Under the pieces are notes generated by a model that did not search any database, was not told the DNA's origin, and saw only the letters and a list, made by a program, of their open reading frames with translations. Both the position numbers and the translations under genes were made by a program. Below are positions 1 through 38,451 of a stretch of 38,451 nucleotides of DNA, in pieces. This stretch comes from a virus: positions 1-38,451 of the IMG/VR virus record IMGVR_UViG_3300033153_005134; one strand, written 5' to 3'. The number at the start of each line of letters is the position of its first letter. Position 1 is the stretch's first letter.

Positions 1-6
1 TTTGAT

Positions 7-459
7 ATGTCACAATGTCCTAGTGGACATGAATTTTATAATAAATATCTTGTAGAGGTATTTCCAGAGCTTGTTGTACAAGAAAAAATCAAACAAGCAA
101 AAGAATATTTACTAGAAGTAACTCAAAACGAATATTTTATTAAAGAAAGACCAGAACAAGTTACAATGGCAATTGAAATTTTATCCTTATTTGATTCAAA
201 ACTAACTGATGATTGGTTGGCAATGTGTGATGATGAATTTAATATTTTTGAAGAAGATGAATATGGGATGGTAACAAATGCTGAATGTCCAATATGCACA
301 ATGAAACATATAAAGCAAAAAGACCTGCTCAAATATGTTGTAAATGAAAATAAACTTAATAAAGAAACACTAGAAAAAGAAATTAGAGAGAGATATAAAA
401 ACTATGACGAATTTAGAGAAGAACAATATCCGACAAGGAAAAAATCTAAAAGCAGTTAA
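7..459 (+). CDS. Hypothetical protein with CPxGH and CPxC motifs
   Basis: I do not recognise this 150-residue protein. It is acidic and probably mostly helical. A CPSGH motif lies at residues 4-8 and a CPIC motif near residue 95, which together could form one zinc site; the C-terminus is Lys/Glu-rich. The frame is open back to base 1, so the true start may lie outside the window and the protein may be longer. Its 3' end overlaps the radical SAM gene by 56 bases, so the two are probably co-transcribed and translationally coupled. A partnership with that enzyme is inference from position only. Confidence 0.6.
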   Translation: MSQCPSGHEFYNKYLVEVFPELVVQEKIKQAKEYLLEVTQNEYFIKERPEQVTMAIEILSLFDSKLTDDWLAMCDDEFNIFEEDEYGMVTNAECPICTMKHIKQKDLLKYVVNENKLNKETLEKEIRERYKNYDEFREEQYPTRKKSKSS

Positions 460-1447
460 ATCACCAAACTACAATTATATATTTGATAAAGAAAGTGGTC
501 TTTTTATGCGTTGGGGAAAGAACTTTAATGATGACCCAAATATGTCTCCATTTGGTTGTGAAATTGCAGACATTGAGATTTCAACCATTTGTAGTGGTGT
601 AGATAAAAAGGTATGTCAGTTTTGCTATAAAAGCAATACATCTATTGGTAAGAACATGAATCTTAATACATTTAAAACTGTATTTAAAAATCTCCCAACA
701 AATTTAACACAAATTGCATTTGGGATTGGTGACATAGATGCCAACCCTGATATTTGGAAAATATTCAATCATTGTAGAAAAAACGATATTTCTTCAAATA
801 TAACAATTAATGGTGATAGAATGACAATGGATGACTACAAAAATTTAGTAAAATATTGTGGTGCTGTTGCTGTTAGTAGATATAACCCAAAAGACATTTG
901 TTATAACGCTGTTAAAACATTAACGGATATGGGATTAAAACAAACAAATATCCATATGCTTCTGTCAAAGGAAACTTTGAATGATGTAATGGAACTTATT
1001 GATGACATCGAAACAGATGGGCGTTTAGAAAACTTAAACGCTGTTGTATTTCTGTCTTTGAAAACTAAAGGTAGAGGGGAAAGATTTAACAGGTTGTCAG
1101 ATAAAGATTTTTCTGACATTGTAAAAATCTTAGAAGAGAGAGGTATAAGTTATGGATTTGATAGTTGTACAGCTTCAAAATATATAGATGTATCGAAAAA
1201 AGTAATGTCAAAAGAAAGGGCAGATATGGTAGAAACATTTAGTGAACCATGTGAGTCTGGATTATTTTCTATTTATATCAATGTTGATGGTTGTGCCTTC
1301 CCATGTTCATTTACTGAAACTGGTGATGGGATTGACCTAACAAAAATAAATGATTTTATGTTTGATGTTTGGTATAATAAGAATATAATATTTTGGCGTG
1401 AAAAATTATTAGACAATAAACGAGCTTGTCCAGTTTATTGCATATGA
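404..1447 (+). CDS. Radical SAM protein with SPASM/twitch-like C-terminus
   Basis: This 347-residue protein looks like a radical S-adenosylmethionine enzyme. The candidate iron-sulfur cluster cysteines are C63, C71 and C74 (spacing Cx7CxxC, followed by Tyr), wider than the usual CxxxCxxC. They sit after a conserved-looking stretch, EIADIEIST. The middle has the alternating strand/helix pattern of a partial TIM barrel, for example IAFGIGD near residue 105 and GAVAVS. The C-terminal third holds six cysteines (DSC, EPC, DGC, PC, AC, YC) in the order expected of a SPASM or twitch auxiliary-cluster domain. The ATG at 404 has a purine-rich GAGAGAG upstream and overlaps the preceding gene; the ORF ends by overlapping the next reading frame. 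The substrate is unknown. SPASM enzymes often modify peptides or proteins, but nothing here fixes the target. Confidence 0.8.
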   Translation: MTNLEKNNIRQGKNLKAVKSPNYNYIFDKESGLFMRWGKNFNDDPNMSPFGCEIADIEISTICSGVDKKVCQFCYKSNTSIGKNMNLNTFKTVFKNLPTNLTQIAFGIGDIDANPDIWKIFNHCRKNDISSNITINGDRMTMDDYKNLVKYCGAVAVSRYNPKDICYNAVKTLTDMGLKQTNIHMLLSKETLNDVMELIDDIETDGRLENLNAVVFLSLKTKGRGERFNRLSDKDFSDIVKILEERGISYGFDSCTASKYIDVSKKVMSKERADMVETFSEPCESGLFSIYINVDGCAFPCSFTETGDGIDLTKINDFMFDVWYNKNIIFWREKLLDNKRACPVYCI

Positions 1448-1464
1448 ACAATCAAGGAGAAAAA

Positions 1465-2601
1465 TTGAATAAATTTAAAGTAGTATTGGTTTTATTAGCT
1501 TTCTTATTTGTTGGGGTTGCTTGTGCATCAACATCAGTTGTTAATGTAGATGAAATTGTATCGGCAACACTTACTGCAAGTGCTGATGTCATAGTCGTAC
1601 CAACCGTAACAGAAGAGCCAACAGAAGTGGTTATATCACCAACTTTGGTGGTTAATCCAACTGAAGAAATTGCACCAGAACCAACCGAAAATGTATTGCC
1701 ACCTGACGTTTTATGCAATCAGTTTGAATTTTATATTGATATAACTATTCCTGATGATATGTATGTTAAAGCAGGTTCTAATTTTGAAAAAATATGGCGA
1801 ATTAAAAATGTTGGAGAATGTACTTGGCAACCATATTTTGAAATCACATACATATCTGGTTCAGAATTGGGATATGAAAAATCATTAATTGGTGTAGAAG
1901 TAAAACCAAATGAATTTTTTGAGGTTTCAGTTGAATTAACAGCACCAGAAGAAGTTGGATTTTATAAAACTTGGTTTATGCTTCAAGACCCATATGGCGA
2001 TAATAGAGCAGAATATTCTGGTTTCTTTGAAATTGGAAATTTGAATAAGCCATTTTATGTTAGTTTTTATGTTCCCGAAGATGAAACAATACATATTATA
2101 AGTCCTTCTGAAACAGGAACTCTTTCTGCATATAGTAACAGATATTATGGACTATATGTGGGTTCATTTGATGATGGAGAACCACTTCAAGCTTTTGCTA
2201 AATTTAATTTATCAAGCGTACAATCACACGGAAATGTTATTGATGTATTTTTTACATTTCCAAATAATACATATTATGGTAACGCTTGGAAACATAATTG
2301 CCTTAATGCATTGTCTGGTGAATACTTTAATCCTGATTGGAACACCTTATATTCTAATGATTATTGGGATATATATAGTGAAAATTCACCAGATGCTTAT
2401 ATTACATGGTGTAATTCAACCGAATTAGCGACACATAATTTTTCATCTGAAGAATTATACAGTCTAGTAAGACAAGCTGTTCGTAACGGTGAAAGAACAA
2501 TTCAATTTAAATTTGCCTTTGATGAACTTGAAAATGGAACTTCACAAATGGATTACATTGAAATGCATGATATTCAACTTTGGATTATTGTTAAGTATTA
2601 A
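1465..2601 (+). CDS. Lipoprotein with NBR1-type Ig domain
   Basis: This is a predicted exported lipoprotein of 378 residues. I chose the TTG at 1465 because AAGGAG lies five bases upstream and the product then starts directly with a signal peptide: MNKFK, a hydrophobic core, then VGVAC with the lipid-attachment Cys at residue 20. Longer readings from 1426 or 1444 add only a hydrophilic leader. A Thr/Pro/Glu/Val-rich linker follows (about residues 40-85). Then comes an Ig-like domain with the NBR1 pattern (IPDDMYVKAGSNFEKIWRI, then NVGECTW). The C-terminal half has a DNRLRE/jelly-roll flavour (AFAKFNLSSV). It would be displayed on the cell surface. It is probably a host-derived accessory gene; superinfection exclusion or envelope alteration are possible roles, both unproven. 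Confidence 0.75.
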   Translation: MNKFKVVLVLLAFLFVGVACASTSVVNVDEIVSATLTASADVIVVPTVTEEPTEVVISPTLVVNPTEEIAPEPTENVLPPDVLCNQFEFYIDITIPDDMYVKAGSNFEKIWRIKNVGECTWQPYFEITYISGSELGYEKSLIGVEVKPNEFFEVSVELTAPEEVGFYKTWFMLQDPYGDNRAEYSGFFEIGNLNKPFYVSFYVPEDETIHIISPSETGTLSAYSNRYYGLYVGSFDDGEPLQAFAKFNLSSVQSHGNVIDVFFTFPNNTYYGNAWKHNCLNALSGEYFNPDWNTLYSNDYWDIYSENSPDAYITWCNSTELATHNFSSEELYSLVRQAVRNGERTIQFKFAFDELENGTSQMDYIEMHDIQLWIIVKY

Positions 2602-2618
2602 AATTATAAACTAATATT

Positions 2619-3947
2619 ATGAAAAATAAAACAATACTCGTTTTAGTATTATTGGTTTTATCTCTGTTTGCACTTGGAATCTCAAGTGCAACAGAGCCTA
2701 TTACAAACTATGATTATTGGATTGGTATAAATAGATTAATTGACATATTTGTTGATACAAATTATGCAACTGGTCTTGATGTATCAAAACATCGTGGTGA
2801 ATTAACATGGAATTTTGAGGATGAAAGAATTGTTGAAATTATTGATTTTGTAATAATAAGGGCAGGTTATGTCGGTTATGAATCTGGTGAAATTGTAACA
2901 GATGAACAATTTGAAGCAAGTTATAATTTCTTAGAACAACATCCAAATGTATTGCGTGGAACATACTGGTATCATAGCTCACATGAAACTTGGGAAAAAC
3001 AATATGATTACTTTGTTTCAATAATGCAAGATAAAGACTTTGATTTTATTGCATTAGATTTTGAAGAAATTTATAATGATATGAATGATGATTTTGGAGA
3101 AGCTACTAAAGATTTTTTATTGGCATTACAAAAAGAGTATCCAAATAAAAAAGTATTTATTTATACACATCAACATCACTATAATGATTGGCTTGGTAAA
3201 TATCCAGAATTAGCATCTTTTCCATATTGGAGTGCCGATTATCCAACAGAATATTGGCATCACCTACACCAGTGGTCAATGCAGAATTGGATTACAAAAA
3301 GACTGAACTACAAGAATCCACCTGTACCGAAAGCAAGAATGGAAGATGATTGGGATATTTGGCAGTTTGGTGATAAAACTGGAATGGGTGAAATTCTGGG
3401 AATGGAAACCTTGAATGTTGATATAAACAGGTCAAGATTAATGTATAATGATTTTGTTAGTTTTATTGGAGTTCCTAATAGATGGAACATTGAATATACT
3501 GACACACAAATCATTAAGGCGTTTCCAGAAAAAAGGCTTGAAACCATGCATCCAGAATTGGCTCAGATTTACTTAGAGCATGAAACACAAGAAGAAGGGT
3601 GTAGTTATCTTTTGATTGATAGATTATATTTATGTGTTGATGGTTTTCCATGTGAAATTACCATAGAATATAATACAATGAAAAATAATAATGTGGCTTT
3701 CATTGAAAATAACTTATATTTACGGTCAGATAGGCTTAGCACAACCTACAATCAAGTTGTTGAGGAAAGACACAGTATTGATACTTTAGGGGTTTTTGTA
3801 GGCGAAGATGCTAGTAATATTCAAATGTACCAAATGGAATATGAAGGTATTAGGTTTGAAGACAGATATTTCGTATTATATTTAGAATATCCAGCCAATG
3901 TTAAATCAGAAGTTTTAATATGTGAAGTGGGTGGGGTTGATGGTTAA
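2619..3947 (+). CDS. Secreted GH25 muramidase (candidate endolysin)
   Basis: A glycoside hydrolase family 25 lysozyme that would cleave the MurNAc-GlcNAc bond of peptidoglycan. An N-terminal signal peptide (MKNKT, then a Leu/Val core up to about residue 24) is followed by the GH25 fold. Family signatures are GLDVSKHRG with D54, IIRAGY, the catalytic DFE pair D147/E149 in FIALDFEE, FIYTHQ, and the late DIWQFGD and VDINRSR strands. At 442 residues it is longer than a bare GH25 domain (about 200). The last 140 residues are an unrecognised domain that may bind the cell wall. No clear ribosome-binding site precedes the ATG, so it may be translated by coupling to the lipoprotein gene 17 bases upstream. 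A signal peptide implies Sec export rather than holin-dependent release. Confidence 0.88.
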   Translation: MKNKTILVLVLLVLSLFALGISSATEPITNYDYWIGINRLIDIFVDTNYATGLDVSKHRGELTWNFEDERIVEIIDFVIIRAGYVGYESGEIVTDEQFEASYNFLEQHPNVLRGTYWYHSSHETWEKQYDYFVSIMQDKDFDFIALDFEEIYNDMNDDFGEATKDFLLALQKEYPNKKVFIYTHQHHYNDWLGKYPELASFPYWSADYPTEYWHHLHQWSMQNWITKRLNYKNPPVPKARMEDDWDIWQFGDKTGMGEILGMETLNVDINRSRLMYNDFVSFIGVPNRWNIEYTDTQIIKAFPEKRLETMHPELAQIYLEHETQEEGCSYLLIDRLYLCVDGFPCEITIEYNTMKNNNVAFIENNLYLRSDRLSTTYNQVVEERHSIDTLGVFVGEDASNIQMYQMEYEGIRFEDRYFVLYLEYPANVKSEVLICEVGGVDG

Positions 3948-3963
3948 AATTAAGGGGAATTCA

Positions 3964-4443
3964 ATGAAAAAACGAATATGCAAAACTTGTGGTAAGGTCT
4001 TTAAACCAAGCAGTGGACACTTAAATTGTTGGAAATGCAGACATGAAAAATCAAAAATTGAATGTCCTAAATGTGGTAAAAAAATGCAAAGAAAATCTAA
4101 GATATGTCATAGCTGTAGAATGCGATTACTGATTGGTAAAGATAATCCAAATTGGAAAGGTGGTAAAACAAATCATAACGGATATAAGATGATACACTGT
4201 GTTGACCACCCAAGAGTAACTGGCAAGACCAGCAAATATATAATGGAACATATATTGGTTATGGAAGAATATCTTAGAAGATGCCTAGTTGAAGATGAGC
4301 ATGTGCATCACAAAAACGGAATAAAGAATGATAATCGCATAGAAAATTTAGAGCTTTGGACAACAAATCATCCAACTGGATGCAGAGTAGAAGACTTATC
4401 AAAATGGGCTTATAAAATTATAGAAAAATATGGGGCTGTTTAG
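3964..4443 (+). CDS. HNH endonuclease with N-terminal zinc ribbons
   Basis: This 159-residue protein has two or three CxxC pairs at its N-terminus (CKTCGK, CWKC, CPKCGKK, CHSC), forming zinc ribbons that probably bind DNA. An NPNWKGG motif follows. The C-terminal HNH nuclease core shows the HNH_3-like pattern EHILVMEEYL...HVHHKNGIKNDNR..NLELW. The start at 3964 is preferred over a GTG at 3922 because AAGGGG sits six bases upstream and it avoids overlap with the GH25 gene. Such free-standing HNH genes are usually mobile homing endonucleases. No intron or interrupted gene is evident beside it. Confidence 0.88.
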   Translation: MKKRICKTCGKVFKPSSGHLNCWKCRHEKSKIECPKCGKKMQRKSKICHSCRMRLLIGKDNPNWKGGKTNHNGYKMIHCVDHPRVTGKTSKYIMEHILVMEEYLRRCLVEDEHVHHKNGIKNDNRIENLELWTTNHPTGCRVEDLSKWAYKIIEKYGAV

Positions 4444-4459
4444 AATCGACTGTTTTCAA

Positions 4460-4491
4460 TCATGCGGATTTCGTTATTGATTTCCGCATGA
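4460..4491 (+). promoter_or_regulatory. Perfect inverted repeat 3' of the HNH gene
   Basis: Nine-base arms TCATGCGGA and TCCGCATGA (4460-4468 and 4483-4491) flank a 14-base AT-rich loop. No T-run follows, so it is not a classical intrinsic terminator. It could be an mRNA 3' hairpin of the upstream unit or an operator for the promoter about 50 bases downstream. Confidence 0.5.
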
Positions 4492-4510
4492 ATGTAAATG
4501 AAATCAGGAC

Positions 4511-4534
4511 AAGGGAGCATTACCCTTCAGCTCC
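4511..4534 (+). promoter_or_regulatory. Two mutually exclusive small hairpins upstream of promoter
   Basis: AAGGG (4511-4515) can pair with CCCTT (4523-4527), and the overlapping GGAGC (4514-4518) can pair with GCTCC (4530-4534). The two structures cannot form together. The element ends five bases before the -35 box of the plus-strand promoter, so it may be an operator or the tail of a read-through transcript. The role is inferred from position. Confidence 0.3.
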
Positions 4535-4538
4535 ACTA

Positions 4539-4567
4539 TTGATTTTCTTAAAGCAATATGATATAAT
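4539..4567 (+). promoter_or_regulatory. Sigma-70-type promoter with extended -10
   Basis: A -35 box TTGATT (4539-4544), a 17-base spacer and a perfect -10 box TATAAT (4562-4567) preceded by TGA, which makes an extended -10. Transcription would start near 4574, leaving a leader of about 67 bases with a small CACAA/TTGTG hairpin (4576-4589) before the AAGGAG site of the first nucleotide-operon gene. It is the best promoter I can see in the window. Confidence 0.75.
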
Positions 4568-4640
4568 TAATATATCACAAAATCTTGTGTAAATACAGGA
4601 ATAGAATTTTTAGATATAAGCAAGAACAAGGAGAAAAAAA

Positions 4641-4892
4641 ATGACAGAAAAAAAAATTAGGCAGTTACTTGCATATCCAATTGACCTAGAAGGATGTTCA
4701 AGATGTGGGGAATCACACAAAAATTTAGTTTTTAAAGAATTTATAAACCCACAGATTGTTGGCAAAGATGAAGAAAATCCAGATTATGTTTTTAATCATT
4801 GGGTTATGTGTCCAAACACAAATGAGCCTATTATGATAGCCTTAGATGTAAGTGTTAAAGATGGCACAGAAATACATGAAAGAGAGTTATAA
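4641..4892 (+). CDS. Small CxxC protein, first gene of nucleotide operon
   Basis: An 83-residue protein I cannot name. It has a CSRCG motif at residues 19-23 and a further Cys near residue 57 (VMCPNTNEP), so a small zinc-binding fold is possible. It is preceded by AAGGAG with a seven-base spacer and lies downstream of the strong promoter. The GTG of the next gene follows its stop codon directly, so it is part of the nucleotide-metabolism operon. No role in that pathway can be read from the sequence. Confidence 0.7.
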   Translation: MTEKKIRQLLAYPIDLEGCSRCGESHKNLVFKEFINPQIVGKDEENPDYVFNHWVMCPNTNEPIMIALDVSVKDGTEIHEREL

Positions 4893-5189
4893 GTGAAAAC
4901 AAAAAGAAAAAGAATAATCTCTGATGGGAAATTATATCTTTTTGACAAATTAAAATTAACAGATGATATTACCATAGCAAAAGACTATGGTATTTTTGCT
5001 GGATTAAATTGTTTGTTAGCAAGTAAAAAGTTTGGCACTAAATTTCATATAACAAAAACAATTTCCATTGACGGAATATTCGATTCAAGATTTGAAATGC
5101 AAATTGGTGGTATTAGAGGTTTTATAAATAAAATCCTATTAAAACTAATTAGATTTCTTGATTCACAAAGAAGGGATATTGAAAAATGA
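4893..5189 (+). CDS. Hypothetical basic protein (GTG start)
   Basis: A 98-residue basic protein with no motif I recognise. It has a Lys/Arg-rich N-terminus, a short Gly-containing hydrophobic stretch (DYGIFAGLNCLLA) and a C-terminal IGGIRGFINKILLKL segment that could be an amphipathic helix. It starts at GTG immediately after the preceding stop codon and ends overlapping the ATG of the guanylate-kinase-like gene (ATGA), which supports translational coupling. Confidence 0.65.
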   Translation: MKTKRKRIISDGKLYLFDKLKLTDDITIAKDYGIFAGLNCLLASKKFGTKFHITKTISIDGIFDSRFEMQIGGIRGFINKILLKLIRFLDSQRRDIEK

Positions 5190-5722
5190 TAGTTTTAATC
5201 GGTGAATCCGCTGGTGGTAAATCCACACTAGAAACAATAATTAGCAACGACTATGGATACAATAAAATTATATCACATACAACTAGACCAATGAGAAAGG
5301 GTGAGATTAGTGGTGAAGCATATCACTTTGTTTCTGAAGAACAATTTGATATTTTAAAATCAAATAACGCTTTTGCAGAATTTACAAAATATCGTGAATG
5401 GCAATATGGCATTCTTTCAGATAATTGTCAAGATAATAAATCTGTTGTAGTGGTAGAACCAACTGGATACAGACAAATACAAACACATAAAAATCTAAAA
5501 CCAATGGCATTTCATATTAACGTTGATATTAGGGAAAGACTTATAAGGCTAATAAGGCGTGGTGATGATTTGATGGAATGCTTTAGACGAATTTTCTCAG
5601 ACCAAGGGGCATTTAATGGAATCGAAAATTTAGTTGATTTTATTGTTGATAATGAAAAAAGAGAACCTGAAGTTATTGCTAAAGCAATAGTAACATTATA
5701 TGAAGGAGTAATGACAACTTGA
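5186..5722 (+). CDS. Guanylate-kinase-like nucleotide kinase
   Basis: This 178-residue P-loop kinase resembles guanylate kinase, which phosphorylates (d)GMP to (d)GDP with ATP. It has the P-loop GESAGGKST at residues 6-14, then HTTRPMRKGE and AYHF, the GMP-binding signatures of the family, and YREWQYG in the place of the family's Y-x-G-x-x-YG. The second half (FHINVDIRERLIRLIRRGDD) corresponds to the lid and adenine-binding region and diverges more. Phages use such enzymes to raise the dGTP supply or to make modified nucleotides. It overlaps both neighbours by four bases and precedes the ribonucleotide reductase, consistent with dNTP production. The exact nucleotide substrate is not certain. 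Confidence 0.82.
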   Translation: MIVLIGESAGGKSTLETIISNDYGYNKIISHTTRPMRKGEISGEAYHFVSEEQFDILKSNNAFAEFTKYREWQYGILSDNCQDNKSVVVVEPTGYRQIQTHKNLKPMAFHINVDIRERLIRLIRRGDDLMECFRRIFSDQGAFNGIENLVDFIVDNEKREPEVIAKAIVTLYEGVMTT

Positions 5723-7689
5723 GAGAACAAACAATAGATATTAGACCATTCAAACTATCAGAAACCTTTCTTGAAACATATAAACAAGTCAAACCAAAAT
5801 TTGGATTTAACGGGCTTGGTGAATTTGTTTTTTATAGAACATATTCAAGAATAAAGGATGATGGTACAAAAGAACAATGGTGGGAAGTTTGCAGAAGAGT
5901 TGTTGAATGGACTTTTACAAAACAAAAAGAATGGATTAATCAATATAAGCTTGGATGGGATAATTTAAAGGCACAAAAAACAGCCAAAGAAATGTATGAT
6001 AGAATGTTCAATTTTAAATGGCTACCCCCTGGACGTGGACTTTGGGCTGCAGGAACAGCAATTACTGAAGACAGAAAACTTTATTCTGCTCTAAATAATT
6101 GCTCTTTTGTTTCAACAGAAAACTTAAAAGACGACTTAGCAAAACCATTTGAATTTCTTATGGATATGTCAATGCTTGGTGTCGGTGTAGGATTTGATGT
6201 AAAGGGTGCTGAAAAAATAAAAATTAAAAAACCAATAAAAACAGACTATACCTATTCAATACCAGATACAAGAGAGGGGTGGGTGGAATCTTTAAGAATA
6301 TTACTTGAGTCTTATTTTCTTGGTACTGATTATGTAAGTTTTGATTATTCACTTATTAGAAATGCTGGTGAACCGATTAAAGGATTCGGTGGAATATCTG
6401 CTGGATATAAACCTCTCAAAGATATGCACACCACTCTTAGAAAAATTCTTAACAAAGAGATTGGAAAAGACATTAGAGAAACAACAATTGTTGATATTAT
6501 GAATGTTGTTGGAGTTGCTGTTATTGCTGGAAACACAAGGCGTACAGCAGAAATAGCCTTTGGTTCATCTGACGAATTTATTAATCTTAAAAATTATAAA
6601 AAAAATCCACAAAGAAGTGCTTGGAGTTGGGCAAGTAACAACTCAATTTTTGGTAAACTTGGTCAAAGCTATAAAGATATAGCAAAAAGAATTGCAGAAA
6701 ATGGTGAGCCAGGAATTTATTGGCTGGATAACGCACAAAAATATTCAAGAATGGGTGATGAAACATGGAAAGACCATAGAGCAAGTGGTGGTAATCCATG
6801 CCTAGAACAAACACTTGAATCTTATGAGTTATGTTGTCTTGTTTCTATATTCTTACCACATCATGATAGCCTAGAAGATTTTAAACATACACTAAAATAT
6901 GCATATATGTATGCAAAAACAGTAACTTTATGTGAAACCCATTGGGCTGAAACAAATAGAGTTATGCTTAGAAATAGAAGAATTGGAACAAGTGTTGGTG
7001 GCGTTGCAGAATTTATTGATAGCAACGGAATACATACCCTTAAAGGTTGGCTTGAAGAGGGATACAAAACTGTACAACAATATGATGAGATTTATAGTGA
7101 TTGGTTAGCAGTTCCTAAAAGTATAAAAACAACAAGTGTAAAACCAGATGGTTCAGTAAGTTTGCTTGCTGGTACATCCCCAGGAATCCACTTCCCAGAA
7201 GCTCAATTCTATAATAGAAGGGTCAGATTCGCCAAAAGTAGCAGGTATACAGAGCTTTTAAAGAAAGCTGGCTATAATATTGAACAAGTAGAGAATCAAG
7301 CGGATACAGTCGTTGCTTCATTCCCTGTGAAGTTTAGAAATAATATTCGTAGTGTTAGGGATGTTTCTATGTGGGAACAACTTGAAATAGCTTCATTTGT
7401 TCAAAAATATTGGGCTGATAATCAGGTTAGTTGCACAATTACCTTTGGCAAAGAAGAAGCTAATCAGATTGAACAAGCTTTAAACTTATATCAATATAAA
7501 CTAAAGGGTATTTCAATGCTACCACTTCTTGAGGAAGGGGCTTACGCCCAAATGCCATATGAAAAAATTAGTGAAAAAGAGTACAAAAAAATGTCTTCAA
7601 AACTCAAAACAATCAATTGGCATAAGGGTGAGGTTGAAGATGCAATCCCAGAACAATATTGTACAACAGATTATTGTGAGGTAAAATAA
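5719..7689 (+). CDS. rtpR: Adenosylcobalamin-dependent (class II) ribonucleotide reductase
   Basis: A monomeric class II ribonucleotide reductase that reduces ribonucleoside triphosphates using adenosylcobalamin. It has NNCSF with C128, one of the active-site redox cysteines. The loop NPCLEQ holds catalytic N359, C361 and E363, followed exactly eleven residues later by C372, the second redox cysteine (compare C408 and C419 of the Lactobacillus enzyme). At the C-terminus C648-x4-C653 forms the swinging-arm pair. PPGRGLWAAG and GGVAEF also match the family. At 656 residues it is slightly shorter than the roughly 740-residue Lactobacillus enzyme. The start is TTG, overlapping the kinase stop codon (TTGA), with AAGGAG ten bases upstream. 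It lets the phage make dNTPs with or without oxygen, provided the host supplies B12. Confidence 0.95.
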   Translation: MREQTIDIRPFKLSETFLETYKQVKPKFGFNGLGEFVFYRTYSRIKDDGTKEQWWEVCRRVVEWTFTKQKEWINQYKLGWDNLKAQKTAKEMYDRMFNFKWLPPGRGLWAAGTAITEDRKLYSALNNCSFVSTENLKDDLAKPFEFLMDMSMLGVGVGFDVKGAEKIKIKKPIKTDYTYSIPDTREGWVESLRILLESYFLGTDYVSFDYSLIRNAGEPIKGFGGISAGYKPLKDMHTTLRKILNKEIGKDIRETTIVDIMNVVGVAVIAGNTRRTAEIAFGSSDEFINLKNYKKNPQRSAWSWASNNSIFGKLGQSYKDIAKRIAENGEPGIYWLDNAQKYSRMGDETWKDHRASGGNPCLEQTLESYELCCLVSIFLPHHDSLEDFKHTLKYAYMYAKTVTLCETHWAETNRVMLRNRRIGTSVGGVAEFIDSNGIHTLKGWLEEGYKTVQQYDEIYSDWLAVPKSIKTTSVKPDGSVSLLAGTSPGIHFPEAQFYNRRVRFAKSSRYTELLKKAGYNIEQVENQADTVVASFPVKFRNNIRSVRDVSMWEQLEIASFVQKYWADNQVSCTITFGKEEANQIEQALNLYQYKLKGISMLPLLEEGAYAQMPYEKISEKEYKKMSSKLKTINWHKGEVEDAIPEQYCTTDYCEVK

Positions 7690-7696
7690 GAGTGTT

Positions 7697-8134
7697 ATGA
7701 GAGAATTAGTAGATATAAAAATAAAATATTTTAATCAAAATTGTAATATTCAAAAAATTGAAATTGGCGATTGGATTGACCTTCGTTCTTCTATTACAGT
7801 GAGACTTGTAAAAGGTGAGCATATCTTAATTCCATTGGGTGTGGCTATGGAATTACCATATGGATATGAAGCACACATCCTTCCAAGAAGTTCTACTTTT
7901 AGAACATATGGTCTTGTACTTATAAACGGAATGGGAGTTGTTGATGAATCATATTGCGGTGATAGTGACCAGTGGTATTTTAATGCATTTGCCACAATGG
8001 ATACAGTAGTGCATGAAGGTGACAGAATAGCACAATTCAGAATAATTAAAAAACAACCATTTATTACTTTTTATGAAGTTGATAAACTAAACAATCCTGA
8101 TAGAAATGGGTTTGGTTCTACAGGTATCAAATGA
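7697..8134 (+). CDS. dut: dUTPase (dUTP diphosphatase)
   Basis: A trimeric-type dUTP pyrophosphatase that hydrolyses dUTP to dUMP and PPi, limiting uracil in DNA and feeding dTMP synthesis. At 145 residues it has the usual length. The family motifs appear in order: PLGVAMELP near residue 46, PRSSTF (63-68), NGMGVVDESYCG with the water-activating D83, GDRIAQF (108-114) and the C-terminal arm RNGFGSTG (136-143). The gene starts seven bases after the RNR stop codon, has a weak ribosome-binding site, and is probably co-expressed with RNR and the kinase. Confidence 0.95.
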   Translation: MRELVDIKIKYFNQNCNIQKIEIGDWIDLRSSITVRLVKGEHILIPLGVAMELPYGYEAHILPRSSTFRTYGLVLINGMGVVDESYCGDSDQWYFNAFATMDTVVHEGDRIAQFRIIKKQPFITFYEVDKLNNPDRNGFGSTGIK

Positions 8135-8135
8135 A

Positions 8136-8285
8136 TTGCGAAACAAAAATCATAACGATGGATACCCAAATGTCAAGAACAGTTATGTTAAAAACAATTC
8201 CCTATTTGTAATTGAAATAGACAATGGTGATATTTATTATATACCACTAGCAGGAATTTATTCAATAAAAGAAACAAGACGTTAA
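8136..8285 (+). CDS. Possible 49-residue protein (TTG start)
   Basis: An open frame from TTG 8136, one base after the dUTPase stop codon, to TAA 8283. The product has a hydrophilic Asn-rich N-terminus and a regular beta-like C-terminus (LFVIEIDNGDIYYIPLAGI). It is followed at once by the operon terminator. The amino-acid pattern looks like a real small protein, but the ribosome-binding site is weak (ACAGG) and the start is non-ATG, so I am not sure it is translated. Confidence 0.4.
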   Translation: MRNKNHNDGYPNVKNSYVKNNSLFVIEIDNGDIYYIPLAGIYSIKETRR

Positions 8286-8296
8286 AAACAGTAAAA

Positions 8297-8326
8297 AAAA
8301 TAGGGCTATTAATTTAGCCCTATTTT
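8297..8326. terminator. Bidirectional intrinsic terminator between convergent operons
   Basis: Stem AAAATAGGGCTA / TAGCCCTATTTT (8297-8308 and 8315-8326) with a six-base loop. An A-run precedes it and a T-run follows, so it can end the plus-strand nucleotide operon and the minus-strand tail operon. The left flank (8287-8303) is identical to the flank of the minus-strand terminator at 21962-21978. The remaining gap to 8431 holds only a short CATATG-centred palindrome near 8353-8358. Confidence 0.85.
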
Positions 8327-8431
8327 TATTTAAATATCCCCTCTGTAACCCCCATATGTGGGTGTTTTCCCCTCTACACTACCACATATCAGGTAAAAAC
8401 TTTTCATAAAATCACCATTTTATTCAAACAA

Positions 8432-9616
8432 TTAACTATAACTCGCACCTGCTGTAACCCATCTGTCCACAGTTCCCGAATTGGTTACATTGGTTGACAC
8501 AGGAGTTCCACCACTTCCTTTATAAATATACCAACCACCATACCCGTTTTCATATATTTCACCCCAATCACCACTAGCAGTAAAAAGACCATCATGATGA
8601 TATCTATTGGCAGTTACAATAATACCCACCCCATCAATATCCATAGTTATATTTTGTGGAGATGTGTCAATGTCGTCTGAATCGCCATCATCGTATGCAG
8701 TCACCTTTGAAAGAGCAAACCAATACAGGTAGGCTTTTGATTCTGAAAATGTTAAAGTATTAGTGCCAGTTGACGGATTTATTTTATCAAATATTCCAGC
8801 AAATGAACTTGTTTCAGGAACATCATATCTTTCCGTCATAGCATCACCATCGTATGTTACAGCACCCGAAGCTGTATCATCAACTGTTGCACAAACAAGA
8901 GCAGCAGTGTTCGCTGGTATCGTAACCGAACCAGTAGTAAAGGCTGTTTCTATTCCATAAGTTAAGAGTTTAGGAGAATCAATATTATTAACTGTTCCAC
9001 TAAGTCTTATTAATGAATTAACATTCGTACCTGAACCTGTCCAACTCCAAGCAATAGTATCTCCCTCATAGTCATCACCCAAGGCTAACCCTTCACCAGC
9101 ACCATTTGTGACTTCTGCACGTTCAGTGCCAGTTGTACAACTTGCAGAGTGCGAACCTATATGACCACATATAGATACAACTAAATCATTTGACCCATAG
9201 TAAATAAGCGAAGTAGATATAGTAGATGATGATGTATTTTCACTTGTAGCTCTAAAATTTACTATTGCTATATTATTGTATTGAGTAGCTATTATTGCCT
9301 GATTACCACTACCACCAGAAGCCACAATGTTTCCAGATGTTTGAGTTGGATTAAGCATATAGTACATGGCAACATTCATGCCACCCTCATCTCTGTCACC
9401 CAAATAAGTAAAGTTATCTACACCATTATATACTACACCAGAGTATGCATCATTATTATCATTCATAATGCCAACAAGTAAACAAATGTCATCCCCAGAA
9501 TTTGTGGTAAAGGCAACCACAGAACTTGATGCTGTACTTACTTTAGAAAATTCAGCAGTAGCATAAGAGTCCCCACTAACATTTACGCCAAAATATGCTG
9601 GTAAAAATATTCCCAT
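8432..9616 (-). CDS. Tail-tip adhesin / receptor-binding-type protein
   Basis: A 394-residue protein rich in Ser, Thr, Gly and Asn with a beta-sandwich character. It holds two related domains of roughly 110 residues. The first includes VVYNGVDNFTYLGD followed by AMYYMLNP. The second includes AVTYDGDAMTERYD followed by GIFDKINPSTG, so the pattern (Y-x-G-x-x-M/F-T ... NP-x-x-G) is repeated. A shorter C-terminal domain (SPQNITMDIDG onward) ends the protein. It is the last gene of the tail operon, with TAAGGAGG overlapping the stop codon of the fibre gene. Position and composition suggest a virion surface or receptor-binding protein; no enzymatic motif is visible. Confidence 0.6.
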   Translation of the reverse strand: MGIFLPAYFGVNVSGDSYATAEFSKVSTASSSVVAFTTNSGDDICLLVGIMNDNNDAYSGVVYNGVDNFTYLGDRDEGGMNVAMYYMLNPTQTSGNIVASGGSGNQAIIATQYNNIAIVNFRATSENTSSSTISTSLIYYGSNDLVVSICGHIGSHSASCTTGTERAEVTNGAGEGLALGDDYEGDTIAWSWTGSGTNVNSLIRLSGTVNNIDSPKLLTYGIETAFTTGSVTIPANTAALVCATVDDTASGAVTYDGDAMTERYDVPETSSFAGIFDKINPSTGTNTLTFSESKAYLYWFALSKVTAYDDGDSDDIDTSPQNITMDIDGVGIIVTANRYHHDGLFTASGDWGEIYENGYGGWYIYKGSGGTPVSTNVTNSGTVDRWVTAGASYS

Positions 9617-9627
9617 ATTAATCCTCC

Positions 9628-11280
9628 TTATGAAGTTGTATTGCCAGCAAAATAAACCTCTGGTGCAGTACCAGCATTAGACTCAATAAATAGTGTTCCA
9701 ATAGCGTATTGTCCAGCAAGCTTTGTATGTGTATCAAAATTCCTAACATTACCAGTTCCACCAGCGGCAACAGTTACTTGTCCAGCACCCTTTTGAATAA
9801 TTAAACAATTAAATCCAGCAGGAAGTGTAGAGCCAACAGTTAATGTAATGGCTGAAGCATTATTTAGTGTAACAATCTTCCCATTATCACTTGAAAGTAA
9901 TGTATAGGTAGTTCCAGTTTGTGTATTGATTTCACCCTCAAATCCATAAAGGGTATTTGCGTTTCCATCTATATTTGATTGTGCTGATAATACACCAGTA
10001 CCCTTACCAGCTAATTCAAGGTCAATATTTGTATCAGTACCTTTTGCTTCAACCTTTGGTGCATTTGTAGCAATGGCATTTGCGATACTAATATGATTTA
10101 CAGCAGATGCAACTTGTGTGGCTTCTAAAATTTCATTATCATTTGAATCAGTAAGATTATTACCATTTAAATTTAAATCACCACCAAGTTGAGGACTTGT
10201 ATCTTCTACAACATTGTCCAAAGTTCCTTTTGCATTCAATTGGGTTTGAATTGCACTTGATACACCAGACAAATGACCTATTTCAGTAGCGGTAACACTA
10301 TCAATTTGTTTTCCATCCAAATCAAGATTCCCACCAAGAGTTGGTGAAGTATCATCTACAAGGTCATCCATATCACCTTTTGCATTCAATTGTGTTTGAA
10401 TATCACTAGAAACACCACTCAAATAACTCATTTCATCAGGAGTAACGCCTTCAATATTTTTACCATTTGCATCTAAATTTCCACCTAGTTGTGGGGTGAC
10501 ATCTTCTACCATATTATATAATGGTGCTATTTCCTTAAATACATGTCCATACCAAGCTACGCCATCACTAAAAAACAATCCTCTTTCATTTTGTCCTAAA
10601 GTTGCAATTGTTGCTGGTGCATCACTTTTAACCACTAAGTTTTCTGCACCACCAGCAGTATTTGCAATATAAAAATACGGATTAGTGTCTGCTTCTGCTG
10701 GAAGCTCAACATCACGATGAGAACCATCAGGGTCTAAAGCTTGAACACTCCCAGAATAATCTGTTAGCGTTTTAGTCGCAGAAAGTATTTCTATATTTTT
10801 TATTAAAATAGCAGGATTTTCAACATCAGATACAATAATCCATGAAGTTCCATTGTATATCAAATCATATCTTCTATTTTTTTTAAAATGATTGCTTGTT
10901 AAATTTATAGCAGTTCCAGCATTATTTATTGTATAAACCGACTTAACTCCAAGGGAATTAATATTCAATGTTACAGTTCCATCTGAATCTTGGTCTATTT
11001 GTAAAATTATTTTTAAATTAGTCGCATACGATGTTATTCCAGAAATTCCAGTTGCAACATATAAGCTTCCAGAATCAAAAGTTGCATTTACAAATTCAGC
11101 ACCCTTTGATAATTCAAGAGCATCAATGCTGTCCTGAATTGCCGTTAAAGCAGCTTCAAGTTTTGTAACATTACTTCCACTTGTACCAGCCATATCTGTT
11201 CTATAATCTAAAAACAGTTCAGAAGCATCGGTAACGGGGTCATACATCGTAAGATTATAATTTGTTGTTGTACTTGTCAT
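9628..11280 (-). CDS. Tail fibre protein with repeated LGGNLDxxGxxI motifs
   Basis: A 550-residue fibre-like protein. The central part has repeats of about 50 residues containing TSPxLGGNLDxxGKxI and HLSGVSSxIQTQLNAKG, a pattern I know from phage tail fibres and trimeric beta-helical stalks. Before the repeats, the region around residues 55-240 contains domains with SWIIVSD and VAWYGHV patterns. After them comes KGTGVLSAQSNIDGNAN and a C-terminal domain with TLLSSDNGKIVTLNN, a fold found in structural and adhesion proteins. It follows the small tail genes and precedes the adhesin, each with a TAAGGAGG ribosome-binding site. The role is host recognition or fibre stalk. Confidence 0.75.
   Translation of the reverse strand: MTSTTTNYNLTMYDPVTDASELFLDYRTDMAGTSGSNVTKLEAALTAIQDSIDALELSKGAEFVNATFDSGSLYVATGISGITSYATNLKIILQIDQDSDGTVTLNINSLGVKSVYTINNAGTAINLTSNHFKKNRRYDLIYNGTSWIIVSDVENPAILIKNIEILSATKTLTDYSGSVQALDPDGSHRDVELPAEADTNPYFYIANTAGGAENLVVKSDAPATIATLGQNERGLFFSDGVAWYGHVFKEIAPLYNMVEDVTPQLGGNLDANGKNIEGVTPDEMSYLSGVSSDIQTQLNAKGDMDDLVDDTSPTLGGNLDLDGKQIDSVTATEIGHLSGVSSAIQTQLNAKGTLDNVVEDTSPQLGGDLNLNGNNLTDSNDNEILEATQVASAVNHISIANAIATNAPKVEAKGTDTNIDLELAGKGTGVLSAQSNIDGNANTLYGFEGEINTQTGTTYTLLSSDNGKIVTLNNASAITLTVGSTLPAGFNCLIIQKGAGQVTVAAGGTGNVRNFDTHTKLAGQYAIGTLFIESNAGTAPEVYFAGNTTS
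10180..10516 (-). repeat. Direct repeats inside the fibre gene
   Basis: Two full units and one partial unit of about 150 bases encode the repeated LGGNLD and SGVSSxIQTQLNAK segments of the fibre. The DNA copies have diverged but stay recognisable, for example the repeated stretch ttttgcattcaattg near 10229 and 10379. Copy number could change by recombination. Confidence 0.7.
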
Positions 11281-11293
11281 ATTTTCCTCCTTA

Positions 11294-11782
11294 TTAGGCT
11301 GTTGTATAATCTAAATCTTGAAGTGTTTCAACATCCATAGTTGCAAGTGTATCACTATCCCAATCTGACAACAGATAAAACTGTGCCAAAATGGGTGTAA
11401 AAACAATATCCAATGCCATTTCATCCATTGTAACAGATAAAGTTGATTGAAGTCTCATTGTTAATGATAGCAATAAATCATTTGTCATAATTGTTTGAAG
11501 TTTCAAAGTTTCAGAAATAGTTAGTACAAGACTAATCGCACCAACTAAAGTAAGTGAAATCATTTCTCTTAATTTCATAATTGAAATTGAAAATAAAGTT
11601 CCATTAGTTATCATGTCAAGTGTTAAATTTGCCTGTTCACTTAATGAAGACACCAAAGAGTTATATTGCGTTATTAATAAAGTCCAACTATCGGTAACAG
11701 TAAACCCCTCAAGAAAAATACTAAATGATTTTATGGTTTTAACATAAAGATTATAAATCTTTTTATTAATTGATGTTGTCAT
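11294..11782 (-). CDS. Hypothetical tail-module protein
   Basis: A 162-residue protein I do not recognise. It is rich in Leu, Ser, Thr and Ile with many short amphipathic stretches (SLTLVGAISLVLTISETLKL), and ends in an acidic DWDSDTLATMDVETLQDLDY tail. The alternating pattern suggests a beta-rich or helical-bundle structural protein rather than a membrane protein. It lies between two small tail proteins and the fibre gene, and its ribosome-binding site overlaps the stop codon of the gene before it. A role in the baseplate or fibre attachment is inferred from position. Confidence 0.6.
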   Translation of the reverse strand: MTTSINKKIYNLYVKTIKSFSIFLEGFTVTDSWTLLITQYNSLVSSLSEQANLTLDMITNGTLFSISIMKLREMISLTLVGAISLVLTISETLKLQTIMTNDLLLSLTMRLQSTLSVTMDEMALDIVFTPILAQFYLLSDWDSDTLATMDVETLQDLDYTTA

Positions 11783-11791
11783 AATAACACC

Positions 11792-12199
11792 TTAACTATT
11801 AACAATACTTACTGTTATAGCCCCAACCGCAAAATAAACAACCGTATTTATTTGAACTTGTCTTGAAGGTGATAAAGCACCAAAATACAACATATTTCCA
11901 GATGTTATTGCATCAGAAATAAACACATGTGTAATAGTTCCCCAAGACGCTGTGCTTTCTACAAATTGAACCACCGTCAGATTTGTAAGAGACCCACTTG
12001 CTGCTGTATCCCAATTTATTTTATTATTTGTTAGTGCAATCCTAGCATAAGCCCCACCACTTGGTTCTGTTTCACCAGTTCCATCATCACCGATAGATGT
12101 TGTTGACAAACCAAAGTATAATGTACTTGGGGTTGTGTATGCTGTATTTCCAAAATCTTTATCTAAAATTCTATTTGATTGATAGTATGTAATACTCAT
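11792..12199 (-). CDS. Small virion/tail-tip protein of a widespread phage family
   Basis: This 135-residue protein matches a pattern common in phage tail regions: NTAYTTPSTLYFGLSTT near the N-terminus, GGAYARIALTNN with W in the middle, then SWGTITHVFISDA, GNMLYFGAL and a C-terminal VVYFAVGAITVSI strand. Members are usually annotated as putative structural or baseplate-associated proteins; the biochemical role is not established to my knowledge. TAGGAGG precedes the ATG. It lies in a run of small tail genes downstream of Tal. Confidence 0.65.
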   Translation of the reverse strand: MSITYYQSNRILDKDFGNTAYTTPSTLYFGLSTTSIGDDGTGETEPSGGAYARIALTNNKINWDTAASGSLTNLTVVQFVESTASWGTITHVFISDAITSGNMLYFGALSPSRQVQINTVVYFAVGAITVSIVNS

Positions 12200-12211
12200 A
12201 TTTTCCTCCTA

Positions 12212-12562
12212 TTATGTGTTTGATATTTTTGGTAGAATTGTAATTATTCCTTGTGCTGGAACAAATTCACTACCAGAAAAGTCTGTTATTACTGGTTGAT
12301 GAACATACTTGCCCTCTAATCCTTCTGTTTCAGAAGCCAATAAAGTTACTGTAAATTCACTTATATCTGTAATAACACCACTTTTAGTTAATATATTATA
12401 GTCTTGTTGACCATAAAGGCTCATGTTCCATTCAATTGTGGCTGATGAAATATCTAATGCTATACCATCTTCATCATAAGTATTAAATTCAAGCACATAT
12501 TCATTTCCACCAATGAATGAAATCTCATCCAAACAATTTAATTCTATGTATGATTGAGCCAT
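12212..12562 (-). CDS. Baseplate/fibre-attachment-like small protein
   Basis: A 116-residue beta-rich protein. The pattern YVLEFNTYDEDGIALDISSA followed by IEWNMSLYGQ resembles the N-terminal domain of baseplate upper proteins and of other fibre-anchoring phage proteins that begin with 'dG.pldls.at..w.l'. No catalytic motif is seen. Its ATG overlaps the TAA of the previous gene (TAATG), so the two are translationally coupled. The assignment rests on pattern and location. Confidence 0.5.
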   Translation of the reverse strand: MAQSYIELNCLDEISFIGGNEYVLEFNTYDEDGIALDISSATIEWNMSLYGQQDYNILTKSGVITDISEFTVTLLASETEGLEGKYVHQPVITDFSGSEFVPAQGIITILPKISNT

Positions 12563-12843
12563 TATTTATCATCCTTTTTTATCTCTTTTTTTTTCTCTTG
12601 TTTTTCTTTCCCCTCAAAATTCATAGCTTCCTCCAAGGAAACATTTAACATTATTGTTGAATTATAAAGACCATCAAATACTGCATTTAATGTTTTTGAA
12701 TTTTGATGTCCTTTAACATCAACTTGCTCTAAAAGCTTATATGATTCAAAAATATATTGTTTTACATAACTAATTTTCTCTGATAAAGTTTTTGATTCAA
12801 ATTCTTCTTGTTGATTTATTTCTTCATTCATAATATTCTCCAT
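12562..12843 (-). CDS. Hypothetical small helical protein
   Basis: A 93-residue charged protein with an acidic N-terminus and a Lys-rich C-terminal tail (KEKQEKKKEIKKDD). The centre (SEKISYVKQYIFESYKLLEQ) looks helical. It starts with an ATG overlapping the Tal stop codon (TAATG); an internal ATG four codons later is also possible. It is coupled to both neighbours. No family is recognised. Confidence 0.55.
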   Translation of the reverse strand: MENIMNEEINQQEEFESKTLSEKISYVKQYIFESYKLLEQVDVKGHQNSKTLNAVFDGLYNSTIMLNVSLEEAMNFEGKEKQEKKKEIKKDDK

Positions 12844-15533
12844 TATATATATGTATATCCAGTAAAAATTCCTTTATAAAAATGTAGTCTTACAGCAGCA
12901 TAAGCCCCACCCACAGGAAGATTTGATGTTTGACCAATATTTCCATTAATTTCAAGATTTCCACTAGGATATAATCTGACCGTACCACCCTGTATGCTGG
13001 CAATACCAGAAGAGCGTATACTTACATAGCTAGCACCAACAAGGTCTACACCAGTGCTTCCGCTAAGTCCAACAAAACTTGATGCTAAAAACATTACAGC
13101 ACCGTCAAGGTCAACATACTTTCCACCACTTCCATTAATTCTTCCACCATAAATTCTATTACCACTCATATTACCATCTGTAATCTTTCCAGCATTAAGT
13201 CCAGTTGCAACTTGGGTATTAACAATTTGACCGATTAATTTATCAGCATAAATGTCACCATCAAATATTGCTGTACTACCACTAATTGATAAAGCACCCA
13301 ATTTAATATTTCCATCACTTCTAATATAATTTCCATGACTGTCAAAAAGACCATTGGAATTTATATCCCATCCACCAATAAAACCATCATCGGCAATTAT
13401 ACTACCAGAAAAAGTTCCAGTAGCACCAGATAAATCACCAGAAAAAACAACATTTCCAGAACTATCCACATGAAATTGTGTTTCCCATGTTCCAGATGGA
13501 TTGGATTCAATTAAAATACCGTCATCGGCATTTAATGAAATTCTATTTTTATTATTGCTTGTTGTCAAAAAGAAAGTGGCATCAGTTAAATAAGCACCAG
13601 AAGCATCAAGAAGAAAATGATTTCCTTCATTTTCAATTGTTAATTGATTTCCAGCAAGTAATCTTCCTACAACTACATCTGCAATAAGACCATATTGGTC
13701 AACACCATCAATCTCAATTCTACCCAATGCAGCACTAGCTGTTTCCCAATTATCTTCTGTAAATGCCAATACATCACTTGTAAGCCAAACCTGATTATCA
13801 GAATATTGTCCTTCGGCTATAAACTGTCTTCCACGAAGACCATTTTGGTCAATTAAAATTTCTTGATTTGTAGAATTAATAACATTATTAACACTAGCAT
13901 CTAAAGCTGAATCAATAAAAGTTGAAACATCATCTTTATAAATCGTATTCCAATTTTCCCAACCTAATTTACCAAAACTAACACTACTTCCAGTTTTAAT
14001 TGTTTTACCAATCAAATCACTGTAGGTAAATGCTTCATTATCAAGTCTAAGTCTGTTGCTTAATGTCATATCAAAATCTTGTGGATTGTCATAAGCAATA
14101 GAAAATTCAAGAACATTTGTTTGCGTATAAGTACCATCACCAAAATCAATTGTTATTTCAGCACCAAGCTCAATCTGATTTTTAAATTCAGAAAATTCTG
14201 GTAAAAACAAAAAGTTTACACCTTCCATTTTAAACTCATATCTTGGTTGGGAAATTCTTCCTAAAACACTAACCCCTTGGTCATATAACTCTTGAGCTAT
14301 TTCTTGAATTTCATCATTTTCCATTATGTCAGTTTGTACAAAATTTTCATTTTGATAAGTATTTTCAAAAATAAATTCTGATAATGTTGTGTATTGTGCT
14401 TCTGTAAAATTATTATCAAAAGATAATGAATCATTTATTGCTTCTAAAGTTGTTGTTACATTACTTATATTTCCTTCTGTAGTTGAAATTTCAGATTCTT
14501 TTGCATCTATTTCAACCTGCTTATCAGCGAGCAAAATATTTATATCACTGTAATCAAGATTTGATTCTATTCTTGTTTTTTGAATCCCCTCTAAAGCAAG
14601 ATATTCATTTTGAAGGTCAACAAGTTCTGATTGTTCCACCACTAATTCTGAACTATATGTCTTTAATAATGTTAAATTATCTGCATAGTCAGTTTGATTT
14701 GCGTCTATAGCAATTTGCCAATCATCAATTGCATCTATCAAATCTTGTGTCATCCAATCAGTTGTGGCATAATATGAAAAATCATAAATAGCACTTGTAC
14801 CAAGAGGATTAACGGTTCTTATATCTAGGTTTCCAGCACCATAGACAAATAAACAAGTTGTAATCTCTTCATTCTTTTCAATCATTCTTCCATTTTTAAT
14901 AAGATTATCAAATGACAAATAAATATCTGTTTCAGTAACAGCACTATCAACTGTATATGCATAAATTTTACTATTAATAGTATCAAATTCAAAAATACAC
15001 TCATAGGCTGTTGCAACTTCATCCATAAGAAAATTATAAACACTTGTTTCATCAATTGAAAAAGTTCTATATTTATTAAGTAACGAAGAATCAACAGAAC
15101 CAACACTCCATGTTGGAAGTCTATCTAGCATTTCTTGAAGTAAAGTTCCCTCTGGACTTATAAGGTCATAAAATTTATAAGTACCATTAAAACCAATAAG
15201 TCTTTTATTAACAGACTTCATTTCAAGTGCTCTACAATCAACATTTTTAATATTTGTAACTCCATCTTTATCTTCAACGGGATTTACAATTTCAAAATAT
15301 CCAAGGTCTCCAAGCAAAACTATTCTTTTGCTTTTAACAAAATCATAAGCTTCAACATCTGTACCATTAATACTTTCTGGAAGAGTAAAGCTTAAACTAT
15401 CCATAGAATTAAACCTTGGAACATAAACTACATTATATGCCATATCCAAAGAATAAATTTCTGTTTTATCTGGATTGCATAATGTCAATGATGGTTTTTC
15501 AGCACGATTAAATATATCAAATGTTTGATTCAT
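12843..15533 (-). CDS. Tail-associated hub protein (Tal / prophage endopeptidase tail type)
   Basis: A large tail-tip hub of about 896 residues, placed straight after Dit as in siphoviruses of Gram-positive hosts. The first 400 residues carry the hub pattern: FNSMDSLSFTLP, DLGYFEIVN, VDCRALEMKSVNKRL, then a helical segment rich in Glu, Asn and Leu near residues 270-360. The middle has RLDNEAFTYSDLIG, typical of Gp18/Tal N-terminal modules. The C-terminal 300 residues (DGFIGGWDINSNGLFDS, DGDIYADKLIGQ) are beta-helical repeats that reach towards the cell. No obvious peptidase active site is seen, so wall-degrading activity is unproven. I chose the ATG at 15533; a GTG at 15542 is an alternative, overlapping Dit by eight bases. 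Confidence 0.8.
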   Translation of the reverse strand: MNQTFDIFNRAEKPSLTLCNPDKTEIYSLDMAYNVVYVPRFNSMDSLSFTLPESINGTDVEAYDFVKSKRIVLLGDLGYFEIVNPVEDKDGVTNIKNVDCRALEMKSVNKRLIGFNGTYKFYDLISPEGTLLQEMLDRLPTWSVGSVDSSLLNKYRTFSIDETSVYNFLMDEVATAYECIFEFDTINSKIYAYTVDSAVTETDIYLSFDNLIKNGRMIEKNEEITTCLFVYGAGNLDIRTVNPLGTSAIYDFSYYATTDWMTQDLIDAIDDWQIAIDANQTDYADNLTLLKTYSSELVVEQSELVDLQNEYLALEGIQKTRIESNLDYSDINILLADKQVEIDAKESEISTTEGNISNVTTTLEAINDSLSFDNNFTEAQYTTLSEFIFENTYQNENFVQTDIMENDEIQEIAQELYDQGVSVLGRISQPRYEFKMEGVNFLFLPEFSEFKNQIELGAEITIDFGDGTYTQTNVLEFSIAYDNPQDFDMTLSNRLRLDNEAFTYSDLIGKTIKTGSSVSFGKLGWENWNTIYKDDVSTFIDSALDASVNNVINSTNQEILIDQNGLRGRQFIAEGQYSDNQVWLTSDVLAFTEDNWETASAALGRIEIDGVDQYGLIADVVVGRLLAGNQLTIENEGNHFLLDASGAYLTDATFFLTTSNNKNRISLNADDGILIESNPSGTWETQFHVDSSGNVVFSGDLSGATGTFSGSIIADDGFIGGWDINSNGLFDSHGNYIRSDGNIKLGALSISGSTAIFDGDIYADKLIGQIVNTQVATGLNAGKITDGNMSGNRIYGGRINGSGGKYVDLDGAVMFLASSFVGLSGSTGVDLVGASYVSIRSSGIASIQGGTVRLYPSGNLEINGNIGQTSNLPVGGAYAAVRLHFYKGIFTGYTYI

Positions 15534-15534
15534 A

Positions 15535-16326
15535 TTATCCACTCAACTTTCTTGCGAATTGATAATTAATTGTTAAATTTGATATATTTCCAGTAATATC
15601 CAAAAAATTATATCCTTTCACAAATCTGAACCAATTTTTATTAAATGTACTTAATCTTCTAAGACCAGTTGAGCTACTAATGATATTTCTTTCATTGTCA
15701 ACTGTCATTATTTCATTTGGTGAAAGACCAGTAAATATAAATTGCCTACTGGCATCATCTGTATTTTCTATTGTCAAGTCACCACCACTAGAATTCATTG
15801 TAAATACAACCTCTGGATATAAATAATCATTATCGTGTGAAGTATTATTAAATACTATTGTGTCTGTTACATTAGCTACAACATAATCATTAGATAATGA
15901 TTTTTCAAATGTCCATCCCCAAGGTGCATCACATACAACCCTAACATTTACACCATAAATTAAGTTACCAATTTTGTAAACAGTTGGATTTTTTAAAATA
16001 CAATTAAAATACGTTGTGTCCATATCAGCCTGAACTATCTGTAAGGTTTTATAGGAATTGTGTCCAAAAAGCCATCCTTGAATAAGTCCAAGGTCAGCAG
16101 ATGTTAGTTCGGCTTCGCTAATAAAGCTTACATCAAACTCAAGAACAGACGAGTGTCTTACACCCAAAAGGTATGTTCTTGCTTTTCTATAAACTTCCTC
16201 CGTAAGAAGCTCAACATCATTTGAGCCTGGATTTGTAGATTCCGAACCATCGGGAGTAAAAATTTTTAAAGAAAATATTTCAGATGGTTTTCCATCAAAA
16301 ATAAACGAATTTCCCCAAAAGCTCAT
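15535..16326 (-). CDS. Distal tail protein (Dit)
   Basis: This 263-residue protein resembles the distal tail protein family (SPP1 gp19.1 type), which forms the hexameric ring joining the tail tube to the tip. Supporting signs are the N-terminal SFIFDGKPSEIFSLKIF, the central YGVNVRVVCDAPWGWTFE stretch characteristic of the end of the first domain, and the C-terminal RRLSTFNKNWFRFVKGYN. Its position between tape measure and Tal is the conserved one. AAGGAGGTC lies six bases before the ATG. Confidence 0.85.
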   Translation of the reverse strand: MSFWGNSFIFDGKPSEIFSLKIFTPDGSESTNPGSNDVELLTEEVYRKARTYLLGVRHSSVLEFDVSFISEAELTSADLGLIQGWLFGHNSYKTLQIVQADMDTTYFNCILKNPTVYKIGNLIYGVNVRVVCDAPWGWTFEKSLSNDYVVANVTDTIVFNNTSHDNDYLYPEVVFTMNSSGGDLTIENTDDASRQFIFTGLSPNEIMTVDNERNIISSSTGLRRLSTFNKNWFRFVKGYNFLDITGNISNLTINYQFARKLSG

Positions 16327-16350
16327 GTTAGACCTCCTTTTTTAATTTAT

Positions 16351-16372
16351 TGGGGTAGATTTCTCTACCCCA
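16351..16372 (-). promoter_or_regulatory. GC-rich hairpin just after the tape-measure gene
   Basis: Perfect nine-base arms TGGGGTAGA / TCTACCCCA with a four-base loop, four bases past the tape-measure stop codon. In the direction of transcription (minus) the hairpin is followed by A-rich rather than T-rich sequence, so it looks more like an mRNA-stabilising or processing hairpin than a full terminator. On the plus strand it would be followed by six T's. Confidence 0.6.
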
Positions 16373-16376
16373 TTTT

Positions 16377-19300
16377 TTATATTGAATAAACATTCGCACC
16401 CCTTGTAATGCCACGAAGATTTATTGCTTCATTTAATTTTGCAATAACCTGTTCGGCTATTCTTTCTATATCTGGAATTACACTTTCATCAAGATTTCCA
16501 GACACATTAATTTCTATTAATTTTCCAATAGAAGTCATATAACCATATGACGATTCTGGTTGTTGAGCACCACCAAAACTAAATGGTAAAGTTGAAGTTG
16601 CACCATCAGTTATACCACCACCAAGTATTGAACTAAGTATATTGTTAGCTTCATTAAATCCAATCAATGATGGAACATTGGATGATGGCATTCCCTCTGT
16701 AGGAATAAAGCCAAGTGCAGCAAGAAGTTTTTCTGTAAACTCTGCCACCGTACTAGCATCTATACCACCAATTGTCTCTATTTGTCCAGCTATAAGACCT
16801 GCAAACGCAGCATAGTCAGCGTCTAGGGCTTGTATTTGTTGCTGTACCCCATGTTCTAATTGGGTATCAGCAAGTTTTCTTTCAAGTTCTACAAGTTCAG
16901 CTTCTAATTGTGCTCTTTTTGCCCTAGCTTCTTCACTATCATCCAATCTAAGTTCAATTAATTCATTTCTAATATCAGCAATATCTCTCTGTTGTTCTGC
17001 AAGGCTATCCTGATATTTTTTTTCAGCAAGCATTGTTCTTAAAAGTTCTTTTCTTTTACTGATAAGGTCATCATAAGAGTCAAGAACATTTTGAAGTGCT
17101 TCGATTTGTTCTGTAGCGAAATCTCTTACTTCATCATTTAAATCAGATAACGCATCTGTTGCAGTATTTATTGCATCGGTGTAATCATCCCACCAACCAG
17201 CACCATCCCAACCATCAATTTGACTTGGAAGTGGTTCATAAATACCAGCATCAAATACAACTGGTGGCATATCAAGAATTGCCTGACCAGCAGCTTGAAC
17301 AAAACTACCAATGGCTGCTAATGATTTTCCTCCACCAGTAACACCAATTGTAATTCCAGGGAAGAAATTACTGGCATCACCGCCAGGAAGTAGTGCATCC
17401 CAATTAAATGTACCAACCTTAGTTACCTCAAAATTTATCTCGGCATCAAAATTTGAAATTTCTTGTCCGATTGCAACCAATAACTTACCAACCGCTTGAA
17501 CAATATTATTTATTCCACCAGCGGTATCTTTTGCTGTTGCATCTGCAAATATACCAAAATTTTTTTCGGAAGTAGAAAGATAATCAGTAAGCTCATCTGT
17601 ACTCGTATACATTTTACCAGTTAAGTCAGTAAAAACATATCCAGTTGCAATAGTTGCTTCGGCTAATTGTCTCATATAGTTAGCATATTGTTCACTACCA
17701 AATACCATATTATCATGATTTTTTTTATATGCTATTTCTAAATTAAGTTGATTTATTTCTTGTAATTGTGTTATTTCTGCAAGACCTTCGGCAATACCAC
17801 TTTGAGCGTTGCCTATTTGTTCTTGCATTTCTACATTTGCTTCAGCAAAATTTAAAGCAAAATCACCAAGCATAGTAAAAGTAGAACCAAGCTCAGTTAG
17901 TCTTGATGTATAATCCGCTATTGAAATTTCACCAGCATTAAATAGCGAATTTATATACAATAATGATTGCGTTGCATCTTGAGTTAAACCAGCAAAAAAT
18001 ATTTGTGCTGCTTCTTGATTCTCACCAAATGTTTCTTCAAAATCAAGATTTTCTAAATGTTCATTAATAGAATCAAAATAACCTTCAACAGATATTTCAC
18101 CATCTTCAAATTGGTCTGAAACATAAGCTATCTGATATGCTAAATCTGCAAACCCAGAATTTGCTATTTCTTGTGAGCTTAATAGTTCCTGAAATGTACC
18201 CGTATAATTCCTTGTCATAGGAATTGCTCTTGCAAGTTGGTCTCTATAATTTATTAAAAGGTCAATTGTTTCTTTGCTTTCTCTATTTGCAAAAGCTGTT
18301 TTAATAGCATGATTTGCTTTGGCTAAACTAAATTCTTTAAGTTTGTCAGTATTAAGTTTTACAATACCGCCCTCAATAACCAATAATTCAATATAGTTTT
18401 CATAAACTTCTGACAATTTAATAATATCATCATAAGTAATACCACCTTCAGATGATTTTTTAATTATATCTGCAACAGACTTCATTTCTTTTTGCATATC
18501 TGACAATGCTTCTGAAGAACTATAAATGTCCTCAGAAAGATTACTGGCACTATCTGCCATTTCATCCATGCCATCTATTACTTCTTCTTGTTGTCCTAAC
18601 CATTTTTCTCTTGTTACCGCCCATGCACTTTCAGTCATACTTATGTCTGCAATAGCAACATTTAATACATCGGCTAATGCTGTCAAATTTATAAGATAAT
18701 CTTCATAGGTTTTAGACCTATTTGCAATTTCTATATTTGCAATAACACTACCCTGTTCTTCTAAATGAAGTAAATCTACAAACTGTTTTTGCCACCAACT
18801 TAATTCTTCGTATTCTTCTCTTAGTTTCTCAAGCTCACCCCTATATGATACTACAATTGGAATTATATCTTCAATTCCTCTTCCAGCATCATAAATTGAT
18901 TTTACAAAATCATTTTGTACTGAACGACCAAATTTTACCGATTCCCTCTTCGCCTTTAACATTGCACTATCTAAAAGTTTAAGTCCTGCTATAAAAACAA
19001 AAATACCAGCAGTTGCAATGATAGCCAATGTAGAGACCGTTATTCCTAACAACGTATTAAAGGTCATTAAAACACCATTTAATAAACCAAATTGGCTTAT
19101 CATACTAATCAATACTGGAACAAATGCTTGTATTACAGAAACAAAACCTATTGCTTTTGCAAGAATTAGTTCTGCATTAAATGCTGCCACTAAAATAATA
19201 ACAGCTTTGAGCACTTCTTCAAGACCACCTAGAGCTTCAATAAATTCAAGAACACCAGTAGCCATTTCATATACATTTAAAATAGTATCACTATTTAATG

Positions 19301-20438
19301 TTTCAATCCACATAGATTCCCATGTGGCTCTCATTTTATCTTGTGCTGCCGCAACACTTTCTTGATGTACTGCAAATCTTTCAAGTGCCAATCCAGCAGA
19401 ATCAGCCTGAATTTCCTGATAGGCAAGAACATCATTAAAATTATCCATCAAAACAAGGAAGTTTTCTCTTTGTCTTTTTCCTGCAATTGCCTGTGCAATT
19501 TCACCCTGTCTTGTTGTAGTAAGTGTATCCCAAACACCTGCAAGTTCAGAAATAACATCCTGAAGGTCTCTAAATTCATCTACATTATCACGAACTTCAA
19601 TACCAACACCACGCAATGCTATTTCAACATTTGATATGTCTTCTCCAAACTCATCAAATTCAGAACCAAGTTTTACTTGTTGCATTCTAGCGAACATTGT
19701 TTTAAAAGATTCACCAATTGATGATGCACTTCTTCTTGTCACACTAGAAACAGTTGAAACATAACCAACAAGAGTTTCAAAATCAACACCTGCTTGTCGT
19801 GCAGAGCTACTTGACCTTTTCAATGCTTCTGCAATTTCACCAACACTTGTTGCTGATTCATTGTCAACAGCAACCAATTTATCAAGAACACCAATCATGT
19901 CTTCGGTTTCTAATTTAAAACCATTCATAATTGAAGTTAAATATTCTGTTGCCTGTGCAGATTCCATCATTGCAAGCTTACTTAAAATAATTGAATTTGT
20001 TACAAGTGCTTGTGCTTCTTGTGCTGTTTTACCTTGTTTCACCCATTCCAAAGCACCATTTGACACTTCTAGGGTTGTAGCTTTTAATTCTTTTGCAAGG
20101 TCATTATATTCCACAGCAAGTCTTTCTGTTTCATCTGCTGTCATACCACTAACCATACGAATTTGAGTCATTGCATTATTCAAATCCGATATAAATGTAA
20201 TACCTTCTTTTAATTGATTTAAAGCACCATATACAGCACCAACCGCAACTGCCCATGACATTGTTTTGCCAATCGCAGTTTTAATATCGCTAGTTACACC
20301 CCGTATTCCTTTTTGTGCATCTCTTGTATTTACATTTAATTTTGCTTTTTTTGATAAATTTTTCATTTGTGTTTGCAGCATTTTTTCATCAATAACAGCT
20401 TGCATCACAATTTTATATTGTGAACCAGAATTAGGCAT
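16377..20438 (-). CDS. Tape measure protein (TP901 family)
   Basis: A 1353-residue tape measure protein, which sets tail length and is threaded inside the tail tube. The N-terminal 350 residues hold the TP901 core: FISDLNNAMTQIRMVSGMTA, TSIMNGFKLETEDM, VGEIAEALKRSSSSARQAGV and SSIGESFKTMFARMQQ. Hydrophobic segments at about residues 410-490 are typical. A long helical stretch near residues 1160-1240 (KYQDSLAEQQRDIADIRNEL) is a likely coiled coil. At about 0.15 nm per residue the length predicts a tail near 200 nm, an inference from the known scaling. AGGGAGG precedes the ATG. The gene follows the recombinase after a 58-base AT-rich gap, not the tail chaperones as in most phages. Confidence 0.93.
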   Translation of the reverse strand: MPNSGSQYKIVMQAVIDEKMLQTQMKNLSKKAKLNVNTRDAQKGIRGVTSDIKTAIGKTMSWAVAVGAVYGALNQLKEGITFISDLNNAMTQIRMVSGMTADETERLAVEYNDLAKELKATTLEVSNGALEWVKQGKTAQEAQALVTNSIILSKLAMMESAQATEYLTSIMNGFKLETEDMIGVLDKLVAVDNESATSVGEIAEALKRSSSSARQAGVDFETLVGYVSTVSSVTRRSASSIGESFKTMFARMQQVKLGSEFDEFGEDISNVEIALRGVGIEVRDNVDEFRDLQDVISELAGVWDTLTTTRQGEIAQAIAGKRQRENFLVLMDNFNDVLAYQEIQADSAGLALERFAVHQESVAAAQDKMRATWESMWIETLNSDTILNVYEMATGVLEFIEALGGLEEVLKAVIILVAAFNAELILAKAIGFVSVIQAFVPVLISMISQFGLLNGVLMTFNTLLGITVSTLAIIATAGIFVFIAGLKLLDSAMLKAKRESVKFGRSVQNDFVKSIYDAGRGIEDIIPIVVSYRGELEKLREEYEELSWWQKQFVDLLHLEEQGSVIANIEIANRSKTYEDYLINLTALADVLNVAIADISMTESAWAVTREKWLGQQEEVIDGMDEMADSASNLSEDIYSSSEALSDMQKEMKSVADIIKKSSEGGITYDDIIKLSEVYENYIELLVIEGGIVKLNTDKLKEFSLAKANHAIKTAFANRESKETIDLLINYRDQLARAIPMTRNYTGTFQELLSSQEIANSGFADLAYQIAYVSDQFEDGEISVEGYFDSINEHLENLDFEETFGENQEAAQIFFAGLTQDATQSLLYINSLFNAGEISIADYTSRLTELGSTFTMLGDFALNFAEANVEMQEQIGNAQSGIAEGLAEITQLQEINQLNLEIAYKKNHDNMVFGSEQYANYMRQLAEATIATGYVFTDLTGKMYTSTDELTDYLSTSEKNFGIFADATAKDTAGGINNIVQAVGKLLVAIGQEISNFDAEINFEVTKVGTFNWDALLPGGDASNFFPGITIGVTGGGKSLAAIGSFVQAAGQAILDMPPVVFDAGIYEPLPSQIDGWDGAGWWDDYTDAINTATDALSDLNDEVRDFATEQIEALQNVLDSYDDLISKRKELLRTMLAEKKYQDSLAEQQRDIADIRNELIELRLDDSEEARAKRAQLEAELVELERKLADTQLEHGVQQQIQALDADYAAFAGLIAGQIETIGGIDASTVAEFTEKLLAALGFIPTEGMPSSNVPSLIGFNEANNILSSILGGGITDGATSTLPFSFGGAQQPESSYGYMTSIGKLIEINVSGNLDESVIPDIERIAEQVIAKLNEAINLRGITRGANVYSI

Positions 20439-20496
20439 ATTAACCTCCCTTCTTATATTTTACTAAAATGTAAAATATATTATTTTTTTATTTATA

Positions 20497-21510
20497 TTAT
20501 ATAAATGCTTCGTCTGCATCATCTTCATCATCTCTAACCACATAAATTTCACTTGTAGTAGAGCTTTTGTGTCCCAAGAGACTCTGTACAACCTTTATAT
20601 CCCTACCATATTCAACTACAAGACTTGTAGCCCTGCTTTCTCTAAACATGTGTGGATGAACTCTTCGACCAACAATTTTTTCAAAAATATTTTTGCACCA
20701 AGCATTAAATGCTTCACCAGATATTTGTCTCATTTTATTATTTTTTTTTGAAACAAATATGTATATACAATCATCTTCCCCTCTTTTAGACAACCATTTT
20801 TTTATTGCACTCATAGCATCTTCATCAAAAGATAATCGTCTAATTTTTCCAGATTTAGAAGAACCCTTACATCTAACTCCATTTGTCATATAGTATTTAG
20901 ATATTCGCTCTTCTTTGCTTCCATCTTCATTTAAAATACTAATTGTTTTAATTTTAGGTTCATAAAAAATAATTTCCTTAAAAACCTGTCTTGCTTCTGC
21001 TCTTCTACATCCACTTGAAAATGAAAATTTTACATAGGCAAGTTGTTGCCATAATTTTCTTTTTTCTAATTCTTTACATAAATTATTATATTCTTCAATC
21101 GTAAGTGGTTCTTTTTTATTTACAAATTCTTGTTTTGGTGCTGGAATGCCTTTGGTTACATAGTTTCTAAATGTTGGGTATTCGTCTTGATAATATACCT
21201 CTATATAATTATTTAAGCTAGACACAGCACTTCTTTTCAATCTAATTGCCGAAGAAGACAATCCCAATTCAAGTAAATAATTTTGATAAAATAAAAAATC
21301 TCTACTTTTTATCCCCCAATAATCTTTATCATCACGATTTTCTTTTATCCAATAAAAAAATATTCTAAGAGCAGATGTATATTGTTTTATTGTTTGGTCA
21401 CTTAAATGTGACGATTGTTTTAAAAATTCTTCAACAATTCTTTTATTTTTTTTATTAATGCTATTCCATTGCAAACCATTTACTTCAATCTTTTTCCATT
21501 TCTTTGTCAT
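20497..21510 (-). CDS. Tyrosine recombinase / integrase
   Basis: A 337-residue tyrosine recombinase. The N-terminal core-binding domain is helical (LSDQTIKQYTSALRIFFYWI). The catalytic residues are visible: R169 in SGCRRAE, a Lys in the KSGKIRRL hairpin near 219-222, H287 and R290 in HMFRES, H314 in LLGHKS and nucleophile Y323 in SEIYVV. The full set implies an active strand-exchange enzyme. Its start overlaps the RusA-like gene by 26 bases and has GGAGG six bases upstream. It lies between holin-like and tape-measure genes, away from any repressor or obvious attP. It may be a phage integrase, a Xer-like dimer resolvase or a recently inserted cassette. Confidence 0.9.
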   Translation of the reverse strand: MTKKWKKIEVNGLQWNSINKKNKRIVEEFLKQSSHLSDQTIKQYTSALRIFFYWIKENRDDKDYWGIKSRDFLFYQNYLLELGLSSSAIRLKRSAVSSLNNYIEVYYQDEYPTFRNYVTKGIPAPKQEFVNKKEPLTIEEYNNLCKELEKRKLWQQLAYVKFSFSSGCRRAEARQVFKEIIFYEPKIKTISILNEDGSKEERISKYYMTNGVRCKGSSKSGKIRRLSFDEDAMSAIKKWLSKRGEDDCIYIFVSKKNNKMRQISGEAFNAWCKNIFEKIVGRRVHPHMFRESRATSLVVEYGRDIKVVQSLLGHKSSTTSEIYVVRDDEDDADEAFI

Positions 21511-21952
21511 TATTATCCTCCATTAAAGTAAATATAAATTTAGTTCCAGGATTCTTCTTTCTGTACTCTCCCCTTATTGTAATAGGATTTATATTATTAT
21601 AATTATCATCCTCTACAAGTTCTGCATCAACAAATGAATCAAATATGAATTTGGGTGGATAGTTGTCAAGGTCATGCTTTCTTTTTGTTGCAAAATAATA
21701 AATTATTTCGACACTACACTTCCTTATTTTTAAACCATCAAACCCATAATGCTCTACAAGCCATTTACCAAACTCTTTCCATTTCTGTTTGGTATCATTC
21801 ATTTGGGGTCTTTGCATAATCATCCATTGATTTAAACTTCTTGGGATTGGACTCAATATAGGAAATTTTCTTCTCCTTGGGTATTTATCAAAATAATATT
21901 CCCTGTATAATTCTAAGATTTCATTATTTATTTCAAATGATATTTTTTTCAT
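21485..21952 (-). CDS. RusA-like Holliday junction resolvase
   Basis: This 155-residue protein resembles the RusA family, which cuts Holliday junctions symmetrically. The diagnostic block is KRKHDLDNYPPKFIFDSFVD followed by DDN at about residues 93-120; the clustered acidic residues are the metal-binding site. The N-terminus (RSLNQWMIMQRP) matches the family's first strand, and the length is only slightly above RusA's 120 residues. It overlaps the recombinase gene, so the pair form one cassette. AGGA precedes the start, directly behind a strong terminator, leaving no obvious room for its own promoter. Confidence 0.8.
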   Translation of the reverse strand: MKKISFEINNEILELYREYYFDKYPRRRKFPILSPIPRSLNQWMIMQRPQMNDTKQKWKEFGKWLVEHYGFDGLKIRKCSVEIIYYFATKRKHDLDNYPPKFIFDSFVDAELVEDDNYNNINPITIRGEYRKKNPGTKFIFTLMEDNNDKEMEKD

Positions 21953-21965
21953 ATTTATCCTAACA

Positions 21966-22013
21966 GTAAAAAAAATAGAGGGACAAACGTACTTTATGTA
22001 CCATCCCTCTATT
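21966..22013 (-). terminator. Strong intrinsic terminator after holin-like gene
   Basis: On the minus strand a ten-base stem AATAGAGGGA / TCCCTCTATT (arms 22004-22013 and 21974-21983), with an inner GTAC/GTAC hairpin in the loop, is followed by a run of T's and then ACTGTT. The 17 bases at 21962-21978 are identical to 8287-8303 at the terminator that ends the whole minus-strand module. The rest of the 80-base gap is AT-rich. Confidence 0.85.
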
Positions 22014-22032
22014 ATATTTACTAATAAAACTA

Positions 22033-22236
22033 TTATAGTTCAACTGGCATGTTTGTAAAATAAATTCTCAAAACAATACCAACAAAACCAACTCCGAACA
22101 AGAACCAACCTTCGGGTTGTGCGAAGCTACCAGAATTAAGGTATTCAGCAACTAAAGCAAAAATACCTGAAAGAGCCATTAGCCCATTAAACCATACAGT
22201 CTTAGACTGCCACCATTTCTTAATTTCTTCTACCAT
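22033..22236 (-). CDS. Holin-like two-helix membrane protein
   Basis: A 67-residue protein with a charged N-terminus (MVEEIKKWWQSK), a first membrane segment at about residues 14-33 and a second at about 43-61 (GWFLFGVGFVGIVLRIYF). The WWQSKTVWFN opening is common in small phage membrane proteins annotated as holins. AAGGAG precedes the ATG. A holin would permeabilise the membrane at lysis. The supposed endolysin (GH25) lies on the other strand and carries its own signal peptide, so the two may not form a classical pair. Confidence 0.65.
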   Translation of the reverse strand: MVEEIKKWWQSKTVWFNGLMALSGIFALVAEYLNSGSFAQPEGWFLFGVGFVGIVLRIYFTNMPVEL

Positions 22237-22253
22237 ATTATTTCTCCTTTATT

Positions 22254-22751
22254 TTATCCTATTTTAATTGCTTTAAATCCATAACGTCTTGCTACTTTTT
22301 TAATTTCTGTATTAGTCCATATTGTTATTTTTCTTCTATTAAAAAGTTTTTTAATAGTATTATCCCAATATGGTTTAACTTCATCAATTCTTGAAATAAA
22401 TAAACCAGAAGCCCTTGTGTCTCTATTTAAAATCTGTACTAAATATTTTGTAGCATCACCCCATCCATCAATTGGACTTCCATGAGTCCAACTATCAGGG
22501 TTAAAACTCATTCCTGAATGGTCATAAACCAATTCTCTAACAAGACCAGTTGTAACTTTCTTTATTTTTTCCCAATTAAAGGCTTCAAGAAACTCACCTG
22601 TTCTAAAATATTTAGTGTTATCTAAATAAACATCTTTCTCAATTTGTCTTTGAAGTAAATCAAGAATTTTATCACTAATAGTTTCAATTGTTTCTTCTGC
22701 TATATTATTAAGAACAATTCGTAAAACAATACTATTTCTAATATCAACCAT
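22254..22751 (-). CDS. Putative tail-completion protein (HK97 gp10-like)
   Basis: A 165-residue protein starting at an ATG at 22751 (a TTG start at 22763 would overlap the previous gene). It has a helical N-terminus (IAEETIETISDKILDLLQRQ), then YFRTGEFLEAFNW, LVYDHSGMSFNPDSWTHGSP and a basic C-terminus. The RTGEF..AF..VYD pattern is like that of head-tail joining and tail-completion proteins of the HK97 gp10 type. I hold this only weakly, since the gene lies away from the neck block. GGGG precedes the start. Confidence 0.4.
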   Translation of the reverse strand: MVDIRNSIVLRIVLNNIAEETIETISDKILDLLQRQIEKDVYLDNTKYFRTGEFLEAFNWEKIKKVTTGLVRELVYDHSGMSFNPDSWTHGSPIDGWGDATKYLVQILNRDTRASGLFISRIDEVKPYWDNTIKKLFNRRKITIWTNTEIKKVARRYGFKAIKIG

Positions 22752-22753
22752 TT

Positions 22754-22990
22754 TTAACCCCAATTAAAATCTTTATCTGGATTTCTTGTTCTCCTTATAT
22801 TATTTTTAAGACTAGAAGAATGCCTTATATCCTTACATGACATACAAATCACATGGTCTCTCTGAATTACTTTCATAATAATTCCTCTAACTTTGTAATC
22901 CTCAGAAACAGTTCTAATTTGTAACATATCCCCACATTCAGGACACTCTTCATCTAAAAATTTTTTAAATTTACCTAGTTTCAGTTTCAT
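22754..22990 (-). CDS. Small zinc-ribbon protein
   Basis: A 78-residue basic protein with two CxxC pairs, CPECGD near residue 15 and CMSC near residue 49, which make a zinc ribbon. The start at 22990 is supported by GAGGAAG about six bases upstream. It overlaps the end of the preceding gene by 20 bases in another frame. DNA or protein binding is likely, but nothing more specific can be said. Confidence 0.6.
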   Translation of the reverse strand: MKLKLGKFKKFLDEECPECGDMLQIRTVSEDYKVRGIIMKVIQRDHVICMSCKDIRHSSSLKNNIRRTRNPDKDFNWG

Positions 22991-23564
22991 GTTTGGCTTC
23001 CTCAAGAAGTGGTCGTAACGGTGTGTTTTCTAAACTTTTAGACAGTTCAGCAATCTGACCTGCTATTTTTTCTAGCCCACTATCGCTAATGTCCATATCT
23101 ACAAGTGAATTAACAAAATCAACCAATTTTATTGTAAGTTCGTCAATTACGCCACCAAGAGACCTTTGCATTAACTCTTCTTGTTTTGCATTTTCAACAA
23201 GAACTTCTAAGCTGGCTCTAAACTCATCATAGTTTTCTATTGATGTTTTTACATGATACCATAGCCCACTTTCAACGACATAATCAACATTCATTGCACT
23301 TCTATTTTCGTCAAATACAGTTACATTTGTTAATTTGTCAAGTATAGCAAGCATAAGTGCATTTTCAGCACCCAAATAATCCCATCCACTCAAAAACATA
23401 TCTTCAATATTTTTAAGTTCTGGATTGAAATACGCATCTAAATAGATATTCGCAAGAATAATCTGTGATGCGATACCAATAAACCCTACAACTTGTATCT
23501 TTTTATCCAAAAAATCAAAACTTTCATTCTTTTTTTTAGTAAATTCTAAAATAATTTTTTCCAC
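22971..23564 (-). CDS. Hypothetical protein in the tail-chaperone position
   Basis: A 197-residue acidic, helix-rich protein. I chose the GTG at 23564, with GGAG six bases upstream, over the TTG at 23576. It contains QVVGFIGIASQIILANIYLD near the N-terminus and a helical C-terminal half with DELTIKLVDFVNSLVDMDI. It lies between the tail tube and tape-measure genes, where tail assembly chaperones usually are, and has their acidic, helical look, but I see no diagnostic motif and no frameshift signal. Confidence 0.5.
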   Translation of the reverse strand: MEKIILEFTKKKNESFDFLDKKIQVVGFIGIASQIILANIYLDAYFNPELKNIEDMFLSGWDYLGAENALMLAILDKLTNVTVFDENRSAMNVDYVVESGLWYHVKTSIENYDEFRASLEVLVENAKQEELMQRSLGGVIDELTIKLVDFVNSLVDMDISDSGLEKIAGQIAELSKSLENTPLRPLLEEAKHETETR

Positions 23565-23615
23565 AATACTCTCCAAATACTTTTAATAAAATATTAGTTT
23601 TATTCAAACTTTTGA

Positions 23616-23996
23616 TTATTGAGTTAGCTCAATAATTTTAATTATTCCATATACAACGCCACCCGTAATTAAAGATGGCAAAACTTTATCAACGATAAAC
23701 CCAAGAAAATCAAATTTTCCTCTATTCTCAAGTTTCCTTATCCATTTTTCCAAAGAGCCAATATCTTCCTTCATCTCTTGTTGGTTTTGATTCCTGAGTT
23801 CCATTTCTGAATTTATTTTAATCATTGTAATTCTTATGTCATCAAGAATTTCACCAAATTTACAAAGTGCCTTTTCAAATTTTTCTTGGATTTTGTTGGA
23901 AGTTTTAACATTTACTTCAACAACAGCAATCCTTTGTTCCATCTCTCTAACCCGACCCTCTAAGGAAGATACCCTTTTAGTTGTTTCTTCTTGCAT
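23616..23996 (-). CDS. Coiled-coil membrane protein, XhlA/holin-like
   Basis: A 126-residue protein. AAGGAGG lies eight bases before the ATG at 23996, which is the preferred start over one at 24035 that would overlap the gene before it. About 95 residues form a heptad-rich coiled coil (SSLEGRVREMEQRIAVVEVN; later SLEKWIRKLENRG), followed by a single C-terminal membrane segment (VLPSLITGGVVYGIIKIIEL). This layout is that of XhlA-type haemolysin/holin-associated proteins. A companion holin-like protein lies about 1.4 kb downstream. The role in lysis is inferred. Confidence 0.55.
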   Translation of the reverse strand: MQEETTKRVSSLEGRVREMEQRIAVVEVNVKTSNKIQEKFEKALCKFGEILDDIRITMIKINSEMELRNQNQQEMKEDIGSLEKWIRKLENRGKFDFLGFIVDKVLPSLITGGVVYGIIKIIELTQ

Positions 23997-24027
23997 GGTG
24001 TGTACCTCCTTATATATTATTTCATAA

Positions 24028-24282
24028 TTAGCCAACTACCTCATAATCTTCTGAAACTTTATAACTCTCACCAGGTTTAATACCCTTCCAAACATAATTT
24101 CCACTATCATCTTCATAAATTATATATGTTTTGGCAACAAGTCTAATTGGATATTTCTTTTTATTAGCCTTTTTTGCTACAGGTTTTTTTGGTTTGCTTG
24201 GTTTCTTGGATATTTTTTGTGGTTGTTCTGCAATGTCTTCCTTGTGAGCGTCTTCAAGTTTTTTTTCTTTTTTTTCTTTCAT
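24028..24282 (-). CDS. Lys/Pro-rich small protein
   Basis: An 84-residue protein with a very basic, low-complexity N-terminal half (KISKKPSKPKKPVAKKANKK) and a small C-terminal beta-like domain with YIIYEDDSGNYVWKGIKPGE. GAGAGG precedes the ATG. It follows the tail tube gene and may be a small structural protein, with the basic part binding DNA or acidic partners. The family is not recognised. Confidence 0.55.
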   Translation of the reverse strand: MKEKKEKKLEDAHKEDIAEQPQKISKKPSKPKKPVAKKANKKKYPIRLVAKTYIIYEDDSGNYVWKGIKPGESYKVSEDYEVVG

Positions 24283-24303
24283 ATTATTTACCTCTCAAGG
24301 TTA

Positions 24304-24330
24304 TTAAGTGGGGAATTTCACCCCACTTAA
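24304..24330 (-). promoter_or_regulatory. Perfect hairpin after the tail tube gene
   Basis: Ten-base arms TTAAGTGGGG / CCCCACTTAA with a seven-base loop, eleven bases after the tail tube stop codon. No T-run follows on the minus strand, so it is probably an RNA-stability or partial-termination element. Confidence 0.6.
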
Positions 24331-24341
24331 TTAATTCAGTT

Positions 24342-25382
24342 TTATGTAGTTGTTACAATAACATTAGCATCAATGTCTGTATTAGCAGTAATTGATGCCT
24401 TTATAACGGGAGTACCAGCAGCCTGAACCCATTCAACCAAACCAGCAACAGAAACAGTAGCATCAGCAGGTGAATCACTTGCGAATGTTAAGTCTGCAAC
24501 AGGTGGTATAAATGGTGCACCAGTTGATGGTACAGCATACACAACCAATAATTTGCTTTCACCACTAGCAAGTGAAAAATCTCCACCTTCAATGGCTAAA
24601 GCAACAACATTATCATACCAATTTGCATTGGTAATAATTTCAATTATCTTTGCATAGACAGGAACATCACTGCAAGCACCAGTTGCTAAAGCTTCACTTG
24701 CCAGTGCCATAGCACTGATAGGTGTTGAAGCAACCCCATCTGGTGTCATACTAATTGTGAAACTTCCACTAAGAGAAGCTTTCGGAACAATAATCTGAAT
24801 GCTACCAATAACATTGGTTGATGCATCAGAACTATTCAATTGAGCTTCAAGTACAAGTCTAACATTAGCAGGAATAACATTTGCATTAATATTTACACTT
24901 CTAGCAGCACTGTTAAGTTCGTAGAAACGAATACAAACAATATCATTTTCAGCACCAACTGAAGATGTAAAAGCCTGACCAGTAAAGGTCACACGCTCAA
25001 TAACATCAACACCATCATGTTTTATCCAACCATAAAGAACTGCACCTTGAATTGCCAATGGTGTGCCTGTAACAGTACCGGCACCAGCAACCCCTAATGT
25101 AACAGTTTCTTCAGCATAAACATTATTTCCAGTAGCAATACTATCACCAACAGTATTTGCAAGGAAATCCAAATTCCATTGAGCGTCTGTAATATTTACA
25201 TTCATTGTAGCTGTGTGGTAATAAATACCTTGCAATTGATTGCCACGACCACCACGAATTTCACTATTTGACAATGATGTTTCAATAGAACTATCTAGCA
25301 AAGTCTTACCCTGAAAAAGCAAATTATCATCTTCATCATAGGCATATACATCTGCAACAGAAGTTAAAAACTTTTTAGTCAT
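24342..25382 (-). CDS. Major tail tube protein with C-terminal Ig-like domain
   Basis: A 346-residue protein in the tail tube position. The N-terminus (VADVYAYDEDDNLLFQGKTL) and the stretch GGRGNQLQGIYYHTATMNVN match tail tube proteins, in which this loop packs the hexamer ring. Residues of about 90-290 are beta-rich. The last 60 residues (ADLTFASDSPADATVSVAGL, then GTPVIKASITA) look like a Big-type Ig domain displayed on the tail surface. AGGAGG lies upstream of the ATG with an eleven-base spacer. A strong hairpin follows the gene, as expected for a heavily expressed protein. Confidence 0.8.
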   Translation of the reverse strand: MTKKFLTSVADVYAYDEDDNLLFQGKTLLDSSIETSLSNSEIRGGRGNQLQGIYYHTATMNVNITDAQWNLDFLANTVGDSIATGNNVYAEETVTLGVAGAGTVTGTPLAIQGAVLYGWIKHDGVDVIERVTFTGQAFTSSVGAENDIVCIRFYELNSAARSVNINANVIPANVRLVLEAQLNSSDASTNVIGSIQIIVPKASLSGSFTISMTPDGVASTPISAMALASEALATGACSDVPVYAKIIEIITNANWYDNVVALAIEGGDFSLASGESKLLVVYAVPSTGAPFIPPVADLTFASDSPADATVSVAGLVEWVQAAGTPVIKASITANTDIDANVIVTTT

Positions 25383-25397
25383 ATCTTCATTTACCTC

Positions 25398-26171
25398 CTA
25401 ATTTTTTTTATCACTAAACTCTATCTTGGATTTTATTGCGTCATAATCAACCTTTAGGTCTTTATTCACATCATCCTCATCAAGATTTGAAAGCCAGTGT
25501 TTTATAAAACTTTTATCCTTAAATTCTACGAGACCACTCATAGAAGCAGATAAATAAATTTCATAATGAATCTTATTATCCAATCTTTGTAAAATTTTAT
25601 TAAATTTTCTTATAGTCATATTTTTGACATCAACAAATGAAAGTCCAGTAGACATTACAATCGCAACTATAAGGTCTTCTAGGCTTCCTACGCCATGATT
25701 GCCCTCAAGTCTATTTTTAAGCCTTTTAGCTTCTTCCATTTTCTCCCTAATTTCTTTTTGGATGCTTTCATCTGGAAGTTCTAATAGGTTTTGCTCACAA
25801 ATAATATCTTTTATTTCATTAAAATCGTCTTTGTCATAATTTATTCCATCTATAGTAAAGATTGGTTTCATTTTTTTATTGTATGATAAATCAATACAAT
25901 TTCTTTCTTTTCTTAAACAAATGGCAAGCAACTCCTTAAAAAGAGCCACATGCATTTGCCCATCTTTCACGCTAACTTCAAACATATATTCAAGATAAGA
26001 CATTTGAATTACTCTTACGTCTGGTATTGAGTTCTTTTCAAGAAAAAAACACCTTGAATAAGAGAAAAATTCATAATATCTATCAATACATACAGGATAA
26101 AATAATAATTCCTTATATGGTATTGGTAAATCATATGTTGTTTCAATTGGATATTTATTTGATTTAGTCAT
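25398..26171 (-). CDS. Tail assembly-associated protein
   Basis: A 257-residue protein of a type often found next to the tail tube gene in phages of Gram-positive bacteria. It has YPIETTYDLPIPYKELLFYP, then MSYLEYMFEV, a central DFNEIKDIICEQN block and MTIRKFNKILQRLDNKIHYE followed by FIKHWLSNL. These proteins have no proven activity that I know of; some are treated as tail-chaperone analogues. The ATG overlaps the previous TAA (TAATG). The product is soluble, with many Lys and Glu. Confidence 0.6.
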   Translation of the reverse strand: MTKSNKYPIETTYDLPIPYKELLFYPVCIDRYYEFFSYSRCFFLEKNSIPDVRVIQMSYLEYMFEVSVKDGQMHVALFKELLAICLRKERNCIDLSYNKKMKPIFTIDGINYDKDDFNEIKDIICEQNLLELPDESIQKEIREKMEEAKRLKNRLEGNHGVGSLEDLIVAIVMSTGLSFVDVKNMTIRKFNKILQRLDNKIHYEIYLSASMSGLVEFKDKSFIKHWLSNLDEDDVNKDLKVDYDAIKSKIEFSDKKN

Positions 26172-26707
26172 TATGCTACCTTTGTAGACATAATTATTTG
26201 TTTTCCTTTAAATGGTAGCTGACCTAAAATTGCCATTTTATCGGTTTGATTTGCAAAATTATTAATTGATAATTTTCCAATACCACCAATATCAAAACCA
26301 TTAAATTCTTGTAATAACTCTCTCGTTATAACATCGACTCTTGTTTTATAATTACTTAAGGTATTAACTTTATAATGACAATAAACCTCAAAGCTCATTG
26401 ACATAGTTCCAACAACATGATTGTCAGCCCTCATTCTATAAGGGACTATCCTTAAAATACAATCCTCTCTTGTTACAACATCTGGTGTTCCACCATCCAT
26501 AAATACATTGTATTGTGATGAATCTGCTTGTCCAGCATAAATTAAAGATGCCTTTTGAACATGAGTTAAATTGGCTTCCGAATAAGCGTTTGGTGTGTTA
26601 TAATATAACAACCTCCAAATAAGCTCGTTATTTTCCATAAGATGACTAATGCAACTTTCAGAAAATTCATCAATTCTATAAAAATTATTATATGCACTAG
26701 AATCCAT
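26171..26707 (-). CDS. Putative tail-completion/neck protein
   Basis: A 178-residue protein at the head-tail boundary. It has a helical N-terminus (FSESCISHLMENNELIWRLL), a middle stretch with CILRIVPYRMRADN and VGTMSMSFEVYCHYKVNTL, and FNGFDIGGIGKLSINNF near the end. The pattern of 'linkage to standard' (CILRI ... SFEVYCH) fits tail terminator-like proteins that cap the tail tube. The assignment relies mainly on the position between a neck protein and the chaperone-like gene. Confidence 0.5.
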   Translation of the reverse strand: MDSSAYNNFYRIDEFSESCISHLMENNELIWRLLYYNTPNAYSEANLTHVQKASLIYAGQADSSQYNVFMDGGTPDVVTREDCILRIVPYRMRADNHVVGTMSMSFEVYCHYKVNTLSNYKTRVDVITRELLQEFNGFDIGGIGKLSINNFANQTDKMAILGQLPFKGKQIIMSTKVA

Positions 26708-26708
26708 T

Positions 26709-27992
26709 TTACCAATTTCCTTTCAAAAGAATAGCAACTTCTCTTGAATGAATACCCGACACACAATCAATGGTCAAAGACTCATCAAGATACCTTTCAG
26801 CATTTTCAACGCTAAAACTATTTCCATCAATACTCGTAAATACATAATTATCTGTAGGAACATCTGGGCTTGTAACTGTGAAGACAAACACATCGGCTTG
26901 GTCTACACCGTTTAATACAAGCTTTACATTGTAAGTTATTGTTTCATTTTCAAGAACATAGTTCGTAGAAGGAGAAACAACGACCTGATACTCAGATACG
27001 GGTGCAGAACCAACGCTGACATTGCATGTGTCATTTACATTACTATTTCCACTTAATGATGCTGTTATTATACAAGAACCATTAGCAATAAAGCTAATAT
27101 TTCCAGAACTATCAACCGTTGCCACATCTTCATCGGATGAAACCCAAGAAACACTTCCTGATACGGTTTCATTATTTAATTTCACAACAGCAGTTAATTG
27201 TAATGAGCCAGCAGGGTTGCCATCAACACCACTCTCTGATAAAGTCAAAGTGTATGTGTTTTGAAGCTTCTCTGCGATACCATTCACAACATCATCTGAA
27301 TCATAGTTTACATAATCAACATTTACAGTTAGCTTTAAGTACCCAAAACTATCATTATCATCAGTTTCTATATTGTTATAATTTTCAATACCACCACCCA
27401 TAACTTTAAAGGCTGTCCAATTATTAGCATTTCCAAATAAAAATCTTTGATTTGGTTTTATCTGGTTTGTTTTGCTGTTTAATTGGGTTGTAATAACTAT
27501 TAATCCAGATGGTGCTGGAAATACTGAGCCAGCAGTTGAATAATCTCTATTTTCTTTTATTCCATAATCAATAGAACATGGAACTGAATATAAAGAACCG
27601 TCATCATTTTGCCATCTAAGAAAATTATTACATCTTTTAACTACAGCAGAAATAGTCAGTGCATTATCTTTTGTAGTATTAATAACAACCCAATAGTTGT
27701 TACTAAAAGAATAAAGGTATCCTAATTTTACAACATGGTCAAAGCTCTTAAAAAGAATGGTTTTATAATCATCCCCTTGTGGCAAGCCAGTTCTACCAAG
27801 AACAACATTATTTATTCTTACATCTAATTCGGAATATACACCAGAACCAAAAACAGTTTCTTCTTCAATTGTGTACCAATCAGAAGCAAGATAAAATGTT
27901 TCATCTACTTTTTCCTGAAAGTCTTCACGAAATATTTCTTTTGGTGTTTTCACACCATTTGAAAGATATGCATTAAGATATTTATATGACAT
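26709..27992 (-). CDS. Head-tail connector/neck protein with Big_2 Ig domains
   Basis: A 427-residue protein. The first 230 residues have the look of a neck or head-closure protein common in phages of Bacillota (SYKYLNAYLSNGVKTPKEIF, then a loop with VLGRTGLPQGDDYK). The rest is two Ig-like domains. The first (SLQLTAVVKLNNETVSGSVS, then EDVATVDSSGNISFIANG) is a clear Big_2 pattern; the second (VVVSPSTNYVLENETITYNV) is similar. Ig domains on virions are thought to give weak adhesion to surfaces or glycans. GGGGGA precedes the ATG. Confidence 0.65.
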   Translation of the reverse strand: MSYKYLNAYLSNGVKTPKEIFREDFQEKVDETFYLASDWYTIEEETVFGSGVYSELDVRINNVVLGRTGLPQGDDYKTILFKSFDHVVKLGYLYSFSNNYWVVINTTKDNALTISAVVKRCNNFLRWQNDDGSLYSVPCSIDYGIKENRDYSTAGSVFPAPSGLIVITTQLNSKTNQIKPNQRFLFGNANNWTAFKVMGGGIENYNNIETDDNDSFGYLKLTVNVDYVNYDSDDVVNGIAEKLQNTYTLTLSESGVDGNPAGSLQLTAVVKLNNETVSGSVSWVSSDEDVATVDSSGNISFIANGSCIITASLSGNSNVNDTCNVSVGSAPVSEYQVVVSPSTNYVLENETITYNVKLVLNGVDQADVFVFTVTSPDVPTDNYVFTSIDGNSFSVENAERYLDESLTIDCVSGIHSREVAILLKGNW

Positions 27993-27994
27993 AA

Positions 27995-28459
27995 TTATCC
28001 CCCATATCCAAAGTCACCATCAGCCCAAGATTCCCAATCAAAGTTATTAATATAACTATATGTGTTAGAATAATGGTCTGTAGTTTCTCTGACAATTGAT
28101 AAATAATTTTGTTTTTGTTTTAAATTTTGTGCTTCAGAATGATGCTTAAAATCTCTATCATTTAACAAATTTTTAAATTCAAGCACATCATTAACTTCTT
28201 TTGTAAGCCAATGTTTTACCATAAACTGTGCCAAGATAAAAATTTCCGTATCAGTCAATGTTATATTAAATGTAAATGTAACATCACTTCTATCAGTTAA
28301 ATCTTGAGCACAGTTATGAAATTCTACAATTGAATTTATTAAAAAACCCAAAAGATATGTTTCAAATTCTGGTTCTGAAGCTTCAAATAAATCTGTCAAT
28401 TTATAATCTTTAATAACAAGCATAAAAGAGTCATAGACATCACTATAAGGTGTTGCCAT
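27995..28459 (-). CDS. Head-tail connector (adaptor-like) protein
   Basis: A 154-residue, mostly helical protein with the layout of a head-tail adaptor: SDVYDSFMLVIKDYKLTDLF at the N-terminus, TDTEIFILAQFMVKHWLTKE in the middle and a Tyr-rich C-terminus. Similar proteins follow the capsid gene in phages of Gram-positive hosts and plug onto the portal. AAGGAGG precedes the ATG. The exact docking partner is inferred. Confidence 0.6.
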   Translation of the reverse strand: MATPYSDVYDSFMLVIKDYKLTDLFEASEPEFETYLLGFLINSIVEFHNCAQDLTDRSDVTFTFNITLTDTEIFILAQFMVKHWLTKEVNDVLEFKNLLNDRDFKHHSEAQNLKQKQNYLSIVRETTDHYSNTYSYINNFDWESWADGDFGYGG

Positions 28460-28482
28460 ATTTTAGTCCTCCTTTATTTGGT

Positions 28483-29133
28483 TTAATTATTCATTAACTC
28501 CCTAGTAGCCTTTGCATCTTCTGCTGTTTTTCTAATATCAGTTGAACCAATATTAGAAATTAATGAAACAACATTAAGGTCAATATTTTCACCCTCAACG
28601 ATTTTATGAACAAGAGTTCTATCAATCATTTTTCTTTGTCTTTCATTAGCTACTTTATATAGCTCAATAGAAGTTTCTTGGTTACAAGCAAGTGCCTCTT
28701 CAAATTTTTCTCGGCTTAAAATATTTTCATACATTTCTTCAAAGCCATGTTTTTCAATAACTCTAGAATCTAAAATGTAAAAATACCCTGCTTCAAGGAA
28801 CGACATATTAGTTTCAATAATTGAAATTAGGTCACGATATGATATTCTTTTTTTTTCCCCAAATTTTCTAAATGCGTATTTTCTTCCTTTTCCAAACCCT
28901 TCGGTTGATAAGTTTAGTTTAAAATTACATAAACTAACTACAGTAATAAAGTCATCTGACCTCAATTCTTTTTCCTCTTTGTCCACTTTTGTGTCTAAGT
29001 TTTGAGGATGAGTTTCAAGTTTAAGCAATCTCTCCATAAGTTGTTTATTTGTAGCCATAGCTTCTTTTAACATTGCTTCAATTTCAACCTTCAATGGGGC
29101 TTTTTGCTTTTTTATGTTTTTATTTTTAGGCAT
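28483..29133 (-). CDS. Conserved phage protein following the capsid gene
   Basis: A 216-residue protein with a Lys-rich, coiled-coil N-terminus and a conserved-looking core: VVSLCNFKLNLSTEGFGKGR, KYAFRKFGEKKRISYRDLI and GYFYILDSRVIEKHGF. I know this pattern from phage genomes of Bacillota, where it sits near capsid and neck genes, but it has no established name. It could be a capsid-associated or DNA-binding protein. RBS AGAGG. Confidence 0.55.
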   Translation of the reverse strand: MPKNKNIKKQKAPLKVEIEAMLKEAMATNKQLMERLLKLETHPQNLDTKVDKEEKELRSDDFITVVSLCNFKLNLSTEGFGKGRKYAFRKFGEKKRISYRDLISIIETNMSFLEAGYFYILDSRVIEKHGFEEMYENILSREKFEEALACNQETSIELYKVANERQRKMIDRTLVHKIVEGENIDLNVVSLISNIGSTDIRKTAEDAKATRELMNN

Positions 29134-29181
29134 TTTTACCTCTATTTAAAATCCTTTAATTTTTTCATAATAATAAAATTG

Positions 29182-29208
29182 TTGGGGGGACTAATAAAAT
29201 CCCCCCAA
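29182..29208 (-). terminator. Terminator-like hairpin after the capsid gene
   Basis: Perfect arms TTGGGGGGA / TCCCCCCAA around a nine-base loop, about 20 bases past the capsid stop codon. On the minus strand CAATTTTATT follows, a partial T-run. A leaky terminator here would let capsid mRNA exceed that of downstream genes. Confidence 0.65.
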
Positions 29209-29229
29209 TAAAATACTACTTAAACGCTA

Positions 29230-30351
29230 TTAGCTTAAGGTAATAATACCAGCAATAGCATTTGTTGCTACAGCAGCACCCCATGATTTATACAGGGTTG
29301 CGTCTTGAGTTAAATTAGCGTTATCATAAAGACCACTAATATTACTCATTGTTGTGCCTTCAAGTACAAGTTTTACCAACTTGTTTGCGGCAGGTGAAAT
29401 GACATAAACATTAGCATCATCCAGTGCTAAACTGAAGTCAGTAATGTAATTTGCAACCTGTGGTAAAGCCATTACATCGTAGCCAAAGGCTGTTCTGATG
29501 TAACCAACTTTTACATAGTCGCTATCAAATGTGTAACGATAGTTTGAATCTGCTGGCAATACATTTGCCAATGCAGCCTGAGTACCACAAACGATGGCTT
29601 TGCGACCACCATTGAACGCAGAAACTTTTTGGCATAAAGCAACCAAATCTGCTTGTGTGTATCCAGCGATTCTCAAAGCATCTGCACCTGCGTTATCAAG
29701 GGCTTCCATAGCTGTATTAAATACAGTATATACGTCACGAGTCAATTCTGCTTCAAGTGAGCGAATTGCCTTCATAACGAAAGCAGCCAATGATTCTTTT
29801 CCAGCGAGAACTTTATATAAACTAACTTGAACAGAAAGCTGACGATTTTCAGGTATAATTGTTACTTGACCTTTAAATTGCTTTCTCATTTCAGCAGTTC
29901 TTTGTGCTCTTCCAGCTTTTGAAATTACGAACAAATCTCTTGGTTCAATATCAAAAGAAGCACTATCACCAAAACCAATTGAATGTACATCTGTGTATAG
30001 TCCTACTGAATCAATAATAACATCTGGTAATACCATATCTACAAGAGCACCAATAACAGCAAATGTAGCCCATTTCACTGATGGGTTACTAGCCCATGTT
30101 GAAAGTGGGAATGAATCCAGATTTCCAATACCAGCGTGACGAATAACCTCACGTCTTAATGCTGCATTCATTTTATCTTCTTTTTCAGCGAATGTAATTT
30201 CAACGCCTTCCTCATTTGTTTTTTGGAAATCTAAACCTGTTTTTCCTTCTAATGAGCGATAGTGGTTGAAGTAGTCCTTAAACATAAGATAAACCTTTTG
30301 GTCTTCTTCTTTTTGTGCGAATCCTACAGAAATATTTTCGGGAATTTTCAT
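29230..30351 (-). CDS. Major capsid protein
   Basis: A 373-residue major capsid protein, probably of HK97 fold. The length, the position after protease/scaffold and head-decoration-like genes, and the composition (Ala-, Asp- and Val-rich beta-regions) fit. Family-like signals include an N-terminal charged helix, FPLSTWASNPSVKWATFAVI, the long-spine-like stretch SLYKVLAGKESLAAFVMKA, and KAIVCGTQAALANVLPADSN, typical of P-domain loops. AAGGAGG precedes the ATG. A GC-rich hairpin follows the gene. Confidence 0.85.
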   Translation of the reverse strand: MKIPENISVGFAQKEEDQKVYLMFKDYFNHYRSLEGKTGLDFQKTNEEGVEITFAEKEDKMNAALRREVIRHAGIGNLDSFPLSTWASNPSVKWATFAVIGALVDMVLPDVIIDSVGLYTDVHSIGFGDSASFDIEPRDLFVISKAGRAQRTAEMRKQFKGQVTIIPENRQLSVQVSLYKVLAGKESLAAFVMKAIRSLEAELTRDVYTVFNTAMEALDNAGADALRIAGYTQADLVALCQKVSAFNGGRKAIVCGTQAALANVLPADSNYRYTFDSDYVKVGYIRTAFGYDVMALPQVANYITDFSLALDDANVYVISPAANKLVKLVLEGTTMSNISGLYDNANLTQDATLYKSWGAAVATNAIAGIITLS

Positions 30352-30377
30352 ATTGTTTTCCTCCTTATTTTATTTTT

Positions 30378-30902
30378 TTAGTTATGTACAACTTCAAACT
30401 GGTACGCAGTCACTTTTTGTGTTGCAATTGTACCAAGTCCGATTGAAATGCTTGTTGTTTTAATCAACAGCAATGAAAGTGTGCTTGCAGCAACACCAGC
30501 GTTCCACGCAAGCGTGTATGCACTATCTGCGGCAATTACATGTGTGTTAACTGAGCCTGAAAGGGCATCAGCGGTCAATGTGATAATGTCGCCAATCATT
30601 GGTTTGAATACGTCAAATACATCACCAGCTATATTTGTGAAATTTCTTGGGTCTGGGTCTAAGCCCTTATATTTATCACCTGTTAAAACCAATTCAGGTG
30701 AATAAGCCATCCATAGTCCCTCTAAAGTTCCTGTTGCTGGTTGTGTTGCAGCCCACACATCCAATTCTCCAACCCCTGCTTCTTTTGAAGCGAGAATCAG
30801 AGCATATCCATTATTAATATCTGCCGCTGATTTTGCTGTGCGATTTAAAGAATCTATATCCTTTGCCATCACACTATCTTGAATTAATACACCATTAGCC
30901 AT
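30378..30902 (-). CDS. Capsid-associated (decoration-like) protein
   Basis: A 174-residue Ala/Thr-rich beta-protein directly upstream of the capsid gene. It has an NNGYALILAS strand, GTLEGLWMAYSPEL, a central block DPDPRNFTNIAGDVFDVFKP and a C-terminal AYQFEVVH. Proteins with this pattern next to major capsid genes are usually head or decoration proteins. AGGAGG precedes the ATG. No enzymatic motif is seen. Confidence 0.6.
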   Translation of the reverse strand: MANGVLIQDSVMAKDIDSLNRTAKSAADINNGYALILASKEAGVGELDVWAATQPATGTLEGLWMAYSPELVLTGDKYKGLDPDPRNFTNIAGDVFDVFKPMIGDIITLTADALSGSVNTHVIAADSAYTLAWNAGVAASTLSLLLIKTTSISIGLGTIATQKVTAYQFEVVHN

Positions 30903-30918
30903 AATTTTATCCTCCTAT

Positions 30919-32823
30919 TTATTTCCAAAGTCTATTTTTGTTTATTTCATCACTTACATTTTGAAATGGAAGTGCATGTTTCTTAATTTTTGTAATTTTT
31001 GAACCAACTTTCTTTTGTGCAAAAGCTTTTGCTATAATAGCATTTTTCCAAGAATTAATTGTTTCAGTAGTAAAATCCTTTGCTTCTTCTCTTGCTTCTT
31101 CAATTTCTTCTTTGGTCAAATATTCTTTTACTTCCAGAAGTGTTTGTTCAACTTCAAAATTAAGTTTATCCTGTTCAACGCTTGCTTTAAACTCTGAAAG
31201 AGTTTCAATTAAAGCTTCGCCAAGAGCCATCTTATCATACATTAATTTCATAATATCACCAGCTTGTGCCGAAATTAAAGCATCCTGTGAAATTGTTGAA
31301 TAATCATCAACTTCTTTTTCAAGAAACTCTAACATTGCTGGAACATCGAGATAAGCGTCAAGTGAAAATACAGAATTAAAATCTTCCTCTTTTTCTTCAC
31401 CTATAACTTCATATCCACCACCAACAACACTAACTTGACTTTTAAAGTCTATTGTGGCAACATTTTTTTCACTAATAATATATTTGCATCTATATGTTTT
31501 ATTGTCAGCATAATCATAGAAGTAAATATATTCATCATCAAATGTTTCAAGCCAATATCTACTATAGTCACCATCTTTAACTTCAGACAATACAGACCTT
31601 AGGACTTCTCTTTTTTGACGAACATTTAAAGCGAAATCAGTTTTATCATCTTCAGATTCTTCCTCAAAGTATATATCTTCTTCTTCAAAATCTTCTTCAA
31701 CTTCTTCCTCTTCTTCTTCATCTGCCATATGAGCATCATCATCTTCTTCTGCTTCGTCTTCTTCAAAGACCTCTTGTTCTTGAACTTCTTCTTCTACTGC
31801 TTCATCTTCTGAAAAATCTTCTTCCAAGATTTCTTCAGTAATAAGTTCTTTTTTTTCTTTCATTTTTTCAGATTCCTCCTTTCCATAGAAATTAAAATAA
31901 TTCATTGTTTTATTATCAACATACTTCATTTCTTCTATAATATTAAAAAGAAATTCCATACCGCCATTTCCACCTAACAACATAAATGAAACATAATCTG
32001 AATTTATTTCTTCAGATTCTCCAATTATTTTCATATATCTGTCTAAATGAGCATATATATATTTCGCTCTTTTAGGAGATATATTTTTTTCATCAAGCAA
32101 ATATGAAGAGTATTTGATAATAACTGGTTCTATATCAATCTCATTTTCCTCCATCAAGGAAATTCCAAAATAAACTTTTTCTTTAACTTCCTCTGGAATA
32201 GAGAAATCAATACCGCTATAATCCTTGCTTGAAAATAAAAATTCTTTTTTGAATGCTTTACCAAATTCTTCTTTTTCATCTTTTGCAAATTTTGCAAATT
32301 GCATTACTTTTGCGTTAGCCCCAAGAATTGCAGGTGTATAAACTTCACCCAAAACTGTTATGGCATCATACGAATAATCAAGAATTTCAATTCCATCATC
32401 TTCTTTCTCACTGTAATCATTGATTGAAATTTCAACACTGACATTCTTTTTACCATCTTCTCTTTTGAAAATAGACATAAGTTTACCAGAATATTTTTTC
32501 CACACCAATGCTTCAACAATAAACATTGTCCTACCATCATCAAGAATTTCATATGAAATTTTTGAAGCCTTTGGAACAAAACCACAAGGAACTTCCTTTT
32601 TGTCATGTCCACCAGCATCATCAAATATCACATCATAAAACCAAACGACAGGAATATAAAATATTGTTTTTTCTGCCTTTTTAAGAACTTCTTCTGTTAC
32701 TGTAATATCGTGAGCATTATCACCTGATGCAAAACATTCAATATTCAATAAGGCAAATTTTGATGAGTCTAAATTGTCAACGAGTTTTATATCATTAACA
32801 GTAAACTTCAGTTTATCCACCAT
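30919..32823 (-). CDS. Prohead protease-scaffold fusion
   Basis: A 634-residue protein. The N-terminal 175 residues resemble phage prohead proteases: AHDITVTEEVLKKAEKTIFY, HDKKEVPCGFVPKAS, NVSVEISINDYS and ITVLGEVYTPAILGANAKV. A central region (about 210-310) is helical. Residues 329-393 are an extremely acidic tract, mostly Asp and Glu. The C-terminal 150 residues (coiled coil: DKLNFEVEQTLLEVKEYL, then EIEEAREEAKDF) look like a scaffold. The gene would therefore guide capsid assembly and be cut out during maturation. It overlaps the small upstream gene by eleven bases with GGAGG before its ATG. Confidence 0.75.
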   Translation of the reverse strand: MVDKLKFTVNDIKLVDNLDSSKFALLNIECFASGDNAHDITVTEEVLKKAEKTIFYIPVVWFYDVIFDDAGGHDKKEVPCGFVPKASKISYEILDDGRTMFIVEALVWKKYSGKLMSIFKREDGKKNVSVEISINDYSEKEDDGIEILDYSYDAITVLGEVYTPAILGANAKVMQFAKFAKDEKEEFGKAFKKEFLFSSKDYSGIDFSIPEEVKEKVYFGISLMEENEIDIEPVIIKYSSYLLDEKNISPKRAKYIYAHLDRYMKIIGESEEINSDYVSFMLLGGNGGMEFLFNIIEEMKYVDNKTMNYFNFYGKEESEKMKEKKELITEEILEEDFSEDEAVEEEVQEQEVFEEDEAEEDDDAHMADEEEEEEVEEDFEEEDIYFEEESEDDKTDFALNVRQKREVLRSVLSEVKDGDYSRYWLETFDDEYIYFYDYADNKTYRCKYIISEKNVATIDFKSQVSVVGGGYEVIGEEKEEDFNSVFSLDAYLDVPAMLEFLEKEVDDYSTISQDALISAQAGDIMKLMYDKMALGEALIETLSEFKASVEQDKLNFEVEQTLLEVKEYLTKEEIEEAREEAKDFTTETINSWKNAIIAKAFAQKKVGSKITKIKKHALPFQNVSDEINKNRLWK

Positions 32824-33025
32824 CTATTACCTCCAATTCTGAGGGAAGTTCTTTCAGTGCTTCTTCAAGCCCATCAGTTCTTGCAAAATAATATTTCTCA
32901 TCAACATTGAATAAAACGGGTATTTTATTAAAAGTCATTAAATGATTTGCAATTTTAAAATCACAAGAAAAAAATTTGCTCTTATCTTGATAGTTTAAAC
33001 TTTCTTTTGCATTTTTTATATACAT
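32813..33025 (-). CDS. Hypothetical small head-module protein
   Basis: A 70-residue protein of unknown function with a beta-alpha-like pattern (PVLFNVDEKYYFARTDGLEE). It has GAGGG before its ATG and overlaps the protease gene (GGAGG lies within its last codons), so the two are coupled. No family is recognised. Confidence 0.55.
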   Translation of the reverse strand: MYIKNAKESLNYQDKSKFFSCDFKIANHLMTFNKIPVLFNVDEKYYFARTDGLEEALKELPSELEVIDGG

Positions 33026-33052
33026 ATTTCCCTCACAAACTATTAGTTTTTA

Positions 33053-33466
33053 TTACCAAACTATATAATGAATAACATCATTTTCTGCTAAGTCCAATGT
33101 TGCTGCACCATCTGCAACCGTCAAAACAGTTGTTGCTGCGGATATTGCTGCATCTGCTGTTACATTTGCACCAGCACGATATACCTGAACAATCCATCCA
33201 GTAATTGTAACGCCAGTATCAATATCTAGCGTATTTGCTGTTGCTTCGCCAGATGTAACTGCATGTTCTCCACTTCCACCAACTACAGCTTCTAGGGCTG
33301 TAATGCTGGCTAAATTTGTACCAATGTCTGTTACATTATCTGCAATATCGCTTACATTAGTAGCAATGCTTGCCTGATGAGCCAAAACCTCTGTTCCCAG
33401 AGTTGCATCTTGAGCCACCTTGCACATTCCGTCAAGTTTTGCGGCTTCTGCACTTGTTATAGTCAT
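33053..33466 (-). CDS. Small virion protein (head-fibre-like)
   Basis: A 137-residue, Ala/Thr-rich protein. A repetitive segment (IATNVSDIADNVTDIGTNLA) suggests a short coiled-coil or trimeric stalk. The C-terminal half (TGVTITGWIVQVYRAGANVT, then LDLAENDVIHYIVW) is beta-rich and resembles structural proteins of head-fibre type in other phages. It sits between portal and protease genes. AGGAGG precedes the ATG. The role is inferred. Confidence 0.55.
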   Translation of the reverse strand: MTITSAEAAKLDGMCKVAQDATLGTEVLAHQASIATNVSDIADNVTDIGTNLASITALEAVVGGSGEHAVTSGEATANTLDIDTGVTITGWIVQVYRAGANVTADAAISAATTVLTVADGAATLDLAENDVIHYIVW

Positions 33467-33508
33467 ATTTAAAATCCTCCTATTTTTATTTAAAATTTAA
33501 TTAGTAAA

Positions 33509-35107
33509 CTAAATCTTTCCACCTTTATCAATATTACTGCCATCTGCCCTAGTTTGGTCGCCTGATTCCGTTAGGTCATCATCTGCCTTTCTAGGTCTTC
33601 CTTTTGAATCTACGTCATCCTTACCCAATTGTGATGCATTCATAATAGGAGTAAGTTTGTCTATAAAACCAGATGCGTCACCCATTTCCATTTGTCTAAT
33701 CATATCTTGATATGGCATTCCGATAGCTGCACTAAGTTTTTGTGGTAGAACGATTCCTTTTTCCATTAAATCTAATTGCACACTTAGTCTTTTCTCTCTA
33801 TTTACTGAGAACTCAGACCCTTCAAATTTAAACTTAAATTTGTATTTTTTTGTTCTTTTATTTACATGATATTCCAAAAAATTTTCAAAATATGGATATA
33901 TATAAGTCATTAAAAATGTATCTGCATCAACAGAAAATTGAGATTCTATTGCTGTTGATTTTTCACCAGATGATATTCTAGTATTTATACCAGAAGAAGC
34001 AACTGTTGTTTTCAAATAATTTGAATAAGTATCTTTATTCTCATAGGGAAAACTTATTGCTTGCATTTCTTTCAACGGTGCAGCAGCAATCTTAATTGAA
34101 CTATCTAATCCCTGTCTAAGTATTGCAAGGAATTTTCCAAGAAGTTCTGGACTAATAGCAATGTTATCTTTAACAATACCGCCCTTTAAGTCTTTATTTA
34201 TATATGGAATTTCACCAAGCAAAACTTTTGAAGCAGCAACTACATCAGCATTTTTCTGGATTTCTCTAAGTAATGGTTGTAATGCAAGGTCTGCAAATAA
34301 AGCAGATAAATATGGAATTCTTGTAGCAATTTCTGGTGTCATTTTCCAACACCAGAAATTATCTTCTGGTGAGCAATCAACCCACTGTACCCATGAAGAA
34401 TTTCCCCTTACTGAAACTGGAAGATTTGGTGCATAAGTACCACCACCACTGCCAACCCATTCAGCATACATTTTTTTCATTACATCTGGGTATAAATCAA
34501 TATCAACCCCAGGTTGTTGAAACCACAACATATCAAAAGCAAATAATAATCCATAATCAAATCTTCCATCTATTTTACATCTTTGACTTGGAAGCTCTTG
34601 TAAGACATACTTATTACCATCATCCCTAAGAACTCCAAAAAATGTCTCTTGTCTTAGAAGCTGTTTCATTACTTTTTTAAACTCTTGAATAACATCGAAC
34701 TTATCAAGAAACTCAAATAAAATTTGTTCATCCTTTTTATATTCGGCTTTTTTATATTTTTTCAATTCACCATTCATACATACATATGTTAAGTCAAATG
34801 AAAGAAGATTGCTAAGATAGCCTAACATTCTCTTATAAATCATTGAATTTAATTCCAATGATTCAGAATATCCACGAAGTTCATCTTCACTTTCTTTCGG
34901 TGATAACAAAGCCGCTGCAATTTTTTCACTTGTAACTTCATAAGGATTTAATGTTGCATCTTTCATTCGTTCATTAAGCAAATATGGAGTAATAGCATTT
35001 GCAAGAAAAGTTCCAGATGTTATTGAATTTGCAAACTCAAGAACATCCCAAGTTTGTTGTTCTGTAAGGCTTTCTTCATTAGAAAGCTCTTTATTTTTGT
35101 CTTCCAC
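33509..35107 (-). CDS. Portal protein
   Basis: A 532-residue portal protein, the dodecameric ring through which DNA enters and leaves the capsid. It follows terminase as expected. Portal-like features include the N-terminal helical clip (SLELNSMIYKRMLGYLSNLL), the wing strand QELPSQRCKIDG, the helical stem region LALQPLLREIQKNADVVAAS and the C-terminal crown with LMEKGIVLPQKLSAAIG. The tail (DSKGRPRKADDDLTES) is polar. The start is GTG with AGGAGG ten bases upstream. No frameshift is seen. Confidence 0.88.
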   Translation of the reverse strand: MEDKNKELSNEESLTEQQTWDVLEFANSITSGTFLANAITPYLLNERMKDATLNPYEVTSEKIAAALLSPKESEDELRGYSESLELNSMIYKRMLGYLSNLLSFDLTYVCMNGELKKYKKAEYKKDEQILFEFLDKFDVIQEFKKVMKQLLRQETFFGVLRDDGNKYVLQELPSQRCKIDGRFDYGLLFAFDMLWFQQPGVDIDLYPDVMKKMYAEWVGSGGGTYAPNLPVSVRGNSSWVQWVDCSPEDNFWCWKMTPEIATRIPYLSALFADLALQPLLREIQKNADVVAASKVLLGEIPYINKDLKGGIVKDNIAISPELLGKFLAILRQGLDSSIKIAAAPLKEMQAISFPYENKDTYSNYLKTTVASSGINTRISSGEKSTAIESQFSVDADTFLMTYIYPYFENFLEYHVNKRTKKYKFKFKFEGSEFSVNREKRLSVQLDLMEKGIVLPQKLSAAIGMPYQDMIRQMEMGDASGFIDKLTPIMNASQLGKDDVDSKGRPRKADDDLTESGDQTRADGSNIDKGGKI

Positions 35108-35128
35108 TAACCAAATACCTCCTTTCTT

Positions 35129-35617
35129 TTATAACACCGTAGTAAGCATAAGCAATTCTTCCATACCACCCTCTTTACTGTCTCTCAACAAGTCAGCATC
35201 AAGAAATGTGGCAAAATGATTCGCATAAGCTACCGATGTATAACGGTCTTTCCTAGAGCCAGAAGGCTCTTCTAATTTAATATTTCCACCAGACATTTTC
35301 ATTGATAATCCAATACATTCATTTACTAATAAACTTGTTTGAACATATGGATGTAATAGATTTGCCTTTTCTGACAATTCATCAACACTCTGACTTCTGT
35401 ATTTTTTATTTTTTTTAAACAAATAATCATCTGCTTTGTTTTCATTTACCAAAAAAGAAAACATCTTTTTTTGTAACCTATCTCTCATAGATACATTTAT
35501 ATCGTTATTAAGAGAAGGAGTTCCACTAATTGGATATATAATTGGTATGGCATTTTTAGCCAATGTTCTTTCTGAAAGCTCAACCATAACACCTTCATCA
35601 ATGCTCTCATGTAACAT
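35129..35617 (-). CDS. Terminase large subunit, C-terminal part (split gene)
   Basis: A 162-residue ORF that reads as the C-terminal end of a large terminase: LAKNAIPIIYPISGTPSLNN, then RDRLQKKMFSFLVNE, LLHPYVQTSLLVNECIGLSM and GSRKDRYTSVAYANHF. The last motif carries the acidic residue and arginine-lysine pair that close the nuclease domain in TerL proteins. The frame differs from the preceding ORF, whose stop codon (TAG) lies two bases before this ATG. No Shine-Dalgarno site is close; the nearest GGGG is about 13 bases upstream. It may be made by re-initiation, or the split may be a mutation or assembly error. Confidence 0.75.
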   Translation of the reverse strand: MLHESIDEGVMVELSERTLAKNAIPIIYPISGTPSLNNDINVSMRDRLQKKMFSFLVNENKADDYLFKKNKKYRSQSVDELSEKANLLHPYVQTSLLVNECIGLSMKMSGGNIKLEEPSGSRKDRYTSVAYANHFATFLDADLLRDSKEGGMEELLMLTTVL

Positions 35618-35619
35618 TA

Positions 35620-36924
35620 CTATTCAATTCCCCTACCATCATCTTGTGTTATTGTTCCAAGTTGGTCATAAATTCCAATACCATTTTGTGCAAGGTCAAG
35701 AACTATATAGTCAGCATTAAAATCATGATAAATTTGCTTTATTCGTAAAGTTTGAATAACTGTATTTTCACCATTATGACTTTCAATATATGGCACAATT
35801 CTCTCATAACCCTTTTGAGTTGGTAATAACCTTATACATGAAATAATTGTATTATCATTTCTTTTTCCAGACCTAGTTGCAATATCAACTGAAACCAATC
35901 TGATTTCACCTTCAATTCTTCTTAGTCCATTTGGATTTTTTATTTTGTATTCATGGTCTTTTTGTGGATAAAATGCCATTTTTATCTTTCTTGCCCTTTC
36001 AAACATTGAAAGTTTAAAATAAGCGTCTTTTGCTTCTCCCCAAGGTATGTTTTCATACTCTTCAAGAAAAGTAATTTCATCCATCTTTTCTCTTTCTCTA
36101 GCTATCTGTTTAGGTGTTTTAATATTATGTTTTACTGCCGTTAAATAATCTGTTGCCAAAAAACCAACATTATCTCCGTTTATCATCATTCTTATAGTTG
36201 TAATAGCTTCTTCATACCACCAAAGACCTTTATGATAAGCCGATGAAATAAAAATTTCTTTTGGCTCTTCTAATAAATGTGCATACTCTTTTTTATGTAT
36301 ATATGGTGGTTGTCTAACAAATGAGAATGGTCTAATTACCGCATCAAGAACTTCCTTATCAATAAGTCTAAATTCTTCATATATTGTTAGAGTAGCCCTC
36401 TTTCCTCTACTTGAATCTCTGGATGCAACAACAACCATTCTACTTCCATTATGAAATTCAACCTCATATTTATTAGCATTTGTTGTTATATTTCTTATTT
36501 CTCTTGCAAGATTTGGATAATTGTCTCTAAGTTCAGTAACTTTTTCAGAAATAATATTTCCAGCCTGTTCTTTTGTAGAAGCAACAACAACTATCTTTGA
36601 GTTAGGATATAATATTGCTCTTGCACAAGAATACACAGCAATAAGCCAAGATTTTCCAACAGCACGACTCGCAATGGCAACAAAAGAATCTTTTACGCCC
36701 ATTGAATACATCCATATAATTTGATATGGATGTAATTTTATTTTAAAGTAATGTTCAACAAATCTGTGAACATTTTTTCTATAAAAAGTAATCCATGTAA
36801 TAAGATTATCTTTTTTTTTACCCTCTACCTCATGTCTAAGAGTCATCTTTTTTGGCTGTTTAAATTGATTTTTACTTTTTTGATTTTTTTTATATTTGTT
36901 TTGATAGTTATTATATGTTGGCAT
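35620..36924 (-). CDS. Terminase large subunit, N-terminal part (ATPase and start of nuclease)
   Basis: A 434-residue ORF (ATG 36924, GGGG six bases upstream, two bases from the TerS stop codon) encoding the DNA-packaging motor. Walker A is ASRAVGKS at residues 85-92, Walker B TLTIYEEF at 178-185 and motif III SSAYHKG near 228. The nuclease half starts with VSVDIAT (D347) and includes VLDLAQNG (D410). The ORF stops at residue 434 (RGIE) before the nuclease C-terminus, which lies in the next ORF in another frame. The cut is inside the nuclease, so without the second ORF DNA cleavage would probably fail. An upstream extension to 37101 only overlaps TerS and is not used. Confidence 0.85.
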   Translation of the reverse strand: MPTYNNYQNKYKKNQKSKNQFKQPKKMTLRHEVEGKKKDNLITWITFYRKNVHRFVEHYFKIKLHPYQIIWMYSMGVKDSFVAIASRAVGKSWLIAVYSCARAILYPNSKIVVVASTKEQAGNIISEKVTELRDNYPNLAREIRNITTNANKYEVEFHNGSRMVVVASRDSSRGKRATLTIYEEFRLIDKEVLDAVIRPFSFVRQPPYIHKKEYAHLLEEPKEIFISSAYHKGLWWYEEAITTIRMMINGDNVGFLATDYLTAVKHNIKTPKQIAREREKMDEITFLEEYENIPWGEAKDAYFKLSMFERARKIKMAFYPQKDHEYKIKNPNGLRRIEGEIRLVSVDIATRSGKRNDNTIISCIRLLPTQKGYERIVPYIESHNGENTVIQTLRIKQIYHDFNADYIVLDLAQNGIGIYDQLGTITQDDGRGIE

Positions 36925-36925
36925 A

Positions 36926-37888
36926 TTATTCCCCAAACAAATTTTCTTCAACATCTTCGTCAGAAATATTGAAATCTCTTGAGCCTGTAACGAAGTTCTT
37001 GGTTGGTCTGGTAATATAATCATCCAAATATTTATTAATATTATCAACATCTTCAAATAACTCATGTTGTTGATACCATTCAGCAGGAGATAATTCTTCA
37101 ATTTCTTTTATCCATATTCCGAATATATCATTGCTTTTATCAGCAGCATTTGCCATGCTTGGAGAAATGGCAAGACTTTTCATAATGTCTTGCAACCCCT
37201 TTACGAGATTTGATGTACTTTTATTATTTTTTCTTGCATCCCTTATAGCCAAAAGTGTAAAACAAACTTCTTTTAAAAGAACTTTTTCTGAATATGTATC
37301 TGCTTTATGTGTTTTTTTAAATGAAGAATATTCACCTTCAAGAAATCTATAGTCATTATATTCAAGTCCTTCTCCCCAAAATTCATTTAGTTCATAAGCG
37401 TTTTCTTCTGAGACACCAAAGTCTTCAAGAATATCCCCATCTTCTATTTCTTGTGCATAGCTATCAAATATCTTAATGATTTCTGGATTTAATGTAGCCA
37501 TTCCAGATGCCTTTGATTTATAAAAACCATAAGCACCATCAACCTTTTTGCTTTTATTTACTTTTCCTTCAATCCACTTTCTTGTAGCATCAACAGCTTG
37601 TTCTAAATATGCAATATTTAATATTTTACATGTTGCATATATAGAAGAAGAGATACTATGACTAGTTAAATAAAAAGACATAAAAATTTTAGAAACACAA
37701 TTTTTACAAATAGACATATAACCATTTGAATCAAGAAATTCATCATTAGCTTTATAAAAATTTCTAGGTAAAAGATTTTTTTCACACTTTCTGCAATAAC
37801 AAGAAGTTATTTCTTTACCATTCAGATTATAGAATTTTGTTTTTTCATTCTTTCTTTTCATTCTAGTTTTTTTAGGATTTTCTGTCAT
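36926..37888 (-). CDS. Terminase small subunit-like protein
   Basis: A 320-residue protein in the small-terminase position, directly upstream of TerL. It starts with a basic tail, then a zinc ribbon (CYCRKC near residue 30, then CKNC near 61), and ends in a mostly helical, acidic C-terminal half with FEDVDNINKYLDD. The zinc-ribbon-plus-helical layout is seen in proteins annotated as small terminases in Gram-positive phages. It would bind the packaging start site. AGGAGAGG lies upstream of the ATG. Confidence 0.65.
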   Translation of the reverse strand: MTENPKKTRMKRKNEKTKFYNLNGKEITSCYCRKCEKNLLPRNFYKANDEFLDSNGYMSICKNCVSKIFMSFYLTSHSISSSIYATCKILNIAYLEQAVDATRKWIEGKVNKSKKVDGAYGFYKSKASGMATLNPEIIKIFDSYAQEIEDGDILEDFGVSEENAYELNEFWGEGLEYNDYRFLEGEYSSFKKTHKADTYSEKVLLKEVCFTLLAIRDARKNNKSTSNLVKGLQDIMKSLAISPSMANAADKSNDIFGIWIKEIEELSPAEWYQQHELFEDVDNINKYLDDYITRPTKNFVTGSRDFNISDEDVEENLFGE

Positions 37889-37910
37889 TTCCTCTCCTAT
37901 AATAGTTTAA

Positions 37911-37939
37911 ATTAAAAAGACCTGCTTTTCACAGGTCTT
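37911..37939 (-). terminator. Intrinsic terminator after the tRNA genes
   Basis: Stem AAGACCTG / CAGGTCTT (arms 37932-37939 and 37917-37924) with a seven-base loop, followed on the minus strand by TTTAATTT. It ends about 23 bases before the TerS start codon, leaving no room for a separate promoter. The 55 bases between it and tRNA-Pro hold only a small ATGTC/GACAT hairpin. Confidence 0.8.
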
Positions 37940-37994
37940 ACAAAAACCCTCCACATTTCAGCATGTCAAAGACATAGGCTTGGCGAGTATATTG

Positions 37995-38066
37995 TCAGAA
38001 AATCTGGAATCGAACCAGAGTCTTCAACTCCCAAAGCTGACGGATTACCGACTTTCCCATTTTCTG
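37995..38066 (-). tRNA. tRNA-Pro (TGG)
   Basis: A cloverleaf of 72 bases on the minus strand. It has acceptor CAGAAAA / TTTTCTG with discriminator A, a D-arm with one A-A mismatch, anticodon stem TCAGC / GTTGA (one G-T) with loop TTTGGGA and anticodon TGG, and T-arm TCTGG-TTCGATT-CCAGA. No CCA is encoded. Confidence 0.9.
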
Positions 38067-38082
38067 ATAGTTTTTAAAATAG

Positions 38083-38156
38083 AGCACCCAACAGGCATCG
38101 AACCTGTGACCTACCGCTTACAAGGCGGTTGCTCTGCCAAACTGAGCTATAGGTGC
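38083..38156 (-). tRNA. tRNA-Thr (TGT)
   Basis: A minus-strand cloverleaf of 74 bases. It has acceptor GCACCTA / TGGGTGC, D-stem GCTC/GAGC, anticodon stem ACCGC / GCGGT with loop CTTGTAA and anticodon TGT, and T-arm ACAGG-TTCGATG-CCTGT. The discriminator base is T and no CCA is encoded. Confidence 0.93.
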
Positions 38157-38164
38157 ATATGCTA

Positions 38165-38219
38165 ATTTTTATGTTGTCTGCCAACCTGTATATTTTGGAT
38201 TTTTCTGTTGTCCACCAAC
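38165..38219 (-). repeat. Imperfect 21-bp direct repeat between tRNA-Ile and tRNA-Thr
   Basis: Copies at 38165-38185 and 38199-38219 match at 18 of 21 bases (attttt-x-tgttgtc-xx-ccaac, offset 34). They lie in a 124-base gap (38157-38280) without a convincing gene; short frames on the minus strand have no start or only 23 codons. The repeat could be an iteron, binding site or coding remnant. Confidence 0.55.
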
Positions 38220-38280
38220 GATTGTAGACCCATATGTTCTACTCGAATATCAGATTTTTAAGGTGTTAGCTCACCATAGG

Positions 38281-38354
38281 TACAACCAGATGGATTTGAA
38301 CCACCGACCCTCATCTTATCAGGATGACGCTCTACCAGACTGAGCTATGATTGT
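38281..38354 (-). tRNA. tRNA-Ile (GAT)
   Basis: A minus-strand cloverleaf of 74 bases. It has acceptor ACAATCA / TGGTTGT with discriminator A, D-stem GCTC/GAGC, anticodon stem TCATC / GATGA with loop CTGATAA and anticodon GAT, and T-arm GGTGG-TTCAAAT-CCATC. No CCA is encoded. It is separated from tRNA-Phe by six bases. Confidence 0.93.
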
Positions 38355-38360
38355 ATGTAG

Positions 38361-38433
38361 TGTACCCTACTGGATTTGAACCAGTGACCTTGAGGGCTTC
38401 AACCCCATGCTCTACCGACTGAGCTAAAGGTAC
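38361..38433 (-). tRNA. tRNA-Phe (GAA)
   Basis: A minus-strand cloverleaf of 73 bases. It has acceptor GTACCTT / AGGGTAC with discriminator A, D-stem GCTC/GAGC, anticodon stem TGGGG / CCCTC pairing (one G-T), loop TTGAAGC with anticodon GAA, and T-arm ACTGG-TTCAAAT-CCAGT. No CCA is encoded. It is the first tRNA of the visible cluster; more may lie beyond the window edge. Confidence 0.93.
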
Positions 38434-38451
38434 ATAATCCTCATCAATTTT

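Follow-up and report, generated by a model that had tools for sequence, protein, structure and literature searches.

A radical SAM (rSAM) protein of 347 aa, encoded at positions 404..1447 (+) of the window (the whole 38,451-nucleotide stretch analysed, from IMG/VR record IMGVR_UViG_3300033153_005134), appears to be functionally linked to a short serine-rich tag present at the N-terminus of many otherwise unrelated proteins. Comparative sequence evidence supports this link well, because gene neighbourhood, co-distribution, gene fusion, the tracking of tag variant with enzyme type and a chromosomal version of the pair all point to it. The protein would be a peptide-modifying rSAM enzyme, the substrates of which would be otherwise unrelated proteins sharing the N-terminal tag. 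The enzyme would recognise the tag and most likely modify one of its serines, Ser11 and Ser12 being the prime candidates, and a single enzyme would thereby alter several phage proteins of different bodies by one and the same covalent change. The product of the upstream gene of the window (1..459) would be among these substrates, its body being zinc-ribbon-like and its tag lying beyond the contig edge. Taken as a whole, the explanation that the rSAM modifies the serine-rich tag of many proteins is probably correct.

Profile matching placed the window rSAM in phrog_7293 (E 9.6e-71), the match extending over residues 9-346 and spanning the whole protein. The score against PF04055 (Radical_SAM) was 27.5 bits as compared to a gathering cut-off of 29.5, and two relatives (L008 and L083) scored above the cut-off. 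The stretch that can be aligned starts at residue 9-16 in most homologues, and the start at 404, with the overlap it creates with the preceding gene, is therefore plausible. Structure prediction, which the sequence-only reading had proposed, gave an AlphaFold model with a pLDDT of 94.6, and rSAM structures top its fold-match lists, supporting a partial TIM-barrel fold. The nearest solved folds are SuiB (Z 24.1, residues 10-346) and SkfB (Z 22.8, residues 14-345), followed by anSME and CteB (Z ∼19), viperins (∼18), MoaA (∼17) and BtrN (15.2). SuiB, SkfB, CteB and anSME act on peptides or proteins, and the modelled window rSAM thus resembles peptide-modifying rSAM enzymes. A sequence search found no solved structure for the window protein, a search among phages found no DNA near-match of window positions 1-8200, and a pattern search of viral_contigs found no close relatives of either window protein. 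By tblastn the window rSAM matched 173 phage records, 171 of them with at least 80% query cover; nearly all are T4-like phages of enterobacteria, together with Vibrio phage D479. An alignment search of IMG/VR with the rSAM family gave 80 viral loci. The Straboviridae homologue in phage Rpl1 (record OK631812, matched at 34.8% by the window rSAM) has been published as a predicted peptide-modifying rSAM enzyme, the accessible part of that publication giving no substrate or tag.

The three cysteines of the cluster loop, C63-x7-C71-xx-C74 (590..625, +), are present as the sequence-only reading had described them and are invariant in 46 aligned sequences, the length of the loop being variable. They line up with the CxxxCxxC of relatives including LMM01 and occupy the same place in L005; the alignment thus sets them on the rSAM loop, and the outcome named beforehand as fatal to the assignment, cysteines off that loop, did not occur. 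The spacing itself had been regarded as unusual, a view that did not survive the comparison. Among 87 homologous ORFs, a count that includes the window sequence twice (as the window and as L001), the loop is x7 in 37, x3 in 29, x12 in eight, x6 in five, and x5 and x8 in one each, with six unmatched. One family spans x3 to x12 or more and x7 is common within it, and Cx7CxxC was dropped as a defining novelty. Several Bacilli homologues (L383-L385, L402, L404, L407 and L409) carry a cluster loop of the form Cx7Cx6C, a spacing that we do not know from any characterised rSAM enzyme.

Towards the C-terminus, where six cysteines had been read as an auxiliary-cluster region, four are invariant in the 46-row alignment and are candidate auxiliary-cluster ligands, namely C255 (1166..1168, +), C283 (1250..1252, +), C301 (1304..1306, +) and C342 (1427..1429, +). 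By sequence, these four would be enough for one auxiliary cluster and may belong to a Twitch domain, which is a shortened SPASM-like domain with one auxiliary cluster; the fold match to BtrN (Z 15.2) bears on the same point. A SPASM domain has a seven-cysteine pattern binding two auxiliary clusters; the window protein departs from that pattern, the four being the sole invariant C-terminal cysteines in the 46 relatives. PF13186 (SPASM) likewise gave no match to the window rSAM, and the earlier label of SPASM is only partly right; the profile does match the relative L005 and three Bacilli homologues.

The partner gene (1..459, +) lacks its 5' end. The sequence-only reading had placed its start at base 7, but the frame is open to base 1 and its start is therefore off the contig. 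The motifs CPSGH (16..30, +) and CPIC (286..297, +) are present, as that reading had said, the columns C, P and C of the latter being nearly invariant in alignment A2, and ORF coordinates agree with its 56-base overlap with the rSAM gene (404..459, +). A phmmer search among the ORFs of the rSAM loci recovered relatives of the partner (best L028:8893-9405, E 1e-9) which begin with MKIRxGFVSNSSSSSF or similar, and alignment A2 indicates that the window copy stops short of exactly this N-terminal tag part, removed by the contig edge. The zinc-ribbon-like body also occurs on other NSSS-tagged proteins. When the partner protein alone was used as the query in phages no match was obtained, the likely reasons being the loss of its tag at the contig edge and the divergence of its body. 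The idea of a modifier-and-partner pair is supported, in that genes of the partner family adjoin most homologues, contrary to the second outcome named beforehand as refuting it; the CPSGH/CPIC body is one of many, the common part is the tag, and the modification itself we infer. As for the gene of 67 aa that precedes the rSAM in Straboviridae, it was considered as a precursor peptide and set aside, no motif in common with the window partner being seen on inspection.

The tag has the N-terminal consensus [KR]-x-R-x-G-F-V-S-N-S-S-S-S-S-F, written MKxRxGFVSNSSSSSF or MKIRxGFVSNSSSSSF. Among 408 distinct tag proteins, drawn from all loci then collected, the information content is 3.6-4.3 bits at positions 1, 2, 4 and 6-16, ∼2.3 bits at 17-18 and <1 bit from position 19, the invariance of R4, F7 and N10 being imposed by the selection pattern. 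Positions 11 and 12 are serine in 408/408 proteins, though the pattern permitted Thr and Ala there. The bodies fall into 131 families, of which 94 are singletons, with lengths from ∼50 to ∼880 aa (the longest tagged proteins have 882 aa) and no common residue pattern past position 18. None of the separate tagged proteins tested against Pfam and NCBIfam gave a match above the cut-off. The serine codons of the tag are mixed TCN and AGY, about equally at positions 12, 13 and 15, and selection on the tag therefore acts on the protein; a reading of the tag as a DNA or RNA element was dropped on the same observation. The R-x-G-F segment was also examined as the target of a glycyl-radical activase, for which the motif is RVxGY. 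This reading was rejected, as some type II tags have Ser in place of the glycine and the spacing is unlike that of RVxGY. The open-access library searched yielded no mention of the tag sequence and none of an rSAM with such a tag in a phage context.

Co-occurrence of the two genes in other genomes had been suggested as a check, and it is borne out by both viral and chromosomal loci. A tagged gene lies on the same strand as the rSAM or is fused to it in 70/80 viral loci; in most loci the tagged genes number one to seven and frequently form tandem arrays with unrelated bodies, and a single record can have up to 12 tagged proteins. Ten loci are without a same-strand tagged gene or fusion (L043, L057, L059, L068, L069, L070, L071, L073, L074 and L079). 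The tag is found elsewhere on the own record of L068, L069, L070, L057, L073 and L043, and also in RB43, the record of L071; Lw1, tested as L007, has a record equal in length to that of L074. L079 is truncated by the end of its contig, and the record of L059 is a fragment of 24.6 kb. When 22 rSAM-bearing records were examined whole, the tag was present in 20, and it was not found in the 462-kb record LR756500, which has a divergent family member, or in the 24.6-kb fragment. Every T4-like record tested has two tagged genes, which in Straboviridae are separated from the rSAM by ∼20 kb. Searched by their bodies, these two T4-like proteins matched 174 and 175 phage records, with an organism breakdown approximately the same as that for the rSAM.

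In distant relatives the tag stands at the N-terminus with the rSAM domain behind it in one ORF of ∼460-530 aa, and a second scan gave 58 loci, ∼40 of them fused and some near-identical. A fused type II protein matches phrog_16999 (Fe-S oxidoreductase, E 1.7e-33), whereas the window protein belongs to phrog_7293, a phage family without assigned function. The record of neither family states a substrate, and phrog_7397 is a separate tag protein family, likewise without assigned function. The nearest folds to the model of the fused protein are again SuiB and SkfB; its tag forms a loop between two strands with pLDDT <50 at residues 11-17 and is either flexible or poorly predicted. The type II rSAMs have a CxxxCxxC loop, no invariant cysteine beyond the cluster three and no auxiliary cysteines, so that no reaction dependent on an auxiliary cluster can be shared by every type. 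Thiyl-dependent epimerisation as a mechanism for all types was dropped on the ground that type II has no further invariant cysteine.

The type II tag reads [AE]TNSSSxHS. Over all loci, near-identical ones included, type I loci have 198 SF/Y tags and no HS tag, type II loci have 62 HS tags and no SF/Y tag, and type III loci have three SF/Y tags and no HS tag. Homologous copies of one body (IDHQS..GGNDN) bear an SF tag where the phage is of type I and an HS tag where it is of type II, from which it follows that the tag goes with the enzyme rather than with the body. Both types are found in the 458.7-kb record 3300028920_000022, which has a type I rSAM with SF-tagged neighbours (L049) as well as a type II rSAM fused to an HS tag (L084).

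The association was also examined in reverse. A scan for the tag listed 80 of at least 120 stretches, in 74 distinct records, and the 50 records of at least 50 kb were searched for the rSAM, which was present at E≤1e-115 in 38/50. The controls were 33 of 80 ribonucleotide reductase (RNR) loci, 25 of the 33 on records of at least 50 kb; only 1/33 had a weak rSAM match and 0/33 had the tag. For records of at least 100 kb the rSAM was present in 28/33 tagged as compared to 1/10 control records. Fisher P values, uncorrected for relatedness of the records, are 6e-12 for all, 3e-5 for those of at least 100 kb and 1e-9 with controls of at least 50 kb. Twelve of the 50 tagged records are without a type I rSAM, five of the 12 being at least 100 kb long, and the rSAMs of 5/12 negative records look unrelated on inspection and were rejected as family members. 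Among the matches listed, which covered 37 of the 38 positive records (the remaining one had none listed), the tagged gene closest to the rSAM is at a median distance of 1.1 kb and within 6 kb in 33 of 37 records. The tags are on the rSAM strand in 127/131 cases, again among the matches listed. Tests of distance against random placement are individually weak, because the tagged genes cluster.

A chromosomal version of the pair exists in Bacilli. The type I alignment matched 3 MAG contigs when searched against 84,980 species genomes; tagged genes lie beside the rSAM in two of the three and the third contig is 3.7 kb long. Among 395 genomes of the class to which G098 belongs, the tag model matched five and the rSAM model five, with three in common. 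One of these five tag matches is weak (E 4e-4), with no tag seen on inspection, and the two rSAM genomes missed by the tag model have the variant MKIKVDHVTNSSSEVF in the next gene. Of 315 genomes of the same Bacilli order, 14 carry this rSAM at 15 places, and a TNSSS-tagged gene is adjacent at 14/15 of these loci, the exception being a 3-kb contig. Several loci are runs of three genes, encoding a membrane-protein-like product, the rSAM and a tagged protein, amid ordinary chromosomal genes. The membrane-protein-like gene precedes the rSAM at L384:8443-9252, L402:4980-5840 and L403:6058-6861, and one such gene tested against Pfam and NCBIfam gave no match. On a further Bacilli MAG contig a different rSAM/SPASM protein with the motif CGKHCKYC (L386:6191-7138) is separated by a single gene from a short ORF with the tag SNSSSTSF (7400-7552) and may represent a further type of enzyme that uses the tag.

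Contact between the tag and the active site is very probable from these observations. The tag is also likely to be the modified site itself, as one enzyme faces many bodies with the tag as their sole common feature, which makes the tag the likeliest target. An arrangement as in RiPP pathways, where the tag would be a recognition leader only, the enzyme docking on it and modifying residues of the body, with a protease perhaps removing the tag later, would agree with the N-terminal position of the tag (as in RiPP leaders), with a RiPP maturase (SuiB) as the nearest fold and with a uniform tag on varied bodies. It is nevertheless unlikely, since the long bodies (∼50 to 880 aa, 131 families) with no residue pattern after position 18 offer no common target outside the tag, the fused proteins encode the tag in the same chain as the enzyme, and none of the 408 proteins has Thr in place of serine 11 or Ala in place of serine 12. 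The two serines are the likeliest residues to be altered by virtue of this strict conservation, and the chances that a serine is indeed changed are about even. Serine oxidation, as by anSME, is the leading guess for type I by analogy, though a rather doubtful one; oxidation to formylglycine, a cross-link and other reactions are all candidates.

The tag could otherwise bind the enzyme unchanged, the tagged proteins being regulators, scaffolds or targeting partners which recruit or block an rSAM whose real substrate is a small molecule, a nucleotide or a host protein. The fold neighbours include viperin and MoaA, enzymes with small-molecule substrates, and the type II enzymes without auxiliary cluster cysteines would also suit such a role; the best folds, however, are peptide maturases (Z 24 and 23 vs ∼18 for viperins and 17 for MoaA), and up to 12 tagged proteins per record are many for regulators, making a purely binding role quite improbable. 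The distance of ∼20 kb between the tagged genes and the rSAM in Straboviridae would be compatible with mere co-inheritance of the two in an accessory module of large phages, with no biochemical link. Such an origin is very hard to reconcile with the fusions, the perfect match of tag variant to enzyme type, the gene pair in Bacilli and the recovery of 38/50 vs 1/33, and it is given next to no weight. Modification of the tag therefore remains the preferred reading. In its widest form it would mean that one enzyme, encoded by a phage or on a chromosome, attaches a single kind of covalent group to the NSSS tag in dozens of proteins otherwise unrelated, in large phages and Bacillota, giving a shared chemical handle or a protein-derived cofactor, a proposal that we consider evenly balanced between right and wrong.

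Comparison with known systems brings out both likeness and difference. SuiB (the streptide rSAM/SPASM maturase, PDB 5v1t), the substrate of which is encoded next to the enzyme, and SkfB (6efn) are the best fold matches, yet they are only 12-15% identical to the window rSAM; in place of one short precursor there are candidate substrates of full size and many kinds, and four C-terminal cysteines are invariant here. The anaerobic sulfatase-maturating enzyme anSMEcpe (PDB 4k39, Z ∼19) is alike in its rSAM fold and C-terminal cluster domain. An anSME modifies a protein Ser or Cys at the motif CxPxR and has two auxiliary clusters, whereas the tag MKIRxGFVSNSSSSSF is without CxPxR, the anSME motif is not N-terminal, and at most one auxiliary cluster is expected here. 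RiPP biosynthesis shares a gene-encoded candidate substrate with a conserved N-terminus adjoining the enzyme, but a short precursor with a core is missing here, the tagged proteins reaching 882 aa with 131 body families. An rSAM with a gene-encoded substrate is thus known, and what would be new is a whole set of full-size proteins bearing the tag where other systems have one precursor; to our knowledge, rSAM maturases serve one or few precursors, while here one enzyme would serve a repertoire.

If correct, the explanation would assign a function to an rSAM family that lacks annotation and occurs in at least 173 phage records, isolated or assembled, some of them from much-studied phages of Klebsiella and Escherichia. 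It would do the same for hundreds of tag-bearing phage products that are small and annotated as 'hypothetical proteins'. The fused type II proteins (such as L312) and the set from E. coli phage RB43, with its rSAM at HE858210 92307-93452 and two tagged proteins, make the idea directly testable in laboratory strains.

The window also has portal, terminase and tape-measure genes, and four tRNA genes (Pro, Thr, Ile and Phe) at its right end (37994-38433, −); with these it has the appearance of a segment from a larger tailed phage. Directly downstream of the rSAM, a lipoprotein-like gene (1447-2601, +) encodes an NBR1-type Ig domain (PF16158, E 1.2e-15), a domain common in Chloroflexota, which seems unusual for a phage. 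In two records the rSAM gene is broken by one in-frame TAG or TAA (G027:C1:87425-88462 and G037:C1:31752-32789), as reassignment of a stop codon in these large phages would predict.
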